From Sclerodactyla briareus (Eukaryota; Echinodermata; Holothuroidea; Dendrochirotida; Sclerodactylidae): 64,000 bases of DNA. The notes below the pieces were generated by a model. That model was given only the letters and a program-made list of their open reading frames with translations, ran no database searches and was not told the origin of the DNA. The position numbers were made by a program, and so were the translations under genes. The first letter of the stretch is position 1, and every line of letters begins with the position of its first letter. The stretch covers positions 146,510 through 210,509 of the forward strand of contig JAODTK010003776.1 in the NCBI GenBank assembly GCA_026419785.1, read 5' to 3'. Below are positions 1 through 64,000 of the stretch, in pieces.

Positions 1-331
1 TTCATTAAGATGTGACACGGGGAAGATATGGTCTGTTTTGTATTTAAAAGACACTAATGAATATAGCATTATCGCAAATTTACATGCCTTACATACTATA
101 TTATTTTTGTTTAGTCGCGTTAATTTATGCCCGGCGTTATAAACAATTGTGTAGCCGTTTCTCGAGATAGGTCATGTAGCAGTGTTTTTCGCCCGCCCGC
201 GTGTCCGCGTGGTATTCGCAATCAATTCCCGGGGATTTCCTGCAATCTTACCGGCTTGAAGCGGGATAATGGAGAGTAGAGGACAATTTTAGGTCAAATA
301 ATGTTCCAAACAGCATTTCAACGTTTCAACA
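1..331. other. intergenic, no gene seen
   Basis: AT-rich single-copy-looking sequence with one short GC-rich patch (CCCGCCCGCG near 190). I see no coding, RNA or mobile signal here. Confidence 0.5.
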
Positions 332-805
332 CGCGGGATGAGATTTTATACAGATTGTGTCTAAATTCAATGGCCAGGACACCTCTATTTGAAACATATT
401 TACATGTTTATGTTTAAACCGATGATATGTCAAGTATTTGCTAAATAAATCTCCAAAACCTGTCAATGTGAAGGTTTGATGGTGGGCCGTAATCGTTGAC
501 ATCAGAAACAATGGTTTTCAGAAAAATAAACACCGGTGTTTAGGTTTGAACACTAGTATGCGTCCGGTGTTTGATAAATAATAATAATAATATTTATATT
601 AATGATAATAATAAAAATAACAACAATAATAAGAAAACATTAATAATAATAGTAGGGCTACAGCGCGTTCTTATATAGCGCAGAACCGTGCACACTAATA
701 GTGAGAAGACGAGAAAACACCCGCCCGCCCGCCCGCGTGCATGGGAACGAGTCTTCCAAAACGCCCGCCCGCCCGCCCGCGTGCATGAAACTCAGCTGTA
801 GCAGT
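332..805. repeat. ~480-bp dispersed repeat, copy 1 (inverted relative to 44485-44990)
   Basis: Reading this interval on the minus strand gives the same order of blocks as 44485-44990 on the plus strand: CCGCCC-rich blocks, a GTGCATG motif, an ATT/AAT microsatellite, ACCGGTGTT, a TTGACAGGTTTTGGAGAT-like stretch, GTTTAAACATGTAA and ATAAAATCTCATCCCG. Similarity stops near CGCGGGATG on one side and near the second CCCGCGTGCATG block on the other. The unit CGCCCGCCCGCCCGCGTGCATG occurs twice inside this copy (about 720-742 and 762-786). I see no terminal inverted repeats and no conserved reading frame, so this is a dispersed repeat of unknown class. Confidence 0.75.
578..655. repeat. AAT/ATA-rich microsatellite
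   Basis: Imperfect AAT/ATA trinucleotide tract inside the dispersed repeat. The partner copy at 44637-44742 carries the complementary ATT tract in the same relative place, so the microsatellite is part of the repeat and not a later insertion. Confidence 0.85.
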
Positions 806-1925
806 TTACATGACCAATTTCCTTTGCATGCCTTTGGACCCGGAGTCAGTCGGTGAAGGGAAGACTGGTTTGGGATGAATAGCCTCTCTCCACACTAGGC
901 TTTAGTAGTTGGCACGCTGTGTGTGAATCTTGTCAGCATCACTCGATGGTGGAATCGAGTTCGATGCCTAGCACATCGTGAACAGCTTCGCCCGGGCTTC
1001 GTCACAATTTGGGAATGATGGACTCGTAGATGTGACAGATGAAGTTTCGGCATCCCTGTTACATCCTCTGAAGAGTTGGCGACTTTCCAAGATCATTCAA
1101 TTAGATGATGGTGTGCAGTGAACAACCCATGCTGACGTATTGGAGTGTCCAGATAAGTATGAAACCGTCATCACATCCCGAGTGGCAAGGGAGGAATGCT
1201 AGCATGTTTGATAGACTCCGTCACTGGGGCCAAGATGATCCTGACGGGTGAATTGGAGCATAATCTTGGTTTCCCAGAGTACCCGCTTAGACACCTAAAG
1301 CTACAAGTATGAAAAGGACCTAACGAAGGAAGAGATGCGTTTTTAAACCGTGATTTGAAAACTCACAACTATCCGCCTGGGACCTTACAGAAATAGAGGA
1401 TTCGAATTAACGAGCAGCAGCATGAGAGAGAGAAAGAAGTTCACCCTCACGTAGTAGAAGTTCGTAGGAGGAAAGAGAGAACGGCAGGGCAAACTGGTCA
1501 GATCGTCGCTAATATAATAAGGAAGTATTGACGTTGTCGGAAATGTATTCGTGCCGTCTACGGGTGGAATAATTTCTACGAGATTGTCGACCGCGAAAAA
1601 TGGAGAAAACAAATTTGTAAGCGGGGGGGTCACATGCTGCTCACTTATGGCCTAATCCATATCCACATACGTAGTCCTACATCAGCATTCAGTACACTGC
1701 TGGGTTTTGTGTTAACAGTAGGCATACATTCTTGCTACGTTTTAGTACCGGTCTAGTACCGAGGACAAGACCCATTCATTAGGATGCGAGACCAAAAGCA
1801 GGCTAATCGCTAATCGAACTGAGAATAGGTCCAATACCGGTCTCGGACACGCGCTCCATACGTGAGCCAACTCAAGGAACAAAAAGTAGCAACAGGGTAT
1901 GCTGACTAGCTGGGGCAGTCGATTG
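806..1925. other. no gene recognised
   Basis: No coding similarity recognised. The last ~200 bases may include upstream linker sequence of the LINE that starts clearly at about 1926, but I cannot support a sharper 5' boundary. Confidence 0.35.
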
Positions 1926-3680
1926 AGGTGATGGAACGGCGTAGGTGGGACCCGAGCAGGGATGGGCAAGCCCGCATCCTCAAGACAACAGAGGAGTGCA
2001 TCCTGGAGCGTCATAGGAGGACCACTGGGGAAAAAACAAACACCTGGCAACGGGCCGGCTCACATCGGTGCAGAGCGACCTCACGCAATCGGCTTCTTCT
2101 GTGGTGTGGTGCCCACTGCCCAACTGTCAAGGTAGATGACGATGGTCGTGACCGAGGAAATCAAGGTCGGGGCACGGTGAGCGGGTATTTTGAGATTTGT
2201 CAAGGCTGAGCCCCCGGTCTGGGACAAATTTCGGATGGATACTGTTGCAATTCCAGAGGCTGAACCGCCTGTGGACTGTGACGTACCGGCTATCAAGGAA
2301 ACGTGAGGCATTGGAGCAGTTGATGGACGGAATCCCCGGGGTCTGTGGCATACATCCACAGATGCTCTGGACTGGTGGTCAGGCTGCTCTAGACGTCGTG
2401 AATGGCTTCTACTGCTCTTTTTTTTTGGGTTTTTTTTTTTTGGAGCCATGTGTCCAACGGACTGGAAAAAGGGAATGCAAAACACCGGGTTACTTCTCCT
2501 CTCAGTAGATAGCATAGTCTTTGCTAGGGTCATCCTGAACAGAATCCGTTGTCACATGCTTGCCCATCAGCGTCCTGAGCCTAGTCGGGTTTCACTCCCA
2601 AGAAGTCCACTGAAGTCTTGGCTCTCGTGTACTGATAGGAAGCGATGCGGGAAGGGGGGTAGAGAATTGAGTAGAATCTTGTGGCTTTTTTTTTCTGCAA
2701 GGCTTTAAATTCTGTGTGTAGGGAGACTAGGGAGAATTTTCGAGCAGCGTGGTGTGCCAACTCGTCTTGTACATCTGATATCCTCTCTGTATTCTGGAAG
2801 TGAGAGTGCTGTGGAGAGTGCTTTTGAAGTCTCTGACTTCTCCCCGTTGTCACCGGTGTGATAACGTCGTGGTACGCTGGCTCCAACCCGTTCAAACACG
2901 TGTATGGACTGGATTATGGAGAGGGTTGTGCATGGTACCGACCGTGGAGTCTCTTCTGTGGAGTCAGGGTTCTGGAATGGACTTCGCGAGTTTCTGGATT
3001 CTCTGGTTGATGCCCTTGGACACTTAGTCGAGAGGCAAATCCGTTGGGCTTTCAGGTGTTATAGGCCAAGATAAGATCCAGTCTTTCGGTGAATCTTGGA
3101 CATGCTGTCCAAGTGTTGGACGAGATCGTGGAAGTCACGACGTCATTCGTTTACCTCAGCAGTGTCATTAGTGAAGAGACCTAGGCTCCTGTGTTTGCTC
3201 CAGTGTGCTTCCAGTGCTTGCTGTATTCCATATAGTTAGGCTTGACGCTCACTTTTGGGTGAGACGGCGTTGGATTCCTATTTCACTACCTCACTTCGTC
3301 GCATTCTCGGTTATCACGTATCTGATGCAGGGTTCTCGGGAAGGCGGGGTGTGAAGGTTGGCTGCGTATTCGTGATCGTCAATTGCTTTTTCTTTGGGCA
3401 TATTGCGCCTTTTCCGGCGGACAACCCTGCCCACTGTGTCCTGTGGAACGGGATCCGGGCGGTTGGGGCTGACCGCCCGGGACGCCCGGTAGGCTCCTGG
3501 TTGGCGCAGCTTCAGGGTACCTCAGGGAGTGGAGGGGATGGACCGGGTCAGGCCCAAGCCTTGTCGCTTGCCCAGAGGAAGCCGGCGATTGGAAGCGGCG
3601 GTGGATGCCGGCTAGTTCCCCCCAGGCACGTGTCTCCATGAGACGTGAGTGAGTGAGTGGAGGTTGAGTTAGTTAGAGAA
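1926..3680 (+). mobile_element. degraded APE-type LINE, linker and reverse transcriptase part
   Basis: Non-LTR retrotransposon remnant spread over all three plus frames. In order: the pre-RT linker (about 1929-2330, ending in a GVCGIHPQML-like motif), PTDWKKGM at 2451-2474, an FARVILNRIR block near 2520-2550, a fingers/palm part through about 2930, and the C-terminal region at 3260-3640 with SLRRILGYHVSD, a GHIAPFPADNPAH-like block and a QAQALSLAQRKP-like block. The palm motif expected as FADD is broken: 2977-2988 encode MDFA and the sequence then jumps to FLDSLVDALGH, so both catalytic aspartates are deleted. After the C-terminal stop near 3640 comes a short GTGA/GAGT repeat tail, typical of LINE 3' ends. 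No ORF1 or endonuclease is visible, so it is 5'-truncated. I infer an RTE-like clade, not certain. Confidence 0.85.
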
Positions 3681-3780
3681 TTATTGAGACAGTGACGGGC
3701 GGTGTCAGGATTTCCCTGACGGGGGAGGGAGGCGGTTCTCTGAGAAAGAACGCCAGGTGTGACGAGGAGGGGGGGGGGGG

Positions 3781-4120
3781 GATTTCCATTATATTCGATA
3801 ATTTTGATGCTCTGTTGGATTTATTAAAGTAAAATTGCAAAATTATTGACATCATGGAGTTAGGAAGATAAAACGAGCCGCACCTGTAAAAAATACTTAG
3901 TGACCTTTGACCCTAATTATTGACCTAATTTGGGGATTGGGAGGGGGCTCAATTTTCTTTCTATTCGATAATTTCCAATACCCTGTATGATTTATTGAAG
4001 AAGAAATGCGAAATTATTGACATCATAGTAATTAGGAAGTTAAATGAGCCATGTCCTAGATTAAACCTTAAAATTTGCCACTCAATGACCTTTGACTCTA
4101 ATTATTGACCTAATTAGGCA
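3781..4120. repeat. two tandem ~175-bp units with DR1-like TGACCTTTGAC
   Basis: Two diverged head-to-tail copies. ATTCGATAA occurs at 3793 and 3963, AAATTATTGACATCAT at about 3838 and 4010, and TGACCTTTGAC followed by TAATTATTGACCTAATT at 3901 and 4085. The first unit is preceded by a 13-base G run (3769-3781). The TGACCTTTGACC sequence is close to a nuclear-receptor DR1 site. No coding content. Confidence 0.8.
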
Positions 4121-7100
4121 ATTTGAGAAAACACCAAACAAAATATTCATATTCAGCACAAATATCTTTCAGAATCACCTATTTGTTTGCTTTCCTCAAA
4201 AATATGCCACGCATGCAGCTTAAATAGGCAAATTCTGTATTTTTGCAGTAGACGAATACCGTAAAAGTTTCTGAACGCAGGTCCTGCATCAGTTTCCGGT
4301 CATGTGCGCGGTCTCCAGTGACCGCGAGGTGAGAGACGATTACCAAAACAGACCGTAGCCACCGCGAGCGGCAATCACAAGGTTTTGAACGATCTTAAAA
4401 GAATCGTCACGTCCTCAGGCAAACGTAAGTATGTTCTAAGGCATGCCAACTTCGAACTTTAAAGCTCGACTAAAGTAGTACCTTTTAGTCTTTGAGTCGT
4501 CCAACCTTCTTCAGTAATTTTCGGAGAGCGTTCAGACAAAATCATTGAAATTTCGTTTTTTCCGGCTGGCGGATCTGGGGTCCACACTCGTACTACCTCA
4601 TTATGTCCTATAGCGATAATGGTTTCTACAATGAACAAAGAATATCTAGTCCTGACGTTCGTCCTTTACAAAAGAAAAGCCTACGGAATTGATAAATCTA
4701 CCCCAACTGGCTATGATTTCGATAAGATTAAGCTCATCTCTCTGCCTTTGGCACTTAAATTGTTCTTTATTCTGATTCAAATAAATTGTCATCTGATCTC
4801 CTAAGTTTCTACTCTCATGTTACCTTTTCGCTTTTCGACGAACGAACAACTTATGTTGATATCAGCTGTGCTGTTACAGCATTCCTCATGTTACCGCAAT
4901 CGTCGAACTATGATTGCCCTATCTCCAAAGGTTCTACTTGAAATGCGAAATGAAAACTGATATACAATGATCAAGGAAATCCATGGTTCCGTTCACGCAA
5001 CAAGACAGATCCAGGTTATGGCATCGTGAAATAGAGCATTAATAGTAACTATCTCTGACAACGTCACCGTATACAAACCCCTCCTCCTTGCACTCTTCCA
5101 TTATTACCCCCTCCTTCTTGCGACCAATTGACGAGTCAACATTGCCCTGAGTAATAACGAGTTTTCTGTCACCCACACTAAATATGAGTGATAAAACGGA
5201 GCAAAGTAAACATATTCCAAGGTGCGCTTCAAACCGAATTGAATGAAATTTGAAAACTCTTCATTTCCACCCCCCCTTTCCCCCTTCAGGAATAAGTTTA
5301 GTATCGGACTTGGGGACAGTGAGGGTAAAGACAATTTAGATATAAGACAAGATGTGGATGCTCAGAATGAAAACAGTTGAATTATGGAGGGCCGACAGAA
5401 CATGATCGAAGTTATTGCACAACTATCGTGTGCGAATCCCCAAGCAATATCGGCTGGTAACACGCGTGCCTTGGAGTGATCGCCGGTTAGTAATTTCTGT
5501 CAGATTCCTGGAACAATAAAGAAAGGCGAAAACTCAGAATATGGTGGACACATCGTATCAGTCACGGACAAGTTTTTTTGAGTATGACGCCCCAACGAGC
5601 CAGCTCTCTTCGCAACTCAATAATAGGCTCCTCATGAACAGAGTCATATCCAATTAATCAAATATGTTAGCACAGTGGCAACCCAGGCCTCCCCAGTTAT
5701 AAAAGCAAATTGCTTATGGCTGGATCAAAGTGTTCCACTGTCAATCCCCAGATGGTTGAAGTACGTCAAGGTAATCACGCTGGGAAAATTCCTGTCACTG
5801 TTATCAGTAATACCAGTATGTCATACATGGAATTAACTTGAACGTTGTCGATTCATCCCCAGGGAGGATGATTCCATAATGCAATGGCATCCAGGTCGTG
5901 TGAGTAATTCAGCGACCCCCCTGAGTATCCCGTAACCCGGGAGACAGTGCGTGATAGCTCCCCGGAAAAAGAATAACCTTGGCTCAAATGGAAAAATAAC
6001 CACACGTACAGTTGTGAGGAAGGGTGAGAATATGTATCCCAAGTGTGTGTAGTTGCAGTGGAGCGTCCACCCTGTGCACATGTCATTATCAATCATCATA
6101 CAAACAACTTGACGTCTCTATGTGAATTCGTTTGTTGGTTATCCTGAACGCGGATTCATACAAACACACGTGTCTTGCGGGTATGCTGTGCTGGTAGCAT
6201 CTGATCAATGATTTATATTCGAGTCTATCCGCACCGAACGTGAAAGACGATCGATGGGAGGAACACTCAAAATGTTTTGAAGCTTAAGGACATATGACAC
6301 TGCGGTGCTCCTTCGCTCAAAGAATTTAAGTACCCATTATCACCCTCAATCCTTTGTCGAGTTGTGACGGCCGGAGTGAATTAGTGAGTATGCTATAGCG
6401 GGTGGGTGGGGCTAAGTGGCTAGAGTTACTGCACAATTGAAGAATGACTGAGTGAGCATGCTAGTAATACTCAACCGATGGGACTTGGTCAGCCAGGCCG
6501 TCCGCTACTTCCGCAAAACTAAGAGTCATGTTGAGGTTAAAGGGCTCTTGGAATACGCTAGACAAGGTTTTTCGCCTTTAGCATATTCCAGATGACCAGA
6601 TGAATAAAACGAGAATCTGCATCAATACTTTCGAATGCCTCATCTGGAACGGAAGGCTGCACTCGAATTTGGGACGGTGGACAACACACACGGTTCAGTG
6701 TATACAGGCGGGTCGAACTTGATGGGGGTTGGTGGCAGGTACTAGACTATTCTGTCCAAAGTATCTGTCAAACTCTTATGTCCAGTGAGGAATCACTCCA
6801 GCACTCAGGATAGGACATGAAACTCGTATCAGTTTGTTTTCTGCACCGTTGTACTTTCCCATCTCCCATCCTCATTCTGTCATCTTCAACCGACTCTCCC
6901 CTTAGCCGTATCTTACGACAGGCGGGGAATGCCGCGGGACTATTCTAAAAAAACGCAACCCGAAGGGGGTCCGGAAAAGTATGGGTCGATCAAGGGCATC
7001 AATCTGCCCGAAATGTGGAAGGAAGAAACCATCGAAGAGGAAACCACTGACCACTTAATGCATGTGTTCCTTAATCAGGAGGTTTTCCGGTATAAACCTG

Positions 7101-7620
7101 ACAGTTACAACAGGAAATACCACATTTCGCAATGTAGTAGAGCTATCTAATATTAACAAACTGGCTATATACTTGGGGCAGACAGGACTTCCCACACAGT
7201 ATGACTTGTAAGGGCTTTCAGCTCTGAAGGTGTCATTTGCAATGATCCCATTTAGTGACTGCGCAATGTCGATATTGCGTAAGTCCCAAGTGTCTGGACT
7301 CACCTTCCTAATAATGTTAGTTAATAAGGATATGGCGGTAGTTGGAGAGGGAGTGTGTGCTATCAAGTGAGTGAAACCGTGATTGAGTGACAGAACGAAT
7401 TGATGTCATGGGGAGTGAGTGATGCACGAGTGGACGAGTGATGATGCATTAACTCATTCCGGTTTGCATGGATTCATGACGTTTGTGCATGTGGTGCACT
7501 TGTCGACAGACGATTCTATCCACCGAATTCTGCGAGAATCGGGCTGGGCCGGCCTTATGGTAAGTCGTTTTCTTTTTATTTTTCTTTTGATGATTACATC
7601 TTATTTATGAGATCCGTAAA
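4121..7620. other. no gene recognised
   Basis: No recognisable coding sequence. A GC-richer patch at 4260-4430 ends in CAAACGTAAGTATG, which resembles a splice donor; it could be a first exon, but I see no acceptor or partner exon. Short open frames at 4619-4804 and 6929-7150 (73 codons, Glu/Lys-rich) resemble nothing I know. The rest is ordinary AT-rich sequence. Confidence 0.3.
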
Positions 7621-7624
7621 TTTG

Positions 7625-7800
7625 TTTAGTGATATCACAATTAATTCCTATATTTCCCCATTTCAATTATTGATATCACCAATTCAAATACTGATATCAT
7701 CAAATATTTCATGATATAAACAACTGTATTGAGTTATGTCTGAATAGACGATATCACCATTTGCTGATATCGCTATTTCTTTGGTGATATCAGTAATTAA
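7625..7800. repeat. cluster of TGATATCA-type palindromes
   Basis: Within about 165 bases the palindrome GATATC occurs six times (near 7631, 7670, 7692, 7750, 7765 and 7786), mostly as (G/T)TGATATCA(C/A), plus a degenerate copy at 7712 (CATGATATAA). The spacings are irregular (15-60 bases), so this is a motif cluster and not a clean tandem repeat. Confidence 0.7.
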
Positions 7801-8234
7801 AACCTTGAATTCATGGCTTAGCCACGATGTTCCTGTTCTCTTGTGTGCCTATACCATAAAGAAAATCTTCAAATAGCGATAAAAACGTTAAAACGGCTTG
7901 CCATACGGTCCAGTTCTTCGTGCGTGTTTCACCAGTACCTCAGTTGAAGGATGCGTCATGATTCAGGTCCCTTGAAGGTGAAGATAAACGTGAGCGTGGG
8001 CAAGTTAGCTTAGATGAGCATCTCATTTCTAACTGTGACATCATTTTTTCATCAGGATATTCCATGAGTGTAAGCGCACATGCATCATGAAGGAATCACC
8101 GAGCCTTACGCAGCTGGTATTCGTGGTGCCTCGACCATACCCGAAAAACGCAAGTGTCCATCAAGTTCAAATTAGACCTGGAGGTTACTGTTTTAATGAG
8201 AGAAACCCTTGTTCCGGGTCTGGTCTATGGTCAC

Positions 8235-8850
8235 CGAAGGTCAACAGAGGGCAAAGTCTGAAAACTTGTGAGCACAAACATTGTCCAACAAATGATGTAG
8301 ATAGTTCATACATGGCACGAGAAGTTGTCATTTGGGATAGAGGGACTCTCATGTTTTGGGGCCAGGTTCAAGATGACTTAAGGTCAACAGAGGGTGGAAG
8401 TCTAAACACTAGGTAAGAGAACTGTGCAACCAAATGATGCAGAGGGCCCATACTCGGCACGTGGTGTGTGGTGTAGGTTCTCTATTGTTTTCGTTGTTTG
8501 AGGTCCAGGGTCAACGCAGGTTAACACAGGGCAAAGTTTCACACTGCGCACCGTATGTTTGGAGAAAACTCCTTTTCGACAAGAAGGTGGAATAGATGAT
8601 GGTTGTTATTTTGGTCTGAAACGCTTTTGAGCAAAATAACGGGCATCGAAATGACGTAGATAGTTCAAGCTCGGCCCAAGGGGTTGCCATTAGAGCAGCT
8701 GACCCTTTGGTTTGCTGTCAGGTCCAAAATGACCTGAGTTCAACTGAGGTCGAAGTCAGAGATGTCAGAGAGCTAATACTTGGCACAGAAGGATGAACCC
8801 TATCGTTCTGAGTCAGGTCAAAGGTCACTCGATGCTCCGTCTACGCGACA
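8235..8850 (+). repeat. ~145-bp AGGTCA-rich tandem repeat, array 1
   Basis: Diverged tandem units recognised by AGGTCAACAGAGGGCAAAGTCTG-like cores at about 8238, 8382, 8516 and 8735, each followed by a (GATG)TAGATAGTTCATACTTGGCAC-like block and a GGGCCAGGTCAAGATGAC-like block. The same unit in the same orientation forms the array at 18430-19190. A perfect AGGTCAAAGGTCA direct repeat (DR1) lies at 8815-8827. The open frame at 8087-8416 overlaps the array and I regard it as spurious. Confidence 0.75.
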
Positions 8851-10014
8851 TACGGACCCGTGAGTGGCGCAGTGAATCAATCAACTCTGATTTTGGTTAT
8901 CTCGTTACTTCACAGGTCTCTCGTTCACGTGCTGCTGGGAATCTTGATTATTTCATCCACTAGTTGAAACGTAGCTGGAACGTACCCGAACAAACCAAAA
9001 TTTGCATGTACATATTTCTGTTTTTTTTGCCTCTTAAGGCACACATTCAGTAATTGTTGCTAATAACTTTTTTTACCATCGACGAGAACAAATAGCGCTA
9101 TTGGCATATTTCCGGGATCCGCCAGCTGATAACCCACCTAGTTAGAAGAGTAAACATTCGTGACTGCGAATGAAATAGAAAATAATTTCGAAGACTCTAC
9201 GTACTCGGGGGAGGTCTCCTCGTTAACCTTGAATTGGATACCGTGGAAACAAATACATGCCATTACTGCTTGTACCGTTACTGAGCCTTGTCACATCGAA
9301 TTCCCCTGCGGAGTACCGAGTAGAGTGATGGTTCTAAAACAGCTGACTTGGTGGAGACTTGTGGAATGTAGGAGGCTTCGGGTATAATAAAACGAAATAT
9401 CAGTATTGAGAGGCATGCATTTCGAGCGTTTCAGGCGCGACTTCATCAAGCAAAATACAAAATCCACGGGCGAGATATTGGGTTGTCAATAACGGTGTTT
9501 TTACGCAGTAGAGTAAGTAGTTCGCAAAAAGTCGATTTATACGTGCAAAGAGCAATAACCAAGCTGGGCACAGGTGGAGTTAAGTAAAGTAATGTCCTCT
9601 TTTACTAAACTAGGATCTCAATACTGGTCAGGACTGGTTACTATTGGGTCGGCAAAGTGGTTGGCAGCCCTTCCCGAATAATTTGTGGTCAGTTGAGGGG
9701 AGGCTGACAAAACATAGGGTTATTGCATTCTCAGAGGAAAGCTAAACATATAAACGCTTCAGAACCTATTGGTCATGTTTATACTTTAGCCTCGTTGACC
9801 TTCTAATAATTTTTTTTACCTATCCAAATTGATTCAAGCACTCGTTGTGGGATTAATAGCTCGAAGAACGTGTAGCAAATGGCCCAAATCAGCGTTCGAA
9901 TCGAACAGTACGCCTATACACGCGGGAAAGCAGGAAGTCAGGATATTCCACGCGTTCACAGCGACTTAACCTAGTTTGTGAATTTCTCGGAATTTCTTCC
10001 ATCGTGTGACTAAA
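8851..10014. other. no gene recognised
   Basis: AT-rich sequence without recognised coding, RNA or repeat content. The open frame at 9160-9387 has no similarity I recognise. Confidence 0.35.
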
Positions 10015-10932
10015 TAAATCCAGCTACGGAGAAGTGTTGAAATCTTATATACAGCATGTTCTCTTCATGTGGAGCTAAATTTTTAGTTCACAAAAGAGAA
10101 GCACAACGGCGCAAATTCATCACAGATAAGATCGTTGTGTCGAAAGTATACATACTAATCTACAGCGTGTCGATTACTGAATTCCTAAATTGCTTTTTTG
10201 CTTCCACGATTACATCATACTGGTTCATGCAAAGCTTCGCCGAAGTATTCCCGATCTTGGCCAGAGTTTCGATTCTCCCAACCTACCTATGCAAAGAATC
10301 ACCCACCTCACCCCGCCTCCCCAGCAAACAATAGAGTTTTAGAACTCCTCATAGGGGGTGGGACTAAATTAAAGCGAACATTTTTAGTACGTACTCCTAT
10401 CATTAACCTTTCTTGTCAATACTCATCTAACACTGTCAAGTGAAAAGTGAAGATCGAATAATCCAGTGGATTAAAACCATCTTGGAATAATCGCGGTTAC
10501 ACGGCTATTGAGCAAGGACCATCAGTATTCTGCAATAAAATATGAACATTCAAGCAAAATTCTCTACAACTTCCTCTGTTCCACCCCCCTCATCCCAAAC
10601 CATCAATCCGTTTCACTGAAAAATGAATAAAAAATGTTAACCAACACTAATGCATTTACTGACGGAAGATCCGTCATTATAATCCCAACCATTGTTATAG
10701 AAAGCTTTGCCTCGGGTGATTAACGTCAGATAACTCGAGAGAACCTTTGACGAAGAGATTGATTTCAGACAGCACAACAGATTTGAGCTTGCTGCATATC
10801 AAAGAAATTCTTGAGAAAAATGAAATAGGTGAGACTGGTAAAATTAATCCTATGTCTATCCGTTGTCACATTCCGTAATGAGGGAGGATATTGATTGAAC
10901 AAAATATATGTAAGTTCTAAGGATTCTGTATG

Positions 10933-11325
10933 TCAAACACATCGTCTTTTCTGTTTGTTTTGTTTACAGGCACTCCAGTAATTTGAGAGATTCGCACCCA
11001 TCAACCTTGGTCCAACCTTGGCACCTGGTGAAACCCGCACTAGGTTCAAAATATCTGGTCCAAACAAGTTACGAAGATTGGCGTGTAGCTTTCTTATGCA
11101 CTTCCCAGCCAATAACCGGGTGATTCCATCCCCTCGTAGTGAGTAAATTGTGAAGTCAACTTGCGCAGATCTGTCGTTGATTCCATATACATCTAACAAG
11201 ACCGCGGACCATTGAGCCGTTACCAATTGAGCAGGAATCACTGGGGAAGCGTCCCTAGCAGCCGCGTTGCTAAGTGTTGGTACTGATTTTTCTGTTAGTC
11301 TGTATTGTGTACAAGTTGGTGATTG
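10933..11325 (-). CDS. open frame with exon-like features, function unknown
   Basis: About 130 codons stay open on the minus strand with no clear ATG; a GTG at 11241 is the only start-like codon. The translation has balanced composition, with stretches such as LLDVYGINDRSAQVDFTIYS, RLLAGKCIRKLHANL and GAKVGPRLMGANL, unlike most shadow frames here. On the minus strand the frame reaches a GTAAAC donor-like site at about 10970, and a CCCCAG acceptor-like site lies at about 11243, so it could be an internal exon. It lies inside the segment missing from duplication copy 2. I recognise no family; it may be retroelement coding sequence or chance. Confidence 0.3.
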   Translation of the reverse strand, partial: QSPTCTQYRLTEKSVPTLSNAAARDASPVIPAQLVTAQWSAVLLDVYGINDRSAQVDFTIYSLRGDGITRLLAGKCIRKLHANLRNLFGPDILNLVRVSPGAKVGPRLMGANLSNYWSACKQNKQKRRCV

Positions 11326-11336
11326 TTAAAAAACCG

Positions 11337-11363
11337 CTGAAGAAGGTTCCAGGGGAACCGAAA
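11337..11363 (+). ncRNA. hammerhead-ribozyme-like core
   Basis: CTGAAGA (11337-11343), then stem II GGTTCC (11345-11350) pairing with GGAACC (11354-11359) around an AGG loop, then GAAA (11360-11363). This fits boxes CUGANGA and GAAA of hammerhead ribozymes, which are known from Penelope-like elements and related repeats. Flanking TTGTGTACAA (11305-11314) can pair with TTGTACTACAA (11384-11394) with one bulge, a possible outer stem I. Stem III and the UH cleavage box are not certain; an ATTT/AAAT pair after GAAA is the only candidate. Confidence 0.45.
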
Positions 11364-11412
11364 ATTTCGAGTTTCAATAAATTTTGTACTACAAACGTAA
11401 AACTATGCTTCT

Positions 11413-11486
11413 TATATATATATATATATTATATATATATATATAATATATATATATATATAATATATATATATATAATATATATA

Positions 11487-11552
<66 letters not shown>

Positions 11553-11597
11553 ATATATATAATAATTATTCTATATATATAATCTATATTATATATG
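11413..11597. repeat. (TA)n microsatellite with periodic phase breaks
   Basis: Nearly pure TA repeat of about 185 bases, interrupted every 15-25 bases by AA or TT phase switches (ATATAATATA, ATATTATATA). It follows the hammerhead-like motif and AATAAA. The plus-strand open frame over it (Tyr/Ile repeats) is an artefact of the repeat. Confidence 0.95.
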
Positions 11598-12326
11598 CAG
11601 CTGATTCTTTTTGCTTCGGAAGGTAAGTTCTTATCGAATAGTGGGATTGCATTGTAGCTATAGCATCTTTCGTTTGGTTTGGCATATTAGGATTTAGAAC
11701 TAGGGTTAGTGCGCATTGACCCCCTCCCCAAAGTAGTCCTGATATTTTGGTATACCAAATAGTCGAAGGTCTACTGAGCCTCTCTTCTGGTTCCAAAAGT
11801 GGTGAATCCAGTAAGAGAGAAATGATGGCAGATTTTACTACTCAAAAACGTTGAAACGAAATAATGAAAACCTTCGCTATGGTTAAAGTACACAAACAAT
11901 CCAGACAAGGCAAAACAACAATTTAGCATGAGCTTGCCGGAATGTAGTTAATATATTCGCAGTTAAAATTTCACAAACGTGCGTTACCTGCTAATTTATT
12001 TGTGTCCATATTTCTTAGCATGTAGATTTCTTATTCACGTCCTTCGGCGCTTTGCGAGCGCGTTGATAGACGTTTGTTCAAGTTGAGGCGTCTCACCTGC
12101 AAAAGTACATATAAATCAGGTGCCGGAATATAACATGGTGGAAATCGAATTCCGATAATTCACCCGCATTTTGATACCAAAGAAATTTCAGATATTAACT
12201 TCCCCTGTCGTCTTCATCTGGTTTCAGCGAGCATTATGTATAAATATCGGGGTCGGAACAAACAGTCACAGCGAAGTCTTCCTCACAAACAGCGTCAGCT
12301 CCATTATCGTTCCTTCCGATTTAGCG

Positions 12327-12797
12327 CTATTCCCTGAAGAATTTGGCCTCGGCATCACTAATATCTTCATATTTACCCCCTTCGGTTTCATTTTTTAAAG
12401 GAATTTCGTGGTAAATTGACAGTTTGTTCGGGTATTCTAGTGTAAAAACATGCATAGCATCATCGAGTAGACACATCACTCGATGGCTTATACTCCACTC
12501 CAAAAGCGTACGCGCTTTACTCTCCTGTTTCTTCGACCGCATTATTAAGCATTTGGCCCTTATCACTACTAGTATACTTTCGGAAGCCGCTTCCGTGGCA
12601 TTCTGATCAAGTGACACTGTTTTACCCGTTTTCCCATACGATGTGATGTGAATATCCATGTTGTTACATCGAGTGACAAGTTTGCCATCTACAGTCTCGT
12701 ATGCAATGGCCAAGTGAAACAATATTACAGTCGCACTGTACATTTCGGTTTTTCTTGCCGGCATGATGAAAATGTTCTGTTTTGTTACTCTCATCAA
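12327..12797 (-). CDS. unrecognised 156-codon open frame
   Basis: Second-longest open frame in the window, starting ATGATG at 12797. The product is mixed and soluble-looking, with a Lys/Arg/Glu-rich middle and an acidic tail and no signal peptide or membrane segment. I recognise no domain. It lies at the right end of duplication copy 1. The corresponding part of copy 2 (about 31640-32120) aligns at DNA level but has indels that do not keep the frame, which argues against long-term selection on this protein. It may be a decayed transposon gene or a chance frame. Confidence 0.25.
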   Translation of the reverse strand: MMRVTKQNIFIMPARKTEMYSATVILFHLAIAYETVDGKLVTRCNNMDIHITSYGKTGKTVSLDQNATEAASESILVVIRAKCLIMRSKKQESKARTLLEWSISHRVMCLLDDAMHVFTLEYPNKLSIYHEIPLKNETEGGKYEDISDAEAKFFRE

Positions 12798-15700
12798 CTA
12801 TGTCACCATTTTTTGATGTGTGGGCGTGGTATCTTAATCTCAATCATGTCGTGTAGTGATCTGGTGTTTCATATTTCATGGGTAAACTCCGAAGATCAGT
12901 AGGAACACGGCTTCGCCCTTTGGGTTGAGCACTTGAGCTGTCATAAAAATGCTCCTATATAGCGTGATAACGTTAGAGATGTCGATCCAATACAATTGGT
13001 TATTTCATCTTCGTCTATATGCGAATGAACATTATAATGTGATAGGATGTTTTGACACACTACTTTTGCGAGTTACTCTGCCCGTGTCTGTAAAAACCAT
13101 CATCTAATTCATGGTCGGTGTCCACCACGCTTTATAGGAAACAATATATTTGAAAATGTCAACTGAATAAAAAATAAAAATTCAATTTTCAAATATAAAG
13201 TCCATTCGTGAATGTGGGTAATAAAAATATTGGGAGGAAACATTACGAGTGAGTTACATCTTGCACACTTTCCCTTATATATAGTGACACAAAAGTATGT
13301 CTTGGGGCATATACACACTATATAGTCGATTTTTTAATAACAGCTGAAGGACCATACGTGAGCTATTTCCTGTGAAAAGACGGCATATAATACTTACGCG
13401 CTGTTAACTTTATCCGAATAAATACATAAGATTACCCAGGATAGAAGTACAAACGCCTTCATGAAAATTCAATTCTAATTCCTAAGTTACTTTCGTGGTG
13501 TGAGTCGGACAACATAATCGAAGTGATTGTAATGAAGAACGTTTGCCATCATTCCAAGCCATCATCGCCAGACGATACCATTCAACTATAAAACGTCTGC
13601 GATGATCTCAGAGAATGTTTTGCGCTTGCGACAACCACTCGAGGCTCAATCTTTCTACGCAATTAACCATTATGTGCAAATGCTAATTTTCACTAATGCA
13701 TACTGGTCGTTTAGCCAACAATTCGATGAATTGCAGTTGTTATGTTTCATAAAGGGGAACATGCCCATGAGAAAGTGGAGCGATTACAATGGTGAATTCA
13801 TCTATGGCAAGACAATGATCGACATTGATTCTTTTATACTGTGATCTGACAAAACCGAGATCTAGTTAGCAATTTTCTAAACTAGGAACGTTCCCTATCA
13901 TATTCTCCACAACCGTGAAATCCCTTCCACTACCACTATTGACTGTTAAACAAACAAGATATTAGAATCATATTTCGGAGAACACACATAATGTGCTCTT
14001 TGCTAATGTTACTCCAAACCACTTGATCACATCGAATTCCTCCGGAGGCGTACCTCCACAGGGAAGTAAGGCTGCCTGACTCGGAGATTCGGATATAGAA
14101 GGTTATATCTGAACGATATATTAGCGGGGTGAAAGACAGGTACCTTCGAACAGTTTTAGTGAGCCTTTCCAGCGAGGATGTCAAAAAACGAGTGAGAAAT
14201 AGTTATACTATCGTGGTACTTTGAAACATTGTCATTTAGGGAATATCAACCAGGTCGTGCCATAGATAGTACATATTGAAGACTAGCTCAAACACCCAAC
14301 AGTCCATCAACATGTATCATCATAGTCTTCTCGGCGACAGTAACTAAGATGTTAGCAAAGTCACCACATACCGTGAAAAGCAATTCGCGCACAAGTCGGA
14401 GAATAGGGTTTAAGTAAATCTTCTGTGTGGGACGCAAGGTTTGTTGAGTGCATACTAAACGGCTACAAATTTTTGTACACGGTGCCAACCAATACATGAT
14501 GTACAGCACTTCTTGGCTATTTATGACGCTAATTTTACAGCGAGATCGCTTTTATCAATATCATAAAACTAAATCTCTCATTCCACAATGCTCGAAACGC
14601 ATACGCCGATAACATCAAATGTTACATAGGAGTCGTCCATCTTACTTCAATCTTTTTTTTGTTTTCGGTGGACTTCAAGCTCCAATCGGTTCCACCGAGC
14701 ATATGCCCTGGATGGATTTCAGTCGTCAGATCAAGCGGGGGTTTGTATCAGCTAGTTGAATCGGTTGGACTAGTCATTTTCTTCGGAACGTTTCTACTAC
14801 TGGGTTCTGCTGCTTTGACTGATAAATAATCAGATACACTATCCGCACTATAGGTATGCTCTCAATGACACTGATAGATTAACATCGCGTTTTTTGGTAT
14901 GGGTTGGAGATGAGAGGGGGGGTTGGTTGTTATACAAATTATTGCAACCCAATTGGGGGGAAGATAGGTGCAATAAGCTCCTCTGGATTCGAAGTCTAGA
15001 AAACAACAGAACAACGTATCCATTCTTTCCAGGTTACTGTGATTATATGCTACGCAAGAATCGCATCCACCTTCCACACATTGCCATCCTTGGGATAGTT
15101 GTGGCAGTCACGGAGGCACAGTTCAATCATACTCGCGCTTACCAGCAGTGGCGGCGGAAGCCATAAAAATTTAGGAGGGGAGGGGGCGCAGACAAACTTG
15201 TTGACTGAATTGATATTTGTTATATCTAAGCGAAGCGCCACCATGGTGTGCGCGGAGCGTGTACCGAAAAAATTTGGGGTTTGTACGAACCTCCAGAGGC
15301 GGAACGGACTATTCCTGAGCGTGGTTAGCGTATCGACTTGTAGTCTGTAGGTTGGGACAGAGCCAGACAATGGAAAAGATAACAGGGTTAACACTTTGGT
15401 TCCTCGCATTTTACAATATGACCCCAACTACAAGTGAAAAATATTAAGTAGTTTAGAAAGACACCAAAAGTGGTGTCTTGAAACGTGCGTAAGACCTTTG
15501 TCCCAATGGGATGAATTGTTGTAACAAACAAGTGAATCAGGGTAAAGATGGTTATTGTTGTTACGCACAACAAACGGTAGGCAAATTTTAAGCCAAATTT
15601 TACAGTATAAAAATCGAGAAATCATGCTAGTTTGGTCTGTCTTGAAAGGTACGTAACACCGAAAGCCATTACTGCAAGATAGCAAATGATAAATTCATTC

Positions 15701-18429
15701 ACAGACATGTCATTTGGGGATTTCTCATGTTCATATAAAGCGAAACAAAAATGCAAGCCTCACTTTTCTATGTTAATCTAAGGAATTTCTCGAATAATCT
15801 AGTGGGCCTAGTCAAGGATCGCATTACAGGCAGTCGGTCATCATATTGCCAAAATGCTGATCGTGTTATTCTTGTTCTAGTTTTTTAACATTTCTCTACG
15901 TGGAGGGTAATATTTCCCAATTCGATTACAGGACTCCGCTAACAAAGTTGCGAATATCGCAGACAGGCGGGCACGGGTTTTGGTACGCAACATTTGTTGA
16001 ACTTAAGAACGGATACTAGTTGCAATTATCTAGGGGGGTTATATCTATTATCTATATTCCATCATGTTCGCAGACGATAATTGATGGGTAATTGCGATGG
16101 TGGTGGTAATTTTCAAATTTCATTTGGTCAAAATTGTAGGGGGAACGGACAAAGGCCCCCCTCCCCCCCCAACCATTTTCCTTATCCCCCACCGCTTGCG
16201 CCGCTTATGTACCAGAGTTGTCCGTGTAGCCTACCTACTGCGCATGTTCTCCCTCACGGCGCTGTCAGTCATCACGAGGAGTATGAGCGCGAATATGAAT
16301 TTTTCTATTCAGTGTTAAGTTATGTGCGTGGAAATTTTCATAATAACCTGGAAGAAGAGATCGAAACACAAACTGATATGAAAAACGGTCTATTCACTCC
16401 AGGAGTTTGTAGATATCATTCTCAACCCCCTGACAAGGAAGACGAGCTTTGAGATCTCCGGAGTGCGTAGTAGGACAACCACCAGAGGCGCAATTCATCT
16501 ACGCAGTGACCATCTTATCGCAATGATAATCTCACGAATGTATAACTGTCGTTCTAGGCACCAAGTTCATCAAAATGTCAGCCGCCTAACGTTCATCAAA
16601 TTGAACATGCCTATGTGAGAGGAGTGGAAAGCAAAATAACGATTTGGGACTCATCAATGGACATATCGATGAGGGGGGGGGGGGGGTGAGGTGTTTGCTA
16701 GGAGTTTTAGAATACTATCCCCCGACGTAGCATTTGATTTAGATGTGATACATTTTCGTAGTCGGAAACCAGTGAACGACTGGTACACAGTGGCTCTCTC
16801 CCCCTGTAGATTGGCCAGCTGTACAACATAAGCAGGCTGCCGGCAGAAAATCGACAATATGTGTTCGCATAATGTGAAAGCGCTGATTAATGGATGCCTT
16901 ATATCAATGCTAATTGCAGGAAACAATCGCTTGATTAGCTCCGCCTATTCAAAGATCCAAGTTGAATACTTTGAGCGCATGTTCTGGCTGAAACAAATTT
17001 GATGAACAACACATATAAGCTACGAGGTGAAGGAGACCTTGCTGATCCTCCAAGAACATGACTTTGGATGAAATTGACCCGTGTCTGATCGACTGCCCCC
17101 AATAAAAATATAAAGAATTCAGAGATCGAAGGTTGGATAAGGTATCTGTTGTTGTTAACCTGGACTGCCTTGCCCGTGGAACTCTATAAATATGAACACT
17201 GCTCGAAATTCCATTCGACCATACTTCGGCCCGGAGATGGTTCGCCTCAGTGAAGTGAAATTTGGTGTTTTTCCGTGAGATTGATGGGTGGGATGTAGAA
17301 GAGATTCGATTACATTGAAATTGTTAACGGAAAATAGTGGAGGTAAAACTCAAAATGCAAACATTCACATAATTGTTCGACGACTTGCCAGCGATTGACG
17401 ATGAGTGGTGTGAGAGCCCCAATGAGCGAGAATCTGATGCTATATAACGTTTTGCGAGCGATGAAAACGCTTCATAGGAGTCGGTCTCAGAATTTGTGTA
17501 GTCGTGCTAGTCTGAGAGTGAAAGACCCATGTTCCCATCTGCAACTACTTAAGATCGATCAGTTGGTATTCAATGAAAAAAAAAAAATGTCTGTGAGAGT
17601 TGCAATTGTACATTGATTACAGTGGAAGGAAACTTCATTATGAGGAGCGTTTTCGTTCAAATAGTATGAGATTGAAACGCCGTGCTGAAGAAACTGAGAG
17701 GAAAACCCGGACATACCATTTTGGTCCATGGGTGAATGGAACTGTACCAATTATTGGTATGACTGGTGCTGTGAACCCAGAAACCTCCAAATTGTGAAAT
17801 CATTCCTGCCACCTAGATCGTGTGATCTGCAATCGACTGATATCATTCACTGTTGTTCGAACTTCTGATGTGGTTGTTGTGGCACCACAATCCCACTTTC
17901 AATACAAAATGATCTCTGCTGTCAATAGCGAACCTTGAAGCAGACTCTTTAGAATAAGGCTTATGTTCCCTCCTACATATGCACGATGCACTCTGTATGT
18001 TTATGTTGTACCATGCAGCAGTCTGCTCTGATAAATGTGGTGCGAAAGTAGAAATCTTGGAGGAAAAATTTCTAGACAGGGAAAAAATGTTATTCTTACA
18101 ACAATAGAGGTTCTTCATCTTCATGTTTAGTTGCTACCTATGTGCAACTTTCAATTTCATGCATGTACCATTCTTCAGTTTACACAAGTTATTGCAAACA
18201 TGGAAGAATGAACCAGAATTGACTTATAATGAATGAACCTGTCATACTTCTTTTCACCTAATTTTACCAGTATGGATTCCCTGCCAAAGGCGAATAAGAA
18301 TTTAGCGGTTGGTGCAGCATGTGATGTAGTGTGCGGAGTGTGTGTTCCGCTCAAGCTTCTTGTAAACACGATAACTTTTTACAGCGAAGGTGTGAAGGAT
18401 TCATACTTAGTAGGTGGGTTGGCAATATG
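12798..18429. other. no gene recognised; small repeats only
   Basis: About 5.6 kb without recognisable genes. Contents worth noting: a perfect 9-bp hairpin AAGACACCA/TGGTGTCTT at 15458-15479; a diverged two-copy tandem around it, with GTCTTGAAAcGTgCGTAAgACC-like sequence near 15474 and again near 15637; a CCCCCC-rich stretch at 16156-16190; and a 14-base G run at 16673-16686. The 123-codon frame at 16081-16452 owes its proline content to the C tracts. The frame at 17600-17797 is Arg/Glu-rich and looks somewhat coding, but I recognise nothing in it. Confidence 0.35.
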
Positions 18430-19190
18430 GGTCCCGCCCAAGGTCTACCAGAGGTCAATGTCGGACAACCTTTTAAATCGATAATTCTTAACCACTAGGG
18501 TGTAGAGCATTATTACTTGGATGTAAGTGGTATATCAATTAATGATATTGTCTCCGGGTTTAGCAAAGTCATCTGAGGTGACAGAAGTCAAAACTTTAAA
18601 ACATTGTAAACACAATAACTAGTGAAATAGAAGGTGCACTGCAACCATACTTGGTGTATAGTTTGACCATATGGAGTAGATGTCCCTATTGTATGGGACC
18701 TGGTACAGGTCATCTAAAATCAACAGAGAACAAAGTCTGAAAACCTGATAAAATATGATAACTATTGACATGGAAGTATAGAAAGTTCACACTTAGTATG
18801 TAGATTGGCTATGAAGTACAAGATCCCAATTATTTCAGGGCCAGGTACAAGGTTATCTGAAGTAAACAGAGATAAAAAAAATGCAAACCGTGCAACATGA
18901 CACTAATGGACAAAAAAGTACAAAATGGTTCCCTTGCTTTGTATGTAGGTATTGCCATTTGTAGTGATGTTCCATTGTTTTTGGATCTGATCCAAGGTCA
19001 TTTGAGGTCAGTTCAGTCAAAATCTGATAACTTTCGAATCTCCATACTACCAATGCACACGTGAAGTCATACTTGGTATGGGCCTGGCCAATGTGGCCAT
19101 ATCGAGTAGGTGACCTAGTGTTTAATTTAGGTCTGTCATTTCCAAGTTCATCTGAGGTCAATACAGGTCAAAGTATGAACACCTTGTAAA
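18430..19190 (+). repeat. ~145-bp AGGTCA-rich tandem repeat, array 2
   Basis: At least six diverged units with cores like CATCTGAGGTCAACAGAGGTCAAAGTCTGAAAAC at about 18440, 18570, 18709, 18855, 18999 and 19149 (spacing 130-150). Each core is followed by a run like TGTAAACAC(A/G)ATAAC and a CATACTTGGTATG-like block. The units match those at 8235-8850 in sequence and orientation, so both arrays are one family. The short open frames crossing it are not conserved between units. Confidence 0.85.
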
Positions 19191-20092
19191 CGCGAGAACC
19201 ACTGAACTCAAAGGTGTATAAGCCCATCAATGACAACGTAAAGATCGTACTCATTCCATTCTTCGAATTCACTCTTTAATGTTGATTCTTTCTTCCCATA
19301 AAGGAATTAATTCCATCGCGAGTATGAAATGCACTGCATCTGGTGTATTTCGCATCATTCCTAACTCAAAACTTCCTCCACTGCGTGATTTGTGGAGTTT
19401 CAATTACCAATCAGGCGATTCAGGTCTCTTCATATTTGTAGAGGTAAAGAAATGGATAGGGGGGGGGGGGGAGGGTAATGCCATCTGGATAGCCTTGGTG
19501 CTACATTCTGTTGTCGATATGATATACTAAGTATGGGGAGTGATGGGTGATGGCTTACATCTGCATGTAGAGTAGAATAACAACATAACGGTAGTGACCC
19601 ACGTATCTGCAATTCGAAATGTATATATACCTACCCTAACATAGCCTGCAGAACATTGAATTCTTTGGTCTCTATTCTCACTTGGAAATTGTCCTCTGAA
19701 ATTGTCCCCGCGGCGAAATATATTATACCCCATCTCATGTTATCGTCATGAACATCACATGAATTTTTTTTTTTTCCAATCGAAGGGTGGCAACGCTCTT
19801 TTGGACCAATTTCATTCATACTTCTAGTCACGTGTTAGGAGGTAATCGACTTTACACTCCTGCCTATGCTGAGGTTCCGCCTGCAGTATTCATCATATTC
19901 AGATAAAGCAAATCGTTAACATTTTCTCCTTGCAAAAATTAGACATATCTATACATTGCGTGTTATGTACACCGACACAGTTGATTGAAAACACGCCTCA
20001 AAGGGCAAGGTCACAATTCAGGTACGATTTAGATGTGATTCGATTTTTGATTAGACTAGATTTGACCGAGACAAGTTATATACGGTTGCCGG
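19191..20092. other. no gene recognised
   Basis: Contains a 13-base G run (19459-19471) and a T run near 19766. No coding or RNA signal recognised. Confidence 0.35.
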
Positions 20093-20250
20093 CAACTCCC
20101 CCCCGACAATTCCCACCCAAACGTGACCAAAAAAAAAAAACCCCCCTAACTTCGACCCCTAACCTAATTCTGGCCATAAAAAAACATTCCGTTGAGGGGG
20201 AATTGTCCGGGTGGAAAATTGTCCGGGTGGGAATTGGTCGGTCACGGTGT
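20093..20250 (-). mobile_element. MITE-like palindromic repeat, copy 1
   Basis: Ends in inverted motifs: GACAATTCCCACCC at the left and GGGTGGGAATTGGTC at the right, with a second GGGGGAATTGTCCGGGTGG block inside the right arm. Its reverse complement matches 40482-40624 in order: CAATTCCCACCCGGACAATT, the TTCCACCCGGACAATTCC block, ACGGAATGTTTTTT, GGCCAGAATTAGG, AAGTTAGGG and GGGTGGGAATTG. No coding capacity, so a non-autonomous element is the best guess. A 12-base A run next to CCCCCC lies in the middle. Confidence 0.75.
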
Positions 20251-22139
20251 AAGACCGATATGGATGAATACGAACAAAAACGTGAGGAACCTATTTGAAC
20301 CTAAATTGCCTCGCCTAACGGACACTGACGGGAAATAATTTGGACTGAGTTTAAATATATGTCATGTGCAATAATAACGCAACCAAACGTGGACTGGGTG
20401 GACTCCGCTCCTCCGAATACCTGAAACTTTACCACGATGAACCTCCACGGACGTGATCTTGAATACTAATTATACATTTGCGCAGGCTATCCGTAACATC
20501 TAGAATAATAATTAGTTACTAGGGGCATTCTGCGAAGGTTAATGCTCCGCAGTTCGGAGGAGGGGTGTTATCAATTCACTTATTCCAGTGAAACATAACC
20601 TAGTTAGAGCACAATCACAACTCACTCGGAACCTCAATGCGGTTTAGGGCTTTTAGGCATGTACTATTTCAACAGCTTGTTTCTGCCCCCATTACATGCG
20701 ATGAGTTGTATTAGAGGTGATGCTGTCGATAATACCTCATGCGAAAATGAACAGCTGATTCCCACTCCTTTGGAATGTATTTCTGATTGGCTAGTGGTAT
20801 CGTATTGTGACTATAATATATTTGTTTTATGGTTGGGGAATAATAATTGGGAAGTAGGGGTAGCCCAGCACATAAAGTATTCCGAGGCAGTGCTTATCGA
20901 CCTGTAATGTCCTCGCGACGGGACAACTGAATTCATTAATTACGCGTTCTCATCCCAAACCTCAACACTCACCCAGCATACTTCTCTTTTCTAGGTATTA
21001 AATCGATTTCACGTCCACTTTTTTATTCTTACGAAATGATAAGTGACACTGCGCATTCTTCAAGGTAAAGTAACGTTCCATTATGTTATCATATTGGAAT
21101 CGCCACCCTAAACCAAAAATACGAGACGATATCTTCGCTGCTCACTTGAAAATTATAGCCATGGAGTGGCAGGTGAGCACCCGAACCATTTGTTTTCTTT
21201 TTTTCTGAGTGACTGTCCTAGCCAATTGCATAGCCATAAGCCTTAGACGGAGACGAACCCATAATTATTCGTCCTCAATATTTGAACGATATAGATATAA
21301 TGCTTGAAACGCGTGAACGATTACCCCTTTTCATATTGTTTCCACTTGCATTTTGTCCATTCCCCGTACGCGAATCGCTCCAGCAAAAAATTGACGTTAC
21401 TATAACTGAATAGTGAGAGGCCCAGCGGTCACCGAAATGCTCTTTCTTCTGTAATACGTTGAGCCATTGGCTCGACGAATTAGTCGTTCACAATATATTT
21501 TAGTATATCTGAATTGACTCCGTAACTCGCGACATCAATGGTGTAGTGGTGAACAGTGCAAGCACGCAATATGTATGTGACCTCTCAAATTATCAGCCTC
21601 CTTTCTTCTTGCTGAGGAATATGGTGTTGATGCTCTTGTACGAGTTTGGTCCTACTAAGTGAGACCCGATTTTGAGAGGAAACCCTCGAGCAGTTTTGCC
21701 GTGGATGACCTTACCTTCTCCAATAGTGTCACGGGGTTTATCCCTCTCCTATTCTGAAAATAACATTCATCTGTAGAAAAACCATTATATATGGAATTAA
21801 GAGAGTATTACTGTGGACGGAAGAAAAAGAAATGAAGTGAGTGAATCGTTTATTAAACTGAAACTTGTAGAGGATACTTTACAGCAGGCTCAAAATGTAC
21901 ACAGATTCGTGCTCATATCAAGAGGGAAATGTATTAATGTTCATACATAATAGGAGAGATTAAACGATCGCGAATCGCTTTTTCAGATACCTACTAGAAA
22001 GTTCCAGGATCCTGCTGAGGCGGATACTAAATTATCTAGACCGATACCAAATGAGAAGGCTAGATTGAAATTGATGACGATGGCCAACAAAAATATCAAG
22101 ACAAAGACGGAGAGCAAAGCAGAGTGAAGTACGTATCTT
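20251..22139. other. no gene recognised
   Basis: No coding, structural RNA or repeat content recognised. The frame at 20659-20907 is open but unlike any protein I know. Confidence 0.35.
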
Positions 22140-22980
22140 TTTGAGGGCATGGATGTAACTTACTATCATTATGTATGTGGGATCTCATCGATCTCCTGTG
22201 ACTGCCTGGAGGGTTTGGCAAGAGCTTCCATAATCTATATCGACTTCCAAAAGGTCTTTCTAAATACCCAAAGTGCTGTAAACCTGTCTGATTGCGTCTC
22301 TACTTCTCCCTGCTGTCTTAGACTCAGAGATTCCGCTAGTTTCCACAGTTTCTCATCGCCGAATGGCTTGTGGGAATGCTCGCAGAGGGCCACTGACTGG
22401 GGGGGGATTATCGGGTGAAAGTCACGTTTCTGCTGGTCTTGGCTGGACGCGTGCAATATACTGTGAGGACTTGCAGTTGAGCGAATTCTGTGGTTACGGT
22501 TGGGGCACTCAGTTGGGAATGGTGAGATACGTTGAGAACTCGATGCGATCCAGTCGTGTGGATGGGCACTTTGAGTCAATTGTCTACTCAGCGGTGTTAT
22601 CAGTGGCTGCCCTGTATTCGAGACCGAGGACTAAGCAAGGACTTGGGCTGGAGTTTTATAGTGTAATGAACTCACTGGGAGGGCGAGGGGAGTTCTGCAC
22701 AGTGGAACCAAGTACTGTCTCGCAAATTAGATTCTTATAGTCCTGCTAGTTTCTAGTTAGGCATTGACTTATATTGTTATGCTGAGCCGGAGACTAGATT
22801 TACGTCTCCTACCTCCCTCATCCTTAGCCTCCGCTAGTAAACTGTGGAGAGGCAATTGAGACAGGGTTTTTCGAGGAGACGGTGGATATTGTGTTGCCTT
22901 CGTGTGCGTCAGCTGCCAGTGGCTAGGATATGAGTGCCTCTGGGGGAAACCCGGGGAATCGGCGACGTAGCTCATGTTTG
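22140..22980 (+). mobile_element. possible badly decayed LINE fragment
   Basis: Weak evidence only. A plus frame at about 22205-22260 reads RASIIYIDFQKVF, resembling RT motif A (YIDFxKAF). Near 22655-22700 another frame reads EFYSVMNSLGGR, resembling the xxGxxMNSL segment after the palm in endonuclease/RT LINEs. The region between has no clear RT motifs and no FADD. It could be an old LINE or a coincidence. Confidence 0.25.
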
Positions 22981-23726
22981 TCGTAGCTTCATGGAGTTAG
23001 CAACAGGTCAAGTCAAAGTTACATCGATGCATCGCCTGTGATTCGAAGTTGCACCAAATACGGCGTCGTAAATAGTTAAATATTAGTTAGTGAATGTTAA
23101 AATTCGACGTAATTACTTGTCCTCTCCTAATCGATACTAAGAATTTGTAGTCTGGAAATGATTGCTCATGTCGTTCGGGAGGATGTGACAACCAGGATTA
23201 GACAACGCATACTATACAGCTGATTAGACCAAATGGCAGAAAGTTATGTGGTAAGTGATTGACGAATTTTTTCAACACGTTGAACTGAGATGGCGGGGAA
23301 TAACTACTAGAACCAATAGCGACAGTTTATCGGGGTGTCAGTTATTGACGAATTTTTCAACCGTGAACTGACGATGGCCGGGAAAATACAATGACCCGAT
23401 TGACTTTTCCTTGTCACAGAAATGACTGTGAGATGCTAACAATCAGTTCCCCCAAACTGGAACTGGGCGTTGTGACTCACCGCTCTCACGTAATGGAGTA
23501 ATTGCCCTGTGGAACCCTACCCGCCTCTTACACTCTGATCTCAAACGGGCCATTACATGACCTTAGTCCGCCAACTACCTCGGTGTACAACCTGATGCTA
23601 GTCGTATTGTTATTTCAATTTTTGATGGCATTTTGCACATAGTTGCTATTCGAGTTTCACTCAGAGGAAAAGGGGAATAATTTCGCCTATAGTGAAATCA
23701 TTGCGCCCATGATCGAGATTACATAG
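22981..23726. other. no gene; one small tandem duplication
   Basis: Holds two head-to-tail copies, ~86 bases apart, of a unit beginning TTGACGAATTTTT and continuing CAAC...GTTGAACTGA.GATGGC.GGGAA (23259 and 23345). Otherwise nothing recognised. The last ~40 bases may be the outer edge of the fold-back element. Confidence 0.45.
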
Positions 23727-25607
23727 TCTATGATCAGGAGGACCCACCTTCCTCCCCCCCCGCCGGCCTCCGTGAGTGGTATCATTTGTCCGGGGACCGT
23801 CTGACAATATTTTCATGTTACCATCGAAAATGTTGGGAATGAACTCTGCACATCCGCCCATTTCCAAAATGGCCGCCGTTTTGGACTGTTTTCACCCATA
23901 TCATGTCATACAAGGCTCTATTTATAATCTGTTGTTTACCTATTTCTGGGTCCAAAAACAAAGGCGTCCAGTCCAGAATCAACAACTTCATGTGCTGTGG
24001 CGGCCATTTTGAAATTCAAAACGGCCGCCAAAATGGCCGCCAAAGTGAGGAAAATCTCAATTGTCCAGAACCTACAATAGAATATCCAAATTGGGTATTA
24101 GTTAGTTTGATGTCTGGTTCCCAGTACCATTAAGACTAATTGCAATTTGTGGTGCTGTAACCACTTTGAAAAAATCCAAAATGGCCTACAAATGGCCACC
24201 ACATGCCGCCCAATGAATAAATTACATAGTAGGCAGGAGGAAATACATACAAAACTCACAATTGGGCAACAATCACTGTGTTTTTTGATTCCTGTGATTT
24301 ATTAGAATTATTCTACAGGTTTAGCACTGTTAACATTTCAAAAATCCAAGTTGCGCTAAAATGGCACCAAAATGGCGCCAGCATGTTGAAATTAACATAA
24401 TATGCAGAAATACATACAAAATATGCATAATTGGGCAAAATCAATGTGGTTTTGGATTCCTAGTGATTATTAGAATCTTCCTAACAGGTTGACACTGTTA
24501 CCATTTCTGAAATCAAGAGGGCGCCCAAAATAGTCACCAAATGGCCGCCCATAATGTTTAAAATTACATGATATCAGAAAATACATACAAAATATTCACA
24601 ATTGCCACTTTGTGTGGCCATTTTAGCCGCCATCTTGGATTTTTGAAAATGTTAACAGTGCAACCTTTTGGAAAACTTCTAATAATCACTAGGAATCGAA
24701 ACCACATTGATTGTTGCCGTTTTTGTATATTTTGGTAGGTATTCCCTGCATATTAGTATTTTATTCGTTCTGGCGCCATTTTGGTGGCCATTTTCGCCGC
24801 CCCTCTTGGATTTTTGAAAATGTTAACAGTGCTAACCGTTTAGTAACTAACTTCTATAATCACTAGGAATAGAAAACCACATTGATTGTTGCCCAATTGT
24901 GCCTGTTTTGTGTACTTTTCCTGCTTATTATGTAATTTTTATACATTCTTGGCGGCCATTTTGGTGGCCATTTTAGCCGCCATCTTGGATTTTTTGAAAA
25001 TGTTAATAGTGCTAACCTGTTAGGAATAACTTCTAATAATCACTAGGAAACAAAACCCACTTTGATTGTTGCCCAATTTTGCATATTTTGCGTGTATTTC
25101 CTGCATACATGTAATTTATTCGTTTCTGGGCGGCCATTGTTGGTGGCCATTTTGGCAGCCATTTTGTTTTTCAAAGTTTCACCACATCACAGCACCACAA
25201 TTGCAAATTAGTCGTACTGGTTACAGGGAACCAACATCAAACTAACTATACCCATTTGGCTATTTCCTTTGTGTTTCCTCATATTTTGTGATTTTCCCTC
25301 ACTTTTGAAATACATTCAAAATGGCGCCCAGCACGTGGTAATTTTGTTGAGCTGACTGGACGCCATGCCAGAAAATATGGGTATACGGCCAATTATACCA
25401 TATAGCCTTGTATGACATATATGGTGAAACAGTCCACACGCGGCCATTTGGAAATGGGCGGCTTGTGCAGATTCACCCAACATTTTCATGGTAACATGGA
25501 AAATATGTGATTCCAGAACCGGATTTCCCCGTAGAATATGATACCACTCCACGGAGAGCTGGGAGGGGTGGGGGGGAAGTTTGGGTCCTCCTAGCTCATA
25601 GCAACAA
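23727..25607. mobile_element. fold-back element: inverted arrays of ATGGCGGC-rich ~170-bp units
   Basis: The left end (GATCAGGAGGACCCA...GTGAGTGGTATCAT...TTTTCATGTTACCAT...ATTTCCAAAATGG...TCATACAAGGCT) recurs as its reverse complement at the right end. Inside, the left half has four units in one orientation with AAAATGGC clusters near 24025, 24185, 24370 and 24540. The right half has four in reverse (GCCATTTT clusters near 24620, 24785, 24965 and 25140). Each unit also carries TTAACA(T/G)T..., a CACTAGGAATC block, ATTGGGCAAC and TACATACAAAATATGCA. The centre of symmetry is near 24605-24615. The exact YY1 consensus AAGATGGCGGC appears at 24626-24636 and 24976-24986 (minus strand). No transposase; target-site duplications not identified. 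Confidence 0.85.
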
Positions 25608-26139
25608 GTGTAATATCAGATCACTGGCCGCGATGCGTTTGGTGGGAAGCGATAAAGTGTCAAACATGGTGGCGGCAAACATCTATATTACTTATGGAAC
25701 TAACTAAAATGAAACGTTTGAAGTGAGGAGATACTATTTACATGTTCTTCCCACTAGTATACAGAAAACTCGAACGCTTACACCTACAATCTCCAACCCA
25801 AAACATTCCACAAGGTCTCAGTGTATAAACCTGCCCCGCTGCTGTGCTTTATCTCATCGGCACCAGTGGGGTCCGGATGAGATATTTGTAGATAGTTTCG
25901 CCACTGTTGCCGATACTCTGGTGCTAGGATGTCTAACATGATTACCCGCCGTATTCTTGTTTTAGTTGGCGTGTGGCTTAGGTGTGTGTGTACTTGAATG
26001 TGCCGGGGCATCATTGAATTGCTGTGCTGATCAATTACTTGCGAAATAGACATATAATTGTCCCATTTTCAGATTACTGGTTCAATTGTGAGTTTTTCAT
26101 TTTATCTGTCCTTCTTGTTTTATGGGAGCATAGTCTACA
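25608..26139. other. no gene recognised
   Basis: Mixed sequence between the fold-back element and the CR1-like fragment; no feature identified. Confidence 0.35.
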
Positions 26140-26940
26140 GGAAATAGTCTCCAATCGTTCAAAGGGATCTGATAATAATTTCCAAAAGGGCTTCCGCTAA
26201 GCAAATGTTTTTCAATGTCGAAGGTGCAAAGTTATGCAGGTTGGTTTTCAACAATCGCAACGCTTCCTACAAGTTGAATTGGGCCGAAATATTCAGGGAG
26301 GTGATTTCAGAAAAAGATCTTGGGTTTGTTTTGATTCTTCTTTGAAACCTTCCAAGCAGTGGTGCTGAAGCTGCTAGAAGAGTGAATTGGATTCTTGTCT
26401 TGATTAGACGTCACTACTTCAGTTTTTCCTCCAATGATATCGTTGTCAGGCTGTTTAAGCACTGGCGAGAACTCACCTGGAGTATTCTGTACAATTGTTG
26501 AATCCCTACTTTGCAAAAGACAAGCATGTAATTGAAAACGTTCACGTAGGGCAACTAGATGATTCACTGTCCGAGAAATTTTCTACGACGAAAGATTAAG
26601 GCGTCTCGGTCTACCTACATGGAGCTGAGGCAATTCGGGGTGACTTATTCAGTTTTCAAAATTTTCCAGGGACTCGATGGCCTGTCCTTCCCTACTTCTT
26701 GGATTTTCCATGCCACTGCAAGATAGAGCCACTGTCTCAAGCTTCGTGGCAGGGCTGCAGATGGACATTCGTAAATATTTCTCTCGCAGAGAGTGATCAA
26801 TGCGTGGAATTGTCTTCCTGAGAATTTTGTTGCTCTAAAGAGTGTGAGGCGTCAGACAGTCTTGATTTATTTTTCAGAATCACGGGCGTATTATTTAGTT
26901 TGAGTTTTGGTTCTGTTTTCTTTCCTGGGATTGTTGTGGC
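26140..26940 (+). mobile_element. CR1-like LINE, C-terminal RT fragment
   Basis: Across plus frames this reads as the end of a CR1-type pol protein: FNVEKCKVMQVG-like (about 26213), a SEKDLGV block (26306), ARRVNWIL (26373), a LFKHWRE..LEYC block (26450-26490) and VQRRAT-like, then YDERLRRLGLPTW (about 26584-26625), and further C-terminal residues to about 26890. These are the motifs after the YxDD palm in CR1/Jockey LINEs. The frame shifts repeatedly. The RT active site and everything upstream are missing, so it is a 5'-truncated dead copy. It abuts the minus-strand LINE at 26999. Confidence 0.8.
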
Positions 26941-26998
26941 TCGGGTCGTTTGTGGGATTTATGTCCCTTCCTGAACCCTCATTCACCAACTAACTAAA

Positions 26999-29240
26999 CT
27001 AGTTATCCCTTCTATCTTGTAAGATTTGTACTGTGCAAGATTTAACCAGATCACTGGATTTTAGTCTTGGTTCGATCGAAACCTGAAGGACCAAGGGATA
27101 TTCTTCACCACTAATTGTTCCAAGGGCATCTACCAGAGAATCTACAAACACTCGATAACGCAGCAGCTCCAACCGCGAAGTCACAACCCTGACCTCCCCG
27201 AATGAGACCCGACATTCGTTTACTATCCCAACCCTCTTTATAATACAGTCCCGCAAGTGTTAAAAGTGTCCCCCCCCCCCCCCGGACATTGGTACAACCT
27301 CTGTCCTCCCACCGTGACAACGGAGACAAAAGTCAGAGAACTCCCCCGCCCTTCCCCAACACTTTACTTCCAGAATGACAGAGAAGATATTCAAGGTGTA
27401 CAGGACGGTTGCACAGGCCACTTTTTCTCGAGAGTCTCCAGGAGCCTCCCTACACATATATTCGGAAGCCTTGCGAAAATCGACAATAGGCCACCAGACA
27501 GCCTCTCCAAATTTCCAGCTTCCGCTCAGACGGGACAGATAGCCAGTTGCTATCCTCAATGACTTCTTGGTAGTAAAAACTCGACTACTCAAACGCAGAT
27601 TCGCAAGCACTGACCACGGACCCTGTTCAGGATGATCCTAGCGAAGATTTGCCAGTACTGAGAAGAGTGTAAACCCTCTATAGTTATTGAATCCCGAGTC
27701 TCACACCATTTTCCCTTATTCCAGATTGGACAATACGTCCCGTTTTTAAGTCGTTGGGGTGAACCAGTGGCTCCAAACAGAGCCTTAGAGGCATGCAAAC
27801 AACTCGAGGGCAGCCCTGGTCCACCAGCCCAGAGCATATCTGGATGGTATGCCCACCGACCTCGGGGCTGTTCACCCTGCAACTGCCCTGCAACTTTCCT
27901 CGATTGTAGGCACTCCAACAATCTACAGGAGTTCGGCCGATTAGAGTTGCAACATTATCATCTGAAATTTCCCCAGCTTGGTGGATCACCTATTACAATC
28001 TTCAATATCCAGCCCCACTTAACAAGCGAGTCTACCCCTGAGCCTGAGGCTGCGGCTCCCCCGATTGCTTGACTATTCCCCTATAATTTGCCCCAGTGTT
28101 CCCCGTTCCGAGGCTCTAAGGATGCACTATTCTTCCTCTTGAGGTGACGGCTTCGAAAGTTTGCCCAGCACTTCAGGGTCCACGAACGCCTCCAGAATCG
28201 ACTGCCCAGCTTGCCAGCATACACTGTAGCTACTTTTGGTTCCGTTCAGATTGCTCACGTCAACCTTGTTAAAGGCCACCGCCGCTCTTCTTGGGAGTTT
28301 GAAATTATGCCTGAGTGTAATTAACATCAAACTGTGACAGCTTTGACGACCTGTACAAACTCTTGAAGAACCCTGTAGTTCATTAGCTCCCTCGCCATCT
28401 CTATGGAGTACATGTTCAATCTCCTTGATAATACACATCATTGGATACAAGGTCCACGCCTCATAGCATCTTTTTTTAAACCCAGACCACTATACTGGCC
28501 CCGACTTCTGGCAAATTCGGTCGCCGAACTGCTATCAAAACGGCTGCAGATTCTCTGGCCGGCCAAGACCATGACTCATATCCATCCCCACGGACAACCA
28601 TGGCGGAAATTGACATTACCCAGAATAGACCTTTGATTCAGAAGTGGGAACAGCTCGCCACTAACTGATTGAACTTACTGAACCTGCTTCTTCACCCAAG
28701 TCCATCACTCACTCCGTTGAGCGCAAACGCTGTGAAAAGGGTAAAACCCCTGGGGAGGAGTGGTTCTCCGCAGTCCTCCTAATACGGTTCTTGTGACGAT
28801 GTACCGTGTTACCGTGGTAACAAGGTGTTGGTCCAGCAAGAAACGCCCCTGCGTACGCGCGATCGTCCTCGGCCAGACATAATAGTGGCCCACCTACAGT
28901 AATCTCGCCTGATCCCAGCCGGCGCACTTCCAATGCAACTTCAATGCCAAGCCTACTAAATTTCTTGACAAGGACAGGCAAACGGGCATCCTCATAGTGA
29001 GAGGATGTGTTCCAGGAATCAAACGAGATTAAGTCGGGGCGAACAGTGCGGAGAGGGGATGACACCTCGGCACTACCAGCACAATGCCTACCACGAGACT
29101 ACAACCGTCGGGGTCTTCTCCTTCTCCGAAATCGGGTTCCGAGGGCTCTCTGCCCAAAAACCTCATTTGGCGTGATGCCCTGCGGTGGGCAGCAGCGTCC
29201 GTGGAAATCCCGCGGGCAAACACAAGCTATGTAAAATCGA
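26999..29240 (-). mobile_element. degraded APE-type LINE, endonuclease and RT parts
   Basis: On the minus strand, starting near 29230, it reads: an N-terminal stretch with RTVRPDLISFDSW (29050), an endonuclease region with LGIEVALEVRRLGSGEITVGG (28950-28890), an EIEHVL..GEG and later LPRRAAVAFNKVDVSNL block (28420-28250), a linker, HPNDLKTGRIV and IFARIILNRVR (27760-27610), VDFRKA...YMCREA (motif A, about 27480-27440) and FVDSLVDALGTISGE (about 27140-27100). Where FADD is expected the codons read FAVG, so the catalytic Asp pair is lost. It has the same domain order as the elements at 1926-3680 and 47770-49180. The 3' end is lost near the CR1-like fragment. Confidence 0.85.
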
Positions 29241-29484
29241 TAGTGTGGCGATGAAAAGAAAAGAGGAGTGGGACAACCCGCCTACCCTGGGCTACAGATT
29301 TTTTTTTCGGGAAGAGATGCCAACCCCTTGGACTGAGACCCCAACGGAAACCCACCCGCTACTTAAAGTAGTAGATTACAGATATATCACTTAAAATCAC
29401 GATTATCGAAACCATCGGCACCAAAAGTACTGGTCGAGAGCAAAATGAACGACAACATGAGCCAGTTGGCCAATCAGCGTCAAT
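29241..29484. other. short intergenic stretch
   Basis: No feature recognised between the LINE and the duplicated segment. Confidence 0.4.
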
Positions 29485-32120
29485 CAGTGGCTACATCGGA
29501 GAATATGAGACATATATAGCGTGTTCTCTTCATTGTGAATGAGCTATTTTTTCGTTCGCAAACGAGGGAGCAGCCGTGTGAAATTCATCACAGATAATGT
29601 CGCCGTGTGGAGAGTGTTGTATACGTACTAAATATGCAGCTCTTTTTCAATGCTTGTTTACGTCCGAATGACGATAACACCAGTTCACCGAAGGTACGCA
29701 CATAATATCACTGGGAAAATATATAGTTTGGCCATGATATCAACTTCCTATTATTTCCATGAATTACCCAACTCAGCTAATAATAGAGTTACTGTACTCC
29801 CAAAGGTGAGTTCCTAAGTAATGTTAATTTTCTTAGTACACTTCCTCTCACTTACGTCTTAGTCTTAGATCAATATTAATCTAACAATGCACATATGAAG
29901 AGTGAAAAATCGAATAAATGAGTGAACAAGAACATCCTGGAATTAAAGTGTTCACACGGCTTTTGAGCAAGAACCAGCACTATTCAACATTAATTGATGT
30001 TAACTCAAGCGGGATCGCCCCGCGGGACTTCTTTGTTCCAATCCAAAACTCTTCAATCCTGAAGTATGTATTCCATAATTATGTTTTTCCATTCCTGGAA
30101 AATGTTTGTCTCGTATCTGGTCGATAGGTAAAATGTTTACCTGCGGGGATATATACATGGAGCCATGCCGAGGCAAGTTAGGCAAAGGCGATTGCGGAAA
30201 TTGAAGAAGTAAATAGTGAACGACACGATGCATAATACTGAAAGTTCCAACATGACAAAACCAATCAGTTTGATGATAGACTGCTTTGCCTCGGGTGACT
30301 AACTTCGAAAAACTTTCAAAGAACCTTCGGCTATTAAAATCTGACATAACACACATGGGCGAAGATATAGCATTTTAGCAATACAGAAGATGTGAGTTGG
30401 GATGCTGCAATAGCAAAGATGTTAAGAAAAAGGGGACATTTGAATTGGTGAGAAGGTTAAAATTAACTCCATGTCCATCTGTTGTCACATTTCGTATACC
30501 GAGAGTGAGCAAGAATATTGATTTGAACGAAATGCTATTGCTGTACCTAACACAAACGTTTCCTTCGTTAAGAGCCTGGGAACATGTTTTTTTGGTAATG
30601 GGATGACTTTTCCAGCCCTTCATGCGTTGTAATGTTCTAACAGATTGCAAGTCGTGGCAATTTAGAAATATTTCGAGTCTGTTCGCTGAGGTTGCCTATA
30701 CCAAACTGATGCGTACTGCTTTGGGAGGTAATTTCTGATTGACTAGTGTTATTGTATTGTAGTTTCATATATTTTAATTAGGGCTGGGATTAGGTTAGAT
30801 ATTAGGGGTTTGTGGGCAACCACAGCAGTTCTTACAGTCACGGCGCATCGATCACGAAATTGGTCCCAGTATATCGGTATACCAAATAGTTAAAAAGTAC
30901 TAACCTTCTCCTCTGGTTATCTCTGTGATTTAATCATTGTACTTCATATGTTATTCACACCACAGTTACGACGCCATCTCATTTGATAACGTGTTTGATA
31001 AACCTGGAAACTAGTACATTTCACGTGTTACACCTGGAGGCGGTGCTAATGACATATCAGAACCCCCTACGCTAGCGTCGAAACGTTTGGCTGCTGAAAA
31101 AAATTCATGGCCAAGGCTATGAATTAAATCATGTTCTTTGTAAACGCAAGCAAAAAAATAGCACTGAGCTCCCCGAAATGTAGTCAATTACCGTAGGGTA
31201 TTTTGAACGTGGCGCTAAATACTAGATTATTTGTGTAAGGTTATCGGGACATGCAGAATACTAAAAACTACTAGCGGCCTTTTGCGAGGGAAAATGCTTG
31301 CACGACAGTTGTTCGAGTGAGGCGTAACTGACAAAATAACACTCAACTACGCACATACTGATCCGAACGCGCCTAGATAATAGTGGAATCAGATTCCGAG
31401 TGTAGTCTATCTGAATTTTGCAAACAAAGCGACTAATTTGGTTTCATGCATCATATAGGGAAAGAAGTTCCGGAACAAACAGAGGGCGTATTTCCTTCAC
31501 GAACACTCGAGAGCTCCTATTGTATCCTTTCCATTTGATGGCGCTTATTTATTTCATCGTTATAGTTCTAACTCTCTGACGATTTTGCACTTCACATACC
31601 GTCCATTTCTTTAGTATTTCTCCGCTTCGTGTATTTGTTCTCACATAAATTGAGGAATTTCTGTATTCGGGGTATTCTGAAGTGAAAACACGTGAAACAT
31701 CATAACCAGTAGGTAGAACAAACCAAAGATGGCAACCTACATCCGATGGCCGTCTCTACTAAAATACTCCAAATATCGTGAGAGAAGTTACTCGCTCTTT
31801 CTCTTTCCCCCAGTTATATGCATTAGTTCAATATGAGACAAGAGTGTGATCCTAAATTTCTACAACCTGTTTGTTGAGAAAAGTTAATCTTGATTTATAT
31901 AGTCATACGCATCATGCCTAGATAGTTCAGACTTCTAGAAAATCCCAATAACCACCTCATGTTTCCATTGTGGAGTGCCGCTCCGGTGGCATCTTGCAAC
32001 TAATTATTAATCGTTTTTCTAATACAACGGACAATTGACTATAGGAACACGAGTGATTATCTCATGTCCGTTACGTCTTGATAATTAACAATCATAGTCG
32101 TACTGTACATTTTCTATCAC
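29485..32120 (+). repeat. diverged direct duplication, copy 2
   Basis: Partner of 10015-12755, same orientation, about 19.4 kb apart. The landmark blocks occur in the same order. Copy 2 lacks the ~630-bp insertion and the (TA)n tract. No conserved long reading frame is shared by the two copies, so the ancestral unit may be non-coding or a decayed transposon. Confidence 0.85.
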
Positions 32121-33149
32121 TGCAGGTATTGTTATTCATCAAAGTCTCAACTCAACAGAAGGCCCTCACGTTACATACTGCTCCTAACACGCCTAACTCC
32201 ACCAGGGAGGGGCATGTGAATTACGGCAAGCATATCGGGCCTGGCGTAATATCGTCTCGCGATATTCGACACTGGGGTTTGCAATTGATTCGGTTCGATA
32301 TCATTGTGCTATTCCGTGTTGATACCGTATTGGCGGTTGCGACGATATTTCGTCGTGCGTCCTAAGCGTCGCTACACCGTCCTCACTCGCCTTCATACCT
32401 CCCAATACCAGTCCCCCAGTCAAAAAAGGCTAAACAATGTGAATTGTTCAAAATAGGGGGGTTATATACCCGCCGTTTAACAATTTCACTGATGGTTGTC
32501 AAATAAGTGGCAAACAATATGAGCCTTTCGTGAACGTGGACTACAGTCGTTTGAACCAAATAACCCCAAAAGCCTCAGTTTTCATTCACATCCACAATGG
32601 TCAAATTGTTTCAATCGGCATCAAGTATATACAACACATTGATATTTGCCAGATGTTTTAAGGATACCACTCCTGAGCGCTTTTGTACCAACTGCTCAAC
32701 TCAGCTTACAGTCCCAAGCCAAGTGATCATATTGTTCAGTGGGGATGCAGTCGGCTATTAATATAATGTGGGGTGGGGTTCCATAAATGAGGTGGCCAGC
32801 TGTATCTTTGCTATTGAACATTTGAACCCTCTGTAGGCTGTTCATGCATCTCTGAAATGATTCTTTGGAATATTTTGAAGGAAACAGACAAATCGAGAAT
32901 ATTATTTGGTCAGAATATTTACCTTTGTGAAAATTTATATTTTGGACCAAAACCTGGTTTGGTTTCTCACATTATTTGTATTTGGGGGGAATTGGAGTGT
33001 GACATAAAATATCAAGCATTATTTTTCATTCAGTTTTCCATTTTACCTTCAACACATAGACAATTGAGTAGCTACTAATAAAATATATGTTTATAGTGAC
33101 GCAGGTTTGGTTGGATGTTTCTGATGAATGAGCATTGATATATAGTATC
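32121..33149. other. no gene recognised
   Basis: The 95-codon frame at 32078-32365 and others here resemble nothing I know. No structural RNA or repeat recognised. Confidence 0.35.
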
Positions 33150-34310
33150 ACCACGTAACATTTGGTTTCTCAAATGTTACGCGTGAAATCCCTCAGTAAT
33201 AAGTATCCTATCTCAGCAATCAAGAACTGCATACATGCAAACTGTGTGTAAGTTTAGAGATAGCAGTAGCCCAGATGAATAGAGAATACAAATCCAAGAC
33301 ACATTTGAATTCCTCCAAGAAAAATGACACAATCGATTTTCACTAGGAGTGTGGTTTCTTACAAAAATGTTACACTGTGATTTTTGTTGTCAATAAAATC
33401 GTAATCTGACAAATAATGAATGAAAAACTGATGATTTGGTGTATTTTGTGGTCGGCCACATGGCCTCATAAGAAAGTTCTGCTGCTTTTACTATAAAAAA
33501 AAAATATATTAAGGGAAGAGTCTTTGGTTTCTCTTCGTTACACAGTGATATAAAACGTTCCTACTTCGCCATAATTTGAATGCATAATCAAATAACAGTA
33601 TGCATTTCAGTATAACTGAACAAGAAGAAGAGTGAATCCGTTATGGCAAGGGGACAGATTAAAAATACCTGCTTGTTCTATGTTAGAGCCCTAAAATAGT
33701 AAATTCAGTGTAACAGAGGAAACCAAATTGTGTTCTCTGTTAAACGTTGCAACGTAGCTACTGAAAAATAATACTAGGTTGTTTTCGCTTTTTCTTTGGG
33801 ATTGAAGGAGCTGCATAATCTGTGGAAAATACAAACTTTGAATATAATTTTCAGCTATTCCAGTTTGTATCCAGTCAAGAATACATTATTACGTCGGGTG
33901 AAAGAGAAACCAAATTTTGGGTTCTCTGTTTACAGTTAACAACATTTTTTTCCCCCGTGTCCCCTTTTCACATATTTGAGACCCAATTGGTAAATAACTT
34001 TATGTGAGTGATGAAGAGTTTGCTCCTCTACATCCATCAATGTTTCTCCTGACATCCTTAATTTATTTTAGTTAGGTACAGACTTTTCTGGTGAGTTGAC
34101 CCAAATTTGCCTAAGCTGTAAAGTTGTTATCTCCATAAATTTCCTTGTGTCCAATATGGCGACTATGGCAATTGATTAAGTGGATAGCATGCATGATCCA
34201 CTGCAAAAAAGGACATTTGGCAGGGGATTAGGTATGCAATGTAAAAATTATTTGTGTAACAAAGCATTTTGATTTCTCTGTTACACGGTAAGATTTTGCA
34301 GGGGCATCAT
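33150..34310. repeat. diverged ~185-bp repeat with TTTGGTTTCTCTGTTACAC core
   Basis: Cores resembling TTTGGTTTCTCTGTTACAC(A/G)GT recur near 33161, 33353, 33522, 33715, 33905 and 34270; the last gap equals two periods. Several cores are palindromic: GTAACATTTG/CAAATGTTAC forms a perfect 10-bp hairpin at 33155-33180, and 33707 and 33900 carry GAGAAACCAAA followed by TTCTCTGTT. The inter-core sequence is too diverged to align confidently by eye. Confidence 0.6.
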
Positions 34311-37300
34311 AGATTATGCTCTGCCATGGCCAAGCAACATTAGAAATATGCTAATTCTTTATAATCCCACAAAAATATACATGTCCCTCTTTCTTGAAGA
34401 AAGTGCAAAGAAATGAATTGTACAGTTCTAAAGGTGGCACTCACGTCACACATTGGCCTCCATATTTATGGAAACACCCATGTATATTATATAATTCATC
34501 ATATGTGTATTTTTGGCCTGATTAACAATATCACGAAGGGACCGCCGTTAAACTAACGGCGCCATGGACATATGTTTGAATGCGAACATACTAAAATGAT
34601 AGAACTTACTCAAGTCACGTCCGGACTTGGTTGAGCAATTTTAGTTCAAGATGTTGTGACAACACCACGCAACTCAACTCCAAACGGCAACCCCACGCTA
34701 CCAGCTCACGAATTTAAAGTGTTTTTGCCCAAGATCCAGGCCAAAAATCCGTTGACTGGATTCAGATCTTCATGTAGCCTCCATAACGATCAATCCTGTT
34801 CGCCGGCAAAAGCGCAACACTAGATGGTGACCGTCAACCCCTCTCCCCCTCCCTTTATTACAATATCTAAATCAAATTTACCTTCGATTCTTAGTTAACC
34901 GATCGCCTTACTTTTTACTCGTGAGCTGAATCCTAAGACTGTGAAATAATCTAGTAGCCATTTAACTTTGAAGAATTTGCGATGTGGACACCACATGCGT
35001 AACCTGCACTTATCTGCATGAAACAACTGCCAATCGAAATACCATCTGAAATCTAATTCAGTCTCTTTCTTGGAACATTGTTCTTTCGTCGAAAACCTCC
35101 CGAGAGATACAAACTCTGCGAACTTCGCAACTCTGGAATGCACCGAATCTTCGACTCCTTAAAACGACACTAGTGGACCTCTCGCCAAGGCGACGGACGC
35201 TCTTATGACTACTCGTTGTTCCTTATTAATTCCCTTAATGCCCAGCATTTTCAATTTGAGAGCCGGAGCCGCTCATGCAGAAAACCTTTTTTAGAGCGTT
35301 TGAAGTCTAGGAATTATAATCATCACCCGCCATCTATCAACTGCCTAGTGACTCTTCTATATATTCTAAGAGATTGTCAAACCGAACGATTTTGTTTAAA
35401 CCACGCCGAGAACCGCGAATCAGACTATACTCATTGGAAAAATACTATGATGATCCCGAATAATGGATTCCCACACCTTACAGAGCCACCTGGAAACAAA
35501 CGTCCGTGACGCTGGACTCGACCTGGAACGATTTCTTTTGCAAAGCGTTGCTGTACGACTATGCTTTGCGCTGTAATTATTCGGTTAACCCCAGATTACT
35601 ATCCAGAAATGTCCGACTTATTCTATCCACATGCCCAAATTGACCTGGATAATTCGCATAAACACAAACAAAATTTAGGAATAACACTTCAGAAACATTT
35701 GCAGAAACACTACAATATAATATATCCTGTACTCACCATGTTTCCAGATTTTCCCGCTGTTTACCTAGATGAATTTGGCCCTGATCCAAATATGATCATG
35801 ATCTCCAGTCAATTCAAAATTGCCCGAATAAACTAGTTTCCATAAATTGGACCACAATTGACGCCAATCCATTTCCCTTAAGCAATATTACCGGTACTCC
35901 CATGGAGGTCTACATTCTAGCACATTTCTACCGGTCGTATATTATCATTGAAGTTATCGGATTTTTGATTTAATGTTTTTCTTCAAATAGCTGACGACCT
36001 GACCCCACAACAACTAATTATTAGTTCCAAGTGCTATTTTTGTGGGAAACCCTCACTCCATTTACCCCTGGGAGCACATGCTAGGAGGCACGAGCTTTGA
36101 ACAGGTAAGGGGGGGGGTGGGGCGGGGTGGGGTGTGCGAATCCCCCCCTCCCACTCCTGCTTTTGATGTAGCGCATGCTTCCCGTTTGTGATATTGTCCA
36201 GTTGAGACGCTGATAAAAAAGCAACGCAATACAGCACCTAAATGATGGCCAAGATCTTACTAGTGCCCGATTCGATTTTATTCAACAAAAGCCTGTGAAT
36301 AGTGCGACCATATTCGTGGGTGTGTGATTATTTTACGTATTGTGAAATTTCATGAAACTGGGAAATGTTCCGATTTTGACGAGAAAGTTCTTGCCATCAT
36401 GGCTTAGGCCTACATGTGCTTGCTACGCTTTCAAACTTCCGGAATTGATCCTTCACCAATTCTCATTTTGAGATGGCATAAGCCATCATCGCGATAAACT
36501 GTTTTCAGGGCCCTGAATCACGTTCACTGCATTCTAGCTAAATTGCAGTCGAACTGTTTCCCCACAATTAGCTGGCTTATACTTTTAACCAACGTTAAAC
36601 TGACTTCCTCGAATCACTGCTTTTGGTCGCCAGAGATGAGTCATCCACCTTTTTTTCAAGCGGCTTCAAGCAAATGTCCATGACATTTCCAATTAACTGT
36701 ACCATGACTGCTTAGATTTTCCCCGCTTGTCCGACCTGTGTTGTAATGAGCAAACAAACAGTTTTTTCGGCACTTGGTGCGCGTTATGTGTGCCGTGTGC
36801 GTGCCCCCCCCCTCCCCCAAGGTCGAATCGCCGAGTATCAAGCATGATTTATTTCACCAGTTCCGATGAAACAGTGCATTCTATCACGTTGAAACAGCTC
36901 AATTGCATAGCTGCCTCAATTAAAACAAACTATGATTTTAATTGAATGTTAATTTTTAAAAGCATTTACCTTTCTTTACAAGCTGTAGTCATAGACTCCA
37001 TCTTAACAACATTTACTCACGTCTTTGAACTTAAAACCGCTATCACATTTACCGACCTCTTCGAATGAGAATTAGAGTTTTCCCCTCCAAATAACAACTT
37101 GCCACTGCGCTGATTTCAATTGAATGAGCCATTCTAGCTGGCCAGACAACTGCAGAGCGACAGAAGAGTGTGTCTACAAACATAATTTTGGTTGATCGAA
37201 GTCCAAAGATTGAAGAAATATTGGGTCCTTCAATTTTACAAATTACGTATAGAAAATAATAATCTGCCCTACATGCGCCTGCTATGCATATATAGGCGCA

Positions 37301-40300
37301 AAGCGCCTATATGGTCGGGAGTAACATTACAATTTTGATCTAAACTCGAATTCAATTACTGTTGACGACGTGGACGAGTGTAGTTAACTTTATGAATCGT
37401 GTGCGCTGTACTCAACTCCATAGAGTTTCTTGTCTGGTTGGATTTTTTTTTTATTTTTTATCCCTAGCTCGGAATATCACATAACTTGCTATTCGGTGAA
37501 CGTTACCATATTGAAATAATCTCATTATTCGAAAGGGTGAACATCTTCAAACAGTCAAGCAGTACATCGTTTGGCTAAAAAAAAAGTTACGCAATCCAGT
37601 GTCACATCATACGCGGCAGTGCAGATTCATGTTGAGATCGAGGTCGAGAGAGTGACCATAATTCGCGCGAGAAATTGAAGAAATACGGGCAGGGTGACGC
37701 AAACGGAGTGAACTTCGTTTACATTTTTTTTTTTTTCTGGGGGGGGGGGAATTTCAATCGGATAAAATGACAACCCACCATTTTAATGTCGCGCCCCTAC
37801 AAACGTATGGTTTTTTTTTTCTTACACCCGCCTAATCTCTTGCTCTGAGAGGCCTCATTCCCCAACATTTCCGTGTACGTGGTCGCGTAAACCGATATGT
37901 CTCTCCGCTATGCTAAGATAGTACATTACCATTCCCCTCGCCCTCCACTTTGAACGGACTGTATCTTTTGCTGACGCAATCAGCGTCTGTATGAAATAGC
38001 AATTAACCTCACGAACGGCGACGCGTGCAGAATTGTTTGTCCCTCTTAAAATCCGGTTCTCAATAGATTAGTTTCCCCTTTTCTAGATTCTGCCTAAATT
38101 ATAGACACATATTTTTCACCTGGTCTTGCAGTTTTTATCTGAAGTTTTTTTCTTGTCCGAATTTTGATGAACGATGAAGTCATCGGGTGGACAACTAGTT
38201 CACAGTGAGCATCTCAGGACTAGGCTAATAGGATGGGCAATGGTCTTTCTTTCTTCTTCCATCCTTGTTCATCGCTGTGGGATTGGGCTATTCGAAGTTA
38301 AACTCTTTATTTCAGTGCCCCTGTACGATGGAGTCGTATGCAATGTAACCCACAGTATAACCTTCTATGACTTCTTACTATTAACTGCGGAAGGTGACCT
38401 ATCCCAGCACGGATCTTTGCTGAATAGAAACGAGGAGTGATTGTGTACATATCACGTGTCATCGCATAACCACTGGAGATTAGGACGGGTTTAATAATTG
38501 ATCGAATGTTGTCCAGGCCAAACACCCGGCATCGGGCCAGTAGATTCTATAATACAGTTATCTGCCCGCCGGTAATCGGAACTCATACCCACATATATGG
38601 ATTTCTCTTACCAATGGAGTAATGGTGGTTCGTATAGAAGACAATGCCTTTGTGGAGCATACCTACAAGAAAACTACCAGCGCAAGCCGTTGACCTGTTA
38701 TCAGGTAATAAGACGACAAATTGGCTGGGAGCCTAACTGTTGAGTCGTGGATTGATTATACATACTTTTTGGTTGTGTTCAACAGTAAAACTGGATTTAA
38801 GTAGGCTATGAATGAACAGTTCTTAGGCGGCTACTTGTATAGCTTATTGACGAGGCTTGTGCCTCTTCAGTTGCCTGTGAAATGTTCGAGCTCCTTGATA
38901 GGTCATCCTCCAGCCTTTATTCATGTTGTAAACCTTGAGCACCATACGACCTCGTCACAAGTTGAGTCCACTGGGCACAACAATTCGGTTGGAGTGTGAG
39001 CAAGTAGCGGCAAACATAGCAGTGCTTATTCTTTCGAACGAACTAACACAAAATGTGAGGAAAAACTGGAAAGTCTGGATACGTGCGCAGTCGCTGTGAA
39101 TAGGCCTTCAACACGTGAGTTAATTTCCGCCCTATCTTCTATTGTAGCATTATGCGATGCTTTGCGTGACTGAACAGTATTCCTCAGTGTCCTAGCCTGG
39201 GATAAAAACTGGGAAAGTTTGTTACGCATGCTACAGATTGATAACTCTGTAATGTAGTTTTGATGTAGACGTATTAGTTTTCTTAGGCGATGTAGTTTGC
39301 GATCAATCCAGCTTATGAAATTTTACTAATTGCAGATTTTCACGAAACTTTGATTTTACTCCAAACAATTCCCAGGTTGGTTAATTCCCGTCCGACGCCA
39401 TGCAAACTTTTAATGGTCGCTTTCCCACCAGTTGGTAACCAGCAACAATGTCTCTGTGGACACGATTCGGGCGAATTGTTACCTCAATGTTCATGATGGT
39501 TGGCAGGATTCGTCAATTAGCCATAGTTCCACTTCTGAATGAAGGGCTATCGTCCATCGTTTGGTTTTTCCGACCTAAAGATATCTCTGAAAATCTTTTT
39601 TTAGGATAACATTGTGGGCAGCCGTAGTAAATCAGTGGACTATTTTGAAGGAGTTTCTACTGGGCACAGTGACATTATGAAGGACGGTTCACAGCAGCTC
39701 ACGGCGCATTTTCGTTGACAAGGGTATCCTGTTTTATATTTACTAGTTTTCTATTTATCAATCGTACCGTTTTCCCTTGTTTCGCCATTTTTCAAGTAAG
39801 TGGTAGTTCTTAAAATTTATGTTATTTCTGAAGGGTGGTTGGTGGTTAGTTATCTCTATCCTCACATGACGCACATACACCTCGACTTTCGAAATGGTCA
39901 TATTCGGCGCGGGGGGGTGTGGGGGGGGGATGGCGGTATGGGTTTCTCATCTCAGTCACTGCAGTCAACCACTATGCAGAGAGAACGATGTTTCAAATTA
40001 TTGAATAGCTATCTTGATAACTTGGCTGTAATGGTAGTGGTTGTCGGGAGCTTTTTAAGAGTCTCCATATATACAGCCCTTTTACGGTAAATTGGCGCCC
40101 TGTTTTGTGACCTTAGCATTTCTCGTTAGGATTGCGCACCTACATAGACCATAGTCCAATCAGATACGGTCCTAATTGCCTCAGAGTCATCAAGATATGG
40201 TTAAACAAAAACACGTATCTATTGTCCTCCTATTCCCTTTTGCAGATAGTGGTTATGATAAGGCGATAGCATACGTGCAGTTTGTCTTAAAACAATGACT

Positions 40301-40481
40301 GTGAAGTTTGTTCAATTACATGAAACTAGAGGCTGTGCGCCCTCTCATAGCCGTGACGAGAATGTCACAAAAACCCTTATCAGGAAGAGATGGACCATTT
40401 TCCCCCTAGATTGGCTGATAGGATGTGTATTGCACCACCACATCCCACCTTTACATACATGAAACACCCGTGCAATGACGT
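34311..40481. other. about 6 kb with no gene recognised; short hairpins and homopolymers
   Basis: No coding similarity. Two perfect hairpins stand out: CGCCGTTA/TAACGGCG at 34543-34561 and ATATAGGCGC/GCGCCTATAT at 37290-37312 (AAA loop). G-rich tracts occur at about 36110-36135, 37739-37749 and 39910-39930, and a C tract at 36805-36815. The frames at 35216-35509, 35561-35836, 38174-38440 and 39800-40090 show no family I know. Confidence 0.35.
37290..37312. other. perfect 10-bp hairpin with AAA loop
   Basis: ATATAGGCGC at 37290-37299, loop AAA, GCGCCTATAT at 37303-37312. It is not followed by a T run and sits in no gene, so it is not a bacterial-type terminator. Function unknown. Confidence 0.6.
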
Positions 40482-40624
40482 CGAGACAATTCCCACCCGG
40501 AACAATTCACCACCCGGACAATTCCTCCTCACGGAATGTTTTTTGTGGTCAGAATTAGGGTTAGGGATTAAGTTAGGGATCTCGTTGGGTGGGAATTGTG
40601 TTCCGGGGGGAGTATTGTCCGTGA
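40482..40624 (+). mobile_element. MITE-like palindromic repeat, copy 2
   Basis: Reverse-oriented partner of 20093-20250. The left arm has GACAATTCCCACCCGG and CACCCGGACAATTCC; the right arm has GGGTGGGAATTG and GTATTGTCC. The centre holds AGAATTAGGGTTAGGGATTA; the two TTAGGG units belong to the element and are not telomeric. No coding capacity. Confidence 0.75.
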
Positions 40625-42394
40625 ACCCCGAACAGATGGATCAGCCTCCTGCTTGCTCGCGGTTATACTTTATTGGTGATAAGCCTATCATCAGTACCTG
40701 TAAGACACCTAGCCCGGATCTTCAACTGGATGGCACAGCTTATACCCAAGAGTGTCTGGTTCCTGTAATGTGAAGGGGAAAATTCAATCGTATACACCAT
40801 CACGCATTCCAAAAGCAATAACTTAAACTGGACTGGACTTTCAACTCGCTTCCTAGGCGGGGGACTTGCAACGAAAATGTCACTGTCTTCACAACATACA
40901 ACCATGGCCATTCCCAATAACGATTGACTGCATCGTGCCTTCGGAAACCGTCTGGTCCTCTCGATAGGTGTGTCTTTCATCACCCGCCAAACAACTATTT
41001 GATCCAGGCCTACAAGAAGGTTGTGCAAGGCGGGGTCTAATTTCCCACTGGTTCTTAACATAGGCCCCATAATTCAATTGGACTGACTATCAAAAGTGGA
41101 AGCCGCTAAAAAGTGATGGGCGCTCTGGTTTATACGTCCAAAGAACAACCAACGAGTGCTCGCGCAGCGCAAATACACCGGCGGTAAATTACGAATCACG
41201 AAGCCAGTCAAAACATCGAAACAATTAGCTGGCCTGGCTCTAGGAAAGGTACCCGGAGTATTCAAGTTTCTTTTGGAATTGTGGCGGATGTCAAACCACT
41301 AGTTTCCTGCATCCATGGTACTGTAGTGTTAACCTCAGGCTAGGCATTATCGACCGACAAACCTGCCTGCAAGCCTTTCACAGGGACACCGAAATGAACA
41401 TACCTTCGAAGACTTGGCTTGGTTCTTTCAAAGTTCATATAATCCCAATTGACTGCTTTGATGGCCTAAGAGGGGCTAGGCGGATCAGCATCGCTTTTCA
41501 TGCAGAAGCGGCATTTTGAGTCCTCCATCACCTTTGCGTTTTCCAAGTGGATGCAATGCGTTTCGTCGGGCGAGGTCTTGGGCTACTTCTGGTATTGCTT
41601 GCTTGGGGGCTCTGTCCGGGGTGTTTTTGCAATATTGCCCCGTCATTCGGCGGTAAGAAGCTGGTCCCGCTAGACGGAATCTTCCGCTTCTCCAGATTGT
41701 CCGAGAAGTAGTTGGATCCTGGGTGTCACTAATCTTCCGTCGAATGGCGTTTGGGGACGTAATTGCAGTTCCCGGTGAGCAGGTCAGGACTAATCAGAGT
41801 ATATTGGGATTATATAGCGCGTTATGCATAACTCGCATAGACAGCCTTAGTTTTAGAGGCGGGGGCGGACTAGGACTAAGCAACTTAGGAGTTAGGACTA
41901 CAGTAAACACCGATTGTAGTGTTGACCTAAGGGTTAACTTATTTTCTAGGGTAGAAGGAAGAATACGTTACCCTTATCCTACGCGTCCAAGAACCTAACC
42001 GCGTTAGCGTTGCCAGCCACCAAGTGATGTTTTTTCTTGTCGTAAAATTCCTAGATTTCCCGCGCAGAGAAACAAAATGGCTTATAAACCAAACTAAGTG
42101 AGGAAAAGATATTATTCCATGAATAAATATTAGACCATTGAAATGTAAGTACTGCCCTTCAACATCGTTTTGTTCAATTCTGAAAAAATATGGGCCTAAT
42201 TTCCTTGTAGACGTCAACAGTTTTCGGGGGACAGTGTCAGTTCAGCTATGGAGAAGAAAAATAAACACGATCATCATGCTTGGAAAAAAACCTCTACGCA
42301 CGTCATGCAAATAAAAATACTTATCGCCGAAACTGTAGAGAGAAATGTTGGCAATTTTCTGGAATTTCTGTGAATCGGTGCTCAAAAGTAATAC
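40625..42394. other. no gene recognised apart from a small secretory-like frame
   Basis: The overlapping frames at 40663-41070, 41723-41998 and 41939-42217 have no recognised similarity. GC content rises at 41450-41710 around the small frame listed separately. Confidence 0.35.
41556..41711 (+). CDS. 51-codon frame with signal-peptide-like start, speculative
   Basis: ATG at 41556 to TAG at 41709. The N-terminus has two Arg residues followed by a hydrophobic core (LGLLLVLLAWGL) and small/Cys residues, as in a secretory signal. The remaining ~28 residues are basic with two Ser. An ATG at 41551 in another frame competes. There is no paralogue in the window and no splice evidence, so this could be a first exon, a small peptide gene or chance. 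Confidence 0.15.
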   Translation: MRFVGRGLGLLLVLLAWGLCPGCFCNIAPSFGGKKLVPLDGIFRFSRLSEK

Positions 42395-42512
42395 CTACAT
42401 ACATACAACCATACCTACATACCTACAATCATACATACAACATACATACATACATACATACATAATACCTACATACATACATAATACATACAACATACAT
42501 AATATTATAAAC
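42395..42512. repeat. (TACA)n-type microsatellite
   Basis: Imperfect CATA/TACA tetranucleotide tract. On the minus strand it directly follows the truncated L2/CR1-like LINE, so it may have grown from that element's 3' tail. Confidence 0.9.
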
Positions 42513-42529
42513 CATGGCTAAAACCTTGA

Positions 42530-43090
42530 ACAGGCTCAGAGTCTATTCTCAGCCATTCCACTGCCGTAGACACGGACTGGCGGGGTCATACTTAGAGGCC
42601 AGGCATACATTTAGCTGCCATGTTTTGTAGCGCTGTCACCTTCTGATGTCGGTTTGTGCTGAGACCAAGTAATACACATTGCCCTAATCTAACCCGGAGA
42701 GAACAAGCGCCCGAATGACAAGTTGACATGCGTCGAAATCAGGACCGGTAGACGCTTATTTACGGACTTGGAAGTACGGCTGGCGGCAAGTGAGGTTACC
42801 TTGGCCAGACATAGCCCATGGTTTGAGTCAACAAGACTCCCAGGGTTACCGATATCGAAGGACTTATCTTTGGTGTCCCCATCCCGCAATGCAACTGGCG
42901 CCATGGTACGTTCAATGCAAGGAAAAGTTCTGTTTTGCTGTCATAACCTCAGATAGTTTTGATGCATCCAAGCTGTTTGGAATCGATGCATTCTGAGGAG
43001 TATTTAGAAAAGGGAGACGAATTGGGCTCTTTGGATCGAAAAGGATAAATTTGCAACGTCGTCAACGTACCTGTGATAGGAAAGTAATGT
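42530..43090 (-). mobile_element. L2/CR1-like LINE, RT palm-to-thumb fragment
   Basis: Minus-strand frames read YVDDVANLSF-like near 43065 (the YxDD palm), NPGSLVDSNHGL near 42850, the THVN(ACQ)L block, then LVIRALVL-like, QCVLLGLSTN (about 42690-42660), LQNMAAKCM (about 42635-42605) and KVLAMVYN near 42525. This is the conserved order of L2/CR1 RTs. The L-D-Y motif before the QNMAA block is out of frame. Endonuclease and N-terminal RT are missing. Confidence 0.75.
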
Positions 43091-44484
43091 GTTCAATAAG
43101 GGCTCAATATGCAGGCTGTGGCATGATAATGATATTTATCGTAATTAAAAAATATAATAACACAATAGTAGGCTAATACTAAAGGCGGAAGTTGGAGTGA
43201 AGACCCTCAGCCCAATGATCATCTTCTCATTCCCGATCCTCAATAGGTCAAAGTAACTATCATTTCCTCTATCCAATACAACACGTTAGTACAGATTATT
43301 CTAATGTAAAGAGAAGACATTGAATAAATAAAGAAATCCCTTTCACTGCTTTGGCAAAAAGCATTCCAGTCACGGCTGTCGGGAGAGTCACAATACATGA
43401 AACAATTTCGAGTAAGGAACCAAGATAGATTGATCATTTTGTGGAAAAAGTTGCGAATGAATATGATAATAATATACGTTGTCTCGGAATGTTTCCATTT
43501 CAGTAAATGAAGATAGATATTCTGGTCATTATCAAACTTCTTCCCGAGTGGATATCCCCTACGACTTAAACGACTACGTTTAAACAGACTGACTTGAAAA
43601 AACGCGCGACTGGGCCCGCCCTCAGCCATTTTCATATTTCTTCTCCTCCTGTTTTTCCGAAAACCTGGAATAAGAAGAAACATCCGAGCACTCTGTGGAT
43701 AAACATTTAGAACCTGCAAAATCGGGTTGCCCTACTATTTAAACATAATCTCCAATATACTTCTCTTTCTGCGGTTTTTTTTCCAGGATGGGGGACAGAG
43801 GGGAGAGGGACGCAGTTCGCAGAGAGATCCTACCGAGTGGGTATGACAGGTCACTGGTAGAGAAGAAAAAGAGTTGGGGTTAGTCCGTTTTCATTTTATA
43901 TTGGCCCTTGGGAAAGACAACCTTCTCGTACCTCTGCTCAATTGGTCCCGTAATATTTTCGCCGTTGTAGATATAGTTCAGTCACGGTTTAAACTGGGGA
44001 TATATTCAAGTTCTTCAAACTAACAATTCGTTAGATTAGCTTGTATTTGCAGAATACTTGAATAATCTAGAGTTGCAGAATAGTCCCGTGCGGCTCTGCC
44101 TGTAAAATAGGTAGCCTGACTGATTTGACCAAGATCTTATCATGGAAGCAATACGTAAGATCTGTTGTTCGAATAATAAAGGACTCACCTGTATTCCTGT
44201 TGGTTCTCCTAGGATCTTTCGTCCCAAATTGCTGGTCTGTGGAGATTTCTGGGACGAAACTCCACCTGCCAAATATCAAAAAAGATACTAGACAGTATTC
44301 AAACGAGCTACCCCGATGACGCCACCACTAGATGCTACCAAACCCAACTCTACTGGAAGGAGAACGCTCCTAATCCTCGACGATGTACTGCGAGAACGAG
44401 ACGAGCCTTCACATCGCTCATGAAGTGAACATCAGTAGATTAGTTAAAGGTATCTCGATATTTTCAGCTGGGTGCCATTAATCC
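43091..44484. other. no gene recognised
   Basis: Contains the longest frame of the window (43240-43719, minus, 159 codons). It is Phe/Ile/Arg-rich, AT-driven and unlike any family I know, so I do not call it a gene. Frames at 44036-44319 on both strands are mutual shadows. Confidence 0.35.
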
Positions 44485-44990
44485 GCGTTTCCATGCCGCG
44501 GGCGGGCGGCGTTTGGAAACTCGTTCCACCATGCACGCGGGGCGGACTGGCGGGCGTTTTCTCTAGTCTCGCACCTCTTCTCACTTTGTTTTTTTAGTGT
44601 GTATATGCTCTATATAAGAACCGATGTAGCCTACTCATTATTATTATTTAATTATTATTATTATTATTATTACATTATTATTATTATTAGTTATTATTTT
44701 ATTATTATTATTTATTATTATTATATATTATTATTTATCAAACACCGGAGGAATACTAGTGCTTTCACACACCTAGACACCGGTGTTCATTTTCATGAAA
44801 ACCATTGTTCTAAAATGTCACGATTACGGCCCACTATTAAAAGAACTTCAACAATTGACAGGTTTTGGAGATTTAATTGGCAAATACTTGACATATCCAA
44901 TGGTTTAAACATGTAAGTATTTGTGTTCAACAATAGGTGTCTGGCCGTTGCAAATAGTACGATCTGTATAAAATCTCATCCCGTGCTAAC
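44485..44990. repeat. ~480-bp dispersed repeat, copy 2 (inverted relative to 332-805)
   Basis: Blocks in order: CCGCGGGCGGGCGGCGTTTGG, ACTCGTTCCACCATGCACGCG, the GGCGGGCGTTTTCTC block, TCTATATAAGAACC, ATT microsatellite, TTATCAAACACCGG, ACACCGGTGTT, GATTACGGCCCAC, TTGACAGGTTTTGGAGATTTA, GTTTAAACATGTAAGTAT and the TCTGTATAAAATCTCATCCCG end. The pair lies 44 kb apart in opposite orientation. Confidence 0.75.
44637..44742. repeat. ATT/TTA microsatellite
   Basis: Imperfect ATT tract inside the dispersed repeat, matching the AAT tract of the inverted partner. Confidence 0.9.
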
Positions 44991-47769
44991 ATGATCCGCC
45001 ACAGTGCTAGCATGTTAGTTAACAGAATAAAATATCAACGTGGAACGTGTGAATAGCTAGGAATCACTGCATGCGTGAAGCCTATGGATGTACACGTAGA
45101 TTACACATTTTGAGGAAATTGAACAAAATATAATCCCTTTGAAATCATTGTTAGGTAACTTACATTCCCTATCAATCCTTGAAGAGGCTGCCAACTACAG
45201 ATACACATTAATCTAATATATCAGCAGAAACAGGTCATGACTTTGATTAACACATATACTCCACAACAACTCCGTCCACTCCTTCCAAGCATTCGAAAAT
45301 GTAACCCCAATCCCCTGTAGAAATGATATTTCCTCTTTCCAGCAATTAGGTCGGGCGAGATTGTCTTATTTGAAAATACCCAGTTGCAATAAAATAATTT
45401 GTGTTACCCACAAATATCGGAATGGCTGCCAAGAAAAGTCCAATGGCCCGATAACGTTAGTCTCGAAACGATTGTCATTATCATAACATCGCAGATCTGC
45501 CAGAGAGATGAATTTGTGGAAAATTTCCAAACTAGCTCGCCGCCAGGTGGAACCGGAGACCGGCGATTGATACCTAAATTCGATCGTGAATTTGCCCACA
45601 ATCAGTTGTTCGAAATAGAGTCTCAAATCTGAAGAAAAAAAGTCTCACTACGCATCGCCATGTCCGAATGCAAAATTAGTTTTGCGGAGGAGAAATATCA
45701 TGAAACGTTCAAGCGCAGGATTCCCAATTGGGCTAAATAAGGTTGGTTCGAAAAAAACCGTGCAATAAGAGAAAATGGCCCCCGGGTGGAGTCCCATGGC
45801 GCGAAGAATAGGAAAATTTGGCTGGTGTGATGCATGATTCCCAAATCGCAAATGTTTCGACAATATTGTCCCACATCGAGCGTTTCATTCGTGTGAGCTG
45901 ATTTACCGAGGACCTTGGCGATAACCAAAATTTCAATTCATCATACACCATTATTGTTTATAAAAATCTATTCAGCAGATGGAAGCAGCTGCACACGAAA
46001 GCTGTGGCAACACGGCACCATCCTGTCAAGAACGACAACTACGTTCGTAATTTGGCCAGTCAAAATAATCTTCTTTGGGAATTAGGTTTATATTCTACAC
46101 AAACACGGCATAACATGGGAACATTTACCATTTTACCAATGCTCCAGTTAAGAACAGCGAATACAACAAAATTTCACGATGAATAATGTTTGTTTGTTCC
46201 TCTATTCCATCAATAGTTAATGGATCGTGTTAACATGCTGATTCTACATGCTAGTTTACTGACTCTGAGATGACAGGCGGCATTCCTTGACTACGGGGGG
46301 ACCATTTTCCTGTGAAATAACACAACCATTTACTGAACCAGAGGTACGCGGTATGCTTGAACCTGACAATCGTGAAAATCGACTTCTACTCAAACGGAAT
46401 TCATCGCTTCTCGCGGGCTCTATATTCTCCACGTTTTCCAGCGAGGCATCTGCATACATGACGTAACGACGGAGAACGCCTCGGTACCATCTTTTTCAAC
46501 GCGGTATAGTCGTTGGTAAGATATGTCGATGCGAATGATTCCGATATAATGTCGTGTGATAGTTCGTTTTTAATTAATGCGGACGGAGCGTTTGATTAAT
46601 TCCTAGGGGATCAGCGGCACGATATTGCTGTTTAAATGGGAATGGGATAAAATTATGGGTTTAGAGTGGTGAGGTTTTTTGTCGATAGTGTGCTTTTTCG
46701 ACGCAATCTCATGGCCATCTCAAGTAATAGTTCGAACTTCCACATACAGCACGAGACACGAGAAATGAGGAAGAGGGAAAATCCCTCGTAAAGTCTGTAC
46801 CAGACAAGGGGTAATGGAGGCCTCGGGCACCTGGCAAGGTGAACCTTCCTCTTCTAGAGAACTGACGATTGCATGGGATCAGAATACAGTTCAACTGTAA
46901 TACATAAACATGCGGTTAGCTTCTCGACTCCGGATGAGAGGACCCCCCGCTGAGATAGCGCAAAAGCAAATAGCAAAACCATAACTGTAACAACTGTAGC
47001 GAGCGTGCGCAATAGAATAAAATACTTTTATTTGACATAAAGCATATCTGATCAGTATGGCTGACGGGTTCTAGTTGCTTTTTTTTTTTTCCCTCGCTAG
47101 TTTGAGCTAGAAATAGCTAAGACATTTGATGCAGTGACTCCAAATACGTTTTCTATTCCGCAGCCGTCTATCAAGATAACAGAGCGTTATGATCGGCGGA
47201 GAGCTCTCGAACCATTATCTGGATAGTCCCTGGGCGTTTCTTCTGTGATGACTACGATGAACAGTTTCTCCCCCTGTTTCTTTTGTTATACCATGGGCGA
47301 TAACATGTTCCCAGAGCTCAGGGACGCCCTCGGGGACAGATCCCGCATGGCGTCCACGAACTTTATATTATGGTCGCGACACCACATTATAACGGGCGAC
47401 TCGAGCTAATAGCCTCCATCCCCAACGAAAAGCGACCATGATGACTTTCTCGTGAAATATTATGCAAAATGTGGGATCGACGAACCTTGATATCACGGTG
47501 CAATGTTGATATCATGGGCTTCATGCTGTTGACTGACTTTGCCCGGGGTGAATACACTCCATAAATTAACCCCCCCCACTACTACATCAGTAATTAGCGT
47601 ACACTGTTTAAAAAAAAAAATACTGTTGTATGTTGATCCAACATACGTTTCGTGTAAATTACGAATGGACGCCCAGATAAAACCGTATTTACTCGGGTTC
47701 GCGAACGCATGGTCGGTCCTTATCTAAGGGTATCTTCTACAATGTAGTAGTACTAGTATCGCGGTGCGT
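44991..47769. other. no gene recognised
   Basis: Several overlapping frames at 45366-45951 on both strands are shadows of each other and show no known domain. A T run lies near 47080. No repeat or structural RNA recognised. Confidence 0.35.
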
Positions 47770-49180
47770 CCCAGAAGCTTATGGCTCGATTTGCAGCACC
47801 TAACTACAGTATCCCAAGGGCCTCACAAGTCCACAACAAACGCGGCAAGAATGCACATCATCTGCAAAGTTCAAGTCCGTATTATCAGCACCCTCATCCA
47901 TAATCATGTCCATAGACGGGTTGAAACGTGTTTGTGCCAGTGTACAACTCCGGTCCCACACCCGTAACAACGGAAAGTTGGAGCCTCCACACGCACACCT
48001 CACAGCCCATTCCCTTCCAGAACACCGACTAGGTTATCACATGTACACGACGGGTCACCACACAGCCTCTGATCGAGAATGCTCTACGCCAAAGGGTCGA
48101 GGCCTTGCAAAATCATGTAGGCCACGAGAAAGTCCAGCCCCTACTCCTAAATTCCGGCAGCCGCTCAGAGAGGAAAAGGATGGCCAATATGCGATCCACA
48201 TTGACTTGGGACTTTTCCATACTGGCATGAGAGGATGTATCACCTAAGTTATTGCAAACCCTATTGAATTTCCCGATCCCACACGGTCCCATTCCAAAGT
48301 GGGGAATATAAGACCCCTCCTTCCAGTCAGATGGAATGACAAACCGAAAAGCAGAGACCTTGTGAGAGCAGCTTGGCCACGACTGGCCGCGTCGGGGTCC
48401 TCCAGTGCATGCGCCAGATATCCTAGGGAGCTTGCCTTTACCATCATTTAGCCTGACTATGGTAGATGGCTCCGACTGTTCACGTCGAGATGCCTAGTGG
48501 AGTGTTCCTCCTAGGACGCCCCAGGATACACTGTCTTGAATAATGAAGGCGTCAAAGTCCGTTCCTGCTCAGTTTGTACATTCACCTCCAGCCTTTCAAA
48601 CCACGGCCACGCTTGTCAGCATAGATTGTAGCTACTTCATTTCACTTTTCGAAGGCCGGGCGTAGCTTTACTTGGGGCTTTTGAAGCAAAAGCCGATTGT
48701 AAATGCCCACCACTTGTGTGTCAGTTTGAAGAAACTGTGCATTTCCTGGACCCCAGCGTTCATTGGCATCAGTCCATTCTGAAGCCACGATTTGTAGCAA
48801 AATCGAGTACCTATAACTGGTTATCGTCACTATTCCACAGAACCATGCGGGTCAGAATGACTCAATGCCACAATTCTGCATGACAACAGTGAGGCATTAA
48901 AATCACCCACAATGACGTTTGACTCAGAAGTGTGTGAGTGTACAACGCCTCTTTTTTCAAGTCATCGCTCATCCCGGTGGGAATGTGAAACCAACTATAG
49001 CCAATTAAACTTCCACATAACCTGGTATGCTGCAATGCAAACCCTGACACCACGTGAAATTGTACAAACGCACAGAGGCAAGGACTATTATACACATACG
49101 ATTCATTTCCCCCAGCTTCGTCTACTAACTTCCTGGGATGTGGCGGTATTTGGGGGAAGAATTCCAAATACTAAGAAGTA
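47770..49180 (-). mobile_element. degraded APE-type LINE, endonuclease and RT parts
   Basis: On the minus strand: an endonuclease part with WFHIPTGMSDDLKK (49000-48950) and VIVGDFNASLLSC (about 48925-48885), the GDFN motif of APE endonucleases; a linker with AFTIGFCFK and RPAFEK (48700-48640); VDRILAI..LSER..EFR (48200-48150); DFARPRPFGVEHSR (about 48110-48070, motif A region); and CTLAQTRFNPSMDMIMDEG followed by NTDLNFADDV (47960-47850). Here the FADD catalytic motif is intact (about 47855-47880), unlike the two other LINEs of this type. Frames are interrupted and the C-terminal part beyond FADD is missing. Confidence 0.85.
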
Positions 49181-51739
49181 TTGATGATATTGAGTCCCGC
49201 CCGACTCAAGCGACTTCTACATATATTGTCACGAAGTTTTAGCGACAATGGGAGTCGAGGCGATGACTGTACCCCTAAACAGATTCTGCCTGAGGCACAA
49301 CAAAAAAGTTAACAAAAATCTACAAAGGTCAGGTTTGTTTTTTCTGTGTTGTGTTTGTATAATATAACGTTTCATCTCTATGCATACACAGTGCATGGAT
49401 GCTAAAAAGATTGTGGTAATGTATTCACCAGTTCCAACTATATACCACGATCATCAGTTTGTTTTGCAGACGCTGTGTGACTTGCATCGATTGCAAACCT
49501 GTAAAACTTTACATCGCCGCAGGGGCTTCGATCCGTATCGAACAGTGCGTGGAGGTGGATTCACAATTAACTATGTAGGCGGAGCGCCACCATTGGTTGG
49601 CGCGTATCGACAGAGGTTCAAGCTGGCCATTGTTATAACCTCCTCGATCGCCGGAAATAGCACATGCCGGACTTAATGGGTTTCAATTGCAGACATTTTA
49701 ATGAGCAATTTTAGTAAACTCAACAGTCGAAGAGTGGCCACTGCGCAGGATCTACGAGATAATAACAGCACAACAATCGACGTCAATCTCTATTTTTTGT
49801 GAGAGATATCATGATAATTATTACAATATTGAAATTGAAATGCTGATAGACTTCCAACATAACACACTATATCAACCGCGCTTTACAAAGAGCAATGCCT
49901 TGAACTGTAATAAGCACTGGGTGCCCCCCTTTTAAATAAACAAAAGACACAAATGTGTTCGTGATTCCCTTGCCACTATCTGACAGTCTATGCTCTAAAT
50001 AGTTCCAAACCACCAGAAAACTTGTATACCCCTTATTAATATTGTCGGTTACTTAAAATCGATATAAGTCGCACACTTGGAATTCCGAATATTATCCGGT
50101 CCCTTCAGCGCCCTTTCCCTTCCGTCTATACGTTTGTGGCAAAGAACAAATACCTTCCCCATTCACCAACTGAATTGTTCAATCCTGACAAAGTTTGGAA
50201 TCCAAAAGTAAACAGTTTTGACCTCCGTGACTTTAAATTACTCTGCATTTTTGTTGGGAACAAATGAAGTCCCCATCGGCAAGTGTCGTCCACATAGGAC
50301 AAACTTTATATTACGGGTCAACGTCGTCGTCATTACGGGGCCTTCTGTCATCGACCCAGATGCTGACATATATCTGTTTTTCTTGTCTATTAATGTTGAT
50401 TTTCCTTAACGTAACAGGTTTTGGGTCTAAAATAAAACTTTCACTGAGGCCCGTTAGAAATGTTTCATCTACTGTTGTAAGCTCAACTCAGCTTCAACTC
50501 ATTGTTTGCAATTGTGTTAGATATTGTCGTGATGGGGGTGGGGGGGCAGTGGTATGGTAGTTGGTGCTGGTCCCGTGTGCTGGCGTTCGATTTCGGTCTC
50601 TGGGTCTGGTCACCGTCTGTGAAGAGAATGGGTTTCTTACATGTACCGCTATTGTCGAAAACAGTGTATCAAACAGAATGTTCTGCCTGCACCTACCTCC
50701 GGTATTTCAGGCTTTTCTTCCCTTCCCATGAAACCTGTCAGTTGTGCTCTCCATCCCCCTTCCCCTCTGCCATATACACAACTGTTAGTACCTTTTAAAA
50801 ATTACACCTCAATTGTCACTCCTTTGTATGATAATGACCAACCTAGCCACAAAATCAATCAATCAAACATTGTCAAATAACGGCCACTGTGAGTTAGTGT
50901 AAGCCAATGGCTACACAAGAGCTTAATACAAAAGTAACATTGCAAGTTTATAGGTGAGTCCTTGAGACTGGAACAGTGACTAACAAACCACTGTTTGACT
51001 ATAGAACAGCATGGGTGGAGGATATTATGCTCATTACTGCAGTGCCACAGGATTAAAAGCAATCATAGTCTGTCCAGGGGAAATTGTGTGTATCTGACTG
51101 AAAAGTGGACAACTGGGAGTCAACAGGTTTTTTACAAGAATATTCTACACCATAACTTAGGTGTCATCTGAAGGTGCAGGTTTTCTCAAATTGTATATCA
51201 CATACCCCTGCCTTAGAGATATTTAGCGGACACTGGGCACAATTATTTCAAATGTTGGGGTTTTTTGTTTTTTTTATCAGGGGACACAAGATCTAAATTG
51301 TGGAGTGGCAGGGGCCACACAGAATATCAAGTTAAAGCATGGTAGGCCTAATGCATAGCGAAATACATGCAGTGCCTAGACGAACAAAACTTCCATTAAA
51401 AAATCCCTTAAAATTTTGTTTCTAAAGATGTCAATGTCAAACGTCAAACTTAACAACATTTCCCGCGTGTTTTAGTTTGTTCTCGACCTTTCCAACAGTG
51501 CGTACATTGAGAAGCTTGTGATATAGAGTGTTGTATTACATTAGTTCAACGCTTTATTTGTTGTCTCACAGGAAACGAATCTAGTCATCCCAAAAATAGC
51601 AACTCCATGTCACAAGGTTCGAAAGGTTACAAACGTGGTTAAAAGGTCTAATGCAGTCAAAAATAGGTCACACGATTAGTTCGCCCAGGACGAACAAAAC
51701 GTCCCAATCCGACCTCCCCTAAAATGCCGTCCAAGATAT
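49181..51739. other. no gene recognised
   Basis: Frames at 49380-49676 and 50218-50880 are open by chance as far as I can tell. A T-rich stretch lies at 51260-51280. No mobile element recognised. Confidence 0.35.
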
Positions 51740-52135
51740 ATAAGGATCGTTCCCCTGGTGACCTTTGACCTTGACCTGACACCCAAAAACAAAAGGGTTC
51801 ATCCTGATCATACGAGCAACCCACAATACCTAATTTGAACTTGAAATGGCTTGGGTTCCTTAGCAAATCGTGATGAAAGCTTCCGGAAGGTTTGCCTTCT
51901 CGTGCCCCTGGAATGAACTGAACTGGCACCAAAAGCAAAGGGGTATCCTCTCTATAAGTCCAGCCACCATACTAAATGAACTTCATGCATGCTTGCGTTC
52001 TAGTGTCAGTGCTGACCAGGGGTGTACACCACAACCACACAAACACAAACATACGAACACACAAAACACACACATACGCACTATGCGTGACTGCATGATC
52101 CTTTCTGCCCTTCGGCAAGGCATAAACGAAACGCG
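51740..52135. repeat. dispersed repeat with DR1 motif and CA-rich part
   Basis: Begins with TGACCTTTGACCTTGACCTGACACC and an AAAGGGTTCATCCTGATCAT block, continues with a TTGAACTTGAAATGGCTTGGG block, and ends in CTGCCCTTCGGCAAGGCATAAA. This layout resembles a repeat type common in marine animal genomes (gaccttgacct start, CTTCGGC...GGCATAA end); I recall that loosely and cannot name it. The reverse complement of 51759-51771 is a perfect AGGTCAAAGGTCA. A CA/CACAA-rich tract lies at 52028-52080. Confidence 0.55.
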
Positions 52136-52370
52136 TCTTCAACAGGTGTTTTTTAGTATTAGATTTGAAAGTGGGGGGGCTGTGGGGGGGGGGTAGATGC
52201 GGATATATGAGAAGTGCGGAAAAAAACGTCGGCACGGGTGGTTGAGTGAGACATTTGGTTTAGAGAGAAAGGGTCACCATCGATTGCAAAAAAACGGTAC
52301 TTTGACGTACGTCAAAGCTGAACTGCAGTAACGCTAGCCAGATTTTTTTTTCACCTGAAGAGAGAGGGAT

Positions 52371-52401
52371 GGGGGGGGGGGTGGGGGGGGGGGGGGGGGG
52401 G
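52371..52401 (+). repeat. G tract, G11-T-G19
   Basis: Eleven G (52371-52381), one T, nineteen G (52383-52401): the longest G homopolymer of the window. It can form G-quadruplexes and is prone to length error in sequencing. It sits just outside the 3' end of the minus-strand CR1-like LINE. Confidence 0.95.
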
Positions 52402-52479
52402 CTGAGTCGCCTGGGCCGGATGCACTGCAGTGTATGTAGGCTCCGAGATAATGATCTCAGTTAATCAATCACATCGAGG

Positions 52480-53810
52480 TTTAAAAGGGTCGGGAAAGAA
52501 GATTCTATGAAAAAACATGCTCTGGAACCTCTTCAATCAAGAAGAAACGCGAAAAAAAGGAAAGAAGGAAGAATAAAAGACACGCGCCCACAATTCCTAA
52601 AGCCAAATAAGACTGTTCTAGAAGGAATTAACACTCTTGACCAAACAACATGTTCAGGGATGCCCTTCCAATGATCGATCACTCTTTGAGAGAAACAAAA
52701 CAATGCTTCCGGATCTAACCTGCAGCGTTTGCCACGGAGCTGAATAGTACCCCCATAGTAGTAACATTAGACAAAATTCCACAGAATTAGTCGAAGAAAG
52801 GCCATCGAAACCATGGACAATTGAAAAAACCTGAAATCAATCACATCGAATTTGCTCAGCTTCCAAAGAAGTCAACTGAAATGGTTTATACCGAATCTCG
52901 CAGTCACCTAGTTAATCCAGTAGCCCTTCTTCGGAGAAATAAAGATCCACACTGCACGGGATACTCCAGGTGAAGCCTTACCAAATGTTCGAACAGAACA
53001 GCCCTAAAAACCAATATCTTTTTAAGCGAAACCGAGAATCACTAGGCCTACGAGAAGGTTTCAACGTATATAGAACGAATATCACACCAAGATCGTTTTC
53101 AGATATAACCGCATGAGTAGCGTGACCATTAAACTGAAGGAAGGTTGCCGCCTATTTACCCGGCCATGCATCACTTCGCATTGATCAGCTGTTGAAAAAA
53201 ACACATTCGCGAATCCGAAAGACCAGTTGGAGCGTTGGTCTAAAACTCTGAACAATTGCAGCACCGTTTTCGTTCCAACTTGTGGTCGTCGGCGATATTT
53301 TGACACTGGACCTCACATACCACTAGTGACCTTATGCCGAGTAGAAATGCAGGCCATTAATGACAAACTCGCTGCACCCTGTTATTAAGCCACCTTGGAC
53401 CATTTCAGGACCTGGCTTGTGTACTAAACTCTCCAATTTGAGTGAGAGAAGTTTATGAGGCACCTTGAAAAACGCAAATCCGGAGGTCCCGGAAATAACA
53501 AAATCGACGTACCCTTATAAATAGAAACCAGAGTCCTAACAGCTTCCATGTACGCGAGAGATAGTCTAGCACGAGGGATTTTTCCCCGAAGCAATGCTGC
53601 GGACTCCTGGATCGATCATATTCATTACGAAAATTCACCTTATGTCCTCCAATGATTTATTTCCTCACTGTGAGACTCACTGGCCTGTATATACGAAGAT
53701 GAGACCCAGCCTAGTATTTTTCCTGAAATTAGGCGGAATTTGCATTTGCCTCCCTCCAATCCTCAGACGATGTCGTTGTTAGCAAAGTAAAAAGACATAG
53801 AACAAGAATC
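52480..53810 (-). mobile_element. CR1-like LINE, RT and C-terminal part
   Basis: On the minus strand: a YTGQ-like segment (53690), VDFVISGTSGFAFFKVPHKL (53510-53450; motif A region ending in VPHK), IADDHKL (about 53296-53275; the palm motif with both Asp kept), VISENDLGVIF (53115-53085), a YWFLGLFCSNIW block near 53010, RGKRCRLDPEALF (52735-52695) and FSQRVIDHWKGIPEHVV (52695-52645). The last two are the characteristic C-terminus of CR1-type proteins. Many frameshifts and stops; no endonuclease or ORF1 visible, so 5'-truncated. Confidence 0.85.
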
Positions 53811-54040
53811 TCAAATCGGTTTGATTATAATGGTGATCGAGAGAGGAATTCAAGAAAGTTTGGGTGGGGTCAATGGGTTGTGGTCATTTTTTCAGAGAGA
53901 GGGTAACCATTAGTTTATAGGGGATGACCGAGTACAGTATTTTGGAATGTTCCATGTATCCCCGTGCATTGTATTTTTGCATAATGAGGTAAACCTCCTT
54001 TTGCTTTCTTTAAATATGAACATATATTCTATATATTAAT

Positions 54041-54090
<50 letters not shown>

Positions 54091-54590
54091 CTTATCTATA
54101 CTATATATATTATATATATTATAATATACTATCTATATATCTCTCTATCGATAACAATATTGTAACTTAGTGATGGAAGACTTTCGAAAAACTGAAAGAA
54201 ATCCTCCGATACCTCAGGACCCACCTCCTAAGCTTCCTTAAAAATAAGAGCCATAGAACAGGCAACAGACAACGGTTAGGAAACGACTTTAAAATGAGAT
54301 GTCCCGAGAGCTCTTGAAAGTGTAATATGTATGACCCATTTCACATATTCCGTCGAGTGGATTTTCAAAAAATATCCGAATAACGCGGACAATAAAGGTG
54401 ACTAGGCAACAACATAGCTCGTTCAAACCGAGACTTCTATTGCAGTTTGATATGTTACTATTCAATGCGATAATTCATGGTTCCAAATGACTAGTACTTA
54501 GACCCTGACGCGTTTACATTTCCGCGTATCTATAAGTTGTGCCGAACTAAAATAATGAGAAGTTACCCATTTTCCTTTTTCCTGTTTCCA
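53811..54590. repeat. spacer with (TA)n microsatellite at 54022-54150
   Basis: The tract at 54022-54150 is an imperfect TA repeat with CTATCTATA-like interruptions. The rest of the spacer has no recognised feature. Confidence 0.7.
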
Positions 54591-54599
54591 ATATCAGAG

Positions 54600-55290
54600 C
54601 ATGAAGTGGCGAGGGAAGCTGCTGGCTCTGACAACATCCAACCTAGTATTTCGAAACAAGTATTCCCTTATATTTTGACACATCAACCCATATTTTAACA
54701 AATTCACTGCAGTCTGGATTTCTAAAGATTGCTAAGGTTATTCAGGGATACGACAAAATTCCGCCTTTCCCCCGCCCAATTCAATAGGTTTTCCGGACTG
54801 ACCACTCCAAAGAACTGGCCCTCGCAGATTTAACTGATCACTTTTCAGGGGAGCGGGGGGGCAATGGAGAAAGATTATCTTCACATTGGTGTTTTCTTGG
54901 ATCTATCCAAAGCTGACACTATCGATCATGAAATACTATTACCAAACTCTCACTACGGTATACGAGAAGGTCACTTTCTGGCTACGCAGTTATTTACCAA
55001 ATAGGAAGCATTTCACTGTGTGAATCTGTGCAATCCTGAGGAACTCACGTCAGCTGTGTGATTCCCCCAGAGTCATATGGGACCGCTACTATTTATATAC
55101 TTAATGATGTAGTAAGGTGTAAGTAAATGCTCACTGTCATAATGCAGAGGATACGATGTATTTTCACGGGGCGAATCTGAGGTCTAATCAGGATAGTACT
55201 TTGGTTACTAATTATGTAAATTTCCAACTGTTTAACGCGAACAAACTATCCTGCAATTGCAAAACATTTTTATGGCTTTCACTTAGGAAC
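54600..55290 (+). mobile_element. LINE RT fragment joined to the Penelope array
   Basis: Plus-strand RT motifs in order: AAGSDNIQPSISKQ (54620-54660), ELALADLTDHFSG (about 54810-54850), KDYLHIGVFLDLSKADTIDH (54868-54930; motif A with the Phe codon of KAFDTIDH missing but the Asp kept), LLPKLSHYGIREGHFL (about 54938-54985), SYLPNRKHF (54993-55015), a GPLLFIYL-like block (55080-55105) and FNANKLS (about 55225-55250). This order is that of Jockey/CR1-type LINEs. Immediately after FNANKLS the sequence continues into the conserved 5' block of the Penelope-like units. Confidence 0.75.
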
Positions 55291-55560
55291 TACAGGGGGA
55301 AAACTGCTGAATGCGCCGCAGTCCCCTGTAGTTTCTTAAGGCGCACTTCTGGAAACTCAGCTACAATAATCCATTTTTACACACCACGCGCTATTTTTGG
55401 TTGCATAAATGGGGTCCCTCAGGGGATATGCGTATTATTTTAAATGAATATTTGTTTGAATAACGGTTTCACTTATTTTTTTTGTATTACATATTCCGCT
55501 GAAGAAGGAACCCCGAGTAGAGGTCTAATCTACGGATTAAATATTCCGTTGGTCAACAGT
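55215..55560 (+). mobile_element. first, short Penelope-like unit
   Basis: Starts like the two complete units: TTCCAACTG..TTAACGCGAACAAACTATC, ACATTTTTATGGCTTTCAC, then a hairpin block (CTG.GAATGCGCCGCAGTC CCCTGTAGTTTCT) and CTTCTGGAAACTC. After about 55395 it diverges into GGTTGCATAAATGGGGTCCCTCAGGGGAT, which encodes NGVPQG, a LINE RT motif. CTGAAGAAGGAACC at 55499 resembles the first hammerhead box, but no GAAA follows. It is a truncated or recombined unit. Confidence 0.65.
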
Positions 55561-55617
55561 ATCATTCTATATCGCACTATTAGTTTTTCAACGAACCCAT
55601 ACACGATTTCATCTCTC

Positions 55618-55735
55618 CTAATATATAAGATATATATTATTTATATATATAATATATATATATTATAATATATATATAATATATAGATATAATATATAAT
55701 ATATAATATATATATATATATTATCCTATATAACG
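55618..55735. repeat. (TA)n microsatellite
   Basis: Imperfect TA tract after the first short unit. Confidence 0.9.
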
Positions 55736-55860
55736 AGGCAAAAACTGTAAACAACAATGCGACGTAAATGATTAGCTGGATCTCGAAGCAGATCGAAAAG
55801 CGATTGAGCCAGGAAAAATGTTGAGTAAACAGCCGTAGTTCATATAATAGTATATATATA

Positions 55861-55900
<40 letters not shown>

Positions 55901-55924
55901 TATATATTTAGTTATTTTTTAGTA
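55736..55924. repeat. spacer ending in a (TA)n tract (55848-55915)
   Basis: About 110 bases of unrecognised sequence followed by a TA tract that borders the next Penelope-like unit. Confidence 0.8.
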
Positions 55925-57785
55925 CTTTGTGCGATATTAAATTCCACTGGTGCACGTCGAACAACTATCACGGAATATTGACAAGAACATTTTTATGGCT
56001 TTCACGTAGGACTCCGGAGACTGCGGATGCTGCCGATTCTCCTGTAGTTTCTAAGGCACTTCTGGAAACTCCTCGACAAATAGCCTTTTATTCCACCCAG
56101 GTTTTACTTCGCCCCAAAATTCACAGGATTGTCACCCCTTGCAGCCCCATCTTTCTGGCACGCGGCCCTGCTACAGAGAAAATTTCAATTCGTGGGCCTC
56201 CTGATTCAGCCCCTCGTCCGTCCTCCGTCTCACGTCAGGACAACCACAGACACGGCAGAGCAATGGCCACTAAAATGGCTACTTCGTTCGCCAACCTCTT
56301 CATGGGAAAATTTGAACGATGAAATTCCTCTCTGGCCAGGCCTGAAGGCCCTGGCTTCCGTTAATTGATGACATCTAATGATAATGGAACCCACTGCGAG
56401 AAAGACTTACCCTCGTTCTCGAACAAATCAACGCCATTGCCACCCATCTTCATTCACTGCCTAATTTTCAAGCGACAGGTCCACTTTCTTGAAACCACTG
56501 TGACGTTGGAAAACGGTCACTCAAACAGACTTGTTCACAAAACAACGGACGCACAATTTCCTACTCCCTAGCATTGTCACCCCCCCACTACACGCAGAAC
56601 ATTCCCACAGTCAGGCTCTTCGTCTGAACGCATTTGCTCCTCCATGCTGATTTCGAGTCCCGGTGCCAGCACTTCAAAACATCTCCAAAGAGGCAGTATT
56701 TCCGAGTCCAGTGAAGAGGCCATTGCAAAGGCTAGAAATACTCCGCGAATTGAAACTCTGACGACAAAACGCGTCTCCAACTCAAGAGTACCACTCGTCT
56801 GTGAATACATCCTGCCCTCCACCACCATTAACCACTCTTCTTCACAAGCATTTGCCCATCTTCAAAGTCAGGAACGCCTAAATCCGTTTTCCCGGAACCC
56901 CCCCGGTTGTTGCCTACGCAGACCTCGGAATCTGCCGTGTACATTCTAGTCAGGCCAAATTTTGGGAGCAGCCGAGCCGCAAACAAAACCGGCGGCAGCC
57001 TCCCCTGCCCATCCAACTGCAAACGTGCAACCTTTTCGATCGCACAACTTGTTTCAAAAGTTTCAACCTCCGCCTATTCGATTCACAGGATAATTGTTGC
57101 GTCCTCGAAGAACCTTGTCTACCTAATTTTACTGTAACCTCTGGCGATTCAGTCCATCGGGGAAACAAAAAACCCCTGAGGATCGATGACCCAACAACCG
57201 GTCACCAGCCATCCGAGACCCAAACAATTGAGCAGCCGGTTGCTAGCATTTCAACATGGTCAGTCACTCCATTGAAAACCTTAAGTGATTGGCATCGACC
57301 ATGCCCCAAATTGGTCCACTACATCCCCGCAAGCGAAAGAAAATTACGGTTGAACCTGAAACGACTACACCATTTGTCTGAACTATTCGGAACGACCCAC
57401 CATCACAAAAGCGATAAGGTACCACTCGGCACCCCTCCCTATTTGCCTATTGTCAATCACCAAGGCACAAATTGGCCTTCATTATATAATCCTTTGAGAT
57501 ATCTCCTGTCATCACTGAGGCGCAATTTGGCCTCTCCCGGGATAATCCCCACAGGGATTCTCCCTGTCAATCAGCGAAAACTAATTGCCTCACCCCACCA
57601 TTGGTCCTATGCCTATAAAGTCTCAACCTTCTTCTCTCGAGTGTATCACTTCTGTGGGCACTGCAACTGACGAAGGACTAGTAGTGTCCGAAAGGCTCTC
57701 ATCCAAAACATATCGCTGTTTTACTCCATTTTTCCTACTCAATACGATTTCGCATCTCTTCGAGATCCACCGATCATTTACGTAG
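55925..57785 (+). mobile_element. Penelope-like element unit 1, RT and GIY-YIG remnants
   Basis: Penelope-like retroelements encode an RT followed by a GIY-YIG endonuclease. Plus-strand motifs in order: LLRPKIH and ATEKIS (56105-56190; RT1-2, KIHKxGNP region), LIQPL.PS.SHV (56200-56235), directly followed by TKMATSFANLFMGKFE (56272-56320), IDD out of frame (56362-56380; the YIDD palm), EDLPSFLEQIN-like (56400-56430), VHFLETTVTLENG (56478-56515), AIAKARNTPRIETL (56720-56760), a Cys-rich C..C segment (56999-57020), NLVYLI and CNLCG.QYIGET (57110-57168; the GIY-YIG core), then C-terminal KHFNMV.HSIE (57250-57280). The palm part between SHV and TKM, with the motif A aspartate, is deleted. The unit ends with the hammerhead-like motif and a (TA)n tract. 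Broken throughout by indels. Confidence 0.85.
57667..57693 (+). ncRNA. hammerhead-ribozyme-like core of Penelope-like unit 1
   Basis: CTGACGA (57667-57673), stem II GGAC (57675-57678) with GTCC (57686-57689), then GAAA (57690-57693). This matches hammerhead boxes CUGANGA and GAAA. Penelope-like elements are known to carry hammerhead ribozymes in their terminal parts. The same spot in unit 2 (59748-59777) has CTTACGA and GTCCCGAAA, so the first box there is mutated. I could not place stem I and the cleavage site with confidence. Confidence 0.5.
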
Positions 57786-57823
57786 CAGTGTTGTTTCACG
57801 TGTTTTGCCTTTGTCTATAATTA

Positions 57824-57903
57824 GATTATATATATATATATATATTTTATATATATATATATAATATATATAATATCATATCTAAATATATATATATATA
57901 AGT
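57824..57903. repeat. (TA)n microsatellite between Penelope-like units
   Basis: TA tract with short interruptions (TTTTATATA, TCATATCTAAATA), separating unit 1 and unit 2. Confidence 0.95.
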
Positions 57904-59880
57904 ATACTTTGTGAGATTATGTAAATTTCCCACTGGTTGCAAACGCGAACAAACTATCACTGAATATTGACAAGAACATTTTTTAATGGCTTTCACGTTA
58001 GGAAACTCAGAGACTGCGGAATGCGCCTCAGGCTCCTGTAGTTTCTAAGGCCACTTCTGGAAACTCACGACAATAATCCTTTTATTCCCCACCAGGTTTT
58101 ACTTCCTCCCCAAAATTCACAAGGTTGGCAACCCCTGGCAGAGCCATCATTTCTGGCAACGTCACTGCTACAGAGAAAATCCCCAAATTCTGGACCTCCT
58201 GTTCACCCTCGTCCCGTCCCCTCCGTCTCACGTCAAGGACACCACAGAACACGGCAGAGAATGTGCACTAAAATGGCTCCTCGTCCTTCCGCCAACCTCT
58301 TCATGGGAAAACTTGAATAGAAATTCCTCTCTGGACGGCCCTGAGGCCCTGGCTCCGTTATATGAATGACACTTCATGAATGGACCACGGCGAAGAAAAA
58401 CTTACCTCGTGTCATCGACAAATCAACGCATTCCACCCTCTATCAAATTCACGGCAGAATTTTCAAGCGACAGAGTCCACTTTCCTGACAGAACACTGTG
58501 ACGTTGGAAACGGGTCACTCACAGACTTGTTCAACAAAAAAACCAACGGCAGCACAATTTCCTTTCCTACTCCCTAGCAGTTTGTCACCGCCACCCCACG
58601 TACAACGAAACATTCCCTACAGTCACCGCTCTTCGTCTGAACGCATTTGCTCCTCTCAGATGCTGATTTCGATCCCGTGCCAAGCCTTCTTTCAAAACAT
58701 CTCCAAAAGAAGCAGTATTTCCGGAGTTCCATGAAGAGGGGCCATTGAAAAGGCTAGAAATACTCCGCGAATTGAAACTCTTAACGTACAAAACTCGTCA
58801 ATCCACTCCAGAGTACCACTCGTCTGTGAATGCCATCCTGCCCTCCCACCATTAGCCACTCTCTTCCACAATTCATTTGCCATCTCTTCCAAGTCAGGAA
58901 CGCCTAAAATCCGTGTTCCGGAACCCTACGTTTGTTGCCTACGCAGACCTCGAATCTGCGTTACATTCTAGTCAACGCCAATTTTCGGAGGAGCAAGCCG
59001 AGCCGCAACAAACACCGGCGGGCAGCGCCCCTTCCCTCCACTGCACAACGTGCCAAATAACTTTTCGATCGCACAAACTTGTTTCAAAAGTTTCCAGACA
59101 TCCCTCATATATTCCAGTTCAGACTGATATGGATTGCGTCTCGAAGAACCTTGTCTACCTAAATTTAAGCTACTGTAACCTCTGCGGAGTTCAGTACATC
59201 GGGGAACCAAAAAACCACGCCTTAGGGATCGAATGACCTCAACACCGTTCGAACCCATCGATACCCAAAAAAATTGAGCAGCCGGTTGCTAAGCTTTTCA
59301 ACATGGTCTCACTCCATTGAAAACCTGGCTATGATTGGCAACGACCATGACCCAAATTGGTCCACTAATCCCTGCCGCAGAGCGAAAGAAATTACTGGGA
59401 ATTGAACCTGAAACGACTACAAACCATTTGGTCTGAAACTTTCGGAACGGCCACCATCACAAAAGATACTGGTAACCACTCGGCACCCCCCCCTCCCTAT
59501 TTTGCCTATTGTCAATACCAAAGGGCACAAATGTGCCTTCATTTAAGTATATCCTGTTGAGAAATATCCCTGTCATCTACTGAGGCGCGCCAATGGCCTC
59601 TCCCGGTATAAAAATCCCCCCCCCCCAAAGTGATTTCGCCCTGTCAATCAGCGAAACTAAATTACCTCAGCCTCCCCCCACCATTGTTCCTAGCCTATGA
59701 AATCTCAGCCGTCTTCTCTTCGAGTTATCACTTTCTGTGGTCACTGCACTTACGAAGGCTGTACATTGTCCCGAAAGCCTGCATCCAAAACATATCGCTG
59801 TTTTTAAAATACTCCATTTTTGCTAGCTCAATCGCTATTTTTGTCCATCTCATTCGAGATCCAGCCATTATTTAGGTAGC
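57904..59880 (+). mobile_element. Penelope-like element unit 2, RT and GIY-YIG remnants
   Basis: Same order as unit 1, in tandem. The 5' block is TACTTTGTGAGATTATGTAAATTTCC, AACGCGAACAAACTATCACTG and GACAAGAACATTTTTTAATGGC. Then follow PKIHKVGNPWQ-like (58110-58145), a SHVKDTTE block (58225-58250) directly joined to CTKMAP..SANLFMGKLE (58262-58318), YMND (58358-58372, where YIDD is expected), VHFPD (58468-58485), DADFDPVPS-like, AIEKARNTPRIETL (58740-58785), ALPPLATLFHNSFA (58840-58880), SLHCTTCQ (59035-59060) and NLVYLNLSYCNLCGVQYIGE (59150-59210), whose GIY-YIG core is in one frame. The RT palm deletion is at the same place as in unit 1. It ends in a mutated hammerhead-like box and (TA)n. 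Confidence 0.85.
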
Positions 59881-59919
59881 ATTGTTGTTTCACAACCGTT
59901 TTTTTGCCTTTGTCGGTTT

Positions 59920-60040
59920 TTCTATATATAAAATATATATATTAGATTTATATATATTATATTTATATCTATATAATAGTATATATATATATATATATAT
60001 GATATATATTATATTCAATATTCGTATGATATAATAATAT
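59920..60040. repeat. (TA)n microsatellite closing the Penelope array
   Basis: Imperfect TA tract with AATATTCGTATGATATAATAATA at its right edge. The array ends here. Confidence 0.9.
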
Positions 60041-63000
60041 CCTGTCGCGATACCTCTGTTGCCTTCGTGATCGCCGTTCTAACCTCTGCGAACGGTCAAA
60101 AAAACCTAGGCTTCACATTATATGTGACTGAAATTACGTAACTGTCCACAACACTGCACAATATACCCTCGGCTCAGGACGTGGGAGCGAAGGCCAACCC
60201 ACAAAAACTGCATATCAAAATATTTGTAACATACGTATAGCCTGACCATCTATTTCGCTAAAAGGACCGCGCAATGTTCGCTCGCGTAGTACTAATTAAA
60301 GTGCCACAGCCCCTATTGACGACGGACCAGAATTTTTCAACAATTTTGGGGATTCCATAAAAACCGGTGTGCACAGCATTTTTGGAAGCACATTTTTACA
60401 TTCACTTGTGTTTCACCTGAGAGCAGTTTCTCCCATTATTCTCCCGGATTATGGTCACTTTCGCTACTCCGCATCGATATCAATTACCTCCTGTCCTCAG
60501 ATCTCGTGATGTTGCACTGAAAATGAGCCCATAATATTATTTGGGGGTACATCTGCTGCTTTGTGGAGGTGAATGCGGATATACTTTCTTGGAAGCGAGT
60601 CAAGTCAATTACAACATACGAAATTTCATCGAAATTGTCCCTTTTGGCTGTTTTGAAAACTCATGGACTAAAATAGGCCCTCTGTTATTGTCGTCGAAAA
60701 ATTGAGTCCGAAAATACCATGCGAAAAACAGCTCCTACTAGCTCAAATTCGACATGGTCATGGTACATCGCATTGCACATCGTTGGAGTGGGTAGACCTC
60801 TGCTTCCACAGCAATGTATGTCGATTCAAGGTAAAACTTCTGAAGGTGCCTGGGTTGCTGATAACGGACCCAATTAGTGTGTAAGTCATGGGTAGCAATC
60901 CTCGTGTGCTACCTGATAATGGGTTTTGCCCTAACCTGGTTCCGCATGCCACCTGACTGTACTGGCTGAATTAGTGGGCAGGATATTTTGGCAACCTTTC
61001 TAGTTAGATGCTCCATTTTGTGTTAAAGTTCTTGATTATAGGCGATTGATGCGGTAATGCCAGCCAGGGCTGAAATGTGAAGCTTGCGTAATGCCACAAC
61101 GAGACAAGAGACTCCTTGAATCATGGGCGTCCACTCCATCGAAACTGAATTCAAATAGAGCAGATCACGTTATTGTTATTACTCGCTATGTGAACACGCT
61201 AGATTTGTAAGAACTTTGCCTGTTAATGCATTTCAGGGGCAAAGTCGCGGACGCTATGGCGATTCGTAGAATTGGAAGGCCTCACTCTTCTAAGAAATTC
61301 GGACTTTGATTGACCAAACCTCTAGGTTGTTTGCATTAGTCAGCAATAAAATTCTGAATGCAGCCTCGCGTAACCCTTGGCTCGCAGTGAAATGGCTCAC
61401 TCAATTGATCCTTGCCCTGCAAATTGTTATTTGGGGTATAACTCTTCTATTCGAAAATTTGCGGTAAATTGTAAATGTTAATTAAGGTTTTGAAAACGTG
61501 AATGAAATTTATGCCGATGCATGCGGTCAGCTATAACTAAAGGTAAATCGTTTTTGAAGAAAATACCACGATTCTACATCTTTATGTTTATATATTGAGT
61601 CAGCTATAAATCGAGCTCTCTCAAACGTTTAAAAAAATACAGTTTTCACACAGAAACGGTGAAAAAAAATGCATGCCCGCTTCCTTTGGTGAACCGGCCG
61701 TGAGAAAAAATCAACACATAAGAACCGATAGCAAAAACTGGTCAAGGAATTGGAATTCCATGTGAACGTATTTCTTTAAAGTATTTTACCACTAGAATTT
61801 TACATCAGCTGGCTTTTTTTGGAGTACGTCACACAGCCTCTCTGCTTCACAGCAGCGGAAGCGTAGTAATTTATTCGTCTTAATATAGTGCTACAGGGCG
61901 AAACACTATACTAACATCGTCATGCATGCGTGTGACTATTCTTACAACATAGCATGATGCGTGTTATTGCGGTGCCCTTCTCTTTTTACCGCATACGGAT
62001 GTTCTTCGCCTGCAAACTCTAACAATTATTGCTTACTTACATTTACTTCTCATTAGGCCATCTGTTGACAATGCACTCGAAGAAACTTGACACGGTCTTT
62101 GAAAAGACGTACAAAGCATTACACGCTATTCACCAATCCCATCCCTTACATAAAAGACAGGCTTTACCGAATCGGATCAGCTTTCGTTGAGGAGGGACTC
62201 AAGTTGTCTCGTCAACTGGGTCCTGGAACGGTTAGCATGTTACCAGATATCGTTAGGCCTGAGCGAGTAATCATTGCGTATCATGAGGGTGAAAACCGGA
62301 TATGGGAAAGTCGACGTTGACCTTAAGTTAGCCTTTGAAATGAGTGTAGGAGTGGAGGATTCGCCTCTTCGGGACGTCAGTATACTTATTTTTCTTCGAT
62401 TGCGTCAGCAGGGGTGTACATCCATATTAGTGCGATCAATTGGTATCTGGCTCTCAGAGACAAGGTCGAAGTGAGTGATATTAGAGCAGTCTGGCAAGCT
62501 GTCCTTCTGTCATGATAATTCTGGATGGAATAATGCCGAATTCCAGACAGATATTCAGGAAGTGACATCCAACAAATCGTCATGGGAAAAATGTTCAAGA
62601 TAAAGATGTATCCTGACAACAAGGTACTTCCAGAACATACATCGATCTAGTAGGAGTTCAACAAGCTTACGGGATTTCGCTGACCGCCGCTCGGCGATGG
62701 AATACATCCGTAAGCAGTAGTAGGGGCAATGCCTGACGACGAGCCGTGGAGATGTCGAACAGAAACCTGGGAGGATAACCCAATCCTTTCTGATCTCTGT
62801 GACGTCCCAATTTTTGTCCATGTTTGCCCACATGGCTCATGAGAAGCAAGACTTCCGAATTTTAAATCGGTAACGGCTTTTTTCCGTTACATGATCCTGC
62901 TTTCTCAATCGTTTGCCATACTAAAATGGGTATACCTTGGCAGATAAGATGAGCCCGTTCGCCAATGACCATGTCTGTTGAACGCGCATTGCTTTTGAGG

Positions 63001-64000
63001 GACTGAGCAAGGAGCATCAGCAAAATTTCGTGGAGGCGGAGGGATACGACCGATGGCAATTAGGTTCTCAGTGTGGACTATTAGGTGCGCATTTGCATTT
63101 CTACTCAGAGAAGACGCCGTAGCAGACGGGGTAGAGGTAGGTTTACCATAAAATATTCGGCGAGTGGTACGCTGCTCATCAGCTTGCGAAGTGTTTAACA
63201 GAGGCAGACGAATCCAACACTGATATGCTTGGACATAGATCCATCTGACCTACAGTATCTATATCGATTTGCTTGTGTTCTGATTAAGGTCCAGTAAAAG
63301 GCTGATTGAATATCTGCAAGGGACTACAAGGTGGAGAGGCATCACTATCCTCTGTCGTCTTGAGCAGCATGCTTAATCTTGACGAATGCCTGGGCACAAA
63401 ATCAATGATCTATGCAGTAAGACACTGAAGATAGGGAAATATGACACCAAGCTGCTGCAGCGGTCCACTCTTAAGCTAATGGAGATTGCAGGTAGCCATG
63501 GTGTGAGTACAATGTTATGTTTATAAGTTTATTGCCGCATGTAGTCCGGTAGGTACAGTAGGCAAATAATCCCCACTCAATTCCCTTCCTCAAGCAATGT
63601 ATAGTGTAGCCCCATCAGTTTCCGCTACTTTAACATGGAGTTTATTTGGGCCCCGAAAACGTAGCGCATTAACACGTGATTTTATTTGGGGTGAAGATCA
63701 CATGCTGCATTTTTTTCAGTTACACTTTCCTATTGTTCTGACATAATGACGAATCGTGTATCTTCACCCCATGTCTTCAACCCATCGACCTCTATACCTG
63801 ATCAAGTTCTTTTTCACAAGGATCAGTAGAAACGATCCAGTACTACCACGCTGTAGGAAAAATGTCATTATTAATTATACTTTTCATTACTTAAATACAA
63901 CCCAAGACAACAGATTATGCGGTTTTTCTTAATAGAAGGTATAGATAGATAGTATGCATCCGTCAATATTTAAGAGGGGGACTATACTTGAAGATATTCA
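60041..64000. other. about 4 kb with no gene recognised
   Basis: No RT, endonuclease, transposase or host protein recognised. Overlapping frames at 62087-62850 on both strands are short and resemble nothing known to me. No repeat longer than simple A/T runs seen. Confidence 0.35.

Follow-up and report, generated by a model that had tools for sequence, protein, structure and literature searches.

A LINE reverse-transcriptase block repeated at the 5' edge of tandem Penelope-like units near a contig end of Sclerodactyla briareus, probably joined once and then copied

Tandem arrays are expected of Penelope-like elements (PLEs), and an array in Sclerodactyla briareus raises the question of how a piece of a LINE reverse transcriptase (RT) came to stand at the repeated 5' edge of such units. 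The window, that is, the whole stretch of 64,000 nucleotides that was analysed, is the final 64 kb of contig C2320 in a 319-Mb assembly of 3171 contigs. The array lies 4-9 kb from the contig end, and the contig stops about 4 kb past it. Self-comparison reveals a long direct repeat of about 2 kb, in which 55832-57906 matches 57807-60006 at 80% identity with 245 gap columns. A short block, 55194-55386, resembles the start of both long units at 76-82% (55211-55386 against 57916-58094 at 82%; 55194-55382 against 55920-56096 at 76%). The initial annotation had recognized three unit starts with a shared 5' block. These starts are correct to about 20 bases and the block is repeated, but the first start does not open an equivalent unit. 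Composite units number only two (55.91-57.90 and 57.90-60.01 kb) and not three. Unit 1 (55.20-55.73 kb), beyond about 55386, belongs to another family, PLE-B, and is not a shorter version of units 2 and 3, which have PLE-A bodies. The features of the array, in window positions, are the following.

54565..55284, + strand: LINE reverse-transcriptase fragment, the apparent source of the repeated block, broken at about 55284; relatives on nine other contigs at 63-83% local identity
55198..55284, + strand: LINE portion of the repeated block, first copy (FNANKLS...), placed by self-comparison and by comparison with LINE copies
55285..55315, - strand: short inverted PLE-B piece that makes up a palindrome together with the start of the direct PLE-B; its reverse complement aligns to the CGCATTCCGCAGTCTCCTGTAGTTTC region of PLE-B copies
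55316..55620, + strand: 3' part of PLE-B, the second Penelope-like family; 12 further genome copies at 76-88% identity (L014 across 83 bases only)
55621..55733, no strand: (TA)n tract
55734..55833, - strand: inverted final ~100 bp of PLE-A, starting near CGGCTGTTT and flanked by two (TA)n tracts; 55625-55827 pairs in inverted orientation with 59810-60014 at 76%, TA included
55842..55907, no strand: (TA)n tract ahead of unit 2
55910..56094, + strand: head of unit 2, comprising LINE block, inverted PLE-B and the first ~64 bp of PLE-B; edges approximate
56095..57826, + strand: PLE-A body of unit 2, 5'-truncated, with an internal deletion at ~56250
57667..57693, + strand: hammerhead-type core of PLE-A, CTGACGA-stem II-GAAA, the sole match to the core pattern in 54000-60500
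57827..57904, no strand: (TA)n tract separating units 2 and 3
57905..58088, + strand: head of unit 3, comprising LINE from 57905 to ~57998, inverted PLE-B to 58025 and PLE-B at 58026-58088
58089..59922, + strand: PLE-A body of unit 3, beginning at RFYFLPKIHK, with an internal deletion at 58249/58250
59923..60014, no strand: (TA)n tract at the end of unit 3

Each composite unit consists of about 90 bp of LINE, about 27 bp of inverted PLE-B, about 64 bp of PLE-B and a 5'-truncated PLE-A. More specifically, units 2 and 3 carry a copy of the ~185-bp middle of unit 1, set between (TA)n and the truncated PLE-A. Unit 1 alone shows a leftward extension of the LINE and a rightward extension of PLE-B, and it is therefore the likely source of the copied piece. 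Both the PLE-B/PLE-A junction and the internal deletion of PLE-A are common to units 2 and 3.

At each of the three places, the stretch coding for FNANKLSLNIDK derives from a LINE reverse transcriptase and is cut short at nearly the same base. Compared with four other genomic LINE copies, the block gave best local E values of 3e-13 in unit 1, 1e-10 in unit 2 and 7e-15 in unit 3, and the LINE homology ends within a few bases of one place in all three blocks. When the block of unit 2 or unit 3 was letter-shuffled 500 times, the real LINE score was never reached. These matches and shuffles bear out the LINE origin proposed for the block. A stop-free piece of one LINE copy, L057, matches the Pfam RVT_1 model with an E value of 7.8e-9, over the cut-off, and from its motif text, which resembles CR1/Jockey-like elements, the LINE may belong to that clade. 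The description of the array start as the natural end of the LINE proved wrong. All four of the other copies checked continue beyond the equivalent of 55284, about 700-900 bp of the continuation being common to L056, L058 and L060 and about 210 bp being present in L057; position 55284 is therefore a break. In L057, about 45 bp downstream of the LINE match are apparently repeated some 200 bp further on. The 3' part of the LINE that is missing here was sought at 60040-64000, with no convincing match. When a second haplotype or an empty site was sought with LINE and right-flank queries, the best other places stood at 77% and 82%, none of them close.

The distribution of the LINE/Penelope junction is revealing of its history. 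A junction query (57905-58110) reached 13 places in the 319-Mb assembly, counts in these genome searches being lower bounds since very common words were skipped, and the LINE part was present in only three of them, all within the array. In addition, 46 other PLE loci, some of them overlapping, gave no match to a LINE probe. The block is thus foreign to the Penelope family as far as searched. Because the junction was found only at the array, it probably arose once and was then copied, as had been proposed, and the internal deletion common to units 2 and 3 agrees with this history.

Between the LINE and the Penelope sequence, the units carry an inverted PLE-B piece of 27-31 bp. The hairpin score was reached by 2 of 2000 shuffles for unit 1, by 4 of 2000 for unit 3 and by 166 of 2000 for unit 2; the hairpin of unit 2 alone is not significant, and its palindrome therefore rests on alignment with the sister units. 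Palindromic inverted starts of Penelope elements are read as self-priming in a published account (PMC3846280). Upstream of the 3' part of PLE-B, other copies of this family contain a conserved stretch and, in copy L017, a GIY-YIG domain (Pfam E value 1.2e-6; 29.1 bits, exceeding the cut-off of 22.6). The hammerhead-like core near 55499 in the PLE-B of unit 1 is damaged; a CTGAAGA..GGTCGAAA core is present in several other copies.

The classification of PLE-A as a putative Penelope-like family rests on motif texts, a GIY-YIG match below threshold, a tandem arrangement and a hammerhead-type core. The texts FYFLPKIHK and SANLFMG occur in unit 3 and FANLFMG in unit 2, while the 29 other loci contain YIDDIF in 10 cases, [S/F]ANLFMG in 8, FYFLPKIHK in 1 and LDVSSLYTN in 1. 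FYFLPKIHK, SANLFMG/FANLFMG, YIDDIF and LDVSSLYTN are taken here to be PLE-type RT motifs. None of the PLE-A pieces tried reached the Pfam RT model. QYIGE is found in unit 3 and in 8 of the 29 other loci, and a piece of L023 matches Pfam GIY-YIG at an E value of 0.0018 and 19.0 bits, below the cut-off of 22.6. The piece 58856-59233 yielded no GIY-YIG match in Pfam, its sub-threshold matches being led by zinc-finger models (E value 0.00048), and no match in a search of solved structures. A CTGANGA-stem-CGAAA pattern is present in 26 of 46 PLE-A/PLE-B loci (some overlap, and a few of the matches fall elsewhere in the locus), compared with 3 when the loci are letter-shuffled; no Rfam ribozyme or hammerhead match was obtained in 54000-60500 or in 12 loci. 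The tandem arrangement of PLE-A is seen on contig C2333, with a main period of about 3.16 kb. This contig measures 25.3 kb (loci L052-L054), and about half of it, from 7.8 to 20.9 kb, is a head-to-tail PLE-A array.

The PLE-A body of unit 3 is 77-82% identical to the 29 other loci, which come from a search in which 40 of 549 candidates were scored and from which unit 2 itself is absent, so that the list is incomplete. Both flanks of the internal deletion could be placed in 16 loci, of which four belong to contig C2333, and all 16 have 214-252 extra bases at that site. Read by eye in L023, the segment missing from units 2 and 3 contains LDVSSLYTN, which we take to be RT motif A and which is whole and in frame in 1 of the 29 loci. 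Judging from the assembled letters, units 2 and 3 cannot encode a working reverse transcriptase, because the deletion that they share removes this presumed motif A. As assembled, both are also full of stops and frameshifts, and no function is implied. Spliced introns were considered for the missing 214-252 bp and for the PLE-B/PLE-A join and were rejected: the missing segment begins ACTTCATC, finishes ..GCAGGTCC and reads as RT motif A in L023. The intron reading is further countered by the stretch before 58094, which looks coding in other copies.

The (TA)n that was said to close each unit is indeed present between and after the units, but its reading as a special closing signal is not borne out, since the PLE-A copies examined usually lie in A+T-rich surroundings. 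Among the 29 loci, with flanks read over as many as 60 bases and without a background control, at least 75% A+T was counted at 17 of 22 readable left edges and 19 of 26 readable right edges. A (TA)n border therefore looks normal in this family, in keeping with the AT-rich target cleavage published for PLEs (PMC11167929). Two further loci contain tandem 3' ends of PLE-A (the last ~110 bp) with (TA)n between them and a near-identical truncated start, three such ends in L008 (1142-2134) and two in L007 (1007-1819). These loci suggest either that duplication between (TA)n tracts recurs in the assembly or that they have an assembly weakness in common; because such a problem could also affect the array, the support that they lend is not fully independent. 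A long target-site duplication of the simple kind was also considered and rejected, as the block stands ahead of each PLE-A but is not seen again between the last (TA)n and 60500.

The similarity of the two composite units must be judged against the noise of the sequence. Over 1468 majority positions, unit 2 deviates 222 times (141 substitutions, 19 insertions and 62 deletions) and unit 3 269 times (154 substitutions, 82 insertions and 33 deletions). The two units have 30 variants in common; among 190 pairs of other copies the median is 10 and the maximum 26, and when unit 2 or unit 3 is paired with another copy (40 pairs) the median is 11 and the maximum 21. The common variants weakly favour a common descent of units 2 and 3; the junctions and the deletion that both units carry speak for it more strongly. 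Transitions and transversions among isolated substitutions stand at 6:17 in unit 2 and 1:14 in unit 3, and at 8:4 in the cleanest copy, L023; a separate count gave 147:404 for 20 other copies pooled. In the case of actin, 14 of 16 matches are without a stop. At two actin loci (C1260, ~170.3-170.8 kb; C2792, ~267.5-267.9 kb) the match falls into neighbouring pieces that differ in frame, and indel errors are therefore not confined to repeats. Since repeat copies carry error-like changes, the identity between the units probably understates their true similarity, and the differences appear to be mostly uncorrected read error, so that the duplication could be recent, or an assembly artefact near the contig end. 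The true divergence of units 2 and 3 is probably well below 20% and perhaps near zero. Dating of the units by identity was dropped, their differences being mostly error-like. Ages based on repeat divergence in this assembly would likewise be inflated, given the error-like substitutions and indels in repeats and the frame breaks in two actin loci.

From this anatomy we infer an order of events and a mechanism to which we give slightly better than even chances: retroelements inserted one into another, after which a copying accident nearby and then a tandem duplication left a one-off composite. The order rests on unit 1, in which both the LINE and PLE-B are longer. A 5'-truncated PLE-B with a self-primed palindromic start would have inserted into LINE reverse-transcriptase sequence at about 55284. 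A 5'-truncated PLE-A, the usual flanks of which are A+T-rich and mostly (TA)n, may then have inserted in the adjoining (TA)n, and its 5' end would have been attached to a newly made copy, about 185 bp long, of the neighbouring LINE/PLE-B, with homology slight or absent at both ends of that copy. The join could have been made when the PLE reverse transcriptase switched templates, or when a gap was repaired from adjacent DNA under the guidance of microhomology. Microhomology at the joins, judged by eye on junction bases blurred by error, amounts to 0-4 bases at most; the two routes predict the same product. It is a rather doubtful proposition that the PLE reverse transcriptase itself jumped from PLE-A RNA to a LINE/PLE-B read-through transcript or DNA, so sealing its own 5' end with the copied piece, and that the chimera then multiplied in tandem; if true, the locus would directly record a PLE switching template to a retroelement of a different class. 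Finally, a head-to-tail duplication of the composite, with its motif-A deletion, would have followed, for which unequal exchange or slippage at its two (TA)n edges is the probable route. Against this reading stand the nearby contig end, the failure to find an empty site or a close second copy of the LINE or right flank, and the 30 common variants, which are only just above the best unrelated pair (26).

Three other histories compete with nested insertion and local copying. Rearrangement at the DNA level might by itself have produced the array, a duplication of LINE, PLE-B, TA and PLE-A being followed by a deletion that joined PLE-B to PLE-A in one of the duplicates and then by a second duplication of that copy, with no reverse transcription in the LINE/PLE-A join. 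The left edge of the LINE directly abuts (TA)n in units 2 and 3, tandem PLE-A ends are flanked by (TA)n at other loci, and the unit already contains an internal deletion, all of which would fit such a course. It nevertheless requires an extra duplication and a deletion with unseen intermediates, and neither unit contains the PLE-B tail or any of the LINE sequence that precedes about 55198; on the whole we regard it as possible but unlikely. It is a little less probable still that units 2 and 3 are a single genomic unit read twice and misjoined at (TA)n, in which case the composite junction could nonetheless be real. The nearby contig end would be in keeping with such a misjoin, as would the opposite lean of the indels in the two units (62 deletions to 19 insertions against 33 to 82), their transversion-heavy isolated substitutions, which look mostly like error, and the reach of indel errors into genes, where two actin loci are split. 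However, many other copies, several of them in long contigs, are similarly noisy, so that noise alone is no sign of a misjoin, and a PLE tandem array is present on contig C2333 as well. The identical head ahead of both units could also suggest a chimeric PLE subfamily in which the LINE head is a lasting part and moves as a unit. This history is highly improbable, as the head occurs at no other place in the assembly search and the units are without RT motif A.

Nested insertion with local copying has published counterparts for most of its ingredients. As described in PMC3846280, Pen2_Av of Adineta vaga and related Penelope elements include a partial tandem PLE within a non-LTR retrotransposon with a microhomology 5' junction inside the LINE, a palindrome at the 5' end of the pLTR, a microhomology-mediated internal deletion in a derivative, and host DNA captured in Pen1. 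The present locus is similar in its PLE and LINE insertion, possible 5' microhomology, palindrome, internal deletion and captured DNA. It differs in that the captured spacer of Adineta vaga, as described there, precedes the 3' pLTR and varies between copies (PMC3846280), whereas here a single LINE/PLE-B piece heads a truncated PLE at the 5' edge and recurs together with it. Likewise, the Poseidon elements of Anolis (PAc) resemble this array (PMC11167929) by their tandem units and AT-rich target cleavage and, putatively, by their hammerhead motif and RT plus GIY-YIG; their tandem consists of pLTR and ORF units, in contrast to the truncated composites split by (TA)n found here. The array on contig C2333 is of the same PLE-A family and also runs head to tail, but it has its period of ~3.16 kb, no uninterrupted A/T run of at least 20 between units, no match to the LINE probe, and the deleted segment in place.

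A limited literature search, which is not proof of absence, pointed to no PLE array in which every unit repeats a block of LINE. Published Penelope elements already provide examples of palindromes, junctions formed at microhomology, insertions into LINEs and capture of flanking DNA. The composite is real, but it is made of known ingredients, is broken, was found once and lies near a noisy contig end. Little is known of how PLEs complete their 5' ends and form tandem arrays. A composite that can be traced to two neighbours at its 5' edge offers a small natural record of the 5'-end step, in a single broken and error-ridden locus. Further along in the window, 60520-60915 is a piece of another dispersed repeat, with 39 other places among the 40 of 277 candidates that were scored.
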